Translations under genes and position numbers: made by a program
The notes under the pieces: generated by a model
Databases searched by the model: none
Seen by the model: the letters and a program-made list of their open reading frames with translations, nothing else
Told to the model about the DNA's origin: nothing
Origin: Catenulispora pinistramenti
GTDB taxonomy: Bacteria > Actinomycetota > Actinomycetes > Streptomycetales > Catenulisporaceae
NCBI RefSeq assembly: GCF_018274385.1
Contig: NZ_JAAFYZ010000038.1
Location: 1-60,950 of the forward strand
DNA length: 60,950 bases
Reading direction: 5' to 3'
Shown: positions 1 to 60,950 of the stretch, piece after piece
How the letters are laid out: every line of letters begins with the position of its first letter
Numbering within the stretch: the stretch's first letter is position 1

Positions 1-111
1 ACTGAACCCGAAGCTTCACGCGACGGCACGGATCCTTGACTGTCATCTGCACCAACATCGCCTGGGAGGCCGGGCCATCTCATGGTGCCCTGGGTCACCC
101 TCATTTTCCGG

Positions 112-390
112 CTAGCCCTTGACCTTGCCCTTGATCTTCAGCTTTTGATCTTCAGCTCTTGACCTTGCCTGTGCTGTTGATCTTGCTCTTGATCTTGCCT
201 GTGCCCTTGTTCTGACTTGCTGGAGTTGAAGAGGCCTGAGGTGGGGCGGGGTTGTGAACGCGCGAACCGGCAGCCGACAAACACACCCACCACCCCGAAC
301 CCCGAACCGGCACAACCATGACCGAAGGCCGTAAAAATCGCCTTTCAAACCACAGCCCAACCGCAACCCGGCCCACAAGCTCCAGCCCCC
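112..390 (-). repeat. Dispersed repeat, copy A
   Basis: The reverse complement of this stretch matches 59970-60216 almost base for base over about 240 bp, for example TTGAAAGGCGATTTTTACGG in both. The shared block starts GGGGCTGG, runs through a conserved core, and ends in a purine-rich tail built from AAGATCAAGAGC-like units that differs in length between copies. The two copies lie in opposite orientation 59 kb apart. The remainder of 1-533 outside this repeat and the GntR promoter shows no gene I can support. Confidence 0.85.
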
Positions 391-425
391 GAGCGACGGC
401 GGCGCACCCCCTCGGCGCGCTACTC

Positions 426-442
426 AATTCACCATGATGATT
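426..442. promoter_or_regulatory. Putative GntR operator upstream of the GntR gene
   Basis: The reverse complement reads AATCATCATGGTGAATT and matches 15 of 17 positions of the site at 4204-4220 (AATCATCATGACGAATT), upstream of the fumarylacetoacetate-hydrolase operon. The shared site suggests autoregulation plus control of that operon. That is inferred from sequence similarity only. Confidence 0.5.
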
Positions 443-533
443 ATGAGCATCTTGCGGCGCAATCCCAGCCACGTCAGGCAGATGGAGGTGCTAATGTTCA
501 TAATCAATTCGCCGAGCCCGGGAGAGAGCAGAC

Positions 534-1301
534 GTGGTGTCCCAACGCAACCCCAAGGCCCCGGCCGACGGCTCCGCCGACCCGACGGGGCCCAGCCGCG
601 CGGACTGGGAGAAGCCGGCGCCGGGCAACCGCTCCGAGCAGGCCGCCGAGCAGATCGCCGCGCTGGCCGCCGGCCGGGAGCCGGGAGGGCGGCTGGGTAC
701 CAAGGAGGAGTTGCGTACGCTGTGCGGCGTATCGGTGGGCACCTTCAACGAGACGTTGCGCCTGCTCCAGGCGCGGGGGGTGGTCACCGTTCGGCCGGGT
801 CCCGGAGGCGGGCTGTTCGCCGCGACCCCTTCCCCGATGGTCCGGCTGGGCAACTCCGTGCTCGCCCTGGACTCGCAGCAGACTGATGTGGCCGACGCCG
901 TCCGCGTGCGCGATGCCTTGGACCCGCTGCTGGTGCAAGACGCGCTGTGGCACGGCTCCCCCGCCGACTTCGCCGAGCTCAGGAAGCATCTGGCCGCCAT
1001 GGCGCGGGCGGTCGACTCCGATGACCCGGTCGCCTTCGTCCACGCGAACTGGGGCCTGCACGCGCGGATCGCGGCGATCAGCCCCAACACCCTGCTTCGC
1101 TCGCTCTACGAGAGCCTGCTGGAGCTCATCGAATCGCACACGCTGTCGGTGCTGCCCTCGGGTGAGCGGCCGCTGGCCGAGTACATCCGGGAGCGCTATG
1201 AGCTGCACGCCGCGCTCGTCGACGCGCTCGACGCCCGGGACAAAGACGCGGCGCTGCGCCTGGTGGCAGCGCACAACACGGCCGCCGAGCGCAACGTCTG
1301 A
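534..1301 (+). CDS. GntR family (FadR/FCD subfamily) transcriptional regulator
   Basis: A 255-residue repressor-type regulator. Residues about 27-95 form the winged helix-turn-helix, with TKEELRTLCGVSVGTFNETL as the recognition region. Residues about 110-245 form the all-helical FCD ligand domain, including the HANWGLHARI, ERYELHAAL and VAAHNTAAE histidine segments that bind a metal in this subfamily. The start is one of two adjacent GTG codons (534 or 537) behind GGAGAGAG. FCD regulators usually sense small organic acids. The matching operator-like sites at 426-442 and 4204-4220 suggest it controls the FAH/extradiol dioxygenase/MhpA-like operon. The ligand is unknown. Confidence 0.9.
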   Translation: MVSQRNPKAPADGSADPTGPSRADWEKPAPGNRSEQAAEQIAALAAGREPGGRLGTKEELRTLCGVSVGTFNETLRLLQARGVVTVRPGPGGGLFAATPSPMVRLGNSVLALDSQQTDVADAVRVRDALDPLLVQDALWHGSPADFAELRKHLAAMARAVDSDDPVAFVHANWGLHARIAAISPNTLLRSLYESLLELIESHTLSVLPSGERPLAEYIRERYELHAALVDALDARDKDAALRLVAAHNTAAERNV

Positions 1302-1365
1302 TGAAGACCGGTCAAGGGGGCCAACCGGCTCGGCGCGGATATCCCGGACGCCGACCCGACACGGC

Positions 1366-1425
1366 CACACGGGTCCTGGCCGCACGGGTCCTGGCCGCAC
1401 GGGTCCTGGCCGCACGGGTCCTGGG
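1366..1425. repeat. Tandem 15-bp repeat, four copies
   Basis: Four consecutive copies of CGCACGGGTCCTGGC, the first starting CAC and the last ending GGG, lie in the 287-bp gap between the GntR gene and the convergent SDR gene. No gene or terminator hairpin is evident in this gap. Copy number is likely variable among strains. Confidence 0.9.
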
Positions 1426-1588
1426 CGCACTGTGCCTGCGGCTGGAGAAGGAAGAAGCAGCCGAGGACCCGAGCCGTCCGCTTGAGCCCCTGCGCAGAAG
1501 GGTCCAGCGCAGGGGTATCACCCCGCACTGGACCCGGCGCGTTCAGCTCTGCCGAACCGGCCTCCCGGATGGGATCAAGACCGCGAAG

Positions 1589-2365
1589 CTAGGCGATGTG
1601 CGGATTGCCGTTCGAGGCGCCGAGCCCGCCGTCGACGCGGATGTGGGCCCCGTTCACGAAGCTCGCCGCCGAACTGGCGAGGAACGTGATGACCGAGGCC
1701 GTCTCGGCGGGCTCTCCGAAGCGCCGCATGGGGACGCGGTTGAGCACGGCGGCGACGATCTCGTCGCTGTGCAGGAAGCCCGCGACCATGTCGGTGGAGA
1801 TCATGCTGGGATGGACGGCGTTGACCCGCACGCCTTCCGCGCCGTGGTCGAGGGCCATGGCGTTGGTCAGGTTGGTCACCGCGCCCTTGGCCGCGTCGTA
1901 GGCCGCCAGGCCCCAATCGCCGCCGAGGCCGGAGGCCGAACCGACGTTGACGATGCTGCCGCCGACGGCGCGCAGGTGCGGAAGCGCGGCCTTGGAGGCG
2001 AAGAAGACCCCGTCGACATCGGTGGCCATGACGTGTCGCCAGCCCGCCGCGTCGAGGTCGGCTATCGTGCCCAGCGGCTCGCAGGTCGCGGCGTTGTTGA
2101 CCAGCGTGTCCAACCGCCCGTGCTCCTGGGCCACGGCGTCGACCAGCCCGGTGATCTCCTCCTGCGCCGAGACGTCGCCGACTCGGGCGATCACCGTCGA
2201 GCCCCGCGGCGCCTCGGACACCACCTTGTCCAGCTTCGCCCGGGTCCGGCCGATGATCACCACCGTGGCGCCCGCCGCGGCGAAGCGGTGAGCGGTGGCC
2301 GCGCCTATGCCCGATCCGCCGCCGGTGACGATGACGACCTTGCCCGTGAATTCATTCTCAGTCAT
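1589..2365 (-). CDS. SDR family NAD(P)-dependent oxidoreductase
   Basis: A 258-residue classical short-chain dehydrogenase. It has the cofactor motif TGGGSGIG near residue 14, the NNAA motif near 90, the catalytic Ser followed by YDAAK, and a C-terminal VDGG segment. The start at 2365 (MTENEFTGK) is preceded by AGGAG; an in-frame extension upstream to 2527 would overlap the next gene and lacks family similarity. It lies 52 bp downstream of a secreted protein on the same strand. The substrate cannot be told; an alcohol/ketone step in the neighbouring catabolic island is possible. Confidence 0.88.
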   Translation of the reverse strand: MTENEFTGKVVIVTGGGSGIGAATAHRFAAAGATVVIIGRTRAKLDKVVSEAPRGSTVIARVGDVSAQEEITGLVDAVAQEHGRLDTLVNNAATCEPLGTIADLDAAGWRHVMATDVDGVFFASKAALPHLRAVGGSIVNVGSASGLGGDWGLAAYDAAKGAVTNLTNAMALDHGAEGVRVNAVHPSMISTDMVAGFLHSDEIVAAVLNRVPMRRFGEPAETASVITFLASSAASFVNGAHIRVDGGLGASNGNPHIA

Positions 2366-2417
2366 CGGGAAACCCTCAACTCCTCGCATATCAAGAGACG
2401 TCGCCGACCGCGCCGCC

Positions 2418-3992
2418 TCAGCTGCCGTCCCTGAGTGTCGCGACGCCGCCGAGAATTCCCTGGTAGAGGGTTCCGTCCGGGCCGAGCGTCGCTGCCTTGT
2501 AGTCATCGTTGTAGCTGCCGCCGCCACCTGCTCTGACCCGCCAGACCACCGCGCCGGTGCAGTAGTCCAGAGCGGTGAAGTACCAGACGTAGGTCCCGTC
2601 GGCGGCCAATGACGGGTCCTGGGTGTAGCCGTACAGCAGGCCGGTCGCCGTCGACAGCACCGGAACCGACTTGACCCGCACAGGTGCGGTCCACTGCTTC
2701 GGGCAGGTTCCTCCCGCGCCCGGCACAGCGAGCTTCTCGACTCCGGGCGCCATCTGATCCATGTTGTTGAACGCCCCGTTGACGTCCGACGGGGCGGCTT
2801 GGAACTGCGGCGCGTCGAAGTCGTTCTGGACGATCACGCTGTACCGGCCGCCCTGGTCTTCGCCGACCAGACCGACGTCGTTGGCGCTGGCCCCGGCGGA
2901 GAACAACGGAGTGCCGCAGACAAGCTGCGATTCTCCGTTCCCGGCCGCGCCCTGGCGGTAGACCAGCAGATTGATTTGGTTGTCCGCGTTGTCGGTGATC
3001 GCCACATAGCTGTCACCGAGCAGGGTCGGCGTCGCTCCGGAGCCGCGGGCGAATCCGCCCGGCTTGACCCCGTCGCCGGCCTGGTAGTCCTGGTTCCACA
3101 CCGTCGTCACGGCGGTCCCGCCGCCCGGAGCGAACGCGTACATCGTGCCGGTCGCGTTCGCGGTGTCGCCCGCGACCGGCCCGGTCACGACGTAGGCGGT
3201 CGTCCCGCTGACGGCGATGCCGTTCTCCTCCGCCTGGTTCGGCAGGTCGACAGTGTGGGGCGCACCGCTGGGCGGAAGGTAGCCGACGATGGTCGAGGTG
3301 CCGGCGTTCTGCCCGATGCCGATGATGCCCCCGGTGGTGAACCAGATGTTCCCCGCGGCGTCGAACGCGGCGTTGAGCAGACTCTGCCCCGGGCCCAACA
3401 CCCCGTCGGCGACGAGGTCGACGTCCCGAACCAGATCGAACGTCGTTCCGCCACTGCCGTCCCGGCGCTGGATGAGGTAGATGTGGCCCTGCCGGGAACT
3501 GACCAACACCTGGTCGCCGGCGTTCTGGTACAGGTAGCCGAAATTGAGCGTCTGACCGGCCGGGGCGTCCCATTCGGCGGTCACCGCCAGCGTGGTCGGA
3601 TCGACGGCGGCCACGGCGTTCACGGGTGTTCCGGAGGCCGTGTTCACGTAGCCGGCGGTCAGCCGGCCGGCGGAGTCCCACAACAGCGGCGAGAGGGGCA
3701 CCGCGGCGCTGCCCGTCACCGGACGGGTACCGGTGGGTCCGGCGTAGCGGCTGGTGTTGGTGTTGCCGCCGTCGCCGTGCATGCCGGAGACCTGGGGGTA
3801 GAACGGGCTGTTCGCCGGCAGCGGGTGCGGCTCGGCCGGGCCGCCGACGAAGGGTGGTCCGGCACTGGGGTCCTGGGAGCTCGCCACCGGCGGCGGCGTC
3901 GACCCCGCGGCGCCGGCGGCGGAACCGGGGAGAACGACGGCCAGCGTCAGCACTGTCCCGGCTGAGATGGCGCTCAGGGCACGGCGGTACAC
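2418..3992 (-). CDS. Secreted beta-propeller-like protein of unknown function
   Basis: About 524 residues. The GTG start at 3992 sits 4 bases after GGAGG and gives a clean Sec signal peptide: basic start (VYRRALSAIS), hydrophobic core, AAGAAG cleavage zone. An upstream ATG at 4175 would bury this signal. The mature part is rich in Gly, Ala and Thr, with recurring stretches such as DAAGNIWFTTGG and LGPDGTLYQG typical of beta-propeller or PQQ/NHL-like blades. Two or more cysteines near the C-terminal half (VCGTP, TCPKQW, DYCTG) could form extracellular disulfides. I do not recognise an enzyme family. It is probably exported and surface-associated or free. Confidence 0.75.
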   Translation of the reverse strand: MYRRALSAISAGTVLTLAVVLPGSAAGAAGSTPPPVASSQDPSAGPPFVGGPAEPHPLPANSPFYPQVSGMHGDGGNTNTSRYAGPTGTRPVTGSAAVPLSPLLWDSAGRLTAGYVNTASGTPVNAVAAVDPTTLAVTAEWDAPAGQTLNFGYLYQNAGDQVLVSSRQGHIYLIQRRDGSGGTTFDLVRDVDLVADGVLGPGQSLLNAAFDAAGNIWFTTGGIIGIGQNAGTSTIVGYLPPSGAPHTVDLPNQAEENGIAVSGTTAYVVTGPVAGDTANATGTMYAFAPGGGTAVTTVWNQDYQAGDGVKPGGFARGSGATPTLLGDSYVAITDNADNQINLLVYRQGAAGNGESQLVCGTPLFSAGASANDVGLVGEDQGGRYSVIVQNDFDAPQFQAAPSDVNGAFNNMDQMAPGVEKLAVPGAGGTCPKQWTAPVRVKSVPVLSTATGLLYGYTQDPSLAADGTYVWYFTALDYCTGAVVWRVRAGGGGSYNDDYKAATLGPDGTLYQGILGGVATLRDGS

Positions 3993-4203
3993 GGTACCTC
4001 CAGGAGTCGTCGGATCAGGGCTTTGTCCCTGTGTCAGAAGCCTAGGAAGACAGGGCCGGCGCGGGCTTGAACCACAGCGCCAACGGAACAGAACATCGGC
4101 GCCACGCGCGACCGGTAGCCGGGCATATTCATCATGACTGGTTTTTCCCCGGAGCCGCGGCACCGGTCTTGACACTGCCGCCAGCGGCGCGCAATATCGA
4201 TGT

Positions 4204-4220
4204 AATCATCATGACGAATT
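4204..4220. promoter_or_regulatory. Putative GntR operator upstream of the FAH operon
   Basis: AATCATCATGACGAATT, 50 bp before the GTG start at 4271, matches the reverse-complemented site in the GntR promoter at 15 of 17 positions. A weaker third match, ATTCATCATGACTGGTT, lies at 4127-4143, between this operon and the divergent secreted-protein gene. Confidence 0.5.
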
Positions 4221-4270
4221 ACGCCGGGCGCGGCAGGGCGCCGGAGTCGTCGGCGAGTGGGAGATATGTC

Positions 4271-5113
4271 GTGCGTATCGCTAGTGTTTCCGGCCGCCTG
4301 GCGCTCATCGTGGACGGCCGGGCCGTCGACGTCGAGCAGGCCAGTGCGGGCGGCTTCTCCGCCGACCCGCAGGCGGTCTACGAGCGCTGGGACGGGTTCC
4401 GGGCCTGGGCCGCGGCCGCAGACCTGCCCGAGGGGGCGGCGTTCGACCCGGCCGAGCTGGGCTCACCGGCCCCGGCGCCGCGGCAGAGTCTGGCGATCGG
4501 ACTGAACTACCGCGACCACGCCGCGGAGTCCGGGTTCACCGCGCCCGAGGGCCTGCCTCCGGTCTTCACCAAGTTCGTCACCAGCATCAGCGGGCCGGTC
4601 ACGCAGGTGAAGCTTCCCGCCGGCGGCCATACCGACTGGGAGGTCGAGCTGGTCGCGGTCATCGGCCGCCGGGCCGAGGGCGTCGCCGAGAAGGATGCCT
4701 GGAGCCACGTCGCCGGTCTGGCGGTGGGCCAGGACATCTCCGAGCGGGTCTCGCAGCTCGCGGGCCCGGTGCCCCAGTTCAGCCTGGGCAAGTCCTTCCC
4801 CGGGTTCGCCCCCATCGGGCCGTGGCTGGTCACCCCCGACGAGTTCGACGATCCCGACGACCTGGAACTGCGCTGCGCGATCAACGGTGAGCAGGTTCAG
4901 AAGGGCCGCACCCGCGACCTGATCTACTCCGTGCCCGCGCTGATCGCCGGACTGTCGGCGGTACTGCCGTTGCTGCCCGGCGACGTCATCTTCACCGGTA
5001 CCCCGGCCGGCGTGGGGCTGGGCCGCGATCCGCAGCGTTGGCTGGCCGCCGGCGACGAGCTCGTCAGCACCATCGAAGGCATCGGCGAACTGCGCCAGAC
5101 CTTCGTGGCCTGA
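4271..5113 (+). CDS. Fumarylacetoacetate hydrolase family protein
   Basis: About 280 residues. The FAH fold is recognisable from GLNYRDHAAESG (near residue 78), DWEVELVAVIG (two metal-binding Glu), the QDISER segment and the C-terminal GDVIFTGTPAGVG. The family hydrolyses or hydrates acylpyruvates, 2-hydroxy-dienoates or related ring-cleavage products, using a divalent metal. The GTG at 4271 is chosen because GGGAG lies 7 bases upstream; the long reading-frame extension to 4067 has no family similarity. It is followed after 27 bp by an extradiol dioxygenase, so hydrolysis of that enzyme's ring-opened product is the natural guess. Confidence 0.88.
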   Translation: MRIASVSGRLALIVDGRAVDVEQASAGGFSADPQAVYERWDGFRAWAAAADLPEGAAFDPAELGSPAPAPRQSLAIGLNYRDHAAESGFTAPEGLPPVFTKFVTSISGPVTQVKLPAGGHTDWEVELVAVIGRRAEGVAEKDAWSHVAGLAVGQDISERVSQLAGPVPQFSLGKSFPGFAPIGPWLVTPDEFDDPDDLELRCAINGEQVQKGRTRDLIYSVPALIAGLSAVLPLLPGDVIFTGTPAGVGLGRDPQRWLAAGDELVSTIEGIGELRQTFVA

Positions 5114-5140
5114 CCCGGTTCGACGGACAAGGGAGTCCCC

Positions 5141-6067
5141 ATGGCACTACACGGTCTGACCTCCATCACGATGGGGGTCCCCAACGTCGCGGAGACCGCC
5201 GCCTACTACACCGACTTCGGTCTCACCCCGGACAGCGGAGGCTGGTTCACCAGCCGGGACGCCGGACGTCAACTGCGGATCGTGCACACTGCGACCCGCC
5301 GCCTGGTGGAGGTCCGCGTCGGCGTCGACACCCCTGACGACCTGGCCGCGGCCGCCTCGCGTCTGAAACGGCTCGGCGTCCAGGGCGTCATCGACGCCTT
5401 GACGCTGACCGCGTACGACAAGACCACCGCCGTGCGCGCGGTCCTGGAAGTCGCTCCCCGCCTGGTCCAGAACCCGGTCGCGGCCACCGAATACAACGGC
5501 CCCGGACGCGCCCAGCGGACCGGCGCCCGCGCGCCCGGTGTTCTGCGCACCGGCCGGGTACGGCCCCGCAAGCTGGGCCACGCGGTCCTCGGCACCACCG
5601 ACTTCGAGGCCACGACCGCGTTCTTCCGCGACGGGCTCGGGTTCAAGGCCTCGGACTACATCAAGGACCACGGGGCGTTCCTGCGCTGCTCCACAGACCA
5701 CCACAACATCCTGGTCCTGGCCGCCCCGGTCGCGTTCCTGCACCACACCTCCTGGCAGGTCGAGGACGTGGACGAGGTCGGCCGGGGCGCCGCGGCCATG
5801 CTGGAGGGCAACCCCGAGCGGCACATCTGGGGCCTGGGACGGCACCACGCCGGCTCCAATTTCTTCTGGTACCTCAAGGACCCGGCCGGCAACTTCAGCG
5901 AGTACTACTCCGACCTGGACTGCATCGTCGACGACCAGTTGTGGACACCGGAGGTCCTGGAGGGAGCCAAGGGCCTGTTCAGCTGGGGCCCGCCGCCCCC
6001 GCCGTCCTTTCTCGCCCCCGAGGATCTCGCCGCCCTGATGACCGGATCACACAGTGAGCCGAGGTAG
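5141..6067 (+). CDS. VOC-family extradiol (catechol 2,3-dioxygenase-type) dioxygenase
   Basis: A 308-residue two-domain vicinal-oxygen-chelate protein. Each half starts with a paired beta-alpha-beta unit (SITMGVPNVAETAAYY and KLGHAVLGTTDFEATTAFF). The C-terminal half carries the expected Fe(II) ligands: His in KLGHAV, His in LHHTSW and Glu in FSEYYSD. It should cleave a catecholic ring adjacent to the hydroxyls. The start follows AAGGGAG. It lies between the FAH-family gene and an MhpA-like hydroxylase; together these give hydroxylation, cleavage and product processing. The exact catechol is not determined. Confidence 0.88.
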   Translation: MALHGLTSITMGVPNVAETAAYYTDFGLTPDSGGWFTSRDAGRQLRIVHTATRRLVEVRVGVDTPDDLAAAASRLKRLGVQGVIDALTLTAYDKTTAVRAVLEVAPRLVQNPVAATEYNGPGRAQRTGARAPGVLRTGRVRPRKLGHAVLGTTDFEATTAFFRDGLGFKASDYIKDHGAFLRCSTDHHNILVLAAPVAFLHHTSWQVEDVDEVGRGAAAMLEGNPERHIWGLGRHHAGSNFFWYLKDPAGNFSEYYSDLDCIVDDQLWTPEVLEGAKGLFSWGPPPPPSFLAPEDLAALMTGSHSEPR

Positions 6068-6071
6068 AGCC

Positions 6072-7703
6072 GTGAGCAGCAGCCCTTCGAAGACCCATGA
6101 CGTCGCGGTCGTCGGGTTCGGGCCGGTCGGCCAGCTGCTGGCCCTGCTCCTGGGCCGGGCCGGGCACGACGTCGTCGCCCTGGAACGCTGGCCCAGCCCC
6201 TACGACCGGCCGCGCGCGGTGCACTTCGACCACGAGATCGGCCGCGTCTTCCAGGCCGCGGGCGTCGCCGAGCAGGTTCGCGCGGTCACCGATCCGGTCC
6301 CCGACCACTATGAATGGCGCAACGCGGCCGGCGAGCCGCTGGTACGCATCGACTGGTCCGGCAACGGTCCCTCGGGCTGGCCGACCGCCAGCTTCTTCAG
6401 CCAGCCGGAGCTGGAGGCCGTGCTCGCCGAGGCGGCCGAGAGCCGGCCCACCGTCGCCGTGCGCCGTGGTCGCGAAGTGGTGGACCTGATACCCGGTGCG
6501 GACAGTGTCCTGCTGAAGACCACCGGATCGGACGGTCCCCAGACCGTGCGGGCCCGCTATGTCATCGGCGCCGACGGCGCCAACAGCTTCGTCCGCTCCC
6601 GCATGGCCACCACGGTCACCGACCTCGGCTTCTTCCACGACTGGCTGATCGTCGACACCCGGCCGCACGAGCAGGCCGAGTGGTCGCCGATGAACTGGCA
6701 GCTGTGCGATCCCCGGCGGCCCACCACGATCGTCTCCGGCGGTCCGGGCCGGCGCCGCTGGGAGTTCCTGCGACTGCCGCACGAGAGCATCGAGGAACTC
6801 AGCACCGCCGAGACGGCCTGGCGCCTGCTGGAGCCCTGGGGACGCACCCCGGAGAACACCGCCATCGAGCGGCACACGGTCTACACCTTCCAGGCCCGCT
6901 GGGTGGACAGGTGGCGCGAGGGCCGGCTGATCCTCGCCGGCGACGCCGCCCACCAGATGCCGCCGTTCGCCGGGCAGGGCATGTGCTCCGGGATGCGGGA
7001 CGCGATCAACCTGGCCTGGAAGCTGGACCTCGTCCTCGACGGCCGGGCCGGACCCGATCTGCTGGACACCTACACCTCCGAGCGCAGCGAGCACGTCCAG
7101 CACGCCATCGGCATGTCCATGGCCCTGGGACAGGTCATCTGCGTCCTGGACCCCGAGGACGCCGCCGCCCGCGACCGGCGCATGATCGCCGCCGGCGCCG
7201 ACCCGCGACTGGCCCTGCCGCCCACCCCGCCCCCGGTGCTGGGCGACGGCGTCCTGCAACGCGCGGCAGAGGGCACTCGCGCCCAAAACGTCGGCCACCT
7301 CACGCCGCAGTACGAGGTCACGTATGAAGGCCGTAAGGCGCTACTGGACGAATTCACCGGCGGCGGATTCACGATCCTCACCGACGGCACCGCCGCGCTG
7401 GACGCGCTGGACGCCACCGACCGAGACTTCCTCGCCGGCATCGGCGCCGTCGTCGTCCCGCTGCACGACGGCACCTCCCAGGCTGAGGGCTACCTGGACG
7501 GATCCGACGGATACCTGCCCCACATGCGTGAGCACGGCCACGTAGCCGCGCTCATCCGGCCGGACTTCTATCTCTTCGGTGCCGCGACCGACGGGCCGGG
7601 CCTGAAGGAACTGATCGGCCAGTTGCGAGAGCAACTGCGCCAACCGGCCGTCGCCAAGGGCCGCGCCCCGACCCCCGAGCCGCGCTCAGCCATCGCCGGG
7701 TAG
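6072..7703 (+). CDS. mhpA: FAD-dependent aromatic hydroxylase, 3-(3-hydroxyphenyl)propionate hydroxylase (MhpA)-like
   Basis: About 543 residues of the PHBH-type class A flavoprotein monooxygenase family. The N-terminal dinucleotide motif is [18 protein letters not shown], a mid-protein segment reads [12 protein letters not shown] (DG motif), and [19 protein letters not shown] is the second FAD/NAD-binding stretch. It would ortho-hydroxylate a phenolic acid with NAD(P)H and O2, giving the catechol for the upstream dioxygenase or for MhpB at 17.4 kb. The GTG at 6072 has GAGG 7 bases upstream; an earlier GTG at 6054 overlaps the previous gene. MhpA itself is the closest named relative I recall; substrate assignment is inferred. 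Confidence 0.85.
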
Positions 7704-7781
7704 CCGGGCCCCGAACAACGACGCCGTTCGGCACGCCGTGCGCAGCGCAGTACAGCTTGCAGGCTTCTTAGAAGGACATCC

Positions 7782-8409
7782 ATGGACAAGACATCACCCA
7801 CCGCGGCCGACGCCGTGGCCGACATCGAAGACGGCGCTTCCGTGGCAGTCGGCGGCTTCGGCCTGTGCGGCATCCCGAGCACTCTCATCTCCGCCCTTCA
7901 CCGGCAGGGTGCGGGTTCGCTGCGCGCTCGGCACCGGCTCCTACCCGGCAGAGGACGCCGTGGACCCCGGCCTGATCAACGCCGGCAAGGAAACCGTCAC
8001 CGTCGTGCCCGGCGCCGCGTTCTTCGACTCCGCGCTGTCGTTCGGCATGATCCGCGGCGGCCACATCGGCACCGCGATCCTCGGCGCGATGCAGGTCTCC
8101 GCCCGCGGCGACCTCGCCAACTGGATGATCCCCGGCAAGATGGTCAAGGGCATGGGCGGCGCGATGGACCTGGTCCACGGCGCACGCCGGGTCATCGTCC
8201 TGATGGAACACCGCGCCAGGGACGGCAGCCCCAAGATCGTCCAGGAGTGCGACCTTCCGCTGACCGGGCGGGCCTGCGTCCACCGGATCATCACCGACCT
8301 CGGCGTCCTGGACGTCACCGACCGCGGTCTGGTCCTGGCCGAGACGGCGCCCGGGGCCACGACGGAGCAGATCGTCGCGGCCACGGGGGCGGCGCTGCAC
8401 GTCAGATGA
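7782..8409 (+). pseudogene. Deletion fusion of 3-oxoacid CoA-transferase subunits A and B (scoA'/'scoB)
   Basis: The first 40 or so codons (ATG 7782 behind AAGGA) encode the N-terminus of CoA-transferase subunit A, including [10 protein letters not shown]. From about 7920 the homologous frame shifts by one register and encodes the C-terminal two thirds of subunit B, from GTGSYP through [40 protein letters not shown] and LPLTGR to the end. Most of subunit A and the first third of B are missing, about 0.7-0.8 kb judged from usual lengths, and the join is out of frame. No intact CoA transferase can be made. Its 3' end overlaps the convergent monooxygenase stop by 8 bp. Confidence 0.85.
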
Positions 8410-9610
8410 GGTGGGTGACGGTGCCCCGGATGCCGAGCAGCGATTTGCCGTAGAGATCCGTGCTGACCTCCGGGTTGATGATCGCGTGCCGACTGCCGGT
8501 CTCGCTGTCGCGCCAGATCCGCTGCAGCGGGTTGGCCTCGGCGAAGCTGCCCGCCCCGTGGACGGAGACCAGGATGCGGATGGCCTCGCGGGCGTTGACG
8601 GTGGCGACCCCGGTGTCCATCCGCATCCTGGCGCGGGCGTCGTAGTCGGGGTAGCCGCCGTTCGCGGCGGCCTCGTCAATCTCGGCGGCGGCCCGGTAGG
8701 CGTGCAGCTGTGCCGAGTCGATCAGCGACGCGGCTTGCGCGATGGCGAGCTGCGAGGTGGGGGCGACGGCCTGGCTGTCGTAGAAGGTGTAGGTCATGGT
8801 CCGGCGCGGGGCCTTCGCCACGACCAGATCGAGGGCGGCCTGCGCCAGCCCGAGCTGCGGTCCGGCCAGTACCAGCGCCGACACCGGGACGAAGGCCGAG
8901 CGGTAGACGGCCTCCTCGGTGTGCGGGGTGGGGTACCGGCCCTCCACGGCCTCCGGCGACGACAGGTAGCGGTGGCCGGGGACGAAGACCCCCTCGGCCA
9001 CCAGCGTGTTGGACGCGGTGCCACGCATGCCGGTCACGAACCAGGTGTCCTCGACGGTCAGCTCCGCCATCGGAATCAGGACCATGCCCGGCTCGGCATC
9101 CGCGCCGCTGCCGCGCAGCACGCCGACGATCGCCCACCGGGCATGGGCCGAGCCGGACGCCGGGCTCCACCGGCCGGTGACGACGAAACCGCCGTCGGCC
9201 TGGACGGCGGTCCCCGTCGGCGCGAGGACGCCCGCGACCCGGGTGGTCGGATCCTCGGCCCAGACGTCGTTCTGAGCCTGGCCCGGGAACAACCCGACGT
9301 ACCACGAGCAGACATTGAGCAGGGTCGCCGACCACGCCGTCGACCCACAGGCGCGCGCGATCTCGCGGGACACCTCCAGGCAGGTCCGCATGTCGGTCTG
9401 CAGTCCGCCGTAACGTGCCGGCTGGAGGACGGACAACAACCCGGCACCGGCGAGGGCCTCGATGTTCTCCTCCACCACCCGCCGTTCGCGGTCGGTGCGC
9501 TCGGCGTTGTCGGCTATCCGCGGAAGCAGCTTCGCGGCGCGCGCCACCAGATCGGCGCGCTGTTCCCGGTCGGCGGCGGTGGCTCCGGGGCGGTCAAGGG
9601 CGATCGTCAT
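8402..9610 (-). CDS. Flavin-dependent monooxygenase, oxygenase component (HsaA/HpaB C2 type, acyl-CoA-dehydrogenase fold)
   Basis: A 402-residue group D flavin monooxygenase. Marks include [11 protein letters not shown] (near residue 65), the middle beta domain with [11 protein letters not shown] and [19 protein letters not shown], and the C-terminal helical [21 protein letters not shown]. Such oxygenases use reduced flavin from a separate reductase to hydroxylate phenols. The start at 9610 has AAGGAG 8 bases upstream. No reductase gene is adjacent; the nearest candidates are at 23.5 and 39.7 kb. It is a close paralogue of the protein starting at 39691, which does have a flavin reductase neighbour. 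Confidence 0.88.
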
Positions 9611-9652
9611 CGAGCTGGCTCCTTCTCGGGTCGGTGCCACGCCGCGGACGGG

Positions 9653-9665
9653 TGCCTTGGCAAGT
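9653..9665. promoter_or_regulatory. Half-conserved MarR-operator-like palindrome
   Basis: TGCCTTGGCAAGT matches 13 of 16 bases of the perfect palindrome ACTTGCCTTGGCAAGT found upstream of the MarR gene at 34534-34549. It lies about 43 bp upstream of the monooxygenase start and is followed by a second TGCCTTGGC at 9665-9673. Co-regulation by the MarR protein is speculative. Confidence 0.35.
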
Positions 9666-9788
9666 GCCTTGGCGGCAACGCGTTACGGCCGTGTGCCCTT
9701 CATGGAACAGCCTCGGCCGCCGGGCCCGCTTGATCTGCGGATCCAACATCGAGCGGGATGATTGGACGCGTGGTTCAGGCCGTGTGGT

Positions 9789-10824
9789 TCAGGCCGTGGG
9801 GCGGGCCGGGGAGAGAACCGCGGCGCCGAGCTCTTCGGCCAGAAGCAGCGCGGCGTACAGGGGGAACCGCCGATCGCCGATGTCGTGGCCGAGGATCTCC
9901 TGCGCCCGTTTGACGCGGTAGGCCACCGTGCCCCGTGCGACGTGCAGCTGCTCGGCGACCCGCACGAGGCTCCGCACTCACCCCGGCTCCCTCCTCCGGA
10001 GGGACTTCAGGCGCGGACTGCCGCCTGGGCACCGTCCCCCACCCCCAGACGCGCCCGGAGCCGATGGGCACCACCAGCGTCGTCCTCGCGCCGCACCCCG
10101 TCAGCAGGCTCGTCGCCGCCGACTGGAGCGGGGCGTCCTCGGCCGGGGTGTCGGCCCACACGATCACGCCGACATGGGTGCGTTCGAGGTCGTAGCCCAG
10201 GGTGCGGGTGGCGGCGCCGACATCGACCACGGTGTCGGCCAGCAGGGCCCGCACGGTCTCCACTCGCGCCGCGACCTTGCTGCTGACCCAGCGGTCGCGT
10301 TCGGTCAGGTACTTCTGAGTCATCGCGTCGGTGAACGCGTCGACGAGACCGAACAGCTCGTCGTTGACGGCTTCCATCTCCTGGGTGAGCCGTGCCGGCT
10401 CGACCAGCCGTTCACAGGCGCGCAGGAACGCCCGCGCCAGGTCCGCGTGCCCGACCCGAATCGCCCGCAGTACCCGGTCCAGCGGGATGGAGCGGGTCAC
10501 GAAGTCCCGGATTCCGTCCAACGACTCGTCGGCGACCGTGGGGTGCCGCGCCGACGGCTCGGCCAGCCGCAGCAGCGAATGCAGCGTGACGGCCTCGCTG
10601 CCGCGGCGCAGCACCTCGATCGAAGCGCCGCCGCCGTCGAGCGGGGGCACCTCCCGCACGATGCGCGCAGCCGCGGCCCGGCCCTGCTCGACGGCCCAAC
10701 ACACCGGATCCAGCCCGACCCTGGCCACCGCGCCCGCCACAGTGGCCGGCGAACAGGACGACAGCTCCAGGCCGCACGGACCCGCCGGGGCCAGCCCGGC
10801 GAGCCATTCCCGTCCGGCGTCCAC
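9789..10824 (-). pseudogene. PucR-family regulator with internal out-of-frame deletion
   Basis: Residues 1-265 of the reading frame from 10824 align with the intact PucR protein at 40342-41694, sharing VARVGxDPVxWA, IPLxxVLxxxRVGHA and YDLxRTH up to WGWGTVP. The frame then becomes unrelated. The C-terminal helix-turn-helix (SLVRVAEQLHVARGTVAYRV) appears in another frame at 9789-9977. Compared with the intact copy, about 113 codons between GTVPR and RSLV are replaced by about 17 codons, a net loss near 290 bp that is not a multiple of three. The DNA-binding domain is therefore uncoupled and the regulator is most likely dead. The join area near 9985-10005 holds a CCCTCC/GGAGGG inverted repeat. 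Confidence 0.8.
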
Positions 10825-10950
10825 AGCTGGTCACCGTCCCGTCGTCGGGCGGGCAGCGGCTTCGGCGTCGGCCTCGACCTCGCTGATCGTGGGAGCGCTC
10901 ACGCGGTCAACTCTATGCTCTGACCATGTCACTCTGACCAGGTCGACCGG

Positions 10951-12186
10951 TCAGGGTCGGATACCGTCCACCTCGATCCACAAGTGGCGGGGGCCGCGCA
11001 GCGCCGCCGTCGGCCGATAGGGCGGCGGGTCCATCGTGAGGCGGGGGTTGATGAGGCGCCGGACCAGCTCGGGAAGAACGATCTGCGCCTCCATGCGCGC
11101 CAGGGGCGCGCCGATGCAGTAGTGGATCCCGCCGCCGAAACCGAAGTGTTCATTGGGGATCCGGTCCGGGACGAAGCTGTCGGGATCGGTGAAATGCCCG
11201 GGGTCGCGGCTGCCCGCTGCCAGCAGCAGGACCACGACGGACCCGCGCGGGATCGTGGTACCCGCGATCTCGATGTCTGCCAGAGCGGCGCGGTAGCGGA
11301 ACTGGACCGACGGCTCGTAGCGCACCAGTTCCTCGACCATCGGCACCACCAACTCCGGCTCGCGGCGGAAGCGCTCCAGGATGTCCGGGTGGCGCAGCAG
11401 GGTGAGCATGCCGTTGGTGATGAGGTTGACGGTGGTCTCGTGCCCCGCGATGAGCAGCAGGCGCACCGTGATCAGCAGCTCCTGGCCGCGGAGCGGCTCG
11501 CCGCGGTCGCCACCGGTCAGCAGCCCGGACACCAGGTCGTCTCCCCGGTGCTCGGCACGGTCCGCGACCAGGTTCTCAAGGTAGTGGTGCAGCTCGGTGA
11601 ACGCGTGATCGATGGCGGCCTGTTCTTCCCGCGACATGGTCGGATCGAGATCGAGGGTCCGCGCCAGAGTGTCCGCCCAGCCGTGGAACCGGGCCTCGTC
11701 CTGCGGGGGGATGCCGAGCAGCGCGCAGATCACGCTGACCGGGAGCGGGTAGGCGATCTCCTCGACCAGATCCAGGCTCGTGCCGGACCCGACGGCGTCC
11801 AGCAGTCCGTCAATCAGGTTGTGGACCTCCTGGCGCAACGATTCGACCACTTCCGGCGTGAACCTGCCCATGACCGCCGCGCGGAGCCGGTCGTGGTTCG
11901 GCGGATCCTGCATGATCAGCGACTGGCCGCCGGCCGACTGGCCGGCATTGGTCATATCCGAGCTGATGCGCGGGTCGTGGAGCAGAGCGGCGATCTCGTC
12001 GAAGCCGCTGACCACCCAGGTTCCGTCGGACTGGCGGGACACCGGTTCCGAACGCAGGGCGGCGTAGAGCGGGTAGGGGTTCGCGCGGCTGGCGGGGTCG
12101 AGGACGCGGGCGAACAACTCGGCCCGCGGAGTCGACACGTCGGAGACGGAAACGGGCCGGGAGGCGACCCCAGTGCTTTTCGACAT
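10951..12186 (-). CDS. Cytochrome P450
   Basis: A soluble bacterial P450 of 411 residues. The I-helix motif is AGHETT (near residue 247), the K-helix ExxR is EELVR, and the haem-ligand loop is FGFGGGIHYCIGAPLAR. The start follows GGAGGG with 6-base spacing. Downstream neighbours in transcription order are ahead of it: ferredoxin, ferredoxin reductase, then this P450, so the locus supplies a complete class I electron chain. The stop codon lies in a CTGACC/GGTCAG inverted repeat (10934-10954). The substrate is not deducible; an oxidation feeding the aromatic island is reasonable. Confidence 0.93.
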   Translation of the reverse strand: MSKSTGVASRPVSVSDVSTPRAELFARVLDPASRANPYPLYAALRSEPVSRQSDGTWVVSGFDEIAALLHDPRISSDMTNAGQSAGGQSLIMQDPPNHDRLRAAVMGRFTPEVVESLRQEVHNLIDGLLDAVGSGTSLDLVEEIAYPLPVSVICALLGIPPQDEARFHGWADTLARTLDLDPTMSREEQAAIDHAFTELHHYLENLVADRAEHRGDDLVSGLLTGGDRGEPLRGQELLITVRLLLIAGHETTVNLITNGMLTLLRHPDILERFRREPELVVPMVEELVRYEPSVQFRYRAALADIEIAGTTIPRGSVVVLLLAAGSRDPGHFTDPDSFVPDRIPNEHFGFGGGIHYCIGAPLARMEAQIVLPELVRRLINPRLTMDPPPYRPTAALRGPRHLWIEVDGIRP

Positions 12187-12239
12187 GATGAACCCTCCGA
12201 TTGTCTGGTCGGTGGAGCTTGGTGTGAGGCGCGGACGGC

Positions 12240-13529
12240 TTATCCGGCCGCGGGCACGGCGAGATCGAGGACGTGTACGGGGTCAGGGGCGTCGGCCGCG
12301 TTCAGATCGGGCGGGAAGCTCATCCGCCTGCTGATCATCTCGGCGTAGGCGTCGAGCGCCCGGGGGGTGTTGACCGCCAGCGCGCCGATCACCCGGCCGC
12401 CGCGACCGTAGGCGGCGACGAAGGCAGCCCGCTCCACCGAGCCTTGGAGGACCGCGACCTGGTCCGCACGCCCGGGCACTCCGACCACCTTGATGTTCAG
12501 GCCGAACTGGTTGGACCAGAACGTCGGGAGCGCGGTGTGTTCGCGGACCGGCCCGTGCAGGATGGTCGTGGCTGCGACGCGCGCCTGCCGGACGGCGTTG
12601 TCCCAGTGCTCGACGGCGAGCAGGCCCTCGTAGAGCGGGTGCGGCCAGCAGGCGACGTCGCCCGCGGCGAGGATGTCGTCGCAGGGCCGGCCGTCGGCGT
12701 CGACGGCGCGGCAGTAGGGATCGCACCGGACGCCCCGGGAGTCGACGGTGAGCCCGGAGCCGGCGAGCCATTCGACATTGCGGACCGCGCCGAGTGCGAC
12801 CACGGCGACGTCCACGTCGAGCACGGCGCCGTCGGAGAGCCGGGCGCGCCGCAGCCGGCCGTCGGCGTCACCTTCGAGTTCGACCACTGACGTGTCGGTG
12901 CGCAGGTCCACGCCGTGACGGCGCTGAAGCCGGCCGGCCGCGGTCCCGGCCCACGCGCCCAAGGCACCGGCCAGCGGCGCCGCCGAGCGCTCTACGACGG
13001 TGACGTCCAGACCCAGTTCGCGGCACACCGACGCCACTTCCGAACCCACGAACCCGGCGCCGATCACCAGCACGCGGCCGGGACGCGCGGCCAGCCGCGC
13101 CTGAAGTTCGACGGCGTCTTCGCGGGTACGGATGCTCAGGACGCCGGTGAGAGCGGCCTCGTCGGGGTCCGGCCAGCGCCGGGCCCTCGTCCCGGTGGCG
13201 ATCAGCAGCTTGTCGAAGCCGAGCGTCGTGCCGTCCTCGAGGGTCACGGTCCGGGCATCGCGGTCGAGGGCGACCGCCGCGTTGCCCAGGCGCCAGTGCG
13301 CGTCGAGGTCCTGTCGTTGGGGCAGACCGGTGCTGTCGGCGGACATGCGGCCGGCGAGCACTCGCTTGGACAGAGGCGGCCGGTCGTAGGGCGGATGGGG
13401 CTCCGCGCCGACGAGCGTGATGTGCCCCGTGAACCCGCCGTCGCGGAGCGCGTCGGCCGCGTGCAGGCCGGTCAGCGACGCGCCGACGATCACCACGCGC
13501 TCGCTGCGGCTGCTCGGGTATCCGCTCAC
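12240..13529 (-). CDS. FAD-dependent ferredoxin/NAD(P) reductase (rhodocoxin/putidaredoxin reductase type)
   Basis: About 429 residues. It has the FAD motif VVIVGASLTGLHAADALR at the N-terminus, PPYDRPPLSK, the second Rossmann motif VLVIGAGFVGSEVAS, and the ILAAGDVACWP segment. It passes electrons from NAD(P)H to the adjacent ferredoxin for the P450. The GTG at 13529 overlaps the ferredoxin stop by 4 bases (GTGA), showing translational coupling; the longer frame to 13745 would run through most of the ferredoxin gene. Confidence 0.9.
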   Translation of the reverse strand: MSGYPSSRSERVVIVGASLTGLHAADALRDGGFTGHITLVGAEPHPPYDRPPLSKRVLAGRMSADSTGLPQRQDLDAHWRLGNAAVALDRDARTVTLEDGTTLGFDKLLIATGTRARRWPDPDEAALTGVLSIRTREDAVELQARLAARPGRVLVIGAGFVGSEVASVCRELGLDVTVVERSAAPLAGALGAWAGTAAGRLQRRHGVDLRTDTSVVELEGDADGRLRRARLSDGAVLDVDVAVVALGAVRNVEWLAGSGLTVDSRGVRCDPYCRAVDADGRPCDDILAAGDVACWPHPLYEGLLAVEHWDNAVRQARVAATTILHGPVREHTALPTFWSNQFGLNIKVVGVPGRADQVAVLQGSVERAAFVAAYGRGGRVIGALAVNTPRALDAYAEMISRRMSFPPDLNAADAPDPVHVLDLAVPAAG

Positions 13530-13789
13530 CGGAGTACCCCCACGGAATCGGCTGCCGGGCGCGTCGCCGGGGGCTGCCGGAGGTCCTGGCCGGGGCCCGC
13601 GGCCGGCCCGATGGTGATGGCTTGGACCGGACACGCGGCGCGGGCCCGCAGCGCGTGCAGCCGCCACTCGTCCGACGGGGCGCTGTCGTACTCCAGGACC
13701 TCCTGACCGCTGATCTCGAAGATTTCCGGGGCGGCGAACACGCATTGCCCGTAGCTCTGGCAGCGCGCCAGATCGACCATGACTCGCAT
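13526..13789 (-). CDS. [3Fe-4S] ferredoxin
   Basis: An 87-residue small ferredoxin of the actinobacterial P450-partner type. The cluster cysteines lie in RCQSYGQC (residues 9 and 15) and ACPVQAI (53), the three-cysteine pattern expected for a [3Fe-4S] cluster with Tyr at the fourth position. The start follows AAGGAG with 9-base spacing. It is first in the ferredoxin-reductase-P450 operon and is divergent from the HxlR regulator. Confidence 0.92.
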   Translation of the reverse strand: MRVMVDLARCQSYGQCVFAAPEIFEISGQEVLEYDSAPSDEWRLHALRARAACPVQAITIGPAAGPGQDLRQPPATRPAADSVGVLR

Positions 13790-13811
13790 CGCTGGGTACT
13801 CCTTCCGATCG

Positions 13812-13847
13812 AGTACTACAATTTGGATAGTACTACCGATGCGGTAG
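13812..13847. promoter_or_regulatory. Divergent promoter region with operator-like repeats (HxlR/ferredoxin)
   Basis: The 76-bp gap holds a direct repeat AGTACTACA (13812-13820) and AGTACTACC (13829-13837), 17 bp apart. These include the inverted pair TACTA/TAGTA, and a second inverted repeat CTACCG-ATG-CGGTAG covers 13833-13847. These AT-richer palindromes are the likely HxlR binding sites controlling both directions. Confidence 0.55.
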
Positions 13848-13865
13848 CACTGTAAGGGGAATGCG

Positions 13866-14399
13866 ATGAGTAGGCTTGCCGCCGTGCCGACCAGCGACCG
13901 AGACAGCGACCGAAGCAGCGATCGAAGCAGCGACAGCGACGGACCCGCATCGAAAGGGCCGGAGCTGCCGATGGGGCAGGAGCTGTTCGCCCTGCTCGGA
14001 GAGCGCTGGAACTACGCGATCCTGCGCCAGGTCTTCTTCGGCGTGGAGCGCTTCGGGACGCTGCAACGCGCCCTCGACATCGCCCCCCGGACGCTGACCG
14101 CCCGCCTGGCGACCCTGGTCGACCTCGGCCTGCTCGAACGCCACCAGTACCGCGCGGACAAGGAATGGTTCGACTACCGGCTCACGGCAGCCGCCCGGGA
14201 ACTGGTCCCGGCCTGGATCACGATGTCCCAGTGGGCCACCGAGCACTTGGACCACGAGCGGACCACTCAGCGCAGGCTGCGGCACAAGCTCTGCGGCCAG
14301 ATCGCCGTACCCGTGCTGACCTGCAGCAACTGCGGCCAGGTACTGAACGGCCGCGACCTCGAACCCGTCGAGCTGGCCTCGGACGACAAGGATCTCTGA
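13866..14399 (+). CDS. HxlR family transcriptional regulator with C-terminal cysteine cluster
   Basis: A 177-residue winged-helix protein. The HxlR core is at residues 36-125 (LLGERWNYAILRQVFFGVER, APRTLTARLATLVDLGLLER, YRLTAAARELVPA). The N-terminus holds an unusual Asp/Ser/Arg repeat encoded by a 12-bp-like tandem DNA repeat. The C-terminal extension carries CSNCG plus an upstream Cys (KLCGQ), resembling a small zinc ribbon or redox switch. The start at 13866 follows AAGGGGA. It is divergent from the P450 electron-chain operon, which it probably regulates. Confidence 0.88.
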   Translation: MSRLAAVPTSDRDSDRSSDRSSDSDGPASKGPELPMGQELFALLGERWNYAILRQVFFGVERFGTLQRALDIAPRTLTARLATLVDLGLLERHQYRADKEWFDYRLTAAARELVPAWITMSQWATEHLDHERTTQRRLRHKLCGQIAVPVLTCSNCGQVLNGRDLEPVELASDDKDL

Positions 14400-14517
14400 C
14401 CTCCGGCCAACCCGTCGTCCCGGTCACCGGGGTCCATCGTTGGCTTCGTGGCGCACAGCGGTGACCCTGACCACTCAGGGCTCTGTCTCACGGCGCCCGG
14501 TGACCAGAAAAACAACT

Positions 14518-14550
14518 CCGTGAGGAACCTCGTGTACCGGTTCCTCACGG
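14518..14550 (-). terminator. Intrinsic terminator of the mhp operon
   Basis: A perfect 12-bp stem (CCGTGAGGAACC / GGTTCCTCACGG) with a 9-base loop is followed, reading the minus strand, by GTTGTTTTT. It lies 40 bp beyond the mhpE stop codon, in the convergent gap with the HxlR gene. Confidence 0.9.
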
Positions 14551-14590
14551 ATGTACGGGCGCCGGGTCGTGCGCGCCGGCGGCTGTCCCG

Positions 14591-15604
14591 CTATCGAGTG
14601 CGGGGCTCCATCCCCAGTGCGATGTCCACGAGCATGTCCTCCTGGCCGCCGACCAGACCTCGCCGACCGGCCTCGATGAGCAGCGTGCGGACGTCGACGC
14701 CGTACCGGTCGGCCGCGGACTCGGCATGGCGCAGGAAACTGGAGTAGACCCCGGCGTAGCCGAGGGTGAGGGTCTCGCGATCCACCCGCACGGGCCGGTC
14801 TTGAAGCGGCCGGACCAGGTCGTCCGCGGCGTCCTGGAGGGCCAGCAAATCGCAGCCGTGCTCCCGGCCTTCGAGATCCGCGACGGCGATGAAGGCCTCG
14901 ATCGGGCAGTTGCCCGCCCCGGCGCCGTGGCCGGCCAGCGAGGCGTCGACGCGGGTGGCGCCCTCCTCGACCGCGGCCAGCGAGTTGGCGACCGACAGCG
15001 ACAGGTTCTCGTGCGCGTGGATGCCGATCTCAGTGGCCGGATCCAGGATGTCCCGATAGGCGCGGACCCGCTCGCGTACCCCGTTCATCGTCAGGTGGCC
15101 GCCGGAGTCGGTCACGTAGACGCAGTGCGCGCCGTAGGACTCCATCAGGGCGGCCTGGCGCGCCAGGTCCGCGGCCGGCGACATGTGGCTCATCATCAGG
15201 AATCCCGAGACGTCCATGCCGAGTTCACGGGCCGTGGCGATGTGTTGGGCCGAGATATCGGCCTCGGTGCAGTGCGTGGCGATGCGCACCGAGCGCACGC
15301 CGAGTCCGGACGCCCGCTTCAGGTCCTCGACGGTGCCGATGCCCGGCAGCAGCAGGGTGGTGAGCCGCGCCGTGGTCAGGCTCTGCGCCACCGCCTCGAT
15401 CCACTCCGAGTCGCTATGGCTGCCCGGCCCGTAGGTGAGGCTGGTTCCGGCCAGGCCGTCTCCGTGGGCGACTTCGATCCCGTCGACACCCGCCGCATCG
15501 AGGGCGGCGGCGATCCGCGCGGCCTGTTCGGGGGCGATGCGGTGCCGGGTGGCGTGCATGCCGTCGCGAAGAGTGACGTCCTGGATGAACAGCCGGGTGC
15601 TCAT
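14591..15604 (-). CDS. mhpE: 4-hydroxy-2-oxovalerate aldolase
   Basis: A 337-residue DRE-TIM-like class II aldolase that splits 4-hydroxy-2-oxopentanoate into pyruvate and acetaldehyde. Visible marks are [10 protein letters not shown] at residue 9, [12 protein letters not shown] and [15 protein letters not shown] with the metal-binding His-x-His, and [14 protein letters not shown]. Its length equals the family norm. The start overlaps the stop of mhpF by 4 bases (ATGA). In the family MhpE and MhpF form a channelling complex, passing acetaldehyde directly. It is the last gene of the operon before the terminator at 14518-14550. Confidence 0.96.
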
Positions 15605-16560
15605 TTCACCGCCTGCGGGGTCCGGGCCGCGATCTGTTCGCCGACGCGCAGGGCGGCCGAGGTCATGATGTCCAGATTGCCGGCGTAGGCCGGGAGGTAG
15701 TGCCCGGCGCCTTCGACTTCGAGCAGGACGGTGACCTGGTGGGTCACCGGCCGGTCCGCCACCAGGGTGTGCGGTCGGCCGTCGACCTGCGTGATCTGCA
15801 CCGCGCGCTTGAGGCGGTAGCCGGGCACGTAGGCGGCCACGTCCGCGATCATGCGTTCGACGGCTTCGGTGATCCGCGCACGGACCGCGGGATCGGGAGC
15901 GTCCACCAGGCAGAGGACCGTGTCGCGCATGATGAGCGCCGGCTCGGCCGGATTGAGGATGATCACGGCCTTGCCGCGCTCGGCACCGCCGACGGATTCG
16001 ATGGCGTGGGCGGTGGTCTGGGTGAACTCGTCGATGTTGGCGCGCGTGCCGGGACCGGCCGATTTGGCGGCGATCGAGGCGACGATCTCGGCGTAGCGCA
16101 CCGGCGCTGTTCGCGCGACGGCCGCGACGACGGGGATGGTCGCCTGGCCGCCGCAGGTGACCATGTTGATGTCGGCCGCGTCCAGGTTCTCTTCGAGGTT
16201 GACCGCGGGGACCACGAACGGCCCGAGAGCGGCCGGGGTCAGGTCTATCAGGCGTTTGCCATACGGCGCGAGCGCCCGGGCGTTGGCCACGTGCGCCCCG
16301 GCCGAAGTGGCGTCGAAGACGATCCGGATATCATCGAAGCCTGACATCGCGATCAGACCATTGACGCCCTGATCGGTGGTCGGCACCCCGAGCCGGCGGG
16401 CTCTGGCGAGACCGTCGGACGCCGGGTCGATGCCCACCATCGCCGCGATCTCCAAGTCTTGGCTGAATCGCAGCATCTTGATCATCAGGTCGGTTCCGAT
16501 GTTGCCCGAGCCGATGACGGCCGCCTTCACTCGGTCGTTCACGCCGCTCCCGCTGTTCAC
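15601..16560 (-). CDS. mhpF: Acetaldehyde dehydrogenase (acetylating)
   Basis: A 319-residue CoA-acylating dehydrogenase that turns acetaldehyde, NAD+ and CoA into acetyl-CoA. It has an N-terminal Rossmann motif [17 protein letters not shown], the catalytic cysteine in [12 protein letters not shown] (near residue 128), and [15 protein letters not shown]. The GTG start at 16560 overlaps the mhpD stop by 4 bases, and its own stop overlaps the mhpE start, so the three genes are translationally coupled. It partners MhpE. Confidence 0.96.
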
Positions 16561-17387
16561 GAAGGGCCTCCCGCGAAGCTCGCCTTAACCTCACCGACGC
16601 CGCTGATCCGCGCGTGAAAGCTGTCGCCCGGCGTAACCGGCACCATGGGTCCCAGTGCCCCGGACAGGACGATCTCCCCGGCCCGCAGTGGTCGGCCGCG
16701 GTCGCGCGCGGTCGTGGCCAGCCAGGCGAGCGCGGCGAGCGGATCGCCGAGGCAGTCGGCTCCCGAACCGGTCGAGACCACTTCGCCGGCTGCCAGCAGA
16801 GTCATGCGACAGCCGGGCAGATCGAGCCCGGCGACATCGACGTGCCGGTCCCCCAGGACGAACAATCCCGAGGAGGCGTTGTCCGCGACAGTGTCCACGA
16901 TGCCGATGTCCCACTCGGCGATCCGGCTGTCCACGATCTCCAATGCGGCGACGGCATACGCGGTGGCGGCGGCCGCCTCGGCGGCATCGATCACCGCGGC
17001 GGTCAGATCGCGCGCGAGCACGAACGCGATCTCCGCCTCGATCTTGGGTTGCAGGGTGCGGGCGGTATCGATGGGCACCTCGGTCCGACACTGCATGGTG
17101 TCGAGCAGCACGCCGAAATCGGGCTGGTCGACACCCAGCTGCCGCTGCACGACCGGATTGGTCAGGCCGATCTTGCGCCCCACGATCCTGGCGCCGGCCG
17201 CCTGCTGTCCGGCGACCCAGGCGGACTGAACGGCGTAGGCCGCATCCACGTCACCGGCGGGCAGCAAGGCACGTACCGGGGCACACGGCTGCCGCGTCGC
17301 GCGCGCCGCGCTGAGCCGGTGCAGCGCCTCGGTGGCGTTGACGTCGAGCGCCGTGGCGGGCGGAGACATATCAGCAGAGCGAGGCAT
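16557..17387 (-). CDS. mhpD: 2-keto-4-pentenoate hydratase
   Basis: A 276-residue hydratase adding water to 2-hydroxypenta-2,4-dienoate to give 4-hydroxy-2-oxovalerate. Family marks are [16 protein letters not shown] near residue 70, [17 protein letters not shown] with metal-binding Glu residues, and [14 protein letters not shown]. It begins one base after the mhpB stop. Its N-terminal 30 residues are slightly longer and Ala-rich relative to E. coli MhpD, and an internal start at MSPP is possible. Confidence 0.95.
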
Positions 17388-17388
17388 A

Positions 17389-18324
17389 TCAGTCCACCTC
17401 GAAGGTCGTGGCGATGCCCATGCCGGTGATCCACTCCGGGACGGCCTCGTAGCCGGTCCACACGAACGGCCGGTCCACGGCGGCGCGACCGATGAGCCAC
17501 GTGCGGATCTCGTGCCCGCCGCTGCCGGCCTGTTCTTCGAGTCCTTCGTCGCCCAGTGCGGTGACCGGCGCGAGGTCCGGGGTGGTCAGCTGCTTGAGGA
17601 ACCAGGTGTCCCAAGCGGCGTTGACCGGGGCGTTCGGATCGCCTCCCATGGCCCGGACCCGGGGTTCGCGCGCTGCGGCGAACGCCTGGAGGTCCGCACG
17701 TCCGTGGATCACCGACGCGCGCCGTGCACCGTCGACCGCCGGGTCACGCGGGTCGTTGGACGGCAGCCAGTGCGACAGTCCGCCGCTGGCGACGACGAGG
17801 ACGCGCCCGGCGAAGTCCGCGCCGCGGACCGCCGCGCCGAGCGCCCGGCCGAGCTGCACGCAGCGCGGCATGCTCGGCAGCGGCGGGGCGGCGGTGTTGA
17901 CGATCAGCGGGACGAGCGGGACCGGCCGCGCGCCCCGGACCATCTCATAGCTCTGTGTCACCCCGTGGTCCACGGTGAGCGCGTAGGACAGGGACAGATC
18001 GAAGCCGGCTCCCGCGAGCGCGTCCCGCACCGACCAGGCCAGAGCCCGCGCGACCGGCAACGGTCCGGACCGGCTGCCGAAGTCGCCGAATCCGGTGGCT
18101 TCTTCCACACCGAGGACGAACGGCGGCATCTGGTCGTAGAAGTTGGCGTGGAAGTGATCCGGGCCGATGACGATGACGGCGTCGGGTGCCAGCCGGTCCA
18201 CGGCTACCGCCACCCGGGCGGCGTCGGCGAGGAACCGGCCGCCGGGCTCGGCGGAGCTTTCGGGCGGGGTCATCGTCGCGAACGGCGAGTGCGAGATGCC
18301 GACCAGGCCGATGATCTCGCTCAT
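17389..18324 (-). CDS. mhpB: 2,3-dihydroxyphenylpropionate 1,2-dioxygenase-like class III extradiol dioxygenase
   Basis: About 311 residues of the LigB superfamily. Diagnostic segments are GISHSPFATM at residue 9, VIGPDHFHANFYDQMPPF, TVDHGVTQSYEMV, VVASGGLSHWLP and NAAWDTWFLKQL. These supply the His/His/Glu Fe(II) site of MhpB-type enzymes, which open the catechol of dihydroxyphenylpropionate or dihydroxycinnamate. The start at 18324 overlaps the mhpC stop by 4 bases; the longer frame upstream is antisense-like noise. This is a second, unrelated extradiol enzyme besides the VOC type at 5141. Confidence 0.94.
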   Translation of the reverse strand: MSEIIGLVGISHSPFATMTPPESSAEPGGRFLADAARVAVAVDRLAPDAVIVIGPDHFHANFYDQMPPFVLGVEEATGFGDFGSRSGPLPVARALAWSVRDALAGAGFDLSLSYALTVDHGVTQSYEMVRGARPVPLVPLIVNTAAPPLPSMPRCVQLGRALGAAVRGADFAGRVLVVASGGLSHWLPSNDPRDPAVDGARRASVIHGRADLQAFAAAREPRVRAMGGDPNAPVNAAWDTWFLKQLTTPDLAPVTALGDEGLEEQAGSGGHEIRTWLIGRAAVDRPFVWTGYEAVPEWITGMGIATTFEVD

Positions 18325-19199
18325 ACCGGGTCCTTGCCGAGGAGGAGGAAATCGTGGTGGGCGCGCAGGAACTCGTCCTTCTTCTCCCACTGCGGCCAGT
18401 GGCCGGCGTCGGCGATCACGTGCAGGCGGGCGTCGGGCAGCCAGCCCAGCAGCAGCTCGGCCTCGTCGAGCCCGCCGGTGGGATCGTGATCGGTCCACAG
18501 CAGCAGCGTCGGAGCGGTGACCCGGCCGACCCAGGCCGGGCGCCAGGCGAAATCCTTGCGCACCTCGGGGTCTTGCAGGACCAGCGTGTTGGTGATCGCC
18601 TGCAGGAACCCGGGGCGGCTGTAGACCGCGCGGCGCAGGTTCACCAGTTCGTCGGTCACCATCTCCTTGTGGTGGAACAGGAACTCCACCCGGCGGCGCA
18701 CCGTCTCATCGCTGGGATCCCGGACGGCGGCCAGCGTGCTCTCCCGCATCCGGACCATCACCTCCGGCTTGTCGGCGATGTTGCCCGGGGTGTTGAGGAC
18801 CAGCCGCTCCACCCGTTCCGGGTGGTGCGCGGCGGTCCAGGCGACGACCCAGCCGCCGAGCGACTCGCCGGACAGGTGCGCCGATTCGATACCGAGGGCG
18901 TCCATCAGGCCGAGCAGGTGCTCGGACAGGACGTCGATGGTGTAGGGCCGGTCGGGCAGGTCGGACCAGCCGTGGCCGACCATGTCGTAGGCGGTGACGC
19001 GGAAGTCCGCGGCCAGTCCGGCGAGGTCGCGTGCGTACGCCTCCAGGTGTCCCCCGGTGCCGTGCAGCAGGATCAGGTCGGGTCCCGACCCGGCTCGCAG
19101 CACCCTGGTCCGCACGCCGCCCACATCGACGTGGCGGACTTCGTGGTCGACGTCGGCAAGCTCGCCCCAGATGCTGATGTGCTCGGGAAGCGCGCTCAT
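18321..19199 (-). CDS. mhpC: 2-hydroxy-6-oxo-dienoate hydrolase (MhpC-type alpha/beta hydrolase)
   Basis: A 292-residue C-C bond hydrolase acting on the ring-opened product of MhpB. It has the oxyanion-hole segment LLHGTGGHLEAYARD, nucleophile Ser in LSGESLGGW, an acid in LLWTDHDPTGG and catalytic His in DAGHWPQWE. The start at 19199 overlaps the preceding cupin stop by 4 bases. It yields 2-hydroxypentadienoate for MhpD plus a carboxylic acid determined by the side chain. Confidence 0.94.
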   Translation of the reverse strand: MSALPEHISIWGELADVDHEVRHVDVGGVRTRVLRAGSGPDLILLHGTGGHLEAYARDLAGLAADFRVTAYDMVGHGWSDLPDRPYTIDVLSEHLLGLMDALGIESAHLSGESLGGWVVAWTAAHHPERVERLVLNTPGNIADKPEVMVRMRESTLAAVRDPSDETVRRRVEFLFHHKEMVTDELVNLRRAVYSRPGFLQAITNTLVLQDPEVRKDFAWRPAWVGRVTAPTLLLWTDHDPTGGLDEAELLLGWLPDARLHVIADAGHWPQWEKKDEFLRAHHDFLLLGKDPV

Positions 19200-19699
19200 C
19201 GCGGGTCCTCCCCGAACCTGGCGCGGGCCTCGGCCACGGTCGCCAGTCCCGCGCTCTGCCGCCGGCCGACGCCGAGCAGACCGAGCAGGCGGGAGTTCTC
19301 GATGGTCAGGAACTCGACCGGCTCGGCGGCCGAGTCGTTGTAGTGGCGGTGCCAGGTCCACGGCGGGGTGTAGACGAAGTCTCCGGCCGACCAGGACTCC
19401 GTCTCGTCCTCGACCTCGCTGTGCCCCTCGCCGCTGATGACGAAGTGCACCGTCTCGTGGTGGTGGCGCTGCATGTCCGAGCTGAGCCCGGCCGGGATGG
19501 TCTGCCGGAAGATCTCGAAGGTGGCGGTCGGCAGCTTTCCGGCGATGGACAGTTTGGTGGGGTTGTGCACCTGGTCCGCCGGCAGGGTTTCCAGCTCCCC
19601 GGCGTGCACGACGACCGGCCGCGCGGCGCTGGGCCGCACGGTGTCGGAGATCGCGCCGAGGAAGTCCGCGAGCGCGAATCCTGCTCCTGATTGAGCCAT
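19196..19699 (-). CDS. Cupin-domain protein in the mhp operon
   Basis: A 167-residue single-domain cupin. RHHHETVHFVISGEGHSEVE supplies the first cupin motif with several His, and PPWTWHRHYN the second, so a metal site is likely. Such proteins can be ring-cleaving dioxygenases, isomerases or non-catalytic binders. It is translationally coupled (4-base overlap with mhpC, 1-base overlap with the SDR), so it should act in the same pathway, but classical mhp operons do not contain it. Its role is unknown. Confidence 0.85.
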   Translation of the reverse strand: MAQSGAGFALADFLGAISDTVRPSAARPVVVHAGELETLPADQVHNPTKLSIAGKLPTATFEIFRQTIPAGLSSDMQRHHHETVHFVISGEGHSEVEDETESWSAGDFVYTPPWTWHRHYNDSAAEPVEFLTIENSRLLGLLGVGRRQSAGLATVAEARARFGEDPR

Positions 19700-20475
19700 C
19701 AGATGGTTTCCGTTCTTCCGCCGTCGACCGTGAGCACGGTCCCGTTGATGTAACTCGCCGCCGCCGAGGCGAGGAAGGCCACGGCCGCTCCGATCTCCTC
19801 GGGCCGCCCGGCCCGGCCGGCCGGGATCCCCGCGGCGTCGGCGGCGTCGAGGTCCTCGAACCCGACGCCGGTCGTTCGGGCCCGGGCGGCGAGGATCTCG
19901 TGGCGCCGCTCGGTGGCCGTGGCTCCCGGCGCCACGCAGTTGACCGTGACCCCGTCGGAGGCGAACTCCCGCGAGAGCAGTTTGGCGGCGGCCGTGACCG
20001 CGGACCGCAGGACCACGGACGTCGCGAGGTCCGGCTGCGGCTGGCGCACCGCCCCCGAGGTCACGAAGACGACCCGGCCGAAACCCCGCGCGGCCATGCC
20101 CGGCAGGGCGAGCCGGGCCAGGCGCAGCGGGCCGAGCAGCAGGAGCTCGAAGGCCCGCTGCCAGTGCTCGTCGTCGACGTCCAGGACGCGCCCGGGCGGC
20201 GGTCCCCCGGCGTTGAGCACGAGCACGTCCAGCGGGCCGTGCCGGCTTTCGACCTCAGCCAGTGCCGCCGCCGCGGCCTCGGGCTCCGCCACGTCGTTCA
20301 CCAGGGCGTTGATAGTGCCGCCGGTCTTCTCCGCGAGCCGCGACGCCGCGGATTCCAGCGGCCCGGCGCGCCGGCCCGTGATCACCACGCGGTGGCCCGA
20401 CCCGAGCAGGTGTTCGGCGACCGCGTATCCGATTCCGGCGCTGCCGCCGCCGACCAGAGCGTTGCGAGCGTTGAT
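19699..20475 (-). CDS. SDR family oxidoreductase, first gene of the mhp operon, apparent ATC start
   Basis: About 258 residues of the SDR superfamily. The cofactor motif GGGSAGIG lies at residue 9, LNAGG at about 90, and a C-terminal VDGG segment is present. The usual YxxxK is unusual: after FVTSG the corresponding region reads VVLRSAVTAAAKLLSRE, so the catalytic Tyr appears to be missing. The family-consistent start is an ATC at 20475 placed 5 bases after a perfect GAGGAGGAGG; the only in-frame conventional alternative is a TTG at 20553 without a ribosome site. It is divergent from the IclR gene and shares its operator. Confidence 0.8.
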   Translation of the reverse strand: MNARNALVGGGSAGIGYAVAEHLLGSGHRVVITGRRAGPLESAASRLAEKTGGTINALVNDVAEPEAAAAALAEVESRHGPLDVLVLNAGGPPPGRVLDVDDEHWQRAFELLLLGPLRLARLALPGMAARGFGRVVFVTSGAVRQPQPDLATSVVLRSAVTAAAKLLSREFASDGVTVNCVAPGATATERRHEILAARARTTGVGFEDLDAADAAGIPAGRAGRPEEIGAAVAFLASAAASYINGTVLTVDGGRTETI

Positions 20476-20555
20476 GGTGGCCTCCTCCTCGTCGCTTGCT
20501 GGGCCGCGGGCCGCAGCGGGTCTATCGTGAGCCGCATGGAAGCCGGAAACCAACG

Positions 20556-21323
20556 GTGAGTCCCGCTGAGTGGGACGCGGCGGCCCCGGCCGCCGGCGGG
20601 CTCGACCGCGCCGCGGCGATTCTCGGCGCCTTCGACGCGGCCCACCGCGAGCTGACCCTGGCCGCGCTGGTCGCCCGCACCGGTCTGCCGCGCTCGACCG
20701 CGCACCGCACCGCCGACCGCATGATCGGGCTCGGGTGGCTCGACAAGCCGAAGGACCGCTACCGGATCGGCAACCGCTTGTTCGAGATCGCCAGCCTGGC
20801 GCCGATCCGGCTGCAACTGCGCGAGGCCGTGCTGCCCTTCCTCCAGGACCTGCACAGCGCGACGAAGCACACCGTGCAGCTCGGGGTGCTCGACGGCGCG
20901 CAGATCCTGGTCGTCGAGAAGATCACCGGGCACCGGCCGATGCCCATGCTCTCCCAGACCGGCGGCATCATCCCGACGCACTGCTCGGCACTGGGCCGCG
21001 CGATCCTCGCCTACAGCGACCCGGCGACCATCGACGCGGTGCTGGCCGCCGGCCTGGAGCGCAGGACGCCGCGCACCCTGACCGATCCGGTGGCCGTCCT
21101 GCGTGAGCTGACCGCGATCCCGCCGCGCGGCTGGGCGGTCGAACGCGAGGAGGGCAACATCGGGGTGAGCTGCGTGGCCGCCCCGATTTTCGGCCCGCTC
21201 GGTGACGTCGCCGCCGCGATGTCGGTCACCGGACCCTCCAGCCAGATCCGGCCGCAGGCAGCCGGCCCGGCCGTGCGGCTGGCCGCCGCGGCGGCGTCGC
21301 GCGCCTACTGCGCGCGCCGCTGA
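20556..21323 (+). CDS. IclR family transcriptional regulator (MhpR-like position)
   Basis: A 255-residue IclR protein. The winged helix is at residues about 20-75 (AALVARTGLPRSTAHRTADR), and the effector domain follows with GGIIPTHCSALGRAILA and EEGNIGVSCVAAPIFGPLG. The GTG at 20556 is used; the longer frame to 20496 overlaps the SDR promoter. In E. coli the mhp operon is governed by the IclR-family activator MhpR, and this gene is divergent from the mhp-like operon. The same role is likely, acting at the palindromes 20560-20576 and 21335-21351. Confidence 0.9.
   Translation: MSPAEWDAAAPAAGGLDRAAAILGAFDAAHRELTLAALVARTGLPRSTAHRTADRMIGLGWLDKPKDRYRIGNRLFEIASLAPIRLQLREAVLPFLQDLHSATKHTVQLGVLDGAQILVVEKITGHRPMPMLSQTGGIIPTHCSALGRAILAYSDPATIDAVLAAGLERRTPRTLTDPVAVLRELTAIPPRGWAVEREEGNIGVSCVAAPIFGPLGDVAAAMSVTGPSSQIRPQAAGPAVRLAAAAASRAYCARR
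20560..20576. promoter_or_regulatory. Putative IclR operator 1
   Basis: GTCCCGCTGAGTGGGAC is a 17-bp near-palindrome at the very start of the IclR coding region and upstream of the divergent SDR-mhp operon. It is one of two almost identical sites flanking the IclR gene, with the second at 21335-21351. Confidence 0.65.
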
Positions 21324-21334
21324 CTGCCCTGAAC

Positions 21335-21351
21335 GTCCCACTGAGCGGGAC
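21335..21351. promoter_or_regulatory. Putative IclR operator 2
   Basis: GTCCCACTGAGCGGGAC matches site 20560-20576 at 15 of 17 positions with identical GTCCC/GGGAC arms and CTGAG centre. It lies 11 bp after the IclR stop and 90 bp before the cupin/FMO/reductase genes, which suggests they belong to the same regulon. Confidence 0.65.
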
Positions 21352-21441
21352 TCCCGATTGCCGAGCGGCCCGGACGGCCCGCACGCTGTGACCGCTGACA
21401 CACCGGCGACGTGCCGGTGCGGCGACCTGAAGGAGACGACG

Positions 21442-21906
21442 ATGACTCTAGGCGGCGGCTACATGCTGCCCTCGCGCCAGGGGCAGGCGATCGCGGCGAT
21501 CGGGCTCGGCATCACGGTGAAGACCGACGGCGCGTCGACACGCGAGGCGTACTCCATGTTCGAGTACACGGTCCCGGCGAAGACCGACGGGCCGCCCCCG
21601 CACCTGCACACCCGCGAGGACGAGTCCTTCATCTGCCTGGCCGGCCGCCTCGACGTCCACCTCGGCGGCGAGGACTTCGTCCTGGAACACGGCGACTACC
21701 TGTACCTGCCGCGCGATGTGGTGCACGCCTTCCGCAATCCGTACCAGGAGGAGTCCCGCGTCATCTCTGTGGTCTCACCCGCCGGGCTGGAGGCCTACTA
21801 CCAGGCGCTGGCGGACATGCCGCCCGGCCCCAAGGACATCTCGCTGATGAAGAAGATCATGGCCGACTTCGGCATCGAGCTACAGCTCCCGCCCGAGGTC
21901 CGGTAG
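21442..21906 (+). CDS. Cupin-domain protein
   Basis: A 154-residue single cupin. HLHTREDESFICLAGRLDVH is the first metal-binding motif (His, His, Glu) and PRDVVHAFRNP supplies the last His. The start follows AAGGAG with 6-base spacing. It sits 2 bases before the flavin monooxygenase and downstream of IclR operator 2. It is probably a metal-dependent isomerase, oxygenase or sensor of a pathway intermediate; a precise function is not recognisable. Confidence 0.85.
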   Translation: MTLGGGYMLPSRQGQAIAAIGLGITVKTDGASTREAYSMFEYTVPAKTDGPPPHLHTREDESFICLAGRLDVHLGGEDFVLEHGDYLYLPRDVVHAFRNPYQEESRVISVVSPAGLEAYYQALADMPPGPKDISLMKKIMADFGIELQLPPEVR

Positions 21907-21908
21907 CC

Positions 21909-23435
21909 ATGAGAGTCGGGATCATCGGTGCCGGCGTCGCCGGTCTCGCCACCGCGAAGGTGCTGTCCCAGGCCGGACACGAGGTGCGGGTGTTCGACAA
22001 GTGCCCGGACGTCGGCGGCGTATGGAGCCGGACTCGGCGCTACCCGGGGGTGACGACGCAGAGCCCGAAGGCGCAGTATTCGCTCTCGGACTTCCCCATG
22101 CCCAAGGACTACCCGGAGTGGCCCAGCGGAGCTCAGGTCCAGGCCTACTTCGCCGCCTACGCCACCGAGTTCGGTCTGGACTCCGCGCTGCGCCTGGACA
22201 CCGAGGTGACGGCGGCGAGCCCGGCCGGCGAGGGCCGGTGGACGCTGGAAACCCGCGCCGCCGCGGGCGAGCAGTCCAGCGAGGTCTTCGACCGGCTCGT
22301 CGTCGCCAATGGAGTGTTCTGCGAACCCTCGGTGCCGAGGTATCCGGGCCTTGAGGAATTCACCGCGGCGGGCGGGCGGCTGTGCGCGGGCACGGAGTTC
22401 CACGACGCCGAGCAGGCGCGCGGCAAGCAGGTCCTCGTCGTCGGATACGGCAAGTCGGCCTGCGACGTCGCGGTCGCGCTCAGCGGCGTCGCGGCGGGGA
22501 TCGACGTGATCGCCCGCCAGCTGCTGTGGAAGGTGCCGCGCAAGGTCGGCGGCTTCCTGAACTTCAAGATGCTGCTGCTGACCCGGATGGGCGAGGGCCT
22601 GTTCCGCTACCTGAGGCCGCGCGGCTTCGAGAAGTTCCTGCACGGCCCGGGGAACGGCCTGCGCCGAAGCATGATCAACTCGATCGGCTCGGTCTCGGTC
22701 CGGCAGTTCGGCCTGGCGAAGCTCGGCCTGGTTCCCGCCGGCCACATGGAGGACATCGTCCGCGGGGCCATCGGCCTGGCCAGCGAAGGCTTCTTCGAGG
22801 GCGTCCAGGACGGGACCATCACCGTCCACCGGGACGCGACCATCACCCGCCTGTTCGCCGGCGACGACGGTCCCGCGGCCGAACTCGCCGACGGCACCGT
22901 CCTGCGCGCCGATCTGGTGGTCTGCGCCACGGGCTTCACCCAGGGCGTCCCGTTCCTCCCCGAGGACACCCAGACCCGGCTGTTCGACGAGCGCGGGAAC
23001 TTCATGCTCTACCGCCAGATCCTGCCTCCGGACATCCCCGGGCTGTACTTCAACGGCTACAACTCCTCCTTCTTCAGCCCGCTGAACGCCGAGATGGCAG
23101 CTCTGTGGATCGCCGCCGACCTGGCCGGAGCGGTGGCCCGGCCCGACGCCGAGGCGATGCGCGAGGCGGTCGTGGAGCAGCTGGCGTTCATGGACGACGC
23201 CACGGACACGCACCACTGCCGGGGCACCAAGATCATCCCGTTCTCGATGCACAACGCCGACGAGGTCCTCGGCGACCTCGATCTCAATATCAGCAGGGCG
23301 GTCCGGGCCACACACTGGCTGAATCCCGTCAATCCCGCGGCCTACCGGCGGATGACCCCGTCGCTGCTCCGGCGACTGGCTCCCGGCCCGAGCGAGTCCG
23401 ACTCGCCGGATCGCCCGCGGGTGCTGGCGGGCTGA
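21909..23435 (+). CDS. Flavin-containing / Baeyer-Villiger-type monooxygenase
   Basis: About 508 residues of class B flavin monooxygenase type. The FAD motif is GIIGAGVAGLATAKVLSQAG at residue 4, followed by GGVWSRTRRYPGVTTQSPK. The NADP motif VLVVGYGKSACDVA lies near residue 180, preceded by a degenerate FMO fingerprint (TEFHDAEQ). A late ATGF segment (CATGFTQG) is typical. It would insert oxygen into a ketone or heteroatom substrate using NADPH. It is coupled to the cupin gene upstream and followed by an FMN reductase after 110 bp. Confidence 0.88.
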   Translation: MRVGIIGAGVAGLATAKVLSQAGHEVRVFDKCPDVGGVWSRTRRYPGVTTQSPKAQYSLSDFPMPKDYPEWPSGAQVQAYFAAYATEFGLDSALRLDTEVTAASPAGEGRWTLETRAAAGEQSSEVFDRLVVANGVFCEPSVPRYPGLEEFTAAGGRLCAGTEFHDAEQARGKQVLVVGYGKSACDVAVALSGVAAGIDVIARQLLWKVPRKVGGFLNFKMLLLTRMGEGLFRYLRPRGFEKFLHGPGNGLRRSMINSIGSVSVRQFGLAKLGLVPAGHMEDIVRGAIGLASEGFFEGVQDGTITVHRDATITRLFAGDDGPAAELADGTVLRADLVVCATGFTQGVPFLPEDTQTRLFDERGNFMLYRQILPPDIPGLYFNGYNSSFFSPLNAEMAALWIAADLAGAVARPDAEAMREAVVEQLAFMDDATDTHHCRGTKIIPFSMHNADEVLGDLDLNISRAVRATHWLNPVNPAAYRRMTPSLLRRLAPGPSESDSPDRPRVLAG

Positions 23436-23545
23436 CGACGGCACTGAGGACGGCAGGCCCCGAACCCGACGCGCGCCGGCGTCGCCGGTGGCCTACTGTT
23501 GTGCGCCGAACACCGCACGAGCATGAACGAAAGCAGGAATCGACT

Positions 23546-24121
23546 GTGCCCAAGTTGGAAATCATCATCGCCAGCACCCGACCGGGCCGCGTGGGCCTGC
23601 CCGTGGCCCGGTGGATCCACGCCGAGGCCGTGAAGCACGGCGGCTTCGACGAGATCGGGCTCGTGGACCTGGCCGAGGTGAACCTGCCGTTCATGAACGA
23701 ACCACACCACCCCCGGCTCCGCGACTACCAGTTCCAGCACACCAAGGACTGGAGCGCGAGGATCGGTTCCGGCGACGCGTTCGTGTTCGTCATGCCGGAA
23801 TACAACCACGGCTTCACCGCCCCGCTGAAGAACGCCATCGACTACCTGCACGCCGAGTGGCACTACAAGCCGGTCGGCCTGGTCAGCTACGGCGGCGTCG
23901 CCGCCGGCACCCGCGCCGCGCAGATGATCAAGCCGGTCCTGTCGGCGCTGCGGATGACCACGGTGTACGAGGCGGTCTCGATCCCGTTCGTCCACACGAT
24001 GATCAGCCCGACCGGGGAGCTGGTGGCCAACGACACCATGGTGGCCGCCGCCGAGGGCATGTTCGGCGAACTGGCACGCGTCAGCCAGGCCCTGCGGCCG
24101 CTGCGGTCCGCCGCGGAATAA
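23546..24121 (+). CDS. NADPH-dependent FMN reductase family protein
   Basis: A 191-residue flavodoxin-like reductase. The flavin phosphate loop is STRPGRVGLPVARW near residue 10, and VFVMPEYNHGFTAPLKNAIDYL is the hallmark PEYNxxxPxxLKNAID motif. It produces reduced flavin or reduces quinones and azo compounds. The GTG start follows GCAGGA. It could supply reduced flavin to the reductase-less oxygenase at 8402-9610; that is inference. Confidence 0.92.
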   Translation: MPKLEIIIASTRPGRVGLPVARWIHAEAVKHGGFDEIGLVDLAEVNLPFMNEPHHPRLRDYQFQHTKDWSARIGSGDAFVFVMPEYNHGFTAPLKNAIDYLHAEWHYKPVGLVSYGGVAAGTRAAQMIKPVLSALRMTTVYEAVSIPFVHTMISPTGELVANDTMVAAAEGMFGELARVSQALRPLRSAAE

Positions 24122-24202
24122 GGGTACTTCCAGGCGCGGGTCCATCCGGACGAACAGCGCGTCGCGCACGATGAAGCGGTGTGCGACGCGCGCGGTCCCC
24201 TG

Positions 24203-24620
24203 TCATACCGCCGCCCCCGCGACCGGGAAGCCGTACAAACGGTGCGCGTTGGTGGTGAGCACCGCCTCCCGCGCAGCCGGATCCGGCACCCAGTCGGTCA
24301 GCAGGTCCAGCAGTTCGCCGACGTTCGGCATGCGGCCGAAGAAGCCGACGTGCGGCCAGTCCGAGCCCCACACGCAGCGCTCAGGCGCCGCCTCGACCAG
24401 TTCGCGGGCGAACGGGATGGTGTCGAGGTATCCGGGGGCAGTGGAGAGCCGGAACGCGCCGGACAGCTTCGTCCAAACGCCGTCGCGCACCAGGTCGACC
24501 AGCAGCTTCCAGCCGGGCTGGTCGAGCCCGCCGCGCACCTCGACGTCGCCGAGGTGGTCTACGACCACCGGCACGCGCAGCCGGAAAATACGCGAGGCGA
24601 CCTCCTGGAGCCGGCCGGTG
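24203..24620 (-). pseudogene. Amidohydrolase (amidohydrolase 2 family), C-terminal fragment
   Basis: The reading frame encodes the C-terminal half of a TIM-barrel amidohydrolase: VPVVVDHLGDV, VWTKLSGAFRL, ERCVWGSDWPHVG (catalytic Asp in GSDWPH) and TTNAHRLYGF. Homology can be followed upstream of the first ATG (24574) through GRLQEVASRIFRL to about 24620. It then ends abruptly beside the XRE promoter, with no N-terminal metal-binding HxH strand. About 150-170 residues are missing relative to usual length, so it is a truncated remnant. Confidence 0.75.
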
Positions 24621-24628
24621 TCGGCTAC

Positions 24629-24658
24629 AACCGAAGTTGCAGTATCCGCAACTTGGTT
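24629..24658. promoter_or_regulatory. Inverted repeat upstream of the XRE regulator
   Basis: AACCGAAGTTGC and GCAACTTGGTT form an 11-bp inverted repeat (one bulged base) around a 7-base centre. It ends 62 bp before the XRE start, at the edge of the truncated amidohydrolase. It is the best candidate for that regulator's operator. Confidence 0.6.
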
Positions 24659-24720
24659 CCCACCGGCAGCCGCACGCCTGGCCGCTGTGCTCGGTCCCGC
24701 TCTGCGGGAGGATGGTGTTC

Positions 24721-25554
24721 ATGGATCAACTCGGTCCCGCGCTGCGGGCGTGGCGGGACCGGCTGGACCCCGCGACGGTGGGCTTCGCCCACGGCTCACC
24801 CCGTCGGGTCCCCGGTCTGCGGCGCGCGGAGCTGGCGACGCTGGCCGGCATCTCGGTCGAGTACGTGGTCCGGCTGGAGCAGGGACGGGTGGCGACACCC
24901 TCGGCGCAGGTCTGCTCGGCCCTGGCTCGCGCCCTGCGCCTGTCCGACGACGAGCACGCGCACCTGTTGCGCATGGCCGGCCACGCGGCGGACCCCAGCC
25001 GGGTTCCGCGAATGATCCCGGGGAGCCTGTACCGGATCGTGGACCAGCTCGCCGGCAACCCGCTGGCGATCTACGACGCCACCTGGCAGTTGCTGCACTG
25101 GAATCCGCTGTTCGCGGCCACGTTCGGCGATCCCACGGTCTCCGGTGTGGACGAGCGCAACGTCCTGGTCTGGCAGTTCCTGGGTGAGCTGCCCCGGGTC
25201 CGGCAGACGGCGGCCGAGCGGGCGGCGTTCGAGGAGTCCCTCGTCGCCGACCTGCGCGCGACGACGAGCCGGTACCCCGACGATCCCGACCTCGCGGCGT
25301 TGGTGGCGAGGCTGAACCTGAGCCCACGGTTCCGCGGGTTGTGGAGCCGCCGAGCGGTGGGCGGTCACCAGAGCGCGCACAAACTCGTCCGGCACCCGGA
25401 GGTCGGAGACATCGCCATGGACTCCGACATCCTCGCCACCCAGGACACGAACCTGCGCCTCGTGGTCTACACGCCGCAGCCGGGCACCGACGCCCGCGGC
25501 AAACTCGAACTCCTCGCGGCCATCGGGGTCCAGACGATGTCCGCCCGGCAATGA
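24721..25554 (+). CDS. XRE family regulator with MmyB-like ligand-binding domain
   Basis: A 277-residue regulator. The N-terminal helix-turn-helix at residues 20-85 (PGLRRAELATLAGISVEYVV, RLEQGR) carries the RRxExA pattern of this actinobacterial group. The C-terminal PAS-like ligand domain includes YDATWQLLHWNPLFAATFGD. The ATG at 24721 follows GGAGG; an upstream ATG at 24637 lies inside the inverted repeat region. Proteins of this family often regulate a neighbouring short-chain dehydrogenase, and here an SDR follows after 152 bp. Confidence 0.9.
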   Translation: MDQLGPALRAWRDRLDPATVGFAHGSPRRVPGLRRAELATLAGISVEYVVRLEQGRVATPSAQVCSALARALRLSDDEHAHLLRMAGHAADPSRVPRMIPGSLYRIVDQLAGNPLAIYDATWQLLHWNPLFAATFGDPTVSGVDERNVLVWQFLGELPRVRQTAAERAAFEESLVADLRATTSRYPDDPDLAALVARLNLSPRFRGLWSRRAVGGHQSAHKLVRHPEVGDIAMDSDILATQDTNLRLVVYTPQPGTDARGKLELLAAIGVQTMSARQ

Positions 25555-25706
25555 AGGCCCGCGTTCCGCCTCGTCCGGCGGACCAGGCTGCCGGGTGGTA
25601 CGCGCCGTACCAGGAAGTCCCGTAGCTCCCGCCGACCCTCCCGGGGACCCAGCATGGAATGCGCGAGCAGCGCACCACCGTGCTGTTCGGACCACGAGGA
25701 GACACC

Positions 25707-26399
25707 ATGACCACCACCTTCATCACCGGGGCCAACAAGTCCCTCGGGTTTGAAACCGCTCGTCGCCTCATCGAGGCGGGGCACACCGTCCTGCTCGGTG
25801 CCCGCCACCGTGAGCGCGGTCGGGCCGCGGCCGAGTCGCTCGGCGCCCGGTTCGTCCAGATCGACGTGACCGACGACGCCTCGGTCCAGGCCGCGGCCGC
25901 CGACGTCGCCGCGCATGAGGGGACGATCGACGTCCTGGTCAACAACGCCGGCATCCTGGGCAAGGCCGGCCCCGTCGAGGAGTACACCGCGGCCGACGTG
26001 CACGCCGTGCTCGCCGTGAACGTCGTCGGGATCGTGCGCGTCACGCACGCCTTCCTCCCGCTGCTGCGCACATCGCCGAACCCCGTCATCGTCAACGTGT
26101 CCAGCGGGATGGGCTCCTTCGGCATGACCCAGGACCCGGCGCGGATCGAATCGCAGTACGCTCTGCCGCTCTACTCCGCTTCGAAGGCCGCGGTCACGAT
26201 GCTCACGACGCAGTACGCCAAGGAGCTGAAGGGCGTGAAGGTCAACGCCGCAGACCCCGGGCAGACCGCGACCGACTTCACCGGCGGCCTCGGACACAGC
26301 GTCGCCGACGGCACGGAGGCCATCGTGGCCCTCGCGACGATCGGCCCGGACGGGCCGACGGGACAGTTCATCGACCGGTCCGGGAACCTCCCGTGGTGA
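25707..26399 (+). CDS. SDR family NAD(P)-dependent oxidoreductase
   Basis: A 230-residue short-chain dehydrogenase. The cofactor loop is TGANKSLGFE at residue 6, NNAG is near 82, the catalytic Ser is in VNVSSGMGSFG, and YSASKAA contains the Tyr and Lys. The start at 25707 follows GAGGAG. It is the probable target gene of the upstream XRE regulator. The physiological substrate is unknown. Confidence 0.9.
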   Translation: MTTTFITGANKSLGFETARRLIEAGHTVLLGARHRERGRAAAESLGARFVQIDVTDDASVQAAAADVAAHEGTIDVLVNNAGILGKAGPVEEYTAADVHAVLAVNVVGIVRVTHAFLPLLRTSPNPVIVNVSSGMGSFGMTQDPARIESQYALPLYSASKAAVTMLTTQYAKELKGVKVNAADPGQTATDFTGGLGHSVADGTEAIVALATIGPDGPTGQFIDRSGNLPW

Positions 26400-26469
26400 A
26401 CCCGCCGGATGGCCGACCCGCCAGAGGCCGCCTCGACGCTTCCTTCACCCCTGGGGCGCCGGTGACAGC

Positions 26470-27402
26470 TCAGACCGGAGCCGACGACATCGAGCGGGCG
26501 TATTCGGTGGGCGTGCGGCCGTAGCGCTGCTTGAAAGTCCGGATGAAGTGGCTGCTGTCAGCGAACTGCCAGTGTGCGGCGAGCTCTGAGATGCTGAGCC
26601 GTCCGGCCGGCGGCGCGGTCAGGGCGAGCCGGGCTTCTTCCAGCCGGCGCTCCCGGATGTAGGAGATCACCGACTCCCCCGCTACGGTGAACGCCCGTTG
26701 CAAGGTGCGGACCGAGACGTTGAGCTCGCGCGCCAGGACCGCCGCGGACAGTTCGGGATCGGCGAGCCGGCTGTCCGCCAGGTCTTTGGCGGCCTGGGCC
26801 AGGGCCGGGGCGAGCACGGGTTCGGCGTCGTCGAACCGCTGCCTGGCCACCGCCTTGGCCAGCTCGATCAGGGTGCTGTGGGCGGCCTGCGCACCGGCCG
26901 GGGTGAGGTCGGGCATCGTCAGCCGGACCATGTTCGTGTGGGCCGTCAGCAGGCGCAGTTCGGCCGAGTCCGCGGGCCCGGCGATGATCCGGTTCCCGAG
27001 CATCGGCTTGAGGATCGCGGCGGGCAGGACGAGCACCGTCGCCGTCGTGCCCGGCACCGTCTCGAAGTGTGACGGCCGCTGGACGTGTTTCAGGAGGAAC
27101 TGGCCGGCCGATATGGTCCGCTCGCCGCGATCGTTCGGGCCGCCCAGAGTCCAGGCGCCGCGTCGGATGACATACAGCCGGACCATGTCCTCCACGGTGT
27201 TGAGCGGGCCGCCGGTCCGGATGGGCGAGGTGCCGTGCAGTTCGGCGATCGCCACATCGTCGACTCTGGTGGCCCGGTTCCGGACGCGGAAGTCGCTGAT
27301 CGTTTCCGCGCTGAAGGTCGGCAGCGGCACGGCGGCGCCGAACGCGGCCTCCCAACCACGCCGGAACGCTGCGAACGCTCGTGACTCAACAGCCTCCGTC
27401 AT
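26470..27402 (-). CDS. AraC family transcriptional regulator
   Basis: About 310 residues. The C-terminal double helix-turn-helix covers residues 210-305: LARELNVSVRTLQRAFTVAG, then AHWQFADSSHFIRTFKQRYG and RTPTEYAR. The N-terminal half resembles the AraC-binding-like domain (cupin-type) of activators such as those for aromatic operons. The start at 27402 follows GGGAGGG. It is divergent from a SnoaL-like gene with a 202-bp gap containing the 12-bp palindrome CCGATGTATCGG at 27541-27552. Confidence 0.9.
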   Translation of the reverse strand: MTEAVESRAFAAFRRGWEAAFGAAVPLPTFSAETISDFRVRNRATRVDDVAIAELHGTSPIRTGGPLNTVEDMVRLYVIRRGAWTLGGPNDRGERTISAGQFLLKHVQRPSHFETVPGTTATVLVLPAAILKPMLGNRIIAGPADSAELRLLTAHTNMVRLTMPDLTPAGAQAAHSTLIELAKAVARQRFDDAEPVLAPALAQAAKDLADSRLADPELSAAVLARELNVSVRTLQRAFTVAGESVISYIRERRLEEARLALTAPPAGRLSISELAAHWQFADSSHFIRTFKQRYGRTPTEYARSMSSAPV

Positions 27403-27604
27403 CGCTTGCCCTCCCTGGCTTGCCTCGCCCCGGACGGGCGTCCGATGGCGCCGATCTTCCATCGGGGTGGCGTCGGGGTTCAAGCCCGCGCACCCCCGGT
27501 ATTCCTAGGCTCGGCAGTGCGAGCAGTCCCCGGTTCGGGCCCGATGTATCGGAGACGACCGGCCTACGAACCGCCAGAGCAGTCTGAAAGGAATGTGGCG
27601 CGGC

Positions 27605-28021
27605 ATGAACAACCACACATCCAACACCGAGCGCATGCGGTATTTCATCGAGCAGGTGCAGGAGAAGGGCCGGTTCGAGCTGATCGAAGGGCTCGTGCGT
27701 CCCGACTTCCGCAACCACACCGTCGAGCCGGGGCAGCCCGCCGACCGAGCCGGGATCGGGGAGACCACGGCGGCCATGCACCAGGCGTTCTCCGGTCTGC
27801 GGATCGAGATCCTGCACTGCGTCGGGGACGGCGACCTGGTGGCCACCCACAAGATGTTCCGCGGCCGGCACACCGGACCGTGGTTCGGCCTGCGGCCCTC
27901 GGGCAACCCGGTCGAGTTCCGGGTCATGGATCTGGTGCGGTTCCAGGACGGCCAGTGGGCCGAGCACTGGGCGGTCGCCGACGGGGTCAGCCTGCTGCGC
28001 CAGACCGGCGCACTGGGCTGA
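27605..28021 (+). CDS. SnoaL-like polyketide-cyclase-fold protein
   Basis: About 138 residues of the NTF2/SnoaL fold. Segments such as VRPDFRNHTVEPG, VATHKMFRGRHTG and GNPVEFRVMDLVRFQDGQWAEHW match the ester-cyclase-like SnoaL family. Such proteins are cyclases, isomerases or hydrolases, and most standalone copies have unknown function. An ATG 12 bases upstream (27593) directly abuts AAAGGA, so 27605 is favoured. It is divergent from the AraC gene that may regulate it. No polyketide synthase is nearby. Confidence 0.85.
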   Translation: MNNHTSNTERMRYFIEQVQEKGRFELIEGLVRPDFRNHTVEPGQPADRAGIGETTAAMHQAFSGLRIEILHCVGDGDLVATHKMFRGRHTGPWFGLRPSGNPVEFRVMDLVRFQDGQWAEHWAVADGVSLLRQTGALG

Positions 28022-28065
28022 CCCGGCCGCCCGGGTCCCGGTCCCGGTCCCGGCACCGACGCCGC

Positions 28066-28644
28066 TCACGCCGGCGACGGTGCGGCGAGCAGGATGCGGA
28101 CGGCGTCCTGGACGTGGCGGGCCCGCTCCTCGGAGCCGGGCACGTCGATGGCGGCCTGGAATTCGGGGCTGACCGAGACCCAGCCGGTGGCCAGGTGTAG
28201 AACCAGGCCGAGCAGGAAGCCCGGATGGAAGTGCGCGGGCAGGTCCCCGTTCTTCTGGGCCCGGGCGATCGCGTCGATCCGGGCGCGGGCGAAGGCGACG
28301 CCGGCCGGGTTGGTCTGGCCCCCGCCGCGTTCCAGGCGCTGCCAGGTGCACAGGCGCATGATCTCGGGCTGGCGTTCGTGCAGCCGGACCAGGCGGCCGG
28401 CATAGCCGGGCAGGTCGCCGGGATCGAACGGAACCTCGGCCTCCATCCGCAGGATCGCCTGTTCGCAGGCCGCGTCGAACAGCCGGGTCTTGCTGCCGAA
28501 GTAGTGGTAGATCTGCGCCTTGTTCGACTCGGCCGCCTCCCCGATCCGCTCGACCCGGGCTCCGGCGAGCCCGTATCGCGCGAACTCGATGACGGCCGCC
28601 TCCAGCAGGCGGCGGCGGGTGGCCTGGGCGTCGTAGACGGGCAT
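28066..28644 (-). CDS. TetR family transcriptional regulator
   Basis: About 192 residues. The N-terminal DNA-binding domain reads ATRRRLLEAAVIEFARYGLA, VERIGEAAESNKAQIYHYFG. The C-terminal domain is TetR_C type with WQRLERGGG and LGLVLHLATGW. Starts at 28644 or 28656 are both possible and neither has a strong ribosome site. Two inverted copies of TCAACTAACCGGTTAG-like sequence in the divergent gap are its likely operators, so it should repress itself and the hydrolase-MBL-MFS genes. Confidence 0.9.
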   Translation of the reverse strand: MPVYDAQATRRRLLEAAVIEFARYGLAGARVERIGEAAESNKAQIYHYFGSKTRLFDAACEQAILRMEAEVPFDPGDLPGYAGRLVRLHERQPEIMRLCTWQRLERGGGQTNPAGVAFARARIDAIARAQKNGDLPAHFHPGFLLGLVLHLATGWVSVSPEFQAAIDVPGSEERARHVQDAVRILLAAPSPA

Positions 28645-28661
28645 GCGCCCCAGCATATTTC

Positions 28662-28720
28662 CTAAACGGTTAGTTGACAAAGCGGAAGACCCGAACCTAA
28701 GTTCTCAACTAACCGGTTAG
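28662..28720. promoter_or_regulatory. Twin TetR operators with an embedded promoter
   Basis: CTAAACGGTTAGTTGA (28662-28677) is the reverse complement, with one mismatch, of TCAACTAACCGGTTAG (28705-28720), whose core CTAACCGGTTAG is a perfect palindrome. Between them a plus-strand promoter can be read: TTGACA at 28674-28679 and TAAGTT at 28698-28703 with 18-base spacing. Binding at both sites would cover it. Confidence 0.7.
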
Positions 28721-28786
28721 AAAAGTTCCATCGACCCTCGACCGCGTTCGTGAGAGTCCACTTGCACGAAGTGTTCGACGGGGCTA

Positions 28787-28798
28787 CTCTCATGAGAG
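28787..28798. promoter_or_regulatory. Perfect 12-bp palindrome in the hydrolase leader
   Basis: CTCTCATGAGAG lies 50 bp before the alpha/beta hydrolase start, flanked by further half-sites TGAGAG (28751) and CGAGAG (28811). It is a possible second regulator site, independent of the TetR operators. Confidence 0.4.
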
Positions 28799-28847
28799 CC
28801 ACCTCTTATTACGAGAGCAAACTTCCTCCAAGCTGAAGGAGACCGCC

Positions 28848-29651
28848 ATGAACGCCGTCACACACACCGTGGAGCCGACCGGCATCGGCCCGGTCGAGGT
28901 GACCGTCGCCGAATACGGCTCCGGACAGCCGTTCCTGCTCCTGCACGGCGGGGCCGGACCGCAGTCGGTCGCCGGCTTCGCCGAGAAGTTCGCCGCCACG
29001 CACGAGGTGCGCGTCCTGGTCCCGACCCATCCCGGCTTCGGGGGCACCGCGCGGCCCGAGGCACTGGACTCCATCGCCGGACTGGCCGCGCTCTATCAGG
29101 GCCTGCTCGAGCAGTTGGACCTGGCCGACGTCACCGTCATCGGCAACTCGATCGGCGGCTGGATCACCGCGGAGATCGCGCTGCTGAAGTCCCCGCGGGT
29201 CAGCGGCATCGTCCTGATCGACGCCGTCGGGATCGAGGTGCCGGGCCATCCGGTGGCCGACTTCTTCGCCCTGACCATGCAAGAGGTCTTCGCCCGAAGC
29301 TTCCACGACCCCGAGAAGTTCAGCATCGACCCGGCCACGCTGCCGCCGGCGGCGCAAGCGATCGCCGCGGGCAACCGGGCCGCGATCGCCGTCTACGCGG
29401 GTTCGGCGATGGCCGAACCCACCCTGCGCGAGCGTCTCGGGACGCTGGAGATCCCCGCCCTCGTGCTGTGGGGCCAGAGCGACGGGATCGTCGACGTCGA
29501 CTACGGACGCGCCTACGCCGCCGCGATCCCGATGGCCCAGTTCCAGCTGCTGCCCGCCACCGGCCACTCCCCGCAAATGGAGACCCCCGACCAGGTCCTG
29601 CATGCGATCTGGGACAGCGCGACCACCGACTTCTCCGCCTTCACCCGCTAA
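28848..29651 (+). CDS. Alpha/beta hydrolase
   Basis: A 267-residue hydrolase with HGG(A)GPQS oxyanion segment near residue 33, nucleophile Ser in VIGNSIGGW (near 103), acid in LWGQSDGIVD and His in PATGHSPQME. The start follows AAGGAG. It begins a plus-strand unit with an MBL-fold protein and an efflux pump under apparent TetR control. Ester or lactone hydrolysis is likely; the substrate is unknown. Confidence 0.9.
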   Translation: MNAVTHTVEPTGIGPVEVTVAEYGSGQPFLLLHGGAGPQSVAGFAEKFAATHEVRVLVPTHPGFGGTARPEALDSIAGLAALYQGLLEQLDLADVTVIGNSIGGWITAEIALLKSPRVSGIVLIDAVGIEVPGHPVADFFALTMQEVFARSFHDPEKFSIDPATLPPAAQAIAAGNRAAIAVYAGSAMAEPTLRERLGTLEIPALVLWGQSDGIVDVDYGRAYAAAIPMAQFQLLPATGHSPQMETPDQVLHAIWDSATTDFSAFTR

Positions 29652-29662
29652 GGACCACGACC

Positions 29663-30409
29663 ATGGCCAAGACCGCCGTCACCCGCATCACCCACAGCTG
29701 CCACCTGATCGAGATCGGCGGCCGCACCTTCCTGACCGACCCCTGGTTCTCCACCAGGCCCGGCTACTACCAGGGCGAGCCGATCGCCGTCGCCATCCCC
29801 GACCTGCCCAGGCTGGACGGCGTGCTGATCAGCCACGAGCACTACGACCACTGCGACCTGGACGCGTTCGCCGCCTATCGCGACCGCTCGGTCCCGCTGT
29901 TCGTCGCCGAGACCGTCGTGGGCACCGCCCGCGGCCACGGCTTCACGAACGTCACCGCCCTCGCCCCGTGGGAGCAGGCGGAAGTCGGCGGCGTCACCAT
30001 CACCGCCGCCCCCGGCAAGCACGGCGTCTACGAGGTCACCTTCGTCCTGCGGGCCGGCTCCGACGCGGTGTACTTCGCCGGCGACACCATGTTCATCCCC
30101 GAACTGGCCGAAATCCCCAAGCGGCTCGGCCACATCTCCCTGGCCCTGCTGCCCACCAACGGCCTGCACATCCGGCCCGCCGACAACATGCAGGTCGTCA
30201 TGAACGCCGACGAGGCCGCCGAACTCACCGCGATCCTCAAGCCCGAACTGGCCGTCCCGCACCACTACGCCTTCACCAAGGGCTTCCTCGGGGACCGCCT
30301 GATCACCCACAGCGACAAGAACCCGCTGCACTTCCAGGACGCGTCGCGCACCCTGGCTCCCGAAACCAGCGTTCGCATAGTCGAGCCCGGCATCCGCATC
30401 GAGCTGTGA
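29663..30409 (+). CDS. MBL-fold metal-dependent hydrolase (UlaG/YcbJ-like)
   Basis: A 248-residue metallo-beta-lactamase-fold protein. Metal ligands appear in THSCHLIEIGG, LISHEHYDHCD (HxHxDH), KHGVYE, FAGDTMF and VPHHYAF. The pattern fits the UlaG-like lactonase/phosphodiesterase group rather than true beta-lactamases. It follows the alpha/beta hydrolase after 11 bp and may act on the same compound or on a quorum-type lactone; this is inference. Confidence 0.88.
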   Translation: MAKTAVTRITHSCHLIEIGGRTFLTDPWFSTRPGYYQGEPIAVAIPDLPRLDGVLISHEHYDHCDLDAFAAYRDRSVPLFVAETVVGTARGHGFTNVTALAPWEQAEVGGVTITAAPGKHGVYEVTFVLRAGSDAVYFAGDTMFIPELAEIPKRLGHISLALLPTNGLHIRPADNMQVVMNADEAAELTAILKPELAVPHHYAFTKGFLGDRLITHSDKNPLHFQDASRTLAPETSVRIVEPGIRIEL

Positions 30410-30411
30410 CC

Positions 30412-30738
30412 ATGACCGTCACCGTGACCGACACCGACGCCGCCGCCTTCGCCGCGCACCTGGACACCGACCACGCCCACGCGTTCATCTCCGCCATCCC
30501 CGACCTGAGCACCGGCGGCCCCGGCAGCGTCATTCAGCTCAATGAGATCCCGATCCCGGAAACAGACCCCGGAGCGGCGGCGGCAACACCTACGAGATCC
30601 ACGGCCCGTTCGCGATCGGCACCGAGCTGTCCGTGACGCCCGGCCGCCCAGACCGTGGGCCCGAACCTCGGCCCGCGGATCAGCGAGGACTACCCGGCCG
30701 TTATGGACGCGCTCATCGGCGCGGCAACTGCGCGGTAG
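30412..30738 (+). pseudogene. Decayed small ORF with two frame shifts
   Basis: The ATG at 30412, two bases after the MBL gene, opens a plausible frame (HLDTDHAHAFISAIPDLS ... LNEIPIPETDPG) that stops early at 30636. Around the GGAGCGGCGGCGGC run near 30575 the sensible reading moves to the next frame (SGGGNTYEIHGPFAIG). It returns near 30640 to the first frame beyond the stop (TVGPNLGPRISEDYPAVMDA) and ends with TAG at 30736. Two compensating shifts in one short gene suggest a recently decayed gene, or assembly errors. The family is not recognised. Confidence 0.55.
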
Positions 30739-30781
30739 CCCGGCAGCGCGGTACGCCGCAGCCGCCACCGTTCACGAACCA

Positions 30782-30810
30782 CGGGGCCGTCGGCACCTCT
30801 GACGGCCCCG
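30782..30810 (+). terminator. Hairpin terminator or attenuator before the MFS gene
   Basis: CGGGGCCGTC and GACGGCCCCG form a perfect 10-bp stem around a 9-base loop, followed by a T/C-rich run TTCCCTGTTCC. It lies between the decayed ORF and the efflux pump, so it may separate or attenuate transcription of the pump. Confidence 0.6.
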
Positions 30811-30844
30811 TTCCCTGTTCCTTCCCGTATCCAGGAGCGCACCG

Positions 30845-32335
30845 ATGATCGAACAACTCTCCCCGAGCGCGCCCTTCACGGCAGCGCCCAGGCCCAGGCA
30901 GTTGAGCCAGAAGGCCGCCGTCAGCGTCGTGTTCGTGGCGGCGATGTTCATGAACATCATGGACATCACGATCGTCAACGTGGCCCTGCCTGCGATCGGC
31001 CGCCAGTTCGCCGTCACCGAGGCCTCGCTGGACGCGGTGGCCACCGGCTACCTGGTCAGCCTGGCGGTGTTCATCCCCGCCGCCGGCTACCTCGGCGACC
31101 GCTTCGGGGCCAAGCGGGTCCTGCTGCTCGCGATCGCCGTGTTCACCGCCGCCTCAGTGCTCTGCGGCCTGGCCGGCAACCTCGGGGAACTCGTCGCGTA
31201 CCGGGTGTTGCAGGGCGCGGGCAGCGGGATGATGACCCCGGTCGGCATGGCGATGCTCTACCGCGCCTTCCCGCCGCATGAGCGGCTGCGGGCCTCCTCG
31301 ATCCTGACCATCCCCACGGCGATGGCCCCGGCGCTCGGCCCGGTGCTCGGCGGCGCATTGGTGACCGGCCTGTCGTGGCGGTGGGTGTTCTTCGTGAACC
31401 TGTTCATCGGCGCCGCCGCCTTCGTCTTCGGCCTGCTCTTCCTGGCCGAGCAGCGCCAACCGCGGCCCGGCCGTTTCGACGTGCCCGGATTCGTGTTGTC
31501 CGGCGTGGGTTTCGCGGCCGTGATGTACGGCATCAGCCAGGGACCCGGCATCGGCTGGACGCACCCTGAGATCATCGGCGGCATCACCGCGGGCGCCGCG
31601 GTCCTGGCCGTCTTGGTACGGGTCGAACTGCGCGCCGGAGCGCCGCTGCTGCGACTGCGTCTGCTCGGCAACCGGCTTTTCCGCTCGACGACCACGGCGA
31701 TGGCCGTCGGCATGGCGGCGTTCCTCGGCGCGCTGTTCGTCGTCCCGCTGTTCTTCCAGCTCGGCCTGGGTCTGAGCGCACTGCAATCCGGCCTCAACAC
31801 CCTGCCCGAAGCACTCGGCGTGATGCTCGGCGCCCAACTCGGCTCCCGCGTCCTCTACCGCCGCCTCGGCCCACGCCGGCTCATCGTCCTGGGCCTGACC
31901 GGCACGGCGGTCAGCGTCGCGCTGATGGCGCTGATCAGCTCGCCGGCCGAGCTGTGGTGGATGCGGCTGCTCATGCTCGCCCTGGGACTGGCGATGGGCC
32001 AGGTCGTCGTCTCCACGCAAGCGGCGACCTTCGCCACCGTCTCCCCGGCCGACACCGGCCACGCCTCATCGCTGTTCGCCATGGCCCGGCAGATCGGCAG
32101 CGCCACCGGCATCGCCGTCCTGGCCACCGTGTTCACCGCCGTAGGCACCACGCACACAGTCGCCGGCCGCACCACCGCGAACCTGACCGCCTACCACACC
32201 GCCTTCCTCGTGGCGGCACTCATCGCCCTCGCCGCCGTCCTGCCCGCGCTGACCGTCAAGGACGCCGACGCCGCGAGCACCGTGGCCGATCAGAGCTCTG
32301 CGGCGGACCGGCCGGAAAGCGCTGCGCACCTATGA
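30845..32335 (+). CDS. DHA2 family MFS drug efflux transporter (EmrB/QacA type)
   Basis: A 496-residue integral membrane protein with about 14 hydrophobic segments. Motif A-like YLGDRFGAKRVLL follows the second helix, and motif C-like TAMAPALGPVLGGALV is in helix 5. The start has AGGAG 7 bases upstream. Proton-driven export of hydrophobic compounds is the family role. As the distal member of the TetR-controlled unit it may export the compound that the hydrolases modify. Confidence 0.93.
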   Translation: MIEQLSPSAPFTAAPRPRQLSQKAAVSVVFVAAMFMNIMDITIVNVALPAIGRQFAVTEASLDAVATGYLVSLAVFIPAAGYLGDRFGAKRVLLLAIAVFTAASVLCGLAGNLGELVAYRVLQGAGSGMMTPVGMAMLYRAFPPHERLRASSILTIPTAMAPALGPVLGGALVTGLSWRWVFFVNLFIGAAAFVFGLLFLAEQRQPRPGRFDVPGFVLSGVGFAAVMYGISQGPGIGWTHPEIIGGITAGAAVLAVLVRVELRAGAPLLRLRLLGNRLFRSTTTAMAVGMAAFLGALFVVPLFFQLGLGLSALQSGLNTLPEALGVMLGAQLGSRVLYRRLGPRRLIVLGLTGTAVSVALMALISSPAELWWMRLLMLALGLAMGQVVVSTQAATFATVSPADTGHASSLFAMARQIGSATGIAVLATVFTAVGTTHTVAGRTTANLTAYHTAFLVAALIALAAVLPALTVKDADAASTVADQSSAADRPESAAHL

Positions 32336-32494
32336 CCGGGACTGCCCCGCGTCCAGCAACACCTCGCCGACACCCCATCCAAGTCCTCGAACTCATCCGC
32401 TGGCGGTGCGGACCACACGGACGTGACGGCCGGGGTGCCTGCCGTCGGGGGAGAACCAACGGCGGGCGCCCCGGCCGGGTGTGATCAAGGGCGA

Positions 32495-33430
32495 TCAGGA
32501 AGCGATCAGGACCGTCTTGCCAGGCAGCCGGCCGGCGCCGGCGTCCTGGTGCACCGCGGCCAGCTCGGCCAGCGGGCGGCGGTCGGCGACGTGGATCCGG
32601 ACCTTGCCGGCGTCCACCTTGGCGATCAGCTCGGCCAGCTGGGCGGCGTCGCTGCGGACGAACAGGCCCGCGGAGCGCACCGACCGGGCCGGGTCCTCGG
32701 GAACCGCGGTGCCCGAGCTGGCGCCGATGCCGCCGTCGGCGACGTAGCCCGACAGCTGTGCGGCCTCCTCCGTGGTGGAGCGCACCATGTTCAGCACGAC
32801 GTTGAACGGACCGCCCACCGCGGCCGGGCCCTCGGCGAGGTCCAGGGGGCCGACGACCCGGTCCGCGCCGTAGGCGCGCAGGCGGTCGGCGTGCTGGGGG
32901 ACGTCCACCGCGGTCACGTGCGCGCCCGCGTCGACAGCGAGCTGGACCGCGATGCCGCCCACGGCGCCGCCGGCCCCGTTGACCAGGACGCTCTGGCCGG
33001 GCTTGAGCTCGGCGAGCTCGAAGAGCAGCTGCCAGGCCGCCAGGCCGGACAGCGGCAGCGCCGCGGCGTCGGCCAGCTCGATCGTCTCAGGCACCTTGGT
33101 CAGCGCCTCGGCCGGGGCGAGCGCGTACTCGGCGGCCCCGCCGCCGGCGTCCAGCGGCAGCATCGCCACGACCCGGTCACCGGCCGAGAAGCCCGTCGCC
33201 CCGGCGCCGAGCTCGGCGACGGTGCCCGCCACATCGAGCCCGGGCACGTGCGGCAGGGAGATCGGGATCATCTCGGCCAGGGCACCGGCGCGGATGTGGT
33301 CGTCGACCGGGTTGAACGACGTGGCCGCCACCCGCACCAGCACCTGGCCGGCGCCGGGGACCGGACGCTCGACGTCGTCGAAGCGCAGGACCTCGCTGCC
33401 GCCGAAATCGTGAAAACGGACTGCCTTCAT
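32495..33430 (-). CDS. NADP-dependent quinone oxidoreductase-like MDR protein
   Basis: A 311-residue zinc-free medium-chain dehydrogenase/reductase. It has the GroES-like N-terminal domain (MKAVRFHDFGGSEVLRF, VPGLDVAGTV), Rossmann motif VNGAGGAVGGIAVQLA near residue 150, and a C-terminal PGKTVLI segment. The start follows GGAGG. It converges with the MFS gene; the next gene upstream is the LigB-type dioxygenase, transcribed in the same direction after 124 bp. Quinone or enone reduction is the family role. Confidence 0.9.
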   Translation of the reverse strand: MKAVRFHDFGGSEVLRFDDVERPVPGAGQVLVRVAATSFNPVDDHIRAGALAEMIPISLPHVPGLDVAGTVAELGAGATGFSAGDRVVAMLPLDAGGGAAEYALAPAEALTKVPETIELADAAALPLSGLAAWQLLFELAELKPGQSVLVNGAGGAVGGIAVQLAVDAGAHVTAVDVPQHADRLRAYGADRVVGPLDLAEGPAAVGGPFNVVLNMVRSTTEEAAQLSGYVADGGIGASSGTAVPEDPARSVRSAGLFVRSDAAQLAELIAKVDAGKVRIHVADRRPLAELAAVHQDAGAGRLPGKTVLIAS

Positions 33431-33554
33431 GGCGCTTTCCTCCAGTGTGTGTATCAAAGACCGACGCCTAGGGCAGGCGCCGTTGTGCGGTTCGCTGTCG
33501 TACGCGAACCGGCGGTCAAGGTGCTCAGGGGTGCTCGGGAATGCTCAGGGGCAC

Positions 33555-34484
33555 TCAGTTCAGCTGCACCGAGCGGGTGGAGTTGCCCATCACCATGCGG
33601 TCGATGGCACTCACGGCACTGCCGGGATCGGCGGCGGCGCCGACGGTGAGCAGCAGGGGGACGAAGTGCTCGGCCGTCGGATGGGCGACCTCGGCGCCGG
33701 GGGCCTTGCGGCGGTAGTCGGTGAGCGCGTCCACGTCGGCTCGGGCCAGAGCGTCGACGGCCCATTCGTCGAAGGCCGCGGTGTGCGCGGCGAGCGCCGG
33801 ACTGCGGAAGACGGCGAAGCTGTGGGTCATGAAGCCCGAGCCGAGGACCAGGATGCCTTCGTCGCGCAGGGGCCGCAGGCGCGTCCCGAGTTCGAGCAGG
33901 GCGCCGGGATCGAGGCTGGGCATCGAGAGCTGCACGACCGGGATGTCGGCTGCCGGGTACATGGCCATGAGCGGGATGAAGGCGCCGTGGTCCAGACCGC
34001 GGTCGGTGAACTCGTACACCGGCGTCCGGCCGCCGAGCAGGCCCGCTAGCCGCCGGGCAAGGTCGGTGGCGTCGGGGGTCGCGTAGGGAAGGGTCTTGTA
34101 GCGCGGGTGGAAGCCGCTGAAGTCGTAGTAGAGCGGGGTACCGGCCGCGGCTCCGGAGATCGCAGCCTGTGCGTGTTCCCAGTGCGCCGAGACGACGACC
34201 ACGGCCTTGGGCTTGGGCATCGACTGGGCCCAGGCGAACAGGTCGGCGATCCACTGCGGATCGTCGAGGGTGAACGGGGCCCCGTGGCTGACGAACAGAC
34301 TGGGCAGGGGCCCATCGGCGGGGGTCCACACCCGCTGCTCGCGCGCCTGGGGCAGGACGCGTGCCAGGTGGTCGTCGTACGCACCGGCCGGGTACGCCGC
34401 GTCCGGCATGCGCGCCCCGAAGCGGGAATCCTGGCTGCTCACGGTGGTCATCGGTATCGGGTCCTCCACAGGGTTCAGCTCCAC
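33555..34484 (-). CDS. Class III extradiol ring-cleavage dioxygenase (DODA/YgiD family)
   Basis: 298-309 residues of the LigB superfamily. LFVSHGAPFTLDD, VVVSAHWEH, GLDHGAFIPLMAMYP and VLGSGFMTHSF supply the conserved His residues of 4,5-DOPA dioxygenase-like enzymes. The GTG at 34484 has GAGGAGG 9 bases upstream and the ATG at 34451 has GGAGG 11 bases upstream, so either may be used. It is divergent from a MarR gene across three palindromic operators, a common pairing for catechol-responsive control. The natural catechol is unknown. Confidence 0.88.
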   Translation of the reverse strand: MELNPVEDPIPMTTVSSQDSRFGARMPDAAYPAGAYDDHLARVLPQAREQRVWTPADGPLPSLFVSHGAPFTLDDPQWIADLFAWAQSMPKPKAVVVVSAHWEHAQAAISGAAAGTPLYYDFSGFHPRYKTLPYATPDATDLARRLAGLLGGRTPVYEFTDRGLDHGAFIPLMAMYPAADIPVVQLSMPSLDPGALLELGTRLRPLRDEGILVLGSGFMTHSFAVFRSPALAAHTAAFDEWAVDALARADVDALTDYRRKAPGAEVAHPTAEHFVPLLLTVGAAADPGSAVSAIDRMVMGNSTRSVQLN

Positions 34485-34498
34485 GAAGGCGCCTCCTC

Positions 34499-34571
34499 AC
34501 TTGCCTGGGCAAGTCCAAAGCTAACCCCGTGACACTTGCCTTGGCAAGTCACGCGAGTTGCCTGGGCAAGT
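34499..34571. promoter_or_regulatory. Three MarR operators in the divergent dioxygenase/MarR promoter
   Basis: ACTTGCCTGGGCAAGT (34499-34514), ACTTGCCTTGGCAAGT (34534-34549) and AGTTGCCTGGGCAAGT (34556-34571) share the palindrome CTTGCC-N2-GGCAAG. Centres are 35 and 22 bp apart. The first abuts the dioxygenase start and the last abuts the MarR start, so one regulator can close both promoters. Confidence 0.85.
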
Positions 34572-35057
34572 ATGATGGGCCGCATGGACACTCCGTCACC
34601 CTGGCTCGACGACGACCAGCAGGACCTGTGGCAGGCGCTGCTCACCGTCGTCATCGCCCTCCCGGTAGCCCTCGACCGTCAGCTGCAGCGCGATGCCGGC
34701 ATCTCCAACTTCGAGTACGGCGTGCTGGCCCGCCTGTCGATGGCCGACGCGGCCACGATGCGCCTGGGCGACCTGGCCCGGGACTTCGGCAGCACCCTGC
34801 CCCGGCTGTCGAAGGTGATGGACCGCTTCCAGGCCCGCGACTGGGTCGTGCGCCGGCCCGACCCGGCCAACGGCCGGTACACCCTGGCCACGCTGACCGA
34901 CGCCGGCCGGCAGCAGCTCGCCGCGAGCGCACCGGAACACGTCGCGCAGGTGAAGCGCCTGGTGTTCGATCCGCTCAGTGCCGCGCAGCGCCGACAGCTC
35001 GGCGCCGGGCTCACGCGCATCGCCGCCACCGTGCGCCAGGAGCTCGAAGGAGGGTGA
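34572..35057 (+). CDS. MarR family transcriptional regulator
   Basis: 157-161 residues. The winged helix reads LARLSMADAATMRLGDLARD, LPRLSKVMDRFQARDWV and RRPDPANGRYTLATLTDAG. ATG codons at 34572, 34575 and 34584 are all possible; none has a good ribosome site and the nearest operator touches the first, so a short-leader transcript is likely. MarR proteins usually release DNA on binding phenolic ligands, fitting the divergent ring-cleavage dioxygenase. Confidence 0.9.
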   Translation: MMGRMDTPSPWLDDDQQDLWQALLTVVIALPVALDRQLQRDAGISNFEYGVLARLSMADAATMRLGDLARDFGSTLPRLSKVMDRFQARDWVVRRPDPANGRYTLATLTDAGRQQLAASAPEHVAQVKRLVFDPLSAAQRRQLGAGLTRIAATVRQELEGG

Positions 35058-35078
35058 GCGCCGGGGAGGACGGCGGTG

Positions 35079-35113
35079 GGGATGGTTCGGCTCAGTGGGA
35101 TGGTTCGGCTCAG
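35079..35113. repeat. Direct repeat of 17 bp upstream of the bicupin operon
   Basis: GGGATGGTTCGGCTCAG occurs at 35079-35095 and 35097-35113, separated by one T. It lies in the 146-bp gap between the MarR gene and the bicupin operon, about 90 bp before the bicupin start. It could be a regulator site or a simple duplication. Confidence 0.7.
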
Positions 35114-35203
35114 CCAATCGGTGCGCTCGGAAACTCGCGATTGTTCCCCGGCCGGGCCGACGGGAGGCTCGTACCGTCCACCCGGCACCACAGAAGAGGC
35201 CCG

Positions 35204-36007
35204 ATGAGTATCGCCGCAATCGCAGGAACCCCCGTCGTCGACGAGATCTCACAGCGTGACCCGGATCTGGTCAGCGCCGGTGGCAGCAGGACGTGGTCGG
35301 CGCGCGGCCGGAACTTCGTGGTGGCGATCACCGAACTGGAAGCGGGCGACCGCCTCGCCGAACACGATGTGCCCGACGAGTTCGTGCTGCTTGTCCAGGA
35401 CGACGCGGAAGTAAGCGTGGAGCACGAGGGTCAGGCACCTGTGTCCGTGTCCGAACCCGCACTCGTCGTGGTGCCGGCCGGTACCAGCGCTGTGCGCGCA
35501 GCGACGCCGACCACGGTGGTCCGGGTGTTCACCGCCCGCGACGGGAAGCAGACGAGGCACGCCGAAGCAGGCAAGGCCGACAGCGACGGAATCCGAATAC
35601 ATCGGCTGCGCGATATACCGGACGAGGAAGGACGCCTCGGCCGGATCTTCCGGACCTCATCGCTGATGGTGAACTGGTTCCCGGTGCACGAGGGACCACG
35701 CGACACCGAACGGCTCTCGCCGCATTCCCACGAGGACTTCGACCAGATGTCGGTGACCCTCCTCGGAGACTACGCCCACCATCTGCGGGTCCCGTGGACT
35801 CCCCGGATGAGTGAGTGGCGCGACGACGAGCACGTCCAGGTCGGCAGCCCCTCGATGACACTGATCCCGCCGACCGTCGTGCACACCACCCGCGCCGTGG
35901 GCGAGGGACCGCACACGCTCATCGATGTCTTCGCCCCGCCGCGCGAGGACTTCCTCGCCAAGGGCTGGGTGCTCAACGCCGGCGAATACCAGGGAGCCCA
36001 GCTGTGA
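35204..36007 (+). CDS. Bicupin protein, first gene of the DUF3500 operon
   Basis: About 267 residues with two cupin-like halves. The first half (LAEHDVPDEFVLLVQDDAEV) has lost most metal ligands. The second has LSPHSHEDFDQMSVTLLGDY and PPTVVHTTRAVG, a complete His/His/Gln/His-type set. The start follows AAGAGG. Its stop overlaps the GTG start of the aldolase gene by 3 bases. An isomerase, oxygenase or sugar-acid-binding role is possible; the function is unknown. Confidence 0.8.
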   Translation: MSIAAIAGTPVVDEISQRDPDLVSAGGSRTWSARGRNFVVAITELEAGDRLAEHDVPDEFVLLVQDDAEVSVEHEGQAPVSVSEPALVVVPAGTSAVRAATPTTVVRVFTARDGKQTRHAEAGKADSDGIRIHRLRDIPDEEGRLGRIFRTSSLMVNWFPVHEGPRDTERLSPHSHEDFDQMSVTLLGDYAHHLRVPWTPRMSEWRDDEHVQVGSPSMTLIPPTVVHTTRAVGEGPHTLIDVFAPPREDFLAKGWVLNAGEYQGAQL

Positions 36008-36756
36008 GGGGCGATCCGTTCCCCCGGCTCGGAGCCTGGGTCAAGCTCCCCGCGCCGGAGAGCGTCGAGCTGCTCGCGCTCGCCGGATTCGACTTCGCCG
36101 TGATCGACGCCGAGCACGGCGCGATCGACACCCGCACGATGTCGACCATGATCGGGCTGGCCCGCGGCTGCGGGCTCGCACCCTTCGTGCGGGTGGCCGG
36201 CACCGCACCGCGCGACGTCCAGGTACCGCTCGACGCGGGTGCGGCCGGCTTGCTCGTCCCGCAGATCGAAGACGCGGACCGGGCCCGGGACGCGGTGCGC
36301 GCGAGCCGGTTCCCCCCGCTGGGAGGACGCGGGGCCAGCACCTCCGGCCGAGCAGGCCGATGGGGGCTGGAGGCCCTCGGTGACTACCTGCGGACAGGCA
36401 ATGAGGACGTCCGCCTCGTCGTCCAAGCCGAGAGCGCCGGAGCCCTCAAGGCGATCGCCGAGATCGGCGAGGTCCCCGGCGTCGACGCGGTCTTCATCGG
36501 CCCGACCGATCTCGCGGTCTCCAGCGGGTTCGGGGAGAACGACAGCGCTCTGGCCGACCTCATCGGGGCGGCCGAACGACGCTGCGCCGAACATGGCATC
36601 ACCCTGGGGACCACGGCCTCCGGCAACGCGGCGGAACTGCTGGACAGCCGGGGATACAGCTTCCTCATCCTGGGGGCCGACACCACGATGCTGCGCCAGG
36701 CCGCGCACACGTTGGTCAGCGCTGTCCACACCGCCACGACAGGAGCCGACCGGTGA
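36004..36756 (+). CDS. HpcH/HpaI family aldolase
   Basis: A 250-residue class II pyruvate-type aldolase. GAWVKLPAPESVELLALAGF, FAVIDAEHGAID (metal/base region), LLVPQIEDADRARD and VFIGPTDLAVSSG match HpaI (4-hydroxy-2-oxoheptanedioate aldolase) and relatives, where Glu in PQIE and Asp bind a divalent cation. It would cleave a 4-hydroxy-2-oxoacid to pyruvate plus an aldehyde. It overlaps its neighbours on both sides (GTGA at each junction), so it works with the bicupin, SnoaL-like and DUF3500 proteins. Confidence 0.9.
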   Translation: MRGDPFPRLGAWVKLPAPESVELLALAGFDFAVIDAEHGAIDTRTMSTMIGLARGCGLAPFVRVAGTAPRDVQVPLDAGAAGLLVPQIEDADRARDAVRASRFPPLGGRGASTSGRAGRWGLEALGDYLRTGNEDVRLVVQAESAGALKAIAEIGEVPGVDAVFIGPTDLAVSSGFGENDSALADLIGAAERRCAEHGITLGTTASGNAAELLDSRGYSFLILGADTTMLRQAAHTLVSAVHTATTGADR

Positions 36757-37244
36757 CCGCCGACGCTCAGACCGGCGACGGACAGCAGACCCTCACCCTC
36801 CTGCACACCCAGCTGTCGATGCTGGTGACGGCACTGTGGTTCGAGATCGACCACCGCGACGGTTCAGCGGCCTCCGGCTTCTTCACCCCCGACGCCGAGC
36901 TGACGTTCTCGCGCCGGACCTTCCGCGGCACCGACGAGATCAACGGCGTGTACAGCGACCGCGCCGCACGAGGGCCGCGGGTCTCACGCCACCTGACGTC
37001 CGACTTCCACATCCTGCGTCAGGAGGCCGACCTCGTAGAGGCCGTATCTGTCCTCGTGCTCTACGCGCAGGACGGAGAACCTCCCATACCGACGACCGTT
37101 CCGGTACTCGTCGCCGACGTATCCGACCGCTTCGTCCGGGTCGGCGAAGCGGAAGGGGAGGCTCGCCGGTGGCTCATCGCTTCCCGGCGGATCGAGAACC
37201 GCTTTCTCCTGCCGGGCGACGTCCTCGCCGTCCCTACCGAGTAA
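36753..37244 (+). CDS. SnoaL/NTF2-like protein
   Basis: A 163-residue NTF2-fold protein. ALWFEIDHRDGSAASGFFTP, ADVSDRFVR and ASRRIENRFLL are typical of SnoaL_4 proteins related to small subunits of ring-hydroxylating systems and dehydratases. The GTG start overlaps the aldolase stop by 4 bases and DUF3500 begins 8 bases after its stop. Function is unassigned; small-substrate dehydratase or isomerase chemistry is possible. Confidence 0.8.
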   Translation: MTADAQTGDGQQTLTLLHTQLSMLVTALWFEIDHRDGSAASGFFTPDAELTFSRRTFRGTDEINGVYSDRAARGPRVSRHLTSDFHILRQEADLVEAVSVLVLYAQDGEPPIPTTVPVLVADVSDRFVRVGEAEGEARRWLIASRRIENRFLLPGDVLAVPTE

Positions 37245-37252
37245 GGAGCCAC

Positions 37253-38491
37253 ATGCCACGCCACCGACGCCCGGAAGACTTCCCCCTGCCGACGGTACGC
37301 AGCGAGCTGCCGATCGCAGACTCCCATCTGTTCGACGACCTGCTCCCACCGGAGGCGGCCTTCGAGCTGACGGCTGGTCTACGCCGCCATCTCGATCCCT
37401 ATGTCGGCGTCACGGAGAACGGCACGCCGCGCCCGGGCCTCTACCGTCTCGACGGTGCCGGGACGTCCCCGCACTCTGCGGTCAAGGCCGCTCAGGCCTA
37501 TCTCGAAGGCTTGGCGCCGCACCAGCGGGTGGTCGGCGCCCTGCCGATGGACGCCCCGGAATGGCGGCTGTGGACGAACGCGATCCCGACCTGGCATCCG
37601 AAGGGCATGCGCCTGGAACGGCTCGCCGCTGATGACCGGGAGCGTGCACTAGCCGTTGTCGAGGCCAGCCTCAGCCCGGCCGGCTACGCCCAAGTGCGAA
37701 CGGCGATGGCGCTCAACGAGAACCTGGGCGAGCTCATTGACGACTACCGGGACACGCTCACGGAGTTCGCCTACTGGTTCACGGTGTTCGGGACGCCGTC
37801 GGCGGATTCCCCGTGGGGATGGCAGCTGATGGGTCACCACGTGGACCTGCACTGCGTGTTCGTCGGCGGGCAGACGGTTCTCGCCCCCGTGTTCCTCGGC
37901 GCCGAGCCGGCGACCGGGACGGGGCGGTTCGAAGGCTTGCACGCCTTCGGCGACGAGACCGACGTCGGCTTGGCGTTCCGCCGCACCCTGGAACCCGACC
38001 GGGAGAACGAGTTCCTTCTCGGATCGTCGCTGCGCGCCGAAGACCTCCCGCCCGAGCTCGCCGGGCCGTGGAACGGACGGCATCTCGCCGGTGCGGGCAG
38101 TGACAACCTCATCCTGCCGCCCGAGGGAATCGTCGCGGCGAGCCTGCCGCCCGACCAGCGCGACGGGCTGGTGGGGCTGATCCGGGTCTACCTCGACCGC
38201 CTCCCGGCCCCGCAGGCCGAGCGCACCCTGGCACTCGTCCGTGAGCACTTCGACCAGACGCGGTTCGCCTGGCGCGGCGGTCACGACGACGAATGCGCCT
38301 TCTACTACCGGATCCACTCCCCCGTGCTCCTGGTCGAGTACGACAACCACCCCGGTGTCTTCCTCACCAATTCCGAGCCGGCCCGCTTCCACGTCCACAC
38401 CATCGTGCGAGCGCCCAACGGCAACGACTACGGACGCGATCTCCTCGCCCAGCACTACCGGCTTCACCACAGCGGTCAGGGGGCTGGCTGA
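37253..38491 (+). CDS. DUF3500 family protein
   Basis: A 412-residue protein recognisable as DUF3500 from WGWQLMGHHVDLHCVFV, PVFLGAEPATGTG, FAWRGGHDDECAFYYRI, LLVEYDN and a final HVHTIVR ... NDYGRDLLAQHY. No biochemical function is established for the family to my knowledge. The conserved paired His (GHH) and terminal HVH suggest a metal or acid/base site. No signal peptide is seen. The start follows AAGGAG. It ends a four-gene coupled operon, which implicates it in a small-acid catabolic step. Its 3' two thirds lie antisense to the run-on frame of the convergent monooxygenase. Confidence 0.85.
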   Translation: MPRHRRPEDFPLPTVRSELPIADSHLFDDLLPPEAAFELTAGLRRHLDPYVGVTENGTPRPGLYRLDGAGTSPHSAVKAAQAYLEGLAPHQRVVGALPMDAPEWRLWTNAIPTWHPKGMRLERLAADDRERALAVVEASLSPAGYAQVRTAMALNENLGELIDDYRDTLTEFAYWFTVFGTPSADSPWGWQLMGHHVDLHCVFVGGQTVLAPVFLGAEPATGTGRFEGLHAFGDETDVGLAFRRTLEPDRENEFLLGSSLRAEDLPPELAGPWNGRHLAGAGSDNLILPPEGIVAASLPPDQRDGLVGLIRVYLDRLPAPQAERTLALVREHFDQTRFAWRGGHDDECAFYYRIHSPVLLVEYDNHPGVFLTNSEPARFHVHTIVRAPNGNDYGRDLLAQHYRLHHSGQGAG

Positions 38492-39691
38492 CAGCACACG
38501 AGGAGCAGCAGGGGTGCTCCCTGGTTCCAGGCCGGCGGCCACTTCGGGGTTGAGGACGGCGTGCCGGCTCCCGGCCTCGATGTCGCGCCAGATGCGCTGC
38601 AACGGGTTGGATTCGCCGAAGCTCGAAGCCCCCTGGGCCGAGCACACGATGCGGACCGCCTCACGCGCGTGGACCGCCGCCATCCCGGCGTCCATCCGCA
38701 TCCGTGCTCGCGCATCGTAGTCGGGGAACACCCCGGCCAGCGCCCCCTCGTCGATGTCGGCCGCCGCGCGGTAGGCGTGCAGTTGGGCGGAGTCGGCGAG
38801 CGCCGCCGCGTTCGCGGCGGCGAGCTGGACGGTGGGTGCCTCGGCCTGGGAGGCGTAGCTCGTCAGGGTCAGGCTCCGCCGCGGGGCCCGCTCGATCAGC
38901 AGGTCGACGGCGGCGGCGGCCAGCCCGAGCTGGGGCCCGGTCAACACCAGCGCCGTGACCGGCACGAACGGGGCCCGGTAGAGCGCCTCGTCGGCGAAAG
39001 GCGTGGCGTAGCGGCCCTCGACGGCGTCAGGGATCGAGTGGAAGCGGTGCGCGGGCACGAAGAGGTCTTCGCCGACGAGCGTGTTCGACGCGGTCCCGCG
39101 CATGCCCGTCACGAACCAGGTGTCCTCGACGGTCAGCTCCGACATCGGCGCGAGCACGATGCCGACGGCGTCCGCCGTGCCCTCCGCGTCCGGCCGGGTG
39201 ACCCCCAGGACCGCCCAGTCGGCGTGGACGCACCCGGAAGCCGGGGCCCACCGCCCGGTCACCCGGTACCCGCCCTCCACCACGCGCGCGGTGCCCGAGG
39301 GGGTCACGACGCCGGCGACCCGCGCGTGGGGGGTGTCGGCCCAGACGTCGTCCTGGGCCCGGGCGGGGAACAGCCCGACGAACCACGCGTTGGCGTTGAG
39401 CAGTGAGGTCAGCCAGGCGGTGGATCCGCAGGCGCGCCCGACTTCGCGGCCGACCTCCAGCAGCGTGCGGAAATCGGTCTGCAGACCGCCGTACCGGGCC
39501 GGCTGCATCAGCGAGAGCAGGCCGGCCTCGGCCAGGGCGTCGATGTTCTTCGCGGGCACCCCGCGCTCGCGGTCGGTCAGATCGGCGTTGCCGGCGAGCA
39601 CAGGTCGCAGCGTGGCGGCCCGCTCGACGAGGTCGGCCCGCAATGCGCGGGCAGCGTCGGTGATGTGCGGAACGTCCATGGAGATACTCAT
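37649..39691 (-). CDS. Flavin-dependent monooxygenase oxygenase (HsaA-like) with lost stop and antisense run-on
   Basis: From 39691 down to about 38530 the frame encodes a close paralogue of the protein at 8402-9610 ([54 protein letters not shown]). The last 15 or so residues of the paralogue are absent. The frame then continues without a stop for about 290 codons through the antisense strand of the DUF3500 gene, to 37649, giving a 680-residue predicted product. The tail is low-complexity Val/Glu/Arg-rich and unlike any domain. The 3' end was probably deleted when the two operons were joined. It may still work as an oxygenase if the tail is tolerated or clipped. The start follows GGAG. Confidence 0.75.
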   Translation of the reverse strand: MSISMDVPHITDAARALRADLVERAATLRPVLAGNADLTDRERGVPAKNIDALAEAGLLSLMQPARYGGLQTDFRTLLEVGREVGRACGSTAWLTSLLNANAWFVGLFPARAQDDVWADTPHARVAGVVTPSGTARVVEGGYRVTGRWAPASGCVHADWAVLGVTRPDAEGTADAVGIVLAPMSELTVEDTWFVTGMRGTASNTLVGEDLFVPAHRFHSIPDAVEGRYATPFADEALYRAPFVPVTALVLTGPQLGLAAAAVDLLIERAPRRSLTLTSYASQAEAPTVQLAAANAAALADSAQLHAYRAAADIDEGALAGVFPDYDARARMRMDAGMAAVHAREAVRIVCSAQGASSFGESNPLQRIWRDIEAGSRHAVLNPEVAAGLEPGSTPAAPRVLSASPLTAVVKPVVLGEEIASVVVAVGRSHDGVDVEAGRLGIGEEDTGVVVVLDQEHGGVDPVVEGAFVVVTAAPGEPRLVEVLTDECQGALGLRGREAVEVDPDQPHQPVALVGRQARRDDSLGRQDEVVTARTGEMPSVPRPGELGREVFGAQRRSEKELVLPVGFQGAAERQADVGLVAEGVQAFEPPRPGRRLGAEEHGGENRLPADEHAVQVHVVTHQLPSPRGIRRRRPEHREPVGELRERVPVVVNELAQVLVERHRRSHLGVAGRAEAGLDNG

Positions 39692-39730
39692 CGTCGTGAC
39701 TCCGGTGTCAGGGTTCTTACGGGACAGGTG

Positions 39731-40225
39731 TCAGCTCGCGACAGCGAGACGGGAATGCGTGCCGAAGACCCGGCGCGCGTAGACCAGCGGCGCCGTGGAG
39801 GTCGGCTCCGCCTCCTCGACACCCACGACGAGCAGGACATGGTCACCGCCGTCCACGTGGCGTTCGACGCGTCCGGCCGTCCACCCGGCGGACTCCGGCA
39901 GGTAGGGCAGTCCGGCGCGGACGCTCCAGGCGACACCGTCGAACTTCAGGCCCGGTCCCCGGCTCCGGCGCGCGAACGTCGAGGCCAGCTCCTGCTGGTG
40001 GGCACCGAGGATGTTCACCCCCACCCGCTCCCCCGGCTGGAGGTGGGCCAGCAGTGCCGAGGAGCGGTCCAGGGCGAAGCTCACCAGCGGCGGGTCGAGC
40101 GAGAGCGAGGCGAAGCTCGACACGGTGCTGCCGTGCGGCCGTCCGTCGGCGCTCGTCGCCGTCACCACGGTGACGGGGGCGCACACCCCGCTCATCAACT
40201 CGACGAAGGTCTCTCGGTCGATCAT
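39731..40225 (-). CDS. Flavin reductase (HsaB/HpaC type) of a two-component monooxygenase
   Basis: A 164-residue flavin:NAD(P)H reductase. Marks are VCAPVTVVTATSADG, GSTVSSFASLSLDPPLVSFA near residue 32, GVNILGAHQQELASTFA and a His-rich C-terminal strand VERHVDGGDHVLLVV. It supplies reduced FMN or FAD to the adjacent oxygenase, whose gene follows 39 bp downstream. The start follows GAGGCGGACA. It might also serve the orphan paralogue at 8402. Confidence 0.93.
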   Translation of the reverse strand: MIDRETFVELMSGVCAPVTVVTATSADGRPHGSTVSSFASLSLDPPLVSFALDRSSALLAHLQPGERVGVNILGAHQQELASTFARRSRGPGLKFDGVAWSVRAGLPYLPESAGWTAGRVERHVDGGDHVLLVVGVEEAEPTSTAPLVYARRVFGTHSRLAVAS

Positions 40226-40341
40226 TGTCCGCCTCCCGGTGCGCTCGAATCGGTCAGTCGGTGTGCGCGGCCTGGTCGATCACCACGTCCGACAGCACGA
40301 AGTCAACTCCGGCGCACCGGGCGGCTGCTTGGTCTGCCGGC

Positions 40342-41694
40342 TCAGAATCCCGGCCGCCCGTTGGTCTGCCGCGGCAGGAGTACCGCGTCCCCGAATTCCT
40401 CGGCGAGCGCCAGGGCGGCGTGCAGAGCGAAGCGGCGATCGTCAAGGTCGTGTCCCAGCACCTCTTGGGCCCGCTTCACGCGATAGGTGACGGTCCCCCG
40501 TGCCACATGCAGCCGGCGGGCGACCTCCACGAGGCTGCGCTCGGCGCCGAGGTAGTGGTAGAGCGTGGTCCGCAGCGCTTCCATCGGCGCGCCGCGGACG
40601 CAGAGCCCGCCGAGTTCCCGGCGCACGAACTCACCGGCCGCGTCGAGATCGGTGGCCAACAGCGCGACGGCGGCGACGTCGCCGTATGCCGTCGCAGGCC
40701 TCGGAGCCCGCCCGGCCTCGCGCCGCAGCTGCTCGACCCGCTCCCCGCGCTCGGCCTCGCGGTGCGAGCGGCGAAAGCCCGCGACGCCGTCGCCGGAGGT
40801 GCCGAAGGCCGCCTGGATGCGCTGGCTGGACAGTGTCTGCACGACGGTCTCCCAGGAACCGGTTCGGCGCGCGCCGTCCCGGGGAACGGTGCCCCAGGCC
40901 CACAACCGTCCCGAGGCCACCGGCACGACCAGTGTCGTCGTGGCGCCTCGGGCCCGGAGCACCTCGATCGCCGCCGCCCGCAGTCTGGGACCGTCGTTCG
41001 CCGAGTCCGACCACGCCACCACCGCCTCGTGGGTCCGTCGCAGGTCGTATCCGAGGACCCGCGAGGCCTCGCCGACGTCCGCCGCGGCACCGCTGAGCAG
41101 GGAACGGACGATGTCGGCCCGCGCCGCGGCGGCACTGGTGCTCCACACCTCGTGCTCCACGAGGTAGGCGCGGATCATCGCGTCGGAGAGGTCGTCGACG
41201 TAGGAGAACAGCTCGCGGGAGATCGCCGTGACCTCATCGGCCCTCGCTCGCGGGTCGACCAGCTCCACGCACGCCCGCAGGAAGGCCTCGGTCGTCGCGG
41301 CGTGCCCGACCCGGACCCCGTGGAGCACCTGTTCCAGCGGTATGCCCCGGTGAACGAACTCGCGGATGCCGACCAAGGTGGCCTCGCCGGTGGGCGGGCC
41401 GGCCGCCTGGCCTTCCACCAGGGCGACCAGCGCCCGCACAGTGGTGACTTCGTTGCCTGCGCGGAGCATCTCGACGGCGGCCGAGCCGCCGCCGAGGGCC
41501 GGCACCTCGCCGAGGATCCGCCCCACGACCGCCGAACTGAGCTCCATCGCCCAGCGCACGGGATCGGCACCGACGCGCGCGACGGCGTCCTCGATGATCT
41601 CGCGGGGGCAGGCCGCCTGGTCGAGATCGACCTCACGGTGCGGGCCCAGCCGCGCGAGCCAGGTTCGCCGCGGCCACCGACCGGTCTGGGTCAC
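40342..41694 (-). CDS. PucR family transcriptional regulator
   Basis: A 450-residue PucR/CdaR-type activator. The N-terminal sensory region ends near residue 170, a GGDEF-like central domain includes LGYDLRRTHEAVVAW, and the C-terminal helix-turn-helix is SLVEVARRLHVARGTVTYRV plus KRAQEVLGHD. The GTG at 41694 sits 5 bases after GGGAGGG; an upstream start at 41790 is weaker. It precedes the flavin reductase and oxygenase on the same strand and is the intact counterpart of the broken gene at 9789-10824. Confidence 0.9.
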   Translation of the reverse strand: MTQTGRWPRRTWLARLGPHREVDLDQAACPREIIEDAVARVGADPVRWAMELSSAVVGRILGEVPALGGGSAAVEMLRAGNEVTTVRALVALVEGQAAGPPTGEATLVGIREFVHRGIPLEQVLHGVRVGHAATTEAFLRACVELVDPRARADEVTAISRELFSYVDDLSDAMIRAYLVEHEVWSTSAAAARADIVRSLLSGAAADVGEASRVLGYDLRRTHEAVVAWSDSANDGPRLRAAAIEVLRARGATTTLVVPVASGRLWAWGTVPRDGARRTGSWETVVQTLSSQRIQAAFGTSGDGVAGFRRSHREAERGERVEQLRREAGRAPRPATAYGDVAAVALLATDLDAAGEFVRRELGGLCVRGAPMEALRTTLYHYLGAERSLVEVARRLHVARGTVTYRVKRAQEVLGHDLDDRRFALHAALALAEEFGDAVLLPRQTNGRPGF

Positions 41695-41810
41695 ACTCGC
41701 CCTCCCTGGGGCTACGATGTCGCGCTGGAGTCCGCGGCCAGGGCGGATGTGGTGCACTAGAATTCTCAGTCCGATCGAAGGGCTGATCAACGACGGGCTG
41801 CCGAAGCCAC

Positions 41811-41829
41811 CGTTCGGCCGAGCCGAACG
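41811..41829. promoter_or_regulatory. Inverted repeat in the PucR/LysR divergent region
   Basis: CGTTCGGC-CGA-GCCGAACG is a perfect 8-bp inverted repeat with a 3-base centre, 25 bp before the LysR start. It could be the LysR autoregulatory site or an RNA hairpin in its leader. Confidence 0.5.
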
Positions 41830-41853
41830 ATGAGGTGCGGCGGGAGGCGGGCA

Positions 41854-42774
41854 GTGAACCTACGTCAGATGGAGTGCTTCCTCGCGGTCGCGGACGAACT
41901 GCACTTCCGGCGGGCCGCCGACCGTCTGCGACTGGCTCCGCCCAGTGTCAGCGAGGCCGTCGCGGGCCTGGAACGCAGCCTCGGCAGCCGACTGGTCGAC
42001 CGTACGAGCCGCCAGGTGCGGCTGACACCCTTCGGCGCCGAGTTCGCCGCCGCGATCCGACAACCGATCGAGGCGCTGTACCAGGCCCACCGGAGCGCGC
42101 GCCTGCGCTCGGCCCACCACCGCGACCTCGTCGTCGCCCACACCCCGGAACTGGGACAGCTGCTCCTGCCACGACTGGTCGAGGCCTGGCCCGCCACCGC
42201 GGCCGACGACGAAACCCGGAGCCGGTGGCGTCCAGTGCCCATGCACACCCCCGAGCAACTCGCCGCCGTGGCGAACGGCGAGGTGGACATCGGCCTGTGC
42301 TGGTCGGTCCCCGAGCAGCCGGGGATCGCCAGTGCCGTACTCGGCGAGTTCCCGCTGGTCGCCGTGCTCCAGGTGTCGGACCCGCTGGCGAGCCGCCGCG
42401 AAGTGGCGCTCGCCGACCTGCGCGGCCGCCAGATCCTGACCACGCCGCGTACCGACAACCCCTACCTCGACAGCCAGTTGCAGGCGGACATCACCCGGGC
42501 CGGCATCGCCCGAACCCACCTGGAGGAGGTGGGACGCTTCGACGAGCTGGCGGTGCACGTGGCCACGCGCGGCCATGTGGGCATCCACCCCGGGCCGATC
42601 GTGTTCACCGGCCCGGTGCCCGCGGTGACGTTCCGCCCGATCTCCGACGCCTCCGCCGGCGTCCGGATCTGCGCGATCAGCCACGCCGAGGCTCGCAGCG
42701 ATTCCATCGCGGCGCTCCTGGCGTGCCTGCGGTCGATCGTCGTCTCGCTCGACATCGCAGACCGGCTCACTTGA
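41854..42774 (+). CDS. LysR family transcriptional regulator
   Basis: A 306-residue LysR protein. The N-terminal helix-turn-helix reads LRQMECFLAVADELHFRRAA, APPSVSEAVAGLERSLGSRL, followed by RTSRQVRLTPFG. The effector domain has a periplasmic-binding-protein-like fold (LVVAHTPELGQLLLPRLVEA, VDIGLCW). The GTG at 41854 has GGGAGG 8 bases upstream. It is divergent from the PucR gene, so both may control the oxygenase locus. Confidence 0.93.
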   Translation: MNLRQMECFLAVADELHFRRAADRLRLAPPSVSEAVAGLERSLGSRLVDRTSRQVRLTPFGAEFAAAIRQPIEALYQAHRSARLRSAHHRDLVVAHTPELGQLLLPRLVEAWPATAADDETRSRWRPVPMHTPEQLAAVANGEVDIGLCWSVPEQPGIASAVLGEFPLVAVLQVSDPLASRREVALADLRGRQILTTPRTDNPYLDSQLQADITRAGIARTHLEEVGRFDELAVHVATRGHVGIHPGPIVFTGPVPAVTFRPISDASAGVRICAISHAEARSDSIAALLACLRSIVVSLDIADRLT

Positions 42775-42816
42775 CGCTCCGCGGCCCGGCCCATCCGTCC
42801 GGCCGCTCCGGTCCAC

Positions 42817-42927
42817 GCGCCAAGAGATTCCGGCATGCTGCACGACCGAGTCGTCCGCGCCGCCGACGTCGACCGGCTGGCCTCGATGATCATGCGCGGC
42901 AACGCCGTCGATCTCTACCGGCTGTGA
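42817..42927 (+). pseudogene. Possible amidohydrolase C-terminal remnant
   Basis: In the 279-bp gap after the LysR gene, one frame reads DRVVRAADVDRLASMIMRGN then AVDLYRL and stops at 42927. The MRGNAxxLYxL ending is characteristic of amidohydrolase 2 proteins, but nothing upstream supplies the barrel. It is probably a leftover 3' end. The rest of the gap shows no gene. Confidence 0.35.
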
Positions 42928-43053
42928 GCCGAGTCGCCGGTGTCCGGTCAGAGCCCGTGGCCATCGTCCGACCACTGAAACGGTAGAGCGACCCACTCAC
43001 CCGTTTGTATCGCCGGCCAGGTGCGGTGGCCGTGCCGAGGTTAGACATGATCT

Positions 43054-44037
43054 GTGGCAACTCAGCGGACCGACGAGGCCGGCGGGAACCGTGCGGGCGC
43101 TGCCGCCAAGTCCGCGCCGATCCACTTCATCGTCGAAGTGCTTCGGGGACAGGCGCAGGTGGACTTCATGCCCAGCGCGCTGTGCGGGGTGTTCTTCGCC
43201 GTCGCCCTGTTCGTCTCCGGCTGGCGCTACGGCTTCTACGGGCTCCTCGGCACCGCTTTGGCCACCGGCACGGCGATCGTGCTGGGCGTCAACCGGGACC
43301 GGGTCGCCGCGGGGCTGGAAGGGTTCAACGGATGCCTGGTCGCGGTCGGCTTCGCGGTCTTCCTCGGCGCGGACCACGCCTCGACCTGGCTGCTCGCCGC
43401 GGCCGGCGCGATCACCGTCACCGTCGTGACCGCCGCCTTGGACCAGGTGCTGTCGACGTGGAACATCCCGACCTTCACGGCACCTTTCTGCATCATCGCG
43501 ACGGTCGTGATCGTCGCGGCGCCGGGGTTCCGGCGCATATGGCACAGCGATAAGAACCTCTCGGCGTTTCCCGGTGTGGCGACCGGTAGGACCGCTCTGA
43601 CCTGGCACGACATCTGGCACGCGTTCCTGGGCAACGTCGGGCAGATCTTCTTCATGCCCCAGTGGTACGTCGGCCTGCTCTTCCTGCTGGGCATCTTCGC
43701 CGCGAGCCGGCTGGCCGGCGCCATGGCCTGTCTCGGCAGCGCCGTCGGGATCCTGGTCGCCTGGACGCTCGGCTCACCGGCCGACAGCGTGGCCCAGGGG
43801 CTGATGGGCTACAACTCCGTCCTGGTCGCCATGGCTCTGTGCGGGGTGTTCATCAAGGTCAATGGCTGGAGCGTCGCCTACGCCGTCCTCGGCGCCGCCG
43901 TCGCGACCGTGCTGACCACGGGGATGGGCAACTTCACCAGCACCTTCGGCGGGCATGCCTTCACCTGGCCCTTCGTCCTGACCGCGCTGGCTTTCGTCGC
44001 CGCGGTCCCCTCCTTCCCCCGACTCCGGCGGACCTGA
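43054..44037 (+). CDS. Urea transporter (UT family)
   Basis: A 327-residue channel-type urea transporter with about 10 membrane segments in two homologous halves. The paired signatures are GLEGFNGCLVAVGF (near residue 88) and GLMGYNSVLVAMAL (near 248), with NIPTFTAPF and FTSTFGGHAFTWPF lining the slot. It lets urea equilibrate into the cell for the urease encoded immediately downstream. The GTG start gives an Ala/Gly-rich N-terminus. Its stop codon lies inside the first unit of a 15-bp tandem repeat. Confidence 0.92.
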   Translation: MATQRTDEAGGNRAGAAAKSAPIHFIVEVLRGQAQVDFMPSALCGVFFAVALFVSGWRYGFYGLLGTALATGTAIVLGVNRDRVAAGLEGFNGCLVAVGFAVFLGADHASTWLLAAAGAITVTVVTAALDQVLSTWNIPTFTAPFCIIATVVIVAAPGFRRIWHSDKNLSAFPGVATGRTALTWHDIWHAFLGNVGQIFFMPQWYVGLLFLLGIFAASRLAGAMACLGSAVGILVAWTLGSPADSVAQGLMGYNSVLVAMALCGVFIKVNGWSVAYAVLGAAVATVLTTGMGNFTSTFGGHAFTWPFVLTALAFVAAVPSFPRLRRT

Positions 44038-44075
44038 CCGGATCTGACCTGACCGGATCTGACCTGACCGGACCA
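44031..44075. repeat. Tandem 15-bp repeat, three copies, before ureA
   Basis: GACCTGACCGGATCT at 44031-44045 and 44046-44060, then GACCTGACCGGACCA at 44061-44075. The repeat begins in the urea transporter's last codons and ends 20 bp before ureA. It could tune spacing or RNA structure between the two genes. Confidence 0.9.
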
Positions 44076-44095
44076 CCCCCGAATGTGAGGCGAGC

Positions 44096-44401
44096 ATGAA
44101 CCTGTCCCCCCGCGAGATCGACAAGCTCTACATCTACGTCGTGGCAGACCTCGCGGCCAAGCGCCGGGCCCGCGGTGTGAAGCTGAACTACAGCGAGGCG
44201 TGCGCGCTGATCAGCGAGGCCATCTTGGAGGGCGCCCGGGACGGGAAGAGCGTCGCGCAGTGCATGGAGATCGGCAAACAGGTCGTCTCGGCTGGCGACG
44301 TCATGGACGGCGTGCGGGAGATGCTCCCGCTGCTGCAGGTCGAGGCCGCGTTCATGGACGGCACCAAGCTCGTCTCCTGCCACGACCCGGTCGGTGCTTG
44401 A
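44096..44401 (+). CDS. ureA: Urease subunit gamma
   Basis: A 101-residue urease gamma subunit with [18 protein letters not shown] at the N-terminus, [20 protein letters not shown], and [17 protein letters not shown] at the end. Length equals the family norm. It is the first structural subunit of the operon. It is followed, unusually, by a CbiX-like gene (2-base gap) rather than directly by ureB. Confidence 0.97.
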
Positions 44402-44403
44402 CG

Positions 44404-45267
44404 GTGAGCGCCCCGGCCGTGGAGCTCACCGCGCAGGCCACGGTCGTCCTCGTCGGCGGACACGAGAGCGACCGTGGCGAGGCGCTGCACGCGCTGGCCC
44501 AGGACAGTCCGCTGACTCGGGCCCGCGCCTGCGGTCAGGAGCTCGAAGAAGCTGTCCGCGCCGCACTCATCACCTCTGAGCTGCCGGTCTGCGTCGTGCC
44601 GATGACGCTGGGCCGCGACCCCGAGCTGGTCGCGGACACCGCCAGGACGCTGGCGTGGGTGGCCCGAACCACAGGGCCCCCGCGCATCGCGCTGGCTGAG
44701 CCCTTCGGGACCGCGGAGCATCTCATCGGATGGCTTCGGGCCGCGGCGGGCCGGGCCGCCGTCGGCGCCGCCGGGGCCGCCGGGGCCGCCGGGGCCGACC
44801 CGGCCGACGTCGCGATTCTGGTGACCGCGAACCCCGCGAACCCCTTCGACGACGCCGAACTGTTCCGGATCGCGCGCCTGGTCCAGGTGCAAGGGCGGGC
44901 ACCGTGGGTGGACGTCGCGTTCCACGGGGGCGATCCAGACGTCCAGACCGGCGTCGATCGTTGCCGGCGACTCGGCGCGCGCCGGGTCGCCTTGGTGCCC
45001 GCCGGGTTCGCTCCGGCGGGCGGGACCGAGGTGGCGGCGGCCGAGGCGGCCGGAGCGGTCGACGCCGGTCCGCTCCTGGCACCGTCCGCGATCTCCGGCG
45101 TGCTCGCCGCGCGGATCCAGGCCGCCGTGGACCGGCTGCGAGCCGGTGACGACGGGATCGCCGCGGGACTGGACGCGGAGCACGGTCACGGCCACACCCA
45201 CTCCCATACCGACGGACCGGCCGCCCACGGCCATACCCACAGCCACAGCCACGCATCAGGACACTGA
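44404..45267 (+). CDS. CbiX/SirB-like chelatase-family protein with His-rich tail, in the urease operon
   Basis: A 287-residue protein with two chelatase-like halves. The first has [20 protein letters not shown] then [20 protein letters not shown], and the second [20 protein letters not shown] with [15 protein letters not shown]. The first active-site His of CbiX enzymes is recognisable in GGHES, but the second is replaced by GRD and the repeat half lacks both, so tetrapyrrole chelation is doubtful. An Ala/Gly linker separates the halves. Residues 259-287 hold 11 histidines (HGHGHTHSH ... HGHTHSHSH), resembling UreE or HypB nickel-binding tails. With ureE absent from the operon, nickel storage or delivery to UreG/UreF/UreD is the best inference. 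The GTG start is 2 bases after ureA. Confidence 0.82.
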
Positions 45268-45295
45268 CCACCGACCGCAGGAAGGGACGAGCACG

Positions 45296-45694
45296 ATGTC
45301 AGGTGACTCAAGATACATCTACGGCGACGAGCCGGTGGAGATCAACGCGGGCCGCAGGAAGGCCTCGCTCACCGTCCACAACACCGGCGACCGGGCCGTC
45401 CAGGTCGGTTCGCACTACCACTTCTTCGAAGCCAACCGCGCCCTGGACTTCGATCGCGACCAGGCCTTCGGCATGCACCTGGACCTGCCGGCCGGCACCG
45501 CCGTCCGCTTCGAGCCCGGCGACACCAAGGAGGTGGCGCTCACCGAATACAGCGGTCACAAGCGGCTGGTGGGCTTCAGCGGTCTGACCGACGGCGGCGT
45601 CAACTCCACCGACACCCGTGGCAAGGCGTTCCGCAACGCCGTCGAGCGCGGCTTCCGCGGCGCGCGGCTGGAAGACCAGGAAGGTGAGCGCTGA
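45296..45694 (+). CDS. ureB: Urease subunit beta
   Basis: A 132-residue beta subunit. [40 protein letters not shown] and [19 protein letters not shown] match the family throughout. The start at 45296 follows GAAGGGACGAG. Its stop overlaps the ureC start by one base (TGATG), giving coupled translation. It packs with UreA and UreC in the urease trimer. Confidence 0.96.
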
Positions 45695-47418
45695 TGGCCA
45701 CGCTGCCCCGCAAGCAGTACACGGACCTGTTCGGTCCGACCGTCGGAGACCGCTTCCACCTGGCCGACACGAACCTGGTCGTCGAGGTGGAGAAGGACTA
45801 CAACGTCGGCCACTACGGGGATGAGGCCGTCTACGGCGGCGGGAAGAGCATCCGCGACGGGATGGCCCAGGATCCGCTGGCCACCGCCGCCAACGGCGCG
45901 CTCGACACGGTGATCACGAACGTGGTCGTGATGGACCCGATCCTGGGCGTCGTCAAGGGCGACATCGGGATCAAGGACGGCTTCATCGCCGGGATCGGCA
46001 AATCCGGGAACCCGCACACCCAAAGCGGTGTGGACCCGGCTCTGGTGATCGGCCCGGGCACCGAGGTGATCTCCGGCGAGCACCTGATCGCCACCGCCGG
46101 CGGCATCGACTCCCACATCCACTTCATCTCCCCGCAGCAGGCCGAGGCCGGCCTGTCCAACGGCATCACGACCCTGATCGGCGGCGGTACCGGCCCCTCG
46201 GACGGCACCAACGGCACCACCTGCACGCCGGGGCCGTACAACATCGGCTGGATGTACCAGGCCGTCGAGGGCCTGCCGGTGAACGTCGGGCTGCTCGGCA
46301 AGGGCAACGGCTCGCTGCCGTTCTCGTTGCGCGAGCAGGTCGAGGCCGGGGTGTGCGGGCTGAAGGTGCACGAGGACTGGGGCACCACCCCGGCCGCGCT
46401 GTCGTGCGCGCTGGACGTCGCCGACGAGTACGACGTCCAGGTGGCGGTGCACACCGACACGCTGAACGAATCAGGGTTCTTCGAGGACACCCGCTCGGCG
46501 ATCGACGGCCGCACCATCCACACCTTCCACACCGAGGGCGCCGGCGGCGGCCACGCCCCGGACATCATGCGGGTGGCCGGCGAGCCGAACGTGCTGCCGT
46601 CCTCCACCAACCCGACGCTGCCGTACACCGCCAACTCCGTGGACGAGCTGCTGGACATGGTGATGGTCTGCCACCACCTGTCCCGCGACATCCCCGAGGA
46701 CGTCTCCTTCGCCGACTCCCGGGTGCGCGCCGAGACCATCGCCGCCGAGACGGTCCTGCACGACGAAGGCGTCATCTCGATCTTCTCCTCGGACTCCCAG
46801 GCGATGGGCCGGGTCGGGGAATCCTGGACCCGCGCGTTCCAGACCGCGCACCACTGCAAGGACAAGCGCGGCAAGCTCGACGGCGACAGCGAACGCAACG
46901 ACAATCACCGGGTCCTGCGTTACCTGGCGAAGATCACCATCAACCCCGCCATCGCGACCGGTACCGCGCAGCACATCGGCTCGCTGGAGACCGGGAAGCT
47001 GGCCGACATCGTGCTGTGGCCGATCACCTCCTTCGCGGCCAAGCCCAAGATGGTCATCAAGGGCGGCGCCATCAACTGGGCGCTGATGGGCGACCCCAAC
47101 GCCTCGCTGCCGACGCCGCAGCCGGTCTACTACCGGCCGATGTTCGGCGCCTTCGGCAAGGCCAGGCAGGCCACCCGTGTCTCGTTCATGTCCAAGGCCG
47201 CGATCGAGCTCGGCGTGCCGCAGCGGCTCGGCCTGGACAGCAAGGTGCTGGCGGTCCAGAACTGCCGCTCGGTCGGCAAACAGCACATGGTCCGCAACGA
47301 CGCGCTGCCGAAGATCGTGGTCGACCCGGAGAACTACAAGGTCACGCTCGACGGGGTGCCCGCCACCATCGAGCCGGCCCGTGAGCTGCCGCTGAACCAG
47401 CTGTTCTTCCTGGCCTGA
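45694..47418 (+). CDS. ureC: Urease subunit alpha (catalytic)
   Basis: A 574-residue catalytic subunit that hydrolyses urea to ammonia and carbamate with two nickel ions. Visible active-site elements: GGIDSHIHF (His 141 and 143), GLKVHEDWG (carbamylated Lys 224, His 226), [12 protein letters not shown], the mobile-flap MVMVCHHLS, and SSDSQAMGR with the Ni-binding Asp. The C-terminus ends in LFFLA. All key residues are present, so an active enzyme is expected provided nickel is inserted by UreF/UreG/UreD. Confidence 0.98.
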
Positions 47419-47423
47419 GCCCG

Positions 47424-48137
47424 ATGGTCACGACGACGGCGACAACGCGGGCCGGCCTGGACGCGTTGCTGGTGAGCCTCCAGCTCACGGACTCGGCGTT
47501 CCCGAGCGGCTTCTACACGCTCTCGCACGGGCTCGAGGGCTACGCGCAGGCCAAGGCCGTGACGGCGGAATCGCTGCCGGCGCTGCTGGCCGATCTGCTG
47601 CGGCACTCGGTCGGCCCGGCCGACGCCACCGCTTTGGCGGTGGCGCATCGGGCTGTCCGCGGCGGTGACTGGGACCTCGTCATGGACGCCGACCGGCGGC
47701 TGCACGCGACCAAGCTGAACCGGGAGCTGCGGCAGGCCTCGACGCGCACCGGACGGCAGCTGCTGGACCTGGCCGGGGAAGTCCTCGACGGTGCCGGCAT
47801 CAGCCGGTACGCCGAACTGGTCGCCGCCAAACGCACGCCGGGTTCGCAGGCCGTCGCGCTCGGCGTCGCCTACGCGGCGGCCGCAGTCCCCGTCGAGCAG
47901 GCGGTGACCGGCGATCTGTTCGCCTTCTCGTCGAGTTTCGCCGGCGCGGCGCTGCGCCTGCGGCTGACCGACTTCCGCAAGGCGCAGGTCCTGCTGCGCG
48001 CCATGGCGCCGGTCATCGCGGAGGTCGCCGGAGCCGCGCTCGGCCGCGACCCGGCCGACATCGGCGGCTGTGTCCCGGTCGCCGACGTCATGTCCGGACG
48101 CCACGAACGAGCCCCGGCCCGGCTGTTCGCCAGCTGA
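47424..48137 (+). CDS. ureF: Urease accessory protein UreF
   Basis: A 237-residue accessory protein with LQLTDSAFPSGFYTLSHGLE near residue 22, the family signature, and a helical body ending in RHERAPARLFAS. It bridges UreD and UreG on apo-urease and acts as a GTPase-gating factor. It begins 5 bases after ureC. The tail is typical for actinobacterial UreF. Confidence 0.94.
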   Translation: MVTTTATTRAGLDALLVSLQLTDSAFPSGFYTLSHGLEGYAQAKAVTAESLPALLADLLRHSVGPADATALAVAHRAVRGGDWDLVMDADRRLHATKLNRELRQASTRTGRQLLDLAGEVLDGAGISRYAELVAAKRTPGSQAVALGVAYAAAAVPVEQAVTGDLFAFSSSFAGAALRLRLTDFRKAQVLLRAMAPVIAEVAGAALGRDPADIGGCVPVADVMSGRHERAPARLFAS

Positions 48138-48183
48138 GCAGCACCCGGCCACCCATCGCAACCAGCAAGGAAAGGCAATCCCC

Positions 48184-48804
48184 ATGGCGGACAGCGTTCT
48201 GCGGGTCGGCATCGGCGGCCCGGTCGGCTCCGGCAAGACAGCCCTCATCGAGGCCCTGGTGCCGATGCTCATCGGCGGCGGGCACCGGCCCGCGGTCATC
48301 ACCAACGACATCTACACCCAAGAGGACGCCGCACACGTCCGCCGGACGCTGGCCGGCGTTCTGGACCCCGAACGGGTCGTCGGTGTGGAGACCGGCGCGT
48401 GCCCGCACACGGCGGTGCGCGACGACCCGACCATGAACCTGGCCGCCGGCGCCGAGATGCTGGACCGCTTCCCCGACGTCGACACCCTGCTGTTCGAGTC
48501 CGGCGGCGACAACCTGACCCTGACGTTCAGCCCGGCCCTGGTCGACATGTTCCTGTTCGTCCTGGACACCGCCGAGGGCGAGAAGATGCCGCGCAAGGGC
48601 GGACCCGGCATCACCGAGTCCGACCTGCTGGTCATCAACAAGGTCGACATCGCGCAGTACGTACGGACCGACCTGGCCGTGATGGAGTCCGACGCCTACC
48701 GGGTCCGCGACGGCCGACCGGTCGCGCTCACCAACTGCCTGACCGGACAGGGCCTGGAGGCCGTCGCCGACTTCCTCGACAGCTTCCGCAAGGTCCCGGC
48801 ATGA
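48184..48804 (+). CDS. ureG: Urease accessory GTPase UreG
   Basis: A 206-residue SIMIBI GTPase. It has P-loop GIGGPVGSGKTALIEAL, ITNDIYTQEDA, the nickel-binding Cys-Pro-His in ETGACPHTAVRDD, ESGGDNLTLTF and guanine-binding NKVD. It carries nickel to urease in a GTP-dependent manner. The N-terminus lacks a His-rich stretch, so nickel storage must come from another protein. Its stop overlaps the ureD start by 4 bases. Confidence 0.97.
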   Translation: MADSVLRVGIGGPVGSGKTALIEALVPMLIGGGHRPAVITNDIYTQEDAAHVRRTLAGVLDPERVVGVETGACPHTAVRDDPTMNLAAGAEMLDRFPDVDTLLFESGGDNLTLTFSPALVDMFLFVLDTAEGEKMPRKGGPGITESDLLVINKVDIAQYVRTDLAVMESDAYRVRDGRPVALTNCLTGQGLEAVADFLDSFRKVPA

Positions 48805-49793
48805 CGGCGACCGCCGAAGCCGGACCGGAGGCGGCACCGATGCCTCAGCCTCAGCCGCCGTCCGTCGAACGCCGACTCCGCCCCGAGCACTACGAACCGG
48901 CGCGGGTACCGCCGGAGGTGCTCCGCCACGCCGGCCGCCCGGACACCCTGGCGGTCGGAAGCCCGGGCAAGGTCGGCGTCCTGGAACTCGGCTTCCAGCG
49001 GATCGGCGGACGCTCCGAGTTGGTCACGCACTACCAGAAGTCGCCGCTGCAGATCATGAGGCCGCTGTACATCGACCCGGCCCGCCCGGACCTCGCGTTC
49101 GTCTACCTGATGTCGACCGGCGGCGGGGTCCTGCAAGCGGACCGGCTGCGCACCGACCTGGACTGCGGCGCGGACACCGCCGTCCACTTCACCACCCAGG
49201 CCGCGACCAAGGTCCACCGCATGGACTTCGACTACGCCACGCAGATCGTCAACCTGCGGGCCGGACCGAACTCCTACGTCGAATACCTGCCCGAGGCGAT
49301 CATCCCGTTCGGCGGATCCCGCTTCTATCAGCACACGGTGATCACCGCCGATCCGTCCGCGACGGTCCTGGCCGGCGAGACCGTCCTGGCCGGACGGCTC
49401 GCCCGGGGCGAGCGCCACGGCTACGACGCCTTCGCCTCAGACCTCGAATTCCGCCGCCCGGACGGTGAACTCCTCGCTCTGGACACCGTCCGCCTGGAGC
49501 CCGCCGGGCTCGGCGTGACCGGGCCCGCGGTGCTCGGCGGGCACGACATCATGGCGACGCTCTTCGTCGTCACCGCGGTCGCGGACGCCGCGGCGGTCGC
49601 CGACACCCTGCACGATGCCCTGGCTGATGCGGATGTCCGGTACGGCGTCAGCGTCCTGCCCGGCGACTGCGGCGCCTGGGTGCGGATTCTCGGCGACCTC
49701 TCCCCGGCCGTCAACGAAGCGACGCGCCGGGCCTGGGACGCGGTGCGCCAGCTGGTGATCGGTGCCCCCGCGCCGGACCTCCGGAAATCGTAG
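48801..49793 (+). CDS. ureD: Urease accessory protein UreD
   Basis: A 330-residue beta-rich accessory protein (UreD/UreH). STGGGVLQADRLRTDLDCG, TTQAATKVHRMD, YLPEAIIPFGGSRFYQ and GYDAFASDLEFRRPDG match the family. It provides the tunnel and docking surface for nickel transfer to apo-urease. The N-terminal 40 residues are Pro/Glu-rich and longer than usual. It is translationally coupled to ureG and followed by two amt genes. Confidence 0.94.
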   Translation: MTATAEAGPEAAPMPQPQPPSVERRLRPEHYEPARVPPEVLRHAGRPDTLAVGSPGKVGVLELGFQRIGGRSELVTHYQKSPLQIMRPLYIDPARPDLAFVYLMSTGGGVLQADRLRTDLDCGADTAVHFTTQAATKVHRMDFDYATQIVNLRAGPNSYVEYLPEAIIPFGGSRFYQHTVITADPSATVLAGETVLAGRLARGERHGYDAFASDLEFRRPDGELLALDTVRLEPAGLGVTGPAVLGGHDIMATLFVVTAVADAAAVADTLHDALADADVRYGVSVLPGDCGAWVRILGDLSPAVNEATRRAWDAVRQLVIGAPAPDLRKS

Positions 49794-49820
49794 ACCCGAG
49801 CAGAGAGAAGCAGCCCTGAC

Positions 49821-51185
49821 ATGCCGCGCGCCTTCGATTCGGGAGACACCGCCTGGCTGCTGGCCAGCACCGCGATGGTCCTGCTGATGACCCCGGGCCT
49901 GGCCTTCTTCTACGGCGGGATGGTCCAGACCAAGCACGTCCTGGTGATGATCAAGATGAGCTTCGCCTGTCTGGCGGTCGTCACGGTGCTGTGGCTGGCG
50001 GTCGGCTACACACTCGCCTTCGGCACCGACGTCGGCGGCGTCGGCCTGATCGGCAACCTGGACCACGCCTTCCTGCGCGGCATCGGCCTGACCACCCTGC
50101 ACGGCAGCGTCCCCACGATCCTCTTCTCCTGCTTCCAGATGTCGTTCGCGATCATCACCGTCGCGCTGATCAGCGGGTCCATCGCCGGGCGGGCGACGAT
50201 GCGCGGCTGGCTGTGGTTCGCGGTGATCTGGGCCCTGCTGGTCTACGTGCCGCTGGCGCACTGGGTGTTCGCCCCGGACGGCTGGGTCACCGGACACCTG
50301 GGCGCGCTGGACTTCGCCGGCGGCCTGCCGGTGGAACTCAACTCCGGTGCGGCCGGCCTGGCCGTGGCCATCACGCTGCGCAGGCGCAAGGACTTCGAGC
50401 GCCGGCAGGTGCGGCCGAACAACCTGCCGCTGGTCGTCATCGGCTTGGCCCTGCTGTGGTTCGGCTGGTTCGGGTTCAACTCCGGCTCGGCCCTGCAAAC
50501 GGCCGGCGTCGCCCCGGTCGCGTTCCTGAACACCCAGCTGGCGGCGGCCGGGGCGATGATCGGCTGGCCGCTGATCGAGCGGTGGCGCCTGGGCCGGGTG
50601 GAGATGCTCGGCGTCGCCTCGGCCGCCGTCGCCGGGATGGTGGCGATCACGCCGTCCTGCGGGGAAGTGGACCCGGTCGGAGCGCTGGTCATCGGCTTCG
50701 CCGCCGGCGTCGTGTGCTGCTTCGCCGTCAACATGAAGTACAAGATCCACGTCGACGACACCCTGGACGTGGTGGGCGTGCACGGCTGGGGCGGCATCGT
50801 CGGCGTCCTGTCCATCGGCGTGTTCGCCACCACGCAGGTCAGCGGCAAGAAGGGGCTCTTCTACGGCGGCGGCCTGGACCTGCTGTGGCGGCAGGCCGTG
50901 GCCGTCCTGGCCTGCGGGGCCTTCTCGTTCCTCGCGACCTGGCTGATCGCGCAGGCCGTCGACCGGACGATCGGGTTCCGGACCCGCGAGATCTACCAGG
51001 ACGTCCCCGGCCAGGACGCGGAGATCGCCTACGACACCGAGACCCTCGACCAGATCCGCCGGCGCCTGGGCCCGCCGGAACCGGCACCGGCCCGGGCCGG
51101 GACCGGGACCGGTTCGGCGGCCGGCGACGCCGAACTGCTCGAACAGGTCGTCAAGGTCCTGGACCAGCGGGAGCTGGAGAAGTGA
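49821..51185 (+). CDS. amt: Ammonium transporter, Amt family (copy 1)
   Basis: A 454-residue membrane protein with 11 expected helices. LAFFYGGMVQTKHVLVMIKM near residue 27 and DDTLDVVGVHGWGG (second pore His) are typical. The first pore His (E. coli AmtB His168) is replaced by Glu 172 in LPVELNSGAAGL, as in some fungal Mep proteins. The last 50 residues form an extended soluble tail. It sits 27 bp after ureD, so it probably handles ammonium made by or lost from urease. Confidence 0.93.
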   Translation: MPRAFDSGDTAWLLASTAMVLLMTPGLAFFYGGMVQTKHVLVMIKMSFACLAVVTVLWLAVGYTLAFGTDVGGVGLIGNLDHAFLRGIGLTTLHGSVPTILFSCFQMSFAIITVALISGSIAGRATMRGWLWFAVIWALLVYVPLAHWVFAPDGWVTGHLGALDFAGGLPVELNSGAAGLAVAITLRRRKDFERRQVRPNNLPLVVIGLALLWFGWFGFNSGSALQTAGVAPVAFLNTQLAAAGAMIGWPLIERWRLGRVEMLGVASAAVAGMVAITPSCGEVDPVGALVIGFAAGVVCCFAVNMKYKIHVDDTLDVVGVHGWGGIVGVLSIGVFATTQVSGKKGLFYGGGLDLLWRQAVAVLACGAFSFLATWLIAQAVDRTIGFRTREIYQDVPGQDAEIAYDTETLDQIRRRLGPPEPAPARAGTGTGSAAGDAELLEQVVKVLDQRELEK

Positions 51186-51228
51186 CCCACGAAGCGAAGC
51201 ACAAGGACGAGGATGAGGGTGCCAGCTC

Positions 51229-52566
51229 ATGACCAGTGACTTCGGAACCGGGAACACCGCGTGGCTGATGGTCGCCACCGCCATGGTGCTGCTGATGGCG
51301 CCCGGTCTGGCGTTCTTCTACGGCGGCATGGTCAAGACCGGCCAGGTCATCGCGATGCTCAAGATGTGCTTCGGGTGCGTCGCGTTCGTCACGGTCATCT
51401 GGTTCGCGATCGGCTACAGCCTGGCCTTCGGCCCCGACGTCGGCGGCGCGGGGGTGATCGGGGACCTCAGCCACTCCTTCATGATCGGCATCGGCCTGAC
51501 CACCAGGACCGGATCGGTCCCGACCATCTTGTTCGCCCTCTTCCACATGATGTTCGCGATCGTCACCGTCGCCCTGATCAGCGGATCGGTCGCCGGCCGC
51601 GCGACGATGCGCGGCTGGATGGTCTTCGTCTGCTTCTGGACCCTGCTCGTCTACGTCCCGATGGCGCACTGGGTGTTCGACCCCGACGGCTGGATCCACA
51701 AACAGGTCGGAGCGGTCGACTTCTCCGGCGGCACCGTCGTGGAACTCGGCTCCGGCGCCGCCGGACTCGCCCTGGCCGCGGTCGCGGGCAAGCGGGAGGA
51801 CTTCGAACGACAGCCCATCCGCCCGCACAACCTCCCGCTGGTCGTCATCGGGCTGTCGCTGCTGTGGTTCGGCTGGTTCGGCTTCAACACCGGCTCCTCG
51901 CTGGAGGTCCCCGGCGGGGCGGCGATGGCCCTGGTCAACACCCAGATGGCGGCGGGCGCGGCGATGATCGGCTGGGCGGTCACCAGTTGGTGGCGCAAGC
52001 GCGAGGTCGGCCTGCTGGACATGTGCATGGGTGCGGTGACCGGCATGGTCGCGATGACCCCGGCGGCCGGCGACGTGACCCCGACCTGGGCCGTCATCAT
52101 CGGCTTCCTGACCGGCCTGACCTGCGCCGTCGCCGTCAGCTGGAAGTACCGCCTGGGTGTGGACGACACCCTGGACGTGGTCGGCATCCACGGCTGGGGC
52201 GGGCTGTTCGGCATGGTGATGCTCGGACTGGCCGGCACCGGCGTGCTGTCCGGACACAAGGGCCTGTTCTCCGGCGGCGGCTGGTCCCTGGTCGGACGGC
52301 AGCTGACCGCCGTCGTCGCCATCGGCCTGTTCTCCTTCGTCATGACCTCGCTCATCGGGAAGGTCGTCGACCTGACCGTCGGGCTGCGCCTGCCCGGCGG
52401 CACGATCGACGAGGAACAGGCCTACGAGGGCGACGTGTCCGAGCAACTGGCCGGGCTGGCCGACTCGATCCGCGGGACCGGCGAGGAACCGACCGAAGCC
52501 GGCGCGGTGCTGGCCAGGCTTCGAGAAGTCATCGCCCACGGCTCGAAACCGTCCTCGGGGACGTAG
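51229..52566 (+). CDS. amt: Ammonium transporter, Amt family (copy 2)
   Basis: A 445-residue Amt paralogue similar to copy 1 throughout (LAFFYGGMVKTGQVIAMLKM, HWVFDPDGWIHKQVGAVDFS, DDTLDVVGIHGWGG). It shares the Glu 172 substitution for the first twin histidine (TVVELGSGAAGL). The C-terminal tail is acidic and differs from copy 1. The two genes lie 43 bp apart and look like a tandem duplication with diverged tails, perhaps for different regulation or heterotrimer formation. Confidence 0.93.
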   Translation: MTSDFGTGNTAWLMVATAMVLLMAPGLAFFYGGMVKTGQVIAMLKMCFGCVAFVTVIWFAIGYSLAFGPDVGGAGVIGDLSHSFMIGIGLTTRTGSVPTILFALFHMMFAIVTVALISGSVAGRATMRGWMVFVCFWTLLVYVPMAHWVFDPDGWIHKQVGAVDFSGGTVVELGSGAAGLALAAVAGKREDFERQPIRPHNLPLVVIGLSLLWFGWFGFNTGSSLEVPGGAAMALVNTQMAAGAAMIGWAVTSWWRKREVGLLDMCMGAVTGMVAMTPAAGDVTPTWAVIIGFLTGLTCAVAVSWKYRLGVDDTLDVVGIHGWGGLFGMVMLGLAGTGVLSGHKGLFSGGGWSLVGRQLTAVVAIGLFSFVMTSLIGKVVDLTVGLRLPGGTIDEEQAYEGDVSEQLAGLADSIRGTGEEPTEAGAVLARLREVIAHGSKPSSGT

Positions 52567-52608
52567 GCGGCCCCGCTCGATCCGTTCACCGCCGACGCCG
52601 CGGGACGA

Positions 52609-53577
52609 TCAGCGGATCTGCAGGACCACCTTGCCCGCGGCGGCGCGTTCGGCCAGTTCCAGGACGGCCGCCGAGGCGCTGTCCAGGTCGTGGATCGACC
52701 CCAGAACCGGATCGAGCGAGCCGTCCGCGAGCAGCGGGAGGAGTTCGTCCCACTGCTCGCGCGGGTATTCCGGTCGCGCCATCCAGTACGCGCCCCAGCC
52801 GACGCCGACGACGCTGATGTTGTTCAGCAGCAGCCGGTTGACCTTGACGGTGGGGATCTCGCCGCCGGTGAAGCCGATGACGAGCAGGCGCCCCTCGACG
52901 GCGAGGCTGCGCAGCGAGTCGGTGAAACGCTCGCCGCCGACCGGGTCCACGACGACGTCGACGCCGCGGCCGCCGGTGAGGTCGGCCACCGCCGCGCGGA
53001 ACCCGTCGGCCGGAACGGTGTGGTGGGCTCCGGCCCGGCGGGCCGCCTCCGCCTTGGCCTCGGTCGACACCACGGCGATCACCCGCGCCCCGAGCGCGCG
53101 GGCCAGTTGTACGGCGGCGGTTCCGACGCCGCCGGCCGCTCCATGGACGAGCACTGATTCACCGGCTCGCAACCCGCCCCGGCGGACCAGAGCGAAATGC
53201 ACGGTGAGGTAGTTCATCGCGAGCCCGGCCCCGGCCGTGAACGACAGGTTCTCCGGCAGCGGGAAGACGAACCCGGGATCGACGGCGACCTGTTCGGCGA
53301 AGCCGCCGAAGCCGGGAAAGGCGGCGACCCGGTCGCCTTCGCCGAAGCCGGATCCCGCCGGCGCGCGGCGGACGACCCCGGCCACCTCGCAGCCCAGCGT
53401 GAACGGCGGCTCGGGCTTGATCTGATACTCGCCTCGGGTCAGGAGCACGTCCGGGAAGGTGACCCCGGCCGCGTGCACGTCGATGAGGACTTCGGTGTCG
53501 TTCGGCCGGGGATCGTCGACCTCGGCGATGACGATCGAGCCGGGGCCGTCGAGCCGGGTGACCTGTGCAGCGCGCAT
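52609..53577 (-). CDS. Quinone oxidoreductase-like MDR protein
   Basis: A 322-residue zinc-independent MDR. The N-terminal GroES-like part reads MRAAQVTRLDGPGSIVIAEV, PPFTLGCEVAGVV; the Rossmann motif is VHGAAGGVGTAAVQLARALG near residue 145. The start at 53577 is chosen over 53646 because the alignable family sequence begins there. It converges on the amt genes with a 42-bp gap. NADPH-dependent reduction of quinones or enoyl compounds is the family role. Confidence 0.9.
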   Translation of the reverse strand: MRAAQVTRLDGPGSIVIAEVDDPRPNDTEVLIDVHAAGVTFPDVLLTRGEYQIKPEPPFTLGCEVAGVVRRAPAGSGFGEGDRVAAFPGFGGFAEQVAVDPGFVFPLPENLSFTAGAGLAMNYLTVHFALVRRGGLRAGESVLVHGAAGGVGTAAVQLARALGARVIAVVSTEAKAEAARRAGAHHTVPADGFRAAVADLTGGRGVDVVVDPVGGERFTDSLRSLAVEGRLLVIGFTGGEIPTVKVNRLLLNNISVVGVGWGAYWMARPEYPREQWDELLPLLADGSLDPVLGSIHDLDSASAAVLELAERAAAGKVVLQIR

Positions 53578-53691
53578 ACTTCGGATCCGTCCTGTCGGTA
53601 GGTGGGCGTCAAGCGGCATTGAGGACCGCACGGCACCGGTGTTCAAGGTAGGCCACGGCGAGCCACAAGTCCTTGCACGCCGGGGTCCGGC

Positions 53692-54444
53692 TCAGCCCAT
53701 CTTGGCCACGAAGCGCAGCGGAACGTGGCGGATGACGAAGCCGAGGGGGATCCAGGGCCAGCCGGGGACCTTCGCCTCCGCACGCTCGGCCTCGATCGCC
53801 TTGACCATCGCCCGCACACCCTTCTCGGTCGACACCGTGAGCGGCATGTCCGCCGAGCGGGAACTCAGTTCGGAGGCTATGTAACCGGGCAGGATCGTCG
53901 ACACCTTGATCGGGGTGCCGACCAGGTCCGCGCGGATCCCCTCGGCCAGCGCCGAGATCCCGGCCTTGCTGGCGGCATAGGTCGTCAGATTGCGGGGCAG
54001 GCCCCTTACGGCGGTCATGGACGAGACGACCACGAGGTGGCCGGCCTGCTGAAACCGGAAGATCTCCAGCGCGGCCTCGCACTGCGCCAGCGCGGCGACG
54101 AAGTTGGTCTGGGCGGTCTGCACATTGGCCTCGAAGCCGCCGGTGCCGATCGGCCGCCCCTTGCCGACTCCGGCGTTGACGACGACCCGGTCCAGCCCGC
54201 CGAAGTCGTCGCGGAAGGCTTGGAAGACCTCGAAGACCCGCGCGTGGTCGTTGACGTCCAGAGCCCGGACCGCGACCTTGATCCCCGGGTGCGCGGCGAG
54301 GAGTTCTTCGCGCAGCAGGTCCAGGCGGTCGGTACGGCGCGCGCACAAAGCCAGGTCGCGTCCCTTGGCGGCGAAGTCCCGGGCCATCTGCTCCCCGAGC
54401 CCGGAACTGGCGCCGGTGATGAGTATGCGCTTGCGAACGCTCAT
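53692..54444 (-). CDS. SDR family oxidoreductase
   Basis: A 250-residue SDR. TGASSGLGEQMARDFAAKG is the cofactor motif, VNAGVGKG the NAG motif, VVSSMTAVRG holds the catalytic Ser and YAASKAGI the Tyr/Lys. The C-terminus PLGFVIRHVPLRFVAKMG resembles SDRs acting on lipophilic substrates. The start at 54444 follows AAGGGA. It lies between two quinone oxidoreductase genes on the same strand. Confidence 0.9.
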   Translation of the reverse strand: MSVRKRILITGASSGLGEQMARDFAAKGRDLALCARRTDRLDLLREELLAAHPGIKVAVRALDVNDHARVFEVFQAFRDDFGGLDRVVVNAGVGKGRPIGTGGFEANVQTAQTNFVAALAQCEAALEIFRFQQAGHLVVVSSMTAVRGLPRNLTTYAASKAGISALAEGIRADLVGTPIKVSTILPGYIASELSSRSADMPLTVSTEKGVRAMVKAIEAERAEAKVPGWPWIPLGFVIRHVPLRFVAKMG

Positions 54445-54493
54445 GAGTGGTTTCCCTTGTCGATCCTGCGTCTTGCCATCGGACGGGTAAGCC

Positions 54494-55438
54494 TCAGAAG
54501 GTGAGGACGATCTTGCCGACCTTGCCGCCGCCGGCGAAGTACTCGTAGGCATCGGCGACCTGGTCCAGCGGGTAGGCCGCGGCCAGTGGCACGTGAACGC
54601 GTCCCGCGCTCACGGCCGGCAGCACATGCCGTTCGACCTGCCGGGCCAGCAGCGCCTTCTCCTCCAGGGAACGGGTGCGCAGGTTGGTCCCGACGATGCT
54701 GGCGCGCCGGTACACCAGGTCGATGAGATCGAGGTCGGCGTTGAAGCCGCCGCCGACCCCGATCACGACGATGCGGCCGCCGGTGGCCAGCGACTGCAGG
54801 TCGGTGGCGATGTTCGGGCCGCCGACGAGTTCGAGGATCACGTCGTAAGGCCCGCCGGAGGTGAAGTCATCCGGGGCGATCACGTCCGCGCCGAGGGCGG
54901 CCACCGCGGAGCGGGACTCGGGATTGCGGACGGTGGCCGTCACCCGCGCGCCGATGGCGACGGCGAGCTGGACGGCGGCGGTGCCCACGCCACCGGCCGC
55001 GCCGTGCACCAGCAGGTGATCCCCGGCCTGGAGCCCGCCCTGGTTGAACAGCGCGTCGTAGGCGGTGGAGAACACCTCGGGAAACGCGCCGTCCTGCGGG
55101 CTGTCCAGATTCTCGGGGACGGGCATCAGCTGACGCTCGTTCACGACCGCCAGCTCGGCCTGCCCGGCACCGGCGACCAGGGCCATCACCGGGTCCCCGA
55201 GCGTGAAGCGGCTGACGCCCGGCCCGATGCCCGCGACCACGCCGGCCAGTTCCAGACCCGGGATGTCGTCCGGGACGCCGGAGCCGGGCGGCGGCGGATA
55301 CAGGCCGATCAGCTGCGCCTGGTCGGCGCCGTTCAGCCCGGCGGCGCGGACGCGGACCAGGACCTGTCCGGCGCCCGGTGCCGGGTCGGGGTGCTCGGCG
55401 ACGACGATCTTCCCGTCGCGGATGGTGGCGGCGCGCAT
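54494..55438 (-). CDS. Quinone oxidoreductase-like MDR protein
   Basis: A 314-residue MDR. MRAATIRDGKIVVAEHPDPA starts the GroES-like domain, with IPGLELAGVVAGIGPG, and VHGAAGGVGTAAVQLAVAIG is the nucleotide-binding motif. The end reads GGGKVGKIVLTF, the expected C-terminus. The start at 55438 follows CAGGAG. It is divergent from a TetR regulator with a 107-bp gap and precedes the SDR, forming a probable TetR-controlled unit. Confidence 0.9.
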   Translation of the reverse strand: MRAATIRDGKIVVAEHPDPAPGAGQVLVRVRAAGLNGADQAQLIGLYPPPPGSGVPDDIPGLELAGVVAGIGPGVSRFTLGDPVMALVAGAGQAELAVVNERQLMPVPENLDSPQDGAFPEVFSTAYDALFNQGGLQAGDHLLVHGAAGGVGTAAVQLAVAIGARVTATVRNPESRSAVAALGADVIAPDDFTSGGPYDVILELVGGPNIATDLQSLATGGRIVVIGVGGGFNADLDLIDLVYRRASIVGTNLRTRSLEEKALLARQVERHVLPAVSAGRVHVPLAAAYPLDQVADAYEYFAGGGKVGKIVLTF

Positions 55439-55506
55439 GGCGATCTCCTGACGTCGGGGGTGGCCGGGACGTGCCGCCGATCGCGGTGTAGCCGCCCTCA
55501 CCTGCG

Positions 55507-55527
55507 GATGTGTACAATGCCCACATT
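55507..55527. promoter_or_regulatory. Inverted repeat in the TetR/quinone oxidoreductase divergent promoter
   Basis: ATGTG (55508-55512) and CACAT (55522-55526) form an inverted repeat that covers a TACAAT -10-like hexamer at 55513-55518. A related ATGT/ACAT pair overlaps the TetR start region. This is a probable TetR operator. Confidence 0.5.
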
Positions 55528-55545
55528 AAAGAGAGGATGTGTGCA

Positions 55546-56127
55546 GTGTCAACATCGAAGCCCGGCTACCACCACGGCGACCTGCGTGCCGCGTGTCTGA
55601 CCGCGGCGCTGGAGCTGCTGGCCGAAGGCGACGCCTCGACGGTGTCGCTGCGCGCGGTGGCCCGGCGCGCGGGCGTGTCGCCCAACGCGCCCTACCGCCA
55701 CTACCCGGACAAGGACGCGCTGCTGGCGGCGATGGCCACCCGGGGATTCCATGATCTACGCGACGCGCTGATCCACGCCGACACCCAGGCCGCGGACGAG
55801 GACAGGTTCGTCCTGATGGCCCAGGCCTACGTCGGCTTCGGCATCGGCAACCCGGCGCTGTTCGGACTCATGTTCGGGCACCCCTGCAGCCGCAACCATC
55901 CGGAGACCTCGGCCGCCGCCGCCGAGACGATGGCGGTACTCGCCGAACGAGTCGGCACCCTCGTCCCGGCCGAGCAGCACGATGCGTTCCTGACCGGCGC
56001 CTGGGCCCTCGTCCACGGCCTGGCCGCGCTGGTCATGGACGGCAAACTCGCCGCCGACGACCGGTCGGCGCTCGACGCCATGATCCGCTCAGTCGTGGAG
56101 ACCATGCTCGGCAGGGTCGCCCACTGA
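55546..56127 (+). CDS. TetR family transcriptional regulator
   Basis: A 193-residue regulator. The helix-turn-helix is at residues 8-55 (GDLRAACLTAALELLAEGDA, RAVARRAGVSPNAPYRHYPD) and the C-terminal WHG-like domain has ALFGLMFGHPCS. The GTG at 55546 follows GAGAGG; an ATG at 55537 is an alternative. It is divergent from the quinone oxidoreductase/SDR genes, its likely targets. Confidence 0.92.
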   Translation: MSTSKPGYHHGDLRAACLTAALELLAEGDASTVSLRAVARRAGVSPNAPYRHYPDKDALLAAMATRGFHDLRDALIHADTQAADEDRFVLMAQAYVGFGIGNPALFGLMFGHPCSRNHPETSAAAAETMAVLAERVGTLVPAEQHDAFLTGAWALVHGLAALVMDGKLAADDRSALDAMIRSVVETMLGRVAH

Positions 56128-56184
56128 ATCTCTCATTGCGGCCCTCGGCGCGGCGGAACTAGCGGCGGAACCACAAGGGAGGAG

Positions 56185-56925
56185 TCACCGCGCTCTGGAC
56201 GCCGTCATCGCGGCCCCGACGATCCCCGCGCTGTTCCGGAGCGTGGCGGGAACGATCTCGGCCCTGATCCCCTCGATGAGCGGCAGGAACCGGTCGGCCT
56301 CGCGGCTGACGCCGCCGCCGATGATGAACAGGTCCGGGGAGAAGAGCATCTCCACGTGCGCCAGGTACTTCTGAACCCGGCGCGCCCAGTGCGCCCAGCT
56401 CAGCTTCTCGTCCTCCTTGGCCTTGGACGAGGCGTGCGTCTCCGCGTCGCGGCCGTGCAGTTCCAGATGACCGAGCTCGGTATTGCGAACGAGCCGGCCG
56501 TCGGTGAAGACCGCGCTGCCGATACCGGTCCCGAAGGTCAACAAGATGACCGTGCCGTCGCGGTCCCGCCCGGCCCCGAAGGCCATCTCGGCGATACCGG
56601 CCGCGTCGGCGTCGTTCAGCACCGTCACGGGCAGCCCCAACCGGGCACCGAGCAGCGCATGGGTGTCCAGGCCGATCCATTGCTTGTCCATGTTGGCGGC
56701 CGTGCGGGTGACACCGCCGGTGACGACGCCCGGGAACGTCATGCCCACCGGCCCGGTCCACCCGAAGTGGCCGACCACCTCGGCGACGGCGTCAGCCACG
56801 GCGTCGGGAGCGGACGGCTGCGGCGTCGCGACCTTGTAACGCTCCTCCGCGAGCTCTCCGCTGTCCAGGTCCACCGGAGCACCCTTGATCCCGGACCCGC
56901 CGATGTCCACACCGAAGATCTGCAC
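56185..56925 (-). CDS. ppgK: Polyphosphate glucokinase
   Basis: A 246-residue ROK-type kinase that phosphorylates glucose with polyphosphate or [21 protein letters not shown] is the phosphate-1 motif, [14 protein letters not shown] the glucose/catalytic region, and [13 protein letters not shown] phosphate-2. [11 protein letters not shown] and [12 protein letters not shown] match actinobacterial PpgK. The GTG at 56925 is taken since the frame upstream lacks similarity. It is a housekeeping gene, which helps mark the window as actinobacterial chromosome. Confidence 0.95.
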
Positions 56926-57010
56926 GGACTCGACGATAGAGCCGGACGCCGACGGCCGCAGCCGGGATGCGCGGTGCGTCCATCCCGAACTGTTCTTTCG
57001 CCGAGGGCTT

Positions 57011-57724
57011 TCACCCGACATGCCCCGTGATGAGCTCATAGAAGATCGGCTCGCCGGTCGTCGTGACCCGGTGCTGGAACCGGGTTCGTTCCGTCACCAC
57101 CAGAGCGCCGTCGGCCGCCAGCCGCTCGACGGCGACGCCGAACCCGTCCGGATCCGACGCGGCCAGCCACCGCTCATCGATGGTGAAGGCCGCGGGCGCG
57201 CCGGCCGGCAGGACCGCGAGTGCGTTCTCCAGCGCCTTCGGCGTGGCATGCGTGCCACCGAACGCCCCTGCCGACACCAGGCCGTCGAACGCATAGGGGC
57301 GTAGCGCCACGCTCAGTGCGTCACCAAGCAAGAAGTCGCCCACCACGTAGTCGGCGTAGACGCCCGGCCGGTCGCGCAGACTCGCCGCGCGCGCCGCCGG
57401 CAGCGAGTCGACCCCGACGACCCGGGCCACACCGCCGCGCCGCACCAGCTCGCCGACCAATCCCGTGCCGGCACCGACGTCGAGGACCGTCATCGAACCC
57501 GGATCCAACCCGCGCCGCACGGCCGTCCTGAGGAAGCCCTCCGCCGCGACCTGCGGCGATCTGCACCGCAGCCGTTCCTGGACGACGTACTCGTACAGGC
57601 CGGGCACGGCATACACCCGCTCGTACTCGTGCAAGTGCACTACATCGTGCTCGCTCAACGCTATGTACTCGCCGTCAGCTTCCGGCGGCCCCAGCAGACG
57701 GACACCCGCAAACGCATCAGCCAT
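57011..57724 (-). CDS. Class I SAM-dependent methyltransferase
   Basis: About 237 residues. The SAM-binding motif [15 protein letters not shown] is near residue 75, the acidic VVGVDS follows and DGLVSAGAF is motif IV-like. The family includes methyltransferases of small molecules and some lipids; no specific substrate is evident. An alternative ATG two codons upstream (57730) is possible. It is followed by ppgK in the same direction after 85 bp. Confidence 0.85.
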
Positions 57725-57734
57725 GACCATGACA

Positions 57735-58679
57735 CTATGCGACCGTGTCCGGATCTCCCGTGCCCGTGCCCGTGCCCGTGCCCGACCGCTCCCGAAGCGC
57801 CGCCCGCAGCGCGGACTCGATATCCGCGTCACGAAATCGGAACCCGGCCGCCGACAACCGCTCGGGCAGAACCCGCAAACTGCCCAGCACCTCCGGCCCC
57901 ATCTGCCCGACGCCGATACGCAACGCCCACACCGGCAACCGCAACCGCGCCGTCTTGCCAACGGCCGAAGCCAGCGCCCGGGTGAAGTCAGTTGCTCGAA
58001 GTGGAGCCGGAGCCGACAAGTTGTAGGGGCCTTCGGCCTCCGGACGCTCGGCTAGAAAGCGGACAGCCTCGACCGCGTCGTGCAACGAAAGAAAGCTCCA
58101 ATAGGCCCGCCCCGACCCCAAGGTCGTGCCCAAGCCGAACCGGAACGGCGTCAACAGCCGCGGCAGCAAACCGCCGGCCGCCGACAACACCAAGGCGGTC
58201 CGCAGGTGACAGACCCGCACACCGGCCTCGGTGGCCGGCCTGGTGGCAGCCTCCCACCGCGCGGTGACCAGCGGCAGAAACCCGTCGGTTCCCGCCGCGC
58301 TCGCCTCGGTGAGTTCCTCGTCCGCGCGCTCGACGCCGTAGTACCTGATCCCGGACATCGAGACCAGGACGGGCGGTGGTGCGGCGGCCCGCGCCGTCAT
58401 CGCGGCCAGCGCCGACGCGGTGCCGATCCGGCTGGACGCGATCAGTTCGCGATAGCGGGCATCCCAACGCCGGTCGCCCAGTGGCGCGCCGGCCAGGTTG
58501 ATCACCACGTCAGCGCGGTCGACCAGGTGCGGATCGGGGCGACCCGGATCCCACTGTGCCTCATCAGGGCCCTGTGCCGGTCGACGGACGAGGCGGACCA
58601 CCTCATGGCCGGCAGCCCGATAGGCCGTACAGAGGGCGCCGCCGATCAGCCCGCTGGACCCGGCGACGACTACCCGCAC
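57735..58679 (-). CDS. TIGR01777 family (SDR39U1-like) epimerase/oxidoreductase
   Basis: A 314-residue extended SDR. VVVAGSSGLIGGALCTAYRA is the cofactor motif, VVINLAGAPLGDRRW and SSRIGTASALAAM are diagnostic of the TIGR01777 group, and YYGVERADEELTE and a C-terminal DUF1731-like domain follow. The last residues are a (Gly-Thr)n run encoded by a CCCGTG hexamer repeat near 57757-57786. The start GTG adjoins the stop of the membrane protein upstream with no gap. Function in bacteria is unclear. Confidence 0.9.
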   Translation of the reverse strand: MRVVVAGSSGLIGGALCTAYRAAGHEVVRLVRRPAQGPDEAQWDPGRPDPHLVDRADVVINLAGAPLGDRRWDARYRELIASSRIGTASALAAMTARAAAPPPVLVSMSGIRYYGVERADEELTEASAAGTDGFLPLVTARWEAATRPATEAGVRVCHLRTALVLSAAGGLLPRLLTPFRFGLGTTLGSGRAYWSFLSLHDAVEAVRFLAERPEAEGPYNLSAPAPLRATDFTRALASAVGKTARLRLPVWALRIGVGQMGPEVLGSLRVLPERLSAAGFRFRDADIESALRAALRERSGTGTGTGTGDPDTVA

Positions 58680-59150
58680 CTACCCGCGCCCGACACTGGC
58701 CACCAGCGTGAGCACGAACCCGGCCCCGACCAGCAGCCAGATCGCCCGTGCGCTCCTGCGCAGCTTGCGACGGAAGTCCGGACGCTCCTGCGCGAGCGCG
58801 AAGACCCGCGCCGGCCAGTGGCGCCACGACACGTGCACGAACACGGCGGTCGCGGCCACGTCCAGGACGAGCGCGATGCCGTAGACCACCCGCGACCCCG
58901 ACCACGGGCCCACGGCGATCACCGCCGAGGCGCTGGCGATCAAGGTCGCCGCCATCGCCAGGACTCGCCAACGATTGCCATGAGCGAGCACCGTGAGGAA
59001 CTCCTCCAGCTGGTCATCCTCGCGGAAGAACCGAGCACTCCGAGGCTGTACAACCGCGAGACTGTAGGTCATGGAGCCGGTCCACACCGCGGCCGGCAGG
59101 AGATATACGGCTTCGAGGATCACGATCGGCACAGTACGCCATCGGCCCAT
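58680..59150 (-). CDS. Small integral membrane protein of unknown function
   Basis: About 156 residues (180 if a TTG at 59222 is used) with four likely membrane segments: TVPIVILEAVYLLPAAVWTG, MAATLIASASAVIAV, VVYGIALVLDVAATAVFVHV and IWLLVGAGFVLTLVA. I do not recognise the family. It is transcribed directly into the TIGR01777 gene (zero gap), so the two are probably co-expressed. Confidence 0.7.
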   Translation of the reverse strand: MGRWRTVPIVILEAVYLLPAAVWTGSMTYSLAVVQPRSARFFREDDQLEEFLTVLAHGNRWRVLAMAATLIASASAVIAVGPWSGSRVVYGIALVLDVAATAVFVHVSWRHWPARVFALAQERPDFRRKLRRSARAIWLLVGAGFVLTLVASVGRG

Positions 59151-59272
59151 GTCACAGAAGGCGAAGCCCTGGTAAGAGGGTTGTCCGGGCTGGGGGCGGC
59201 ACACCAGGGCGGGGTCGTTCAAGTGGCCTACTCAGCATGAAGCAGGCTACTCCCCGTCCATATGCTGGCAAT

Positions 59273-59833
59273 ATGGACAGCCAGCCGTCGTACCCCGACC
59301 CGCCCGAGCAGGGACAGGGCCCATACGGCACGCCCGGCTACCAGGGCATTCCGCAGGCGCCGCCCGTCCCGCCCGGCGGATACCCGGCCCAGCCTCCGGC
59401 GGCCGTACCGCAGGGCATGCACTACGACCCGAACACCGAGCTGACCCTCCCCGACGGCGTGGAGCTCGCCAGCGTCGGCCGACGGATCGGGGCCTACTTC
59501 CTGTCCCTGGTGCTGATCGTCGTCACCCTCGTGATCGGATACGTCATCTGGGGCTTGATCGCCTGGAGCAAGGGACGCAGCCCAGCCCTGCAGGTACTCG
59601 GCATGCGCTGCTGGAAGCCGGCGGACAACCGGGTAGCCGGCTGGGGCACGATGGCCCTGCGCGACGTCGTCGGCGGTATCGCCCAAGGAATCCTCGGCTT
59701 CATCACCGGCCTTGTGTCCTTCATCCTGTTCGTCAGCGGCAGGCAGCACAAGTCGATTCCCGACTGGGTGGGAAGCACGGTCGTCGTCCACGACCCGGGC
59801 AAGGCCCTCGATAGCTGGCAGCGGGACTGGTGA
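59273..59833 (+). CDS. RDD family membrane protein
   Basis: About 186 residues. The first 60 are proline/glycine/glutamine-rich and probably cytoplasmic (QPSYPDPPEQGQGPYG). The RDD domain begins at VGRRIGAYFLSLVLIVVTLV, continues with KGRSPALQVLGMRCWKPAD and FITGLVSFILFVSGR, and ends with PDWVGSTVVV. An upstream ATG at 59237 is possible. RDD proteins are small membrane proteins, some implicated in Na+/H+ exchange; the role here is unknown. Confidence 0.85.
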   Translation: MDSQPSYPDPPEQGQGPYGTPGYQGIPQAPPVPPGGYPAQPPAAVPQGMHYDPNTELTLPDGVELASVGRRIGAYFLSLVLIVVTLVIGYVIWGLIAWSKGRSPALQVLGMRCWKPADNRVAGWGTMALRDVVGGIAQGILGFITGLVSFILFVSGRQHKSIPDWVGSTVVVHDPGKALDSWQRDW

Positions 59834-59969
59834 CTCAGCCCGGGTAGTGCCGTTTCGGGCAACGTTTGCCTGGGAGTTCGCGCTTTGTTCGGGAGTCCGC
59901 GACGTGGTTCGCGATGTGGTTCGCGATGTGCCGTCGCCGGGTGGGATCCGTTGGCGGGTTGAGTCTGCT

Positions 59970-60216
59970 GGGGCTGGCGTTTGTGGGCCGGGTTGCGGTT
60001 GGGGTGTGGGTTGAAAGGCGATTTTTACGGCCTTCGGTCATAGTTGTGCCGGTTCGGGGTTCGGGGCGGCGGGTGTGTTTGTCGGCTGCCGGTTTTCGCG
60101 TTCACAACCCCGCCCCACCTCAGGCCTCTTCAACTCCGGCAAGTCAGAGCAAGGACAAAGGCCAGATCAAGAGCAAGATCAAGAGCCACAAGCAAGATCA
60201 AAGTCAAGGGCTGTGA
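59970..60216 (+). repeat. Dispersed repeat, copy B
   Basis: This stretch matches the reverse complement of 112-390 from GGGGCTGG through the GTTCACAACCCCGCCCCACC core to the AGATCAAGAGC-type tail. Between 59834 and this repeat I see nothing beyond non-coding DNA. Most differences between the copies would change residues in any shared frame, so it is not a conserved coding unit. Confidence 0.85.
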
Positions 60217-60320
60217 TGAAGGGCCGGGCCTCCGGCGGGCCTCGGCAACCTCAGGGAAACTAGCGCGGTTCCCTCGGGTGGCCGGGTGAGTCTCAGCGGC
60301 TGCGGTCCCTGAGGTGGTGC

Positions 60321-60495
60321 GGTCCGTTCCCCTCGGTCGCGTCGTCAGCCCGGGGGGTACAGCACCGGTGTCCGGGGGTAAAGTCCGCGCGCGGCGGTTG
60401 TGCAGGTAGGCGGCGGTTTCGCACGGCGCGAACTTGACCCCCGGCCACCGGCACTGTAGGCGAAGCCCTGCCGACGCGACCGAGGGGAACGAACC
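60321..60495. repeat. Long imperfect palindrome (about 70-bp arms)
   Basis: The left arm 60321-60390 and the reverse complement of the right arm 60427-60495 align nearly end to end: both begin GGTYCGTTCCCCTCGGTCGC and continue to CCGGGGGTMAAGTYCGCG. A 36-base loop separates them. The transcript could fold into a hairpin of about 70 bp. This resembles a MITE or REP-like element. No gene is supported within it. Confidence 0.8.
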
Positions 60496-60570
60496 GAAAA
60501 CCAGCCGGAGAAGTGCAAAGCAGGGGGTGCGGTACCGGCGGCTCGGCGAGCACGGCCGCCAGTCAGGGTA

Positions 60571-60678
60571 CTGGCAGCGCGGCAGTCCCGAAGGTGCGCA
60601 TTCTGGGCTGGCGAGCTCAGCCGCTGGTCTGGGGGCTGGCAGTGCAGCAGTCCCGAAGGTGCGCATTCTGGGCTGGCG
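60571..60678. repeat. Direct repeat of about 42 bp, 65-bp period
   Basis: CTGGCAGCGCGGCAGTCCCG (from 60571) and CTGGCAGTGCAGCAGTCCCG (from 60636) each continue with the same GAAGGTGCGCATTCTGGG sequence. The two copies are 65 bp apart in a gene-free region. Confidence 0.8.
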
Positions 60679-60883
60679 GGCGCAGGCGCAGGCGCAGGTG
60701 TGGGCACGGGCTCGCCTGGCCGCCGAGATCGCCGCCGCCGCATGACAGATAGACCTGGCCACCAAGGCATGCCGCCTACCGCACCCGGGCATGTTCCCGA
60801 CCAACCGACCACCGGCCCGCCGCCCACACCCTCACCGGCAGCCGCAGCAGCCAACCGGTGTCCTCGTTCCCTGCGTTTTGTAT

Positions 60884-60950
60884 TTCTCCGGCTGGTTTTC
60901 GGTTCGTTCCCCTCGGTCGCGTCGGCAGGGCTTCGCCTACAGTGCCGGTG
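60884..60950. repeat. Inverted copy of the palindrome arm at the window edge
   Basis: This 67-bp segment is a perfect reverse complement of 60446-60512 and extends to, probably past, the end of the window. It is a further copy of the arm of the 60321-60495 palindrome, so a second such element probably starts here. Confidence 0.85.

Follow-up and report, generated by a model that had tools for sequence, protein, structure and literature searches.

The urease operon in the analysed window (60,950 nucleotides of Catenulispora pinistramenti) contains a gene for a CbiX-like protein of 287 amino acids that we consider fairly likely to be a nickel metallochaperone and reservoir dedicated to urease, with a putatively inactive (catalytically dead) class II chelatase fold as its scaffold. 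Probably urease receives its nickel from a store on this protein instead of from the usual carrier; the best reading is that it works like UreE, yet is not homologous to it. In the mechanism we propose, the protein is probably co-translated with UreA. Its His-rich tail would bind and collect Ni2+, perhaps together with a candidate site in the body (His106, His20 and Cys63). The protein would then contact the tail-less UreG and hand the metal over, and UreG would insert it with UreF and UreD. Acting like this, it could substitute for the UreE or the His-rich UreG tail of other operons. Our case is built on computed features: the gene order, the predicted fold, the missing second catalytic His, the conservation of the tail, the fact that the same operons contain neither UreE nor a UreG tail, and paralogs away from urease that have neither the tail nor His106.

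The genes are encoded in the order urea transporter, ureA, CbiX-like gene, ureB, ureC, ureF, ureG, ureD and two Amt genes (Table 1). The gene set and coordinates given for the operon in a first-pass annotation are confirmed by the Pfam and TIGR profiles, and ureC carries what we take to be the urease active-site motifs. The CbiX-like gene has a GTG start 2 bp past the ureA stop, in line with the two-base coupling gap noted earlier. A recount of the tail likewise returns the length and His number that had been reported, and UreG indeed has no His-rich N-terminus: it counts 206 amino acids, with the N-terminus MADSVLRVGIGGPVGSGKT, a CPH motif and 3 His in total. Searching the 11.46 Mb assembly with the UreE_C and UreE_N profiles gives no match, which upholds the claim that ureE is absent and rules out a UreE hidden elsewhere in the Catenulispora genome.

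Table 1. Positions of the urease operon, its neighbours and the relevant parts of the CbiX-like protein within the window.
Feature	Position	Strand	Basis
Urea transporter, UT family	43054..44037	+	Pfam PF03253, E 5.5e-86
ureA, urease gamma subunit	44096..44401	+	PF00547, E 2.6e-41
Two-lobed CbiX-like protein, 287 aa, candidate nickel carrier of urease	44404..45267	+	PF01903, 25.5 bits; AF2 model; chelatase fold; 39 related loci
His20 (conserved GHE), one residue off the first catalytic His of CbiX	44461..44463	+	Alignment with two canonical CbiX
Residues 62-72, block including Cys63	44587..44619	+	Identical in 39/39 rows
Glu74, variable; second catalytic His in canonical CbiX	44623..44625	+	Alignment
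His106, retained only in urease-linked copies	44719..44721	+	Copy comparison
His-rich tail at the C-terminus (residues 259-287), 11 of 29 residues His	45178..45264	+	Sequence; copy comparison
ureB, urease beta subunit	45296..45694	+	PF00699, E 2.4e-41
ureC, urease alpha subunit	45694..47418	+	Profile matches; active-site motifs
ureF	47424..48137	+	PF01730, E 2.3e-33
ureG, no His-rich tail at N- or C-terminus	48184..48804	+	TIGR00101, 255.5 bits
ureD	48801..49793	+	PF01774, E 2.6e-49
Ammonium transporter 1	49821..51185	+	PF00909
Ammonium transporter 2	51229..52566	+	PF00909

The CbiX profile match of the protein scores 25.5 bits, above the cut-off of 22, and its best stretch (residues 151-202) covers the C-terminal half only; 18 of the 24 members of alignment A1 match CbiX at E <= 0.01. 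A six-frame search of the genome for CbiX does not list the gene at E <= 0.001. CbiX is the sole match with hmmscan at E <= 1, where neither UreE_N nor UreE_C is found in the protein. Searching solved structures by sequence yields no credible relative, whether the query is the protein or its profile; a fold search does find relatives. The AF2 model (pLDDT 87.3, pTM 0.84) is predicted to adopt the two-lobed class II chelatase fold of SirB, CbiK and HemH, with SirB 5zt7_A (Z 15.7, rmsd 4.5, 230 aligned) and CbiK 1qgo (Z 14.1) among the hits.

Comparison with canonical CbiX suggests that the protein is no longer catalytic as a chelatase. The first-pass annotation had described a degenerate chelatase with GRD in place of the second active-site His; the loss of that His stands, but its position aligns with Glu74 and not with GRD (residues 70-72), a conserved triplet that shortly precedes it. 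A pair of catalytic His in one half is not present, the first being offset by one residue and the second falling on the variable residue 74. His20 itself occurs in all 35 rows that have a residue there (alignment of 39 rows). The block of residues 62-72 reads VCVLPMTLGRD and ACVLPMTLGRD in two later homologs, so that Cys63 is constant while Val62 and Val65 are changeable; the only other Cys are 43 and 187, and the MXCXXC motif is absent from the Catenulispora protein. Compared with the class II sirohydrochlorin chelatases CbiX^L and SirB, the fold and two-lobed architecture appear to be common, whereas the second catalytic His and MXCXXC are missing and the neighbours are urease genes. A chelatase that still works and loads tetrapyrroles with nickel or a different metal would agree with the predicted fold and the conserved His20. 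We regard this as very unlikely, given that the second catalytic His is missing and its position variable, that urease and urea/ammonium transport genes surround the gene, and that the same genome encodes two canonical CbiX proteins elsewhere.

The arrangement of ureA and the CbiX-like gene is not due to chance. The search for related loci gave 39; we set aside L043, which has just 44 residues at the end of a contig. Among the 38 usable ones the CbiX-like gene adjoins ureA in 33, and in 28 of these its start (picked by rule) lies no more than 4 bp to either side of the ureA stop. The loci fetched later place the gene in urease operons in 9 of 9 cases.

The tail and His106 differ between copies inside and outside urease operons. 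The richest stretch of 30 residues contains 7-14 His in 50 urease-linked copies against 1-4 in 14 orphans. Residue 106 is His in 49 of the 50 urease-linked copies (the 50th, L071, was missed by the search motif and is unscored) and in none of the orphans, where it is Leu (13) or Gln (1). These 14 paralogs thus have neither feature, and their bodies are also under purifying selection (dN 0.027, dS 0.339 for L138 against L141); having no tail and no urease, they show that the body has some use of its own. This would fit a role as structural partner of UreA/UreB or UreG, or in their assembly, in which the body is the main part and the tail secondary, as would the position of the gene between ureA and ureB. 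Nonetheless, tail and His106 are retained only in the urease-linked copies, and we consider such a role clearly unlikely. The tail alone is no proof of a urease role, since canonical CbiX proteins can also have one: a canonical CbiX elsewhere in the Catenulispora genome carries a His-rich C-terminal extension, as does Bacillus megaterium CbiX^L according to an excerpt of PMC7689651. The tail need not have arisen with the urease version.

UreE had been 'expected' at this locus, an expectation that the wider sample does not bear out. A class sample of 324 genomes includes 146 that are ureC-positive; among these, UreE_N exceeds its cut-off in at least 6 and the CbiX-like protein is clear in at least 4, with both together in none. 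These class and order counts are lower bounds because only the top first-look candidates per genome were scored (8 or 9, up to 18, or 4, depending on the search); 123 of the 146 exceed the cut-off of the ureC family itself. With 4 clear cases, we reject the CbiX-like protein as a general answer for actinobacteria without UreE. A fifth match, G269, looks like an ordinary CbiX^L (MSCDTC and GHAKGDIP motifs, His-rich end).

Most examined operons with neither carrier have their His elsewhere. In 48 of 54 such operons UreG has an N- or C-terminal tail with at least 3 His, against 0 of 44 operons having the CbiX-like gene or UreE. In these counts UreG is taken to start at the furthest-upstream ATG, GTG or TTG no more than 45 codons from the P-loop; the UreG of L156 would have 3 His by this rule and none with a start further in. 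The table of 98 operons omits eleven ureC loci that were fetched but show no recognisable UreG, and four contig-edge loci whose upstream half is off the contig (L054, L056, L057 and L063) are scored as CbiX type from genome and tree position. From the class sample, 39 operons were fetched out of many more ureC places, hand-picked for spread. Two further places (G339:C32 and G343:C111) were left out as presumed CbiX loci on coordinate fit only, with the contig unchecked; of the 57 remaining ureC places 40 were fetched. Six of the 54 operons have no carrier and no UreG tail by the rule used, which indicates that a His tail is dispensable. Two of them (L083 and L112) have His-rich sequence upstream of the rule-chosen UreG start, and the genome of L068 also holds a CbiX-type operon; the other three have no explanation in the data at hand.

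UreE resembles the CbiX-like protein in having its gene inside the urease operon and His at the C-terminus, and in both operon types UreG is bare; the CbiX-like protein differs in that it matches no UreE domain and is predicted to have the two-lobed chelatase fold. Mutual exclusion of the two genes holds within operons, as they never occur in one operon examined and the CbiX-like gene is absent from all 6 UreE operons. It fails at the genome level: of the 49 genome handles searched, which matching coordinates reduce to 47 distinct ones and of which 2 have orphan copies only, 2 hold both, UreE lying each time beside a second ureC in an operon without the CbiX-like gene. Strict exclusion within whole genomes is rejected on this ground.

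These patterns also bear on a passive role, in which the tail would take up surplus nickel as a buffer or detoxifier with no hand-over to UreG. Tails that are long and varied in sequence would suit it, and Helicobacter pylori offers a precedent in small nickel-binding proteins of high His content (described in an excerpt of PMC4671568). We find it rather unlikely, as UreG lacks its tail in the operons that contain the CbiX-like gene or UreE, a pattern suggestive of a common step, and as purifying selection acts on the body (dN 0.052, dS 0.137 for the Catenulispora copy against L005).

The counts overstate the statistical support because evolutionary independence is small: the tree holds only 2 independent pairs, of which on average 1.9 go the expected way (the sign test has a median p of 0.5). 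The Fisher value of 1e-21 for the tail table is not counted as support, its rows being related. Two operons of the same urease lineage, L062 and L066, speak for the proposed role: they are without the CbiX-like gene (ureA-ureB gaps of 39 and 25 bp), and their UreG N-termini contain 5 His. Each of the two genomes, however, also has a CbiX-type operon elsewhere. For this pair, nesting among the CbiX ureases is favoured, although the AU test (p 0.156 and 0.174) does not reject a CbiX-only clade, and two trees disagree on the branching within the CbiX lineage.

An excerpt of PMC10100864 states that plants and fungi lack UreE, that UreG there has an HXH or His-rich N-terminus, and that no bacterial UreG is known to have such an extension. 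The principle of a His-rich element on another maturation protein would be the same here; in plants and fungi it is fused to UreG, whereas in CbiX-like operons a chelatase-like protein of its own carries it, alongside a bare UreG. With His-rich tails on UreE, on either end of UreG or on the CbiX-like protein, the bacterial range appears wider than that excerpt states. In the open-licence PubMed Central literature we found no description of a CbiX or chelatase linked to urease operons. We lean slightly towards a broader picture, that of a second class of nickel metallochaperone for urease, not homologous to the first. Here an inactivated sirohydrochlorin chelatase would have replaced UreE in one actinobacterial urease lineage, the His-rich element would be movable between UreE, UreG-N, UreG-C and the chelatase fold, and the paralogs freed from urease, without tail and His106, would be under selection for another task. 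If true, a tetrapyrrole chelatase fold would have turned into a protein-to-protein metal carrier, and a gene for which Pfam offers no label but CbiX could be named accordingly. With one gene, one tail and one candidate residue (His106), the nickel supply of UreE-less ureases becomes testable.

The CbiX-like urease operon is found in a group of soil actinobacteria. Locus L038 also speaks for the proposed role: ureA and ureB-ureC have shrunk to end pieces there, and the CbiX-like gene (15 tail His), ureF, ureG and ureD are still open. Two matches come from plasmid records, both stretches without annotation: L166 (Embleya) shows only the CbiX-like gene and ureB, and L167 (Streptomyces sp. NBC_01237) lies on a linear megaplasmid and has the whole operon of this type, its UreG being bare.

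A urea transporter gene precedes the complete urease cluster of the window, and two ammonium transporter genes follow it. Its UreG carries the CPH motif and its UreC has what we take to be the usual urease active-site motifs. Between ureA and ureB, 2 bp past the ureA stop, lies a gene for a 287-aa protein that Pfam assigns to CbiX (25.5 bits against a cut-off of 22, match in the C-terminal half) and that has 11 His among its final 29 residues. These data confirm the urease operon with a His-tailed CbiX-like protein reported by the first-pass annotation. No NCBIfam model scores above its cut-off for this protein, the best being a peptidylprolyl isomerase model at 13.7 bits.

The family is conserved. 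A genome scan yielded 39 related loci (38 usable) in Catenulispora, Streptomyces, Kitasatospora, Streptacidiphilus, Rhodococcus/Prescottella and Speluncibacter. In 33 of the 38 usable loci ureA lies immediately upstream, and in 28 of these 33 the CbiX-like gene starts -4 to +4 bp from the ureA stop, with start codons picked by rule. Four Catenulispora loci (L008, L009, L015, L021) show no urease genes within the stretch examined, and locus L038 has ureA and ureB-ureC as end pieces only, a reduction that may reflect natural loss, strain history or an assembly artefact. In an order-wide sample, 17 of 293 genomes are positive for the family. The nine positives that were new and not of the window's genus were fetched: all nine loci lie inside urease operons, carry His106 (numbering of the window's protein) and have 12-26 His within the last 90 residues. 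They are not copies of the loci found before, with DNA identities of about 77-91% at best; a UreE match is absent at all nine and UreE_N is also absent from these nine genomes. A Streptomyces linear megaplasmid carries a complete operon with a CbiX-like copy.

The AlphaFold2 model of the CbiX-like protein (39 sequences) reaches a mean pLDDT of 87.3 and a pTM of 0.84, with low confidence for the His-rich tail. The closest solved folds according to Foldseek are the class II chelatases CbiK, DR2241, SirB and ferrochelatase; VIA-align gives Z 15.7 for SirB, with an rmsd of 4.5 across 230 residues. The genome's two canonical CbiX proteins show VPLVLVAAGHAKGD and VPLLLNSAYHVRQD opposite a 14-residue block of the protein. 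In this alignment residue 74, a position that varies among homologs, stands where the second catalytic His would be, and the first catalytic His is offset by one residue, which makes catalysis unlikely as judged from the alignment. The protein thus lacks one of the features that define an active chelatase. The degenerate chelatase proposed earlier stands as far as loss of the second catalytic His is concerned, but the alignment with both canonical CbiX proteins puts that position at residue 74. L001, one canonical CbiX of this genome, could plausibly be related to the protein from which the urease-linked one arose.

UreE is rare, not missing, among ureC genomes of the class. A ureC match occurs in 146 of 324 class-sample genomes (123 above the family's own cut-off). 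UreE_N is above cut-off in six genomes, each time no more than about 2 kb from a ureC, UreE_C in three, and the CbiX-like family is clear in four including the window's genome; as top candidates alone were scored, these UreE and CbiX-like counts are lower bounds. The expectation of a UreE in the window's operon is not borne out by these numbers. No genome is in both the UreE and the CbiX-like set; 136 of the 146 ureC genomes are in neither. A fifth, weak CbiX-like match resembles ordinary CbiX and was set aside. In the suggested survey, mutual exclusion holds for the operons examined but is not strict for whole genomes: among 49 genome handles with the family (two pairs being the same genome by matching coordinates, two having orphan copies only, that is, paralogs outside urease operons), two, both Rhodococcus, also have UreE, in each case adjoining a second ureC in an operon without the CbiX-like gene.

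Among the actinobacterial urease operons examined, those with neither UreE nor a CbiX-like gene commonly bear a His-rich tail on UreG. Scoring a tail as at least 3 His before the P-loop or after the core in 98 operons with readable UreG, we find none in the 44 operons with CbiX-like or UreE (34 CbiX-like, 4 contig-edge CbiX-like by inference, 6 UreE) and tails in 48 of the 54 with neither. N-terminal tails such as MHLDHGVTFPHRHTHS occur in second operons of several Streptomyces genomes, and another operon group has C-terminal tails starting DPGPMAPH. The UreC tree groups the CbiX ureases in a single supported lineage of 40 rows together with L062 and L066, two operons that lack the CbiX-like gene and have a UreG N-terminal extension with 5 His; sister to this lineage is the UreE-bearing Rhodococcus urease. 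The best trees nest L062 and L066 among the CbiX ureases, but neither of two tests rejects a clade made up of CbiX ureases alone (p 0.156 and p 0.174). Statistical support for exclusion comes from two independent pairs only, so the weight lies on the recurrence of the anatomy and not on a p value.

Loci with CbiX-like, canonical CbiX or urease features
Locus	Coordinates	Feature
L001 (G000:C204)		canonical CbiX of the window's genome; MNCDTC motif, His-rich C-terminal tail
L038 (Streptomyces)	7860-9006	end pieces joined; CbiX-like gene, ureF, ureG, ureD open
L049, L050, L138, L141, L144-L146, L148-L154		orphan CbiX-like copies
L060-L062, L065-L067, L069, L070, L096-L103		N-terminal UreG tails (MHLDH...HRHTHS)
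most of L114-L130		C-terminal UreG tails (DPGPMAPHxH...)
L104, L107, L068, L073		urease operons; UreE, CbiX-like, His-rich UreG tail none seen
L084-L091		divergent second ureABC sets, ureC about 604-651 bits, then ORF of 332-361 aa; ureF, ureG, ureD not recognised by the window's queries
L166 (Embleya megaplasmid)		CbiX-like and ureB; ureA, ureC, ureG not found within 14.5 kb fetched

According to PMC9164220 and PMC10100864, Ni2+ passes from UreE to UreG, and UreG acting with its partners then installs the metal in urease. Where plants and fungi lack UreE, both tasks are believed to fall to a UreG that bears HXH or is rich in His (PMC10100864). The His-rich C-terminal region of B. megaterium CbiX^L is not needed for cobalt insertion and was proposed to store and deliver metal (PMC7689651). 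Together with the operon pattern, this leads us to infer that a urease operon took in a gene for a CbiX^L-like, His-tailed protein, which would then have lost catalysis and would now act as nickel reservoir and donor to the bare UreG. What the sequences show is the anatomy, the conservation and the exclusion; metal, binding, partner and direction of transfer come from inference. The protein would accordingly supply urease with nickel as a metallochaperone of unrelated fold: it would work like UreE, but is no member of that family and carries no UreE domain. We found no recognisable description of a CbiX-like gene in a urease operon in open-licence PubMed Central.

Paralogs outside urease operons differ. 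Seven of ten genomes of the window's genus have two CbiX-like copies without intact ureA or ureB in the examined flanks. The 14 orphans have 1-4 His in their His-richest 30-residue stretch and carry Leu (13 copies) or Gln (one) at position 106, whereas the 50 urease-linked copies hold 7-14 His in that stretch and have His106 in 49 (the 50th was not scored). Purifying selection acts on the orphans (dN 0.027, dS 0.339 for L138 versus L141). The tail and His106 therefore go with urease, and the protein body has some additional use. Upstream of L050, one orphan of the window's genome, lies a 28-residue match to the ureA start, which suggests that this copy arose by duplication out of a urease operon; no such match is shown upstream of the other orphans. 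Some orphans lie near genes that presumably encode trehalose-phosphate synthase/phosphatase, judging by resemblance.
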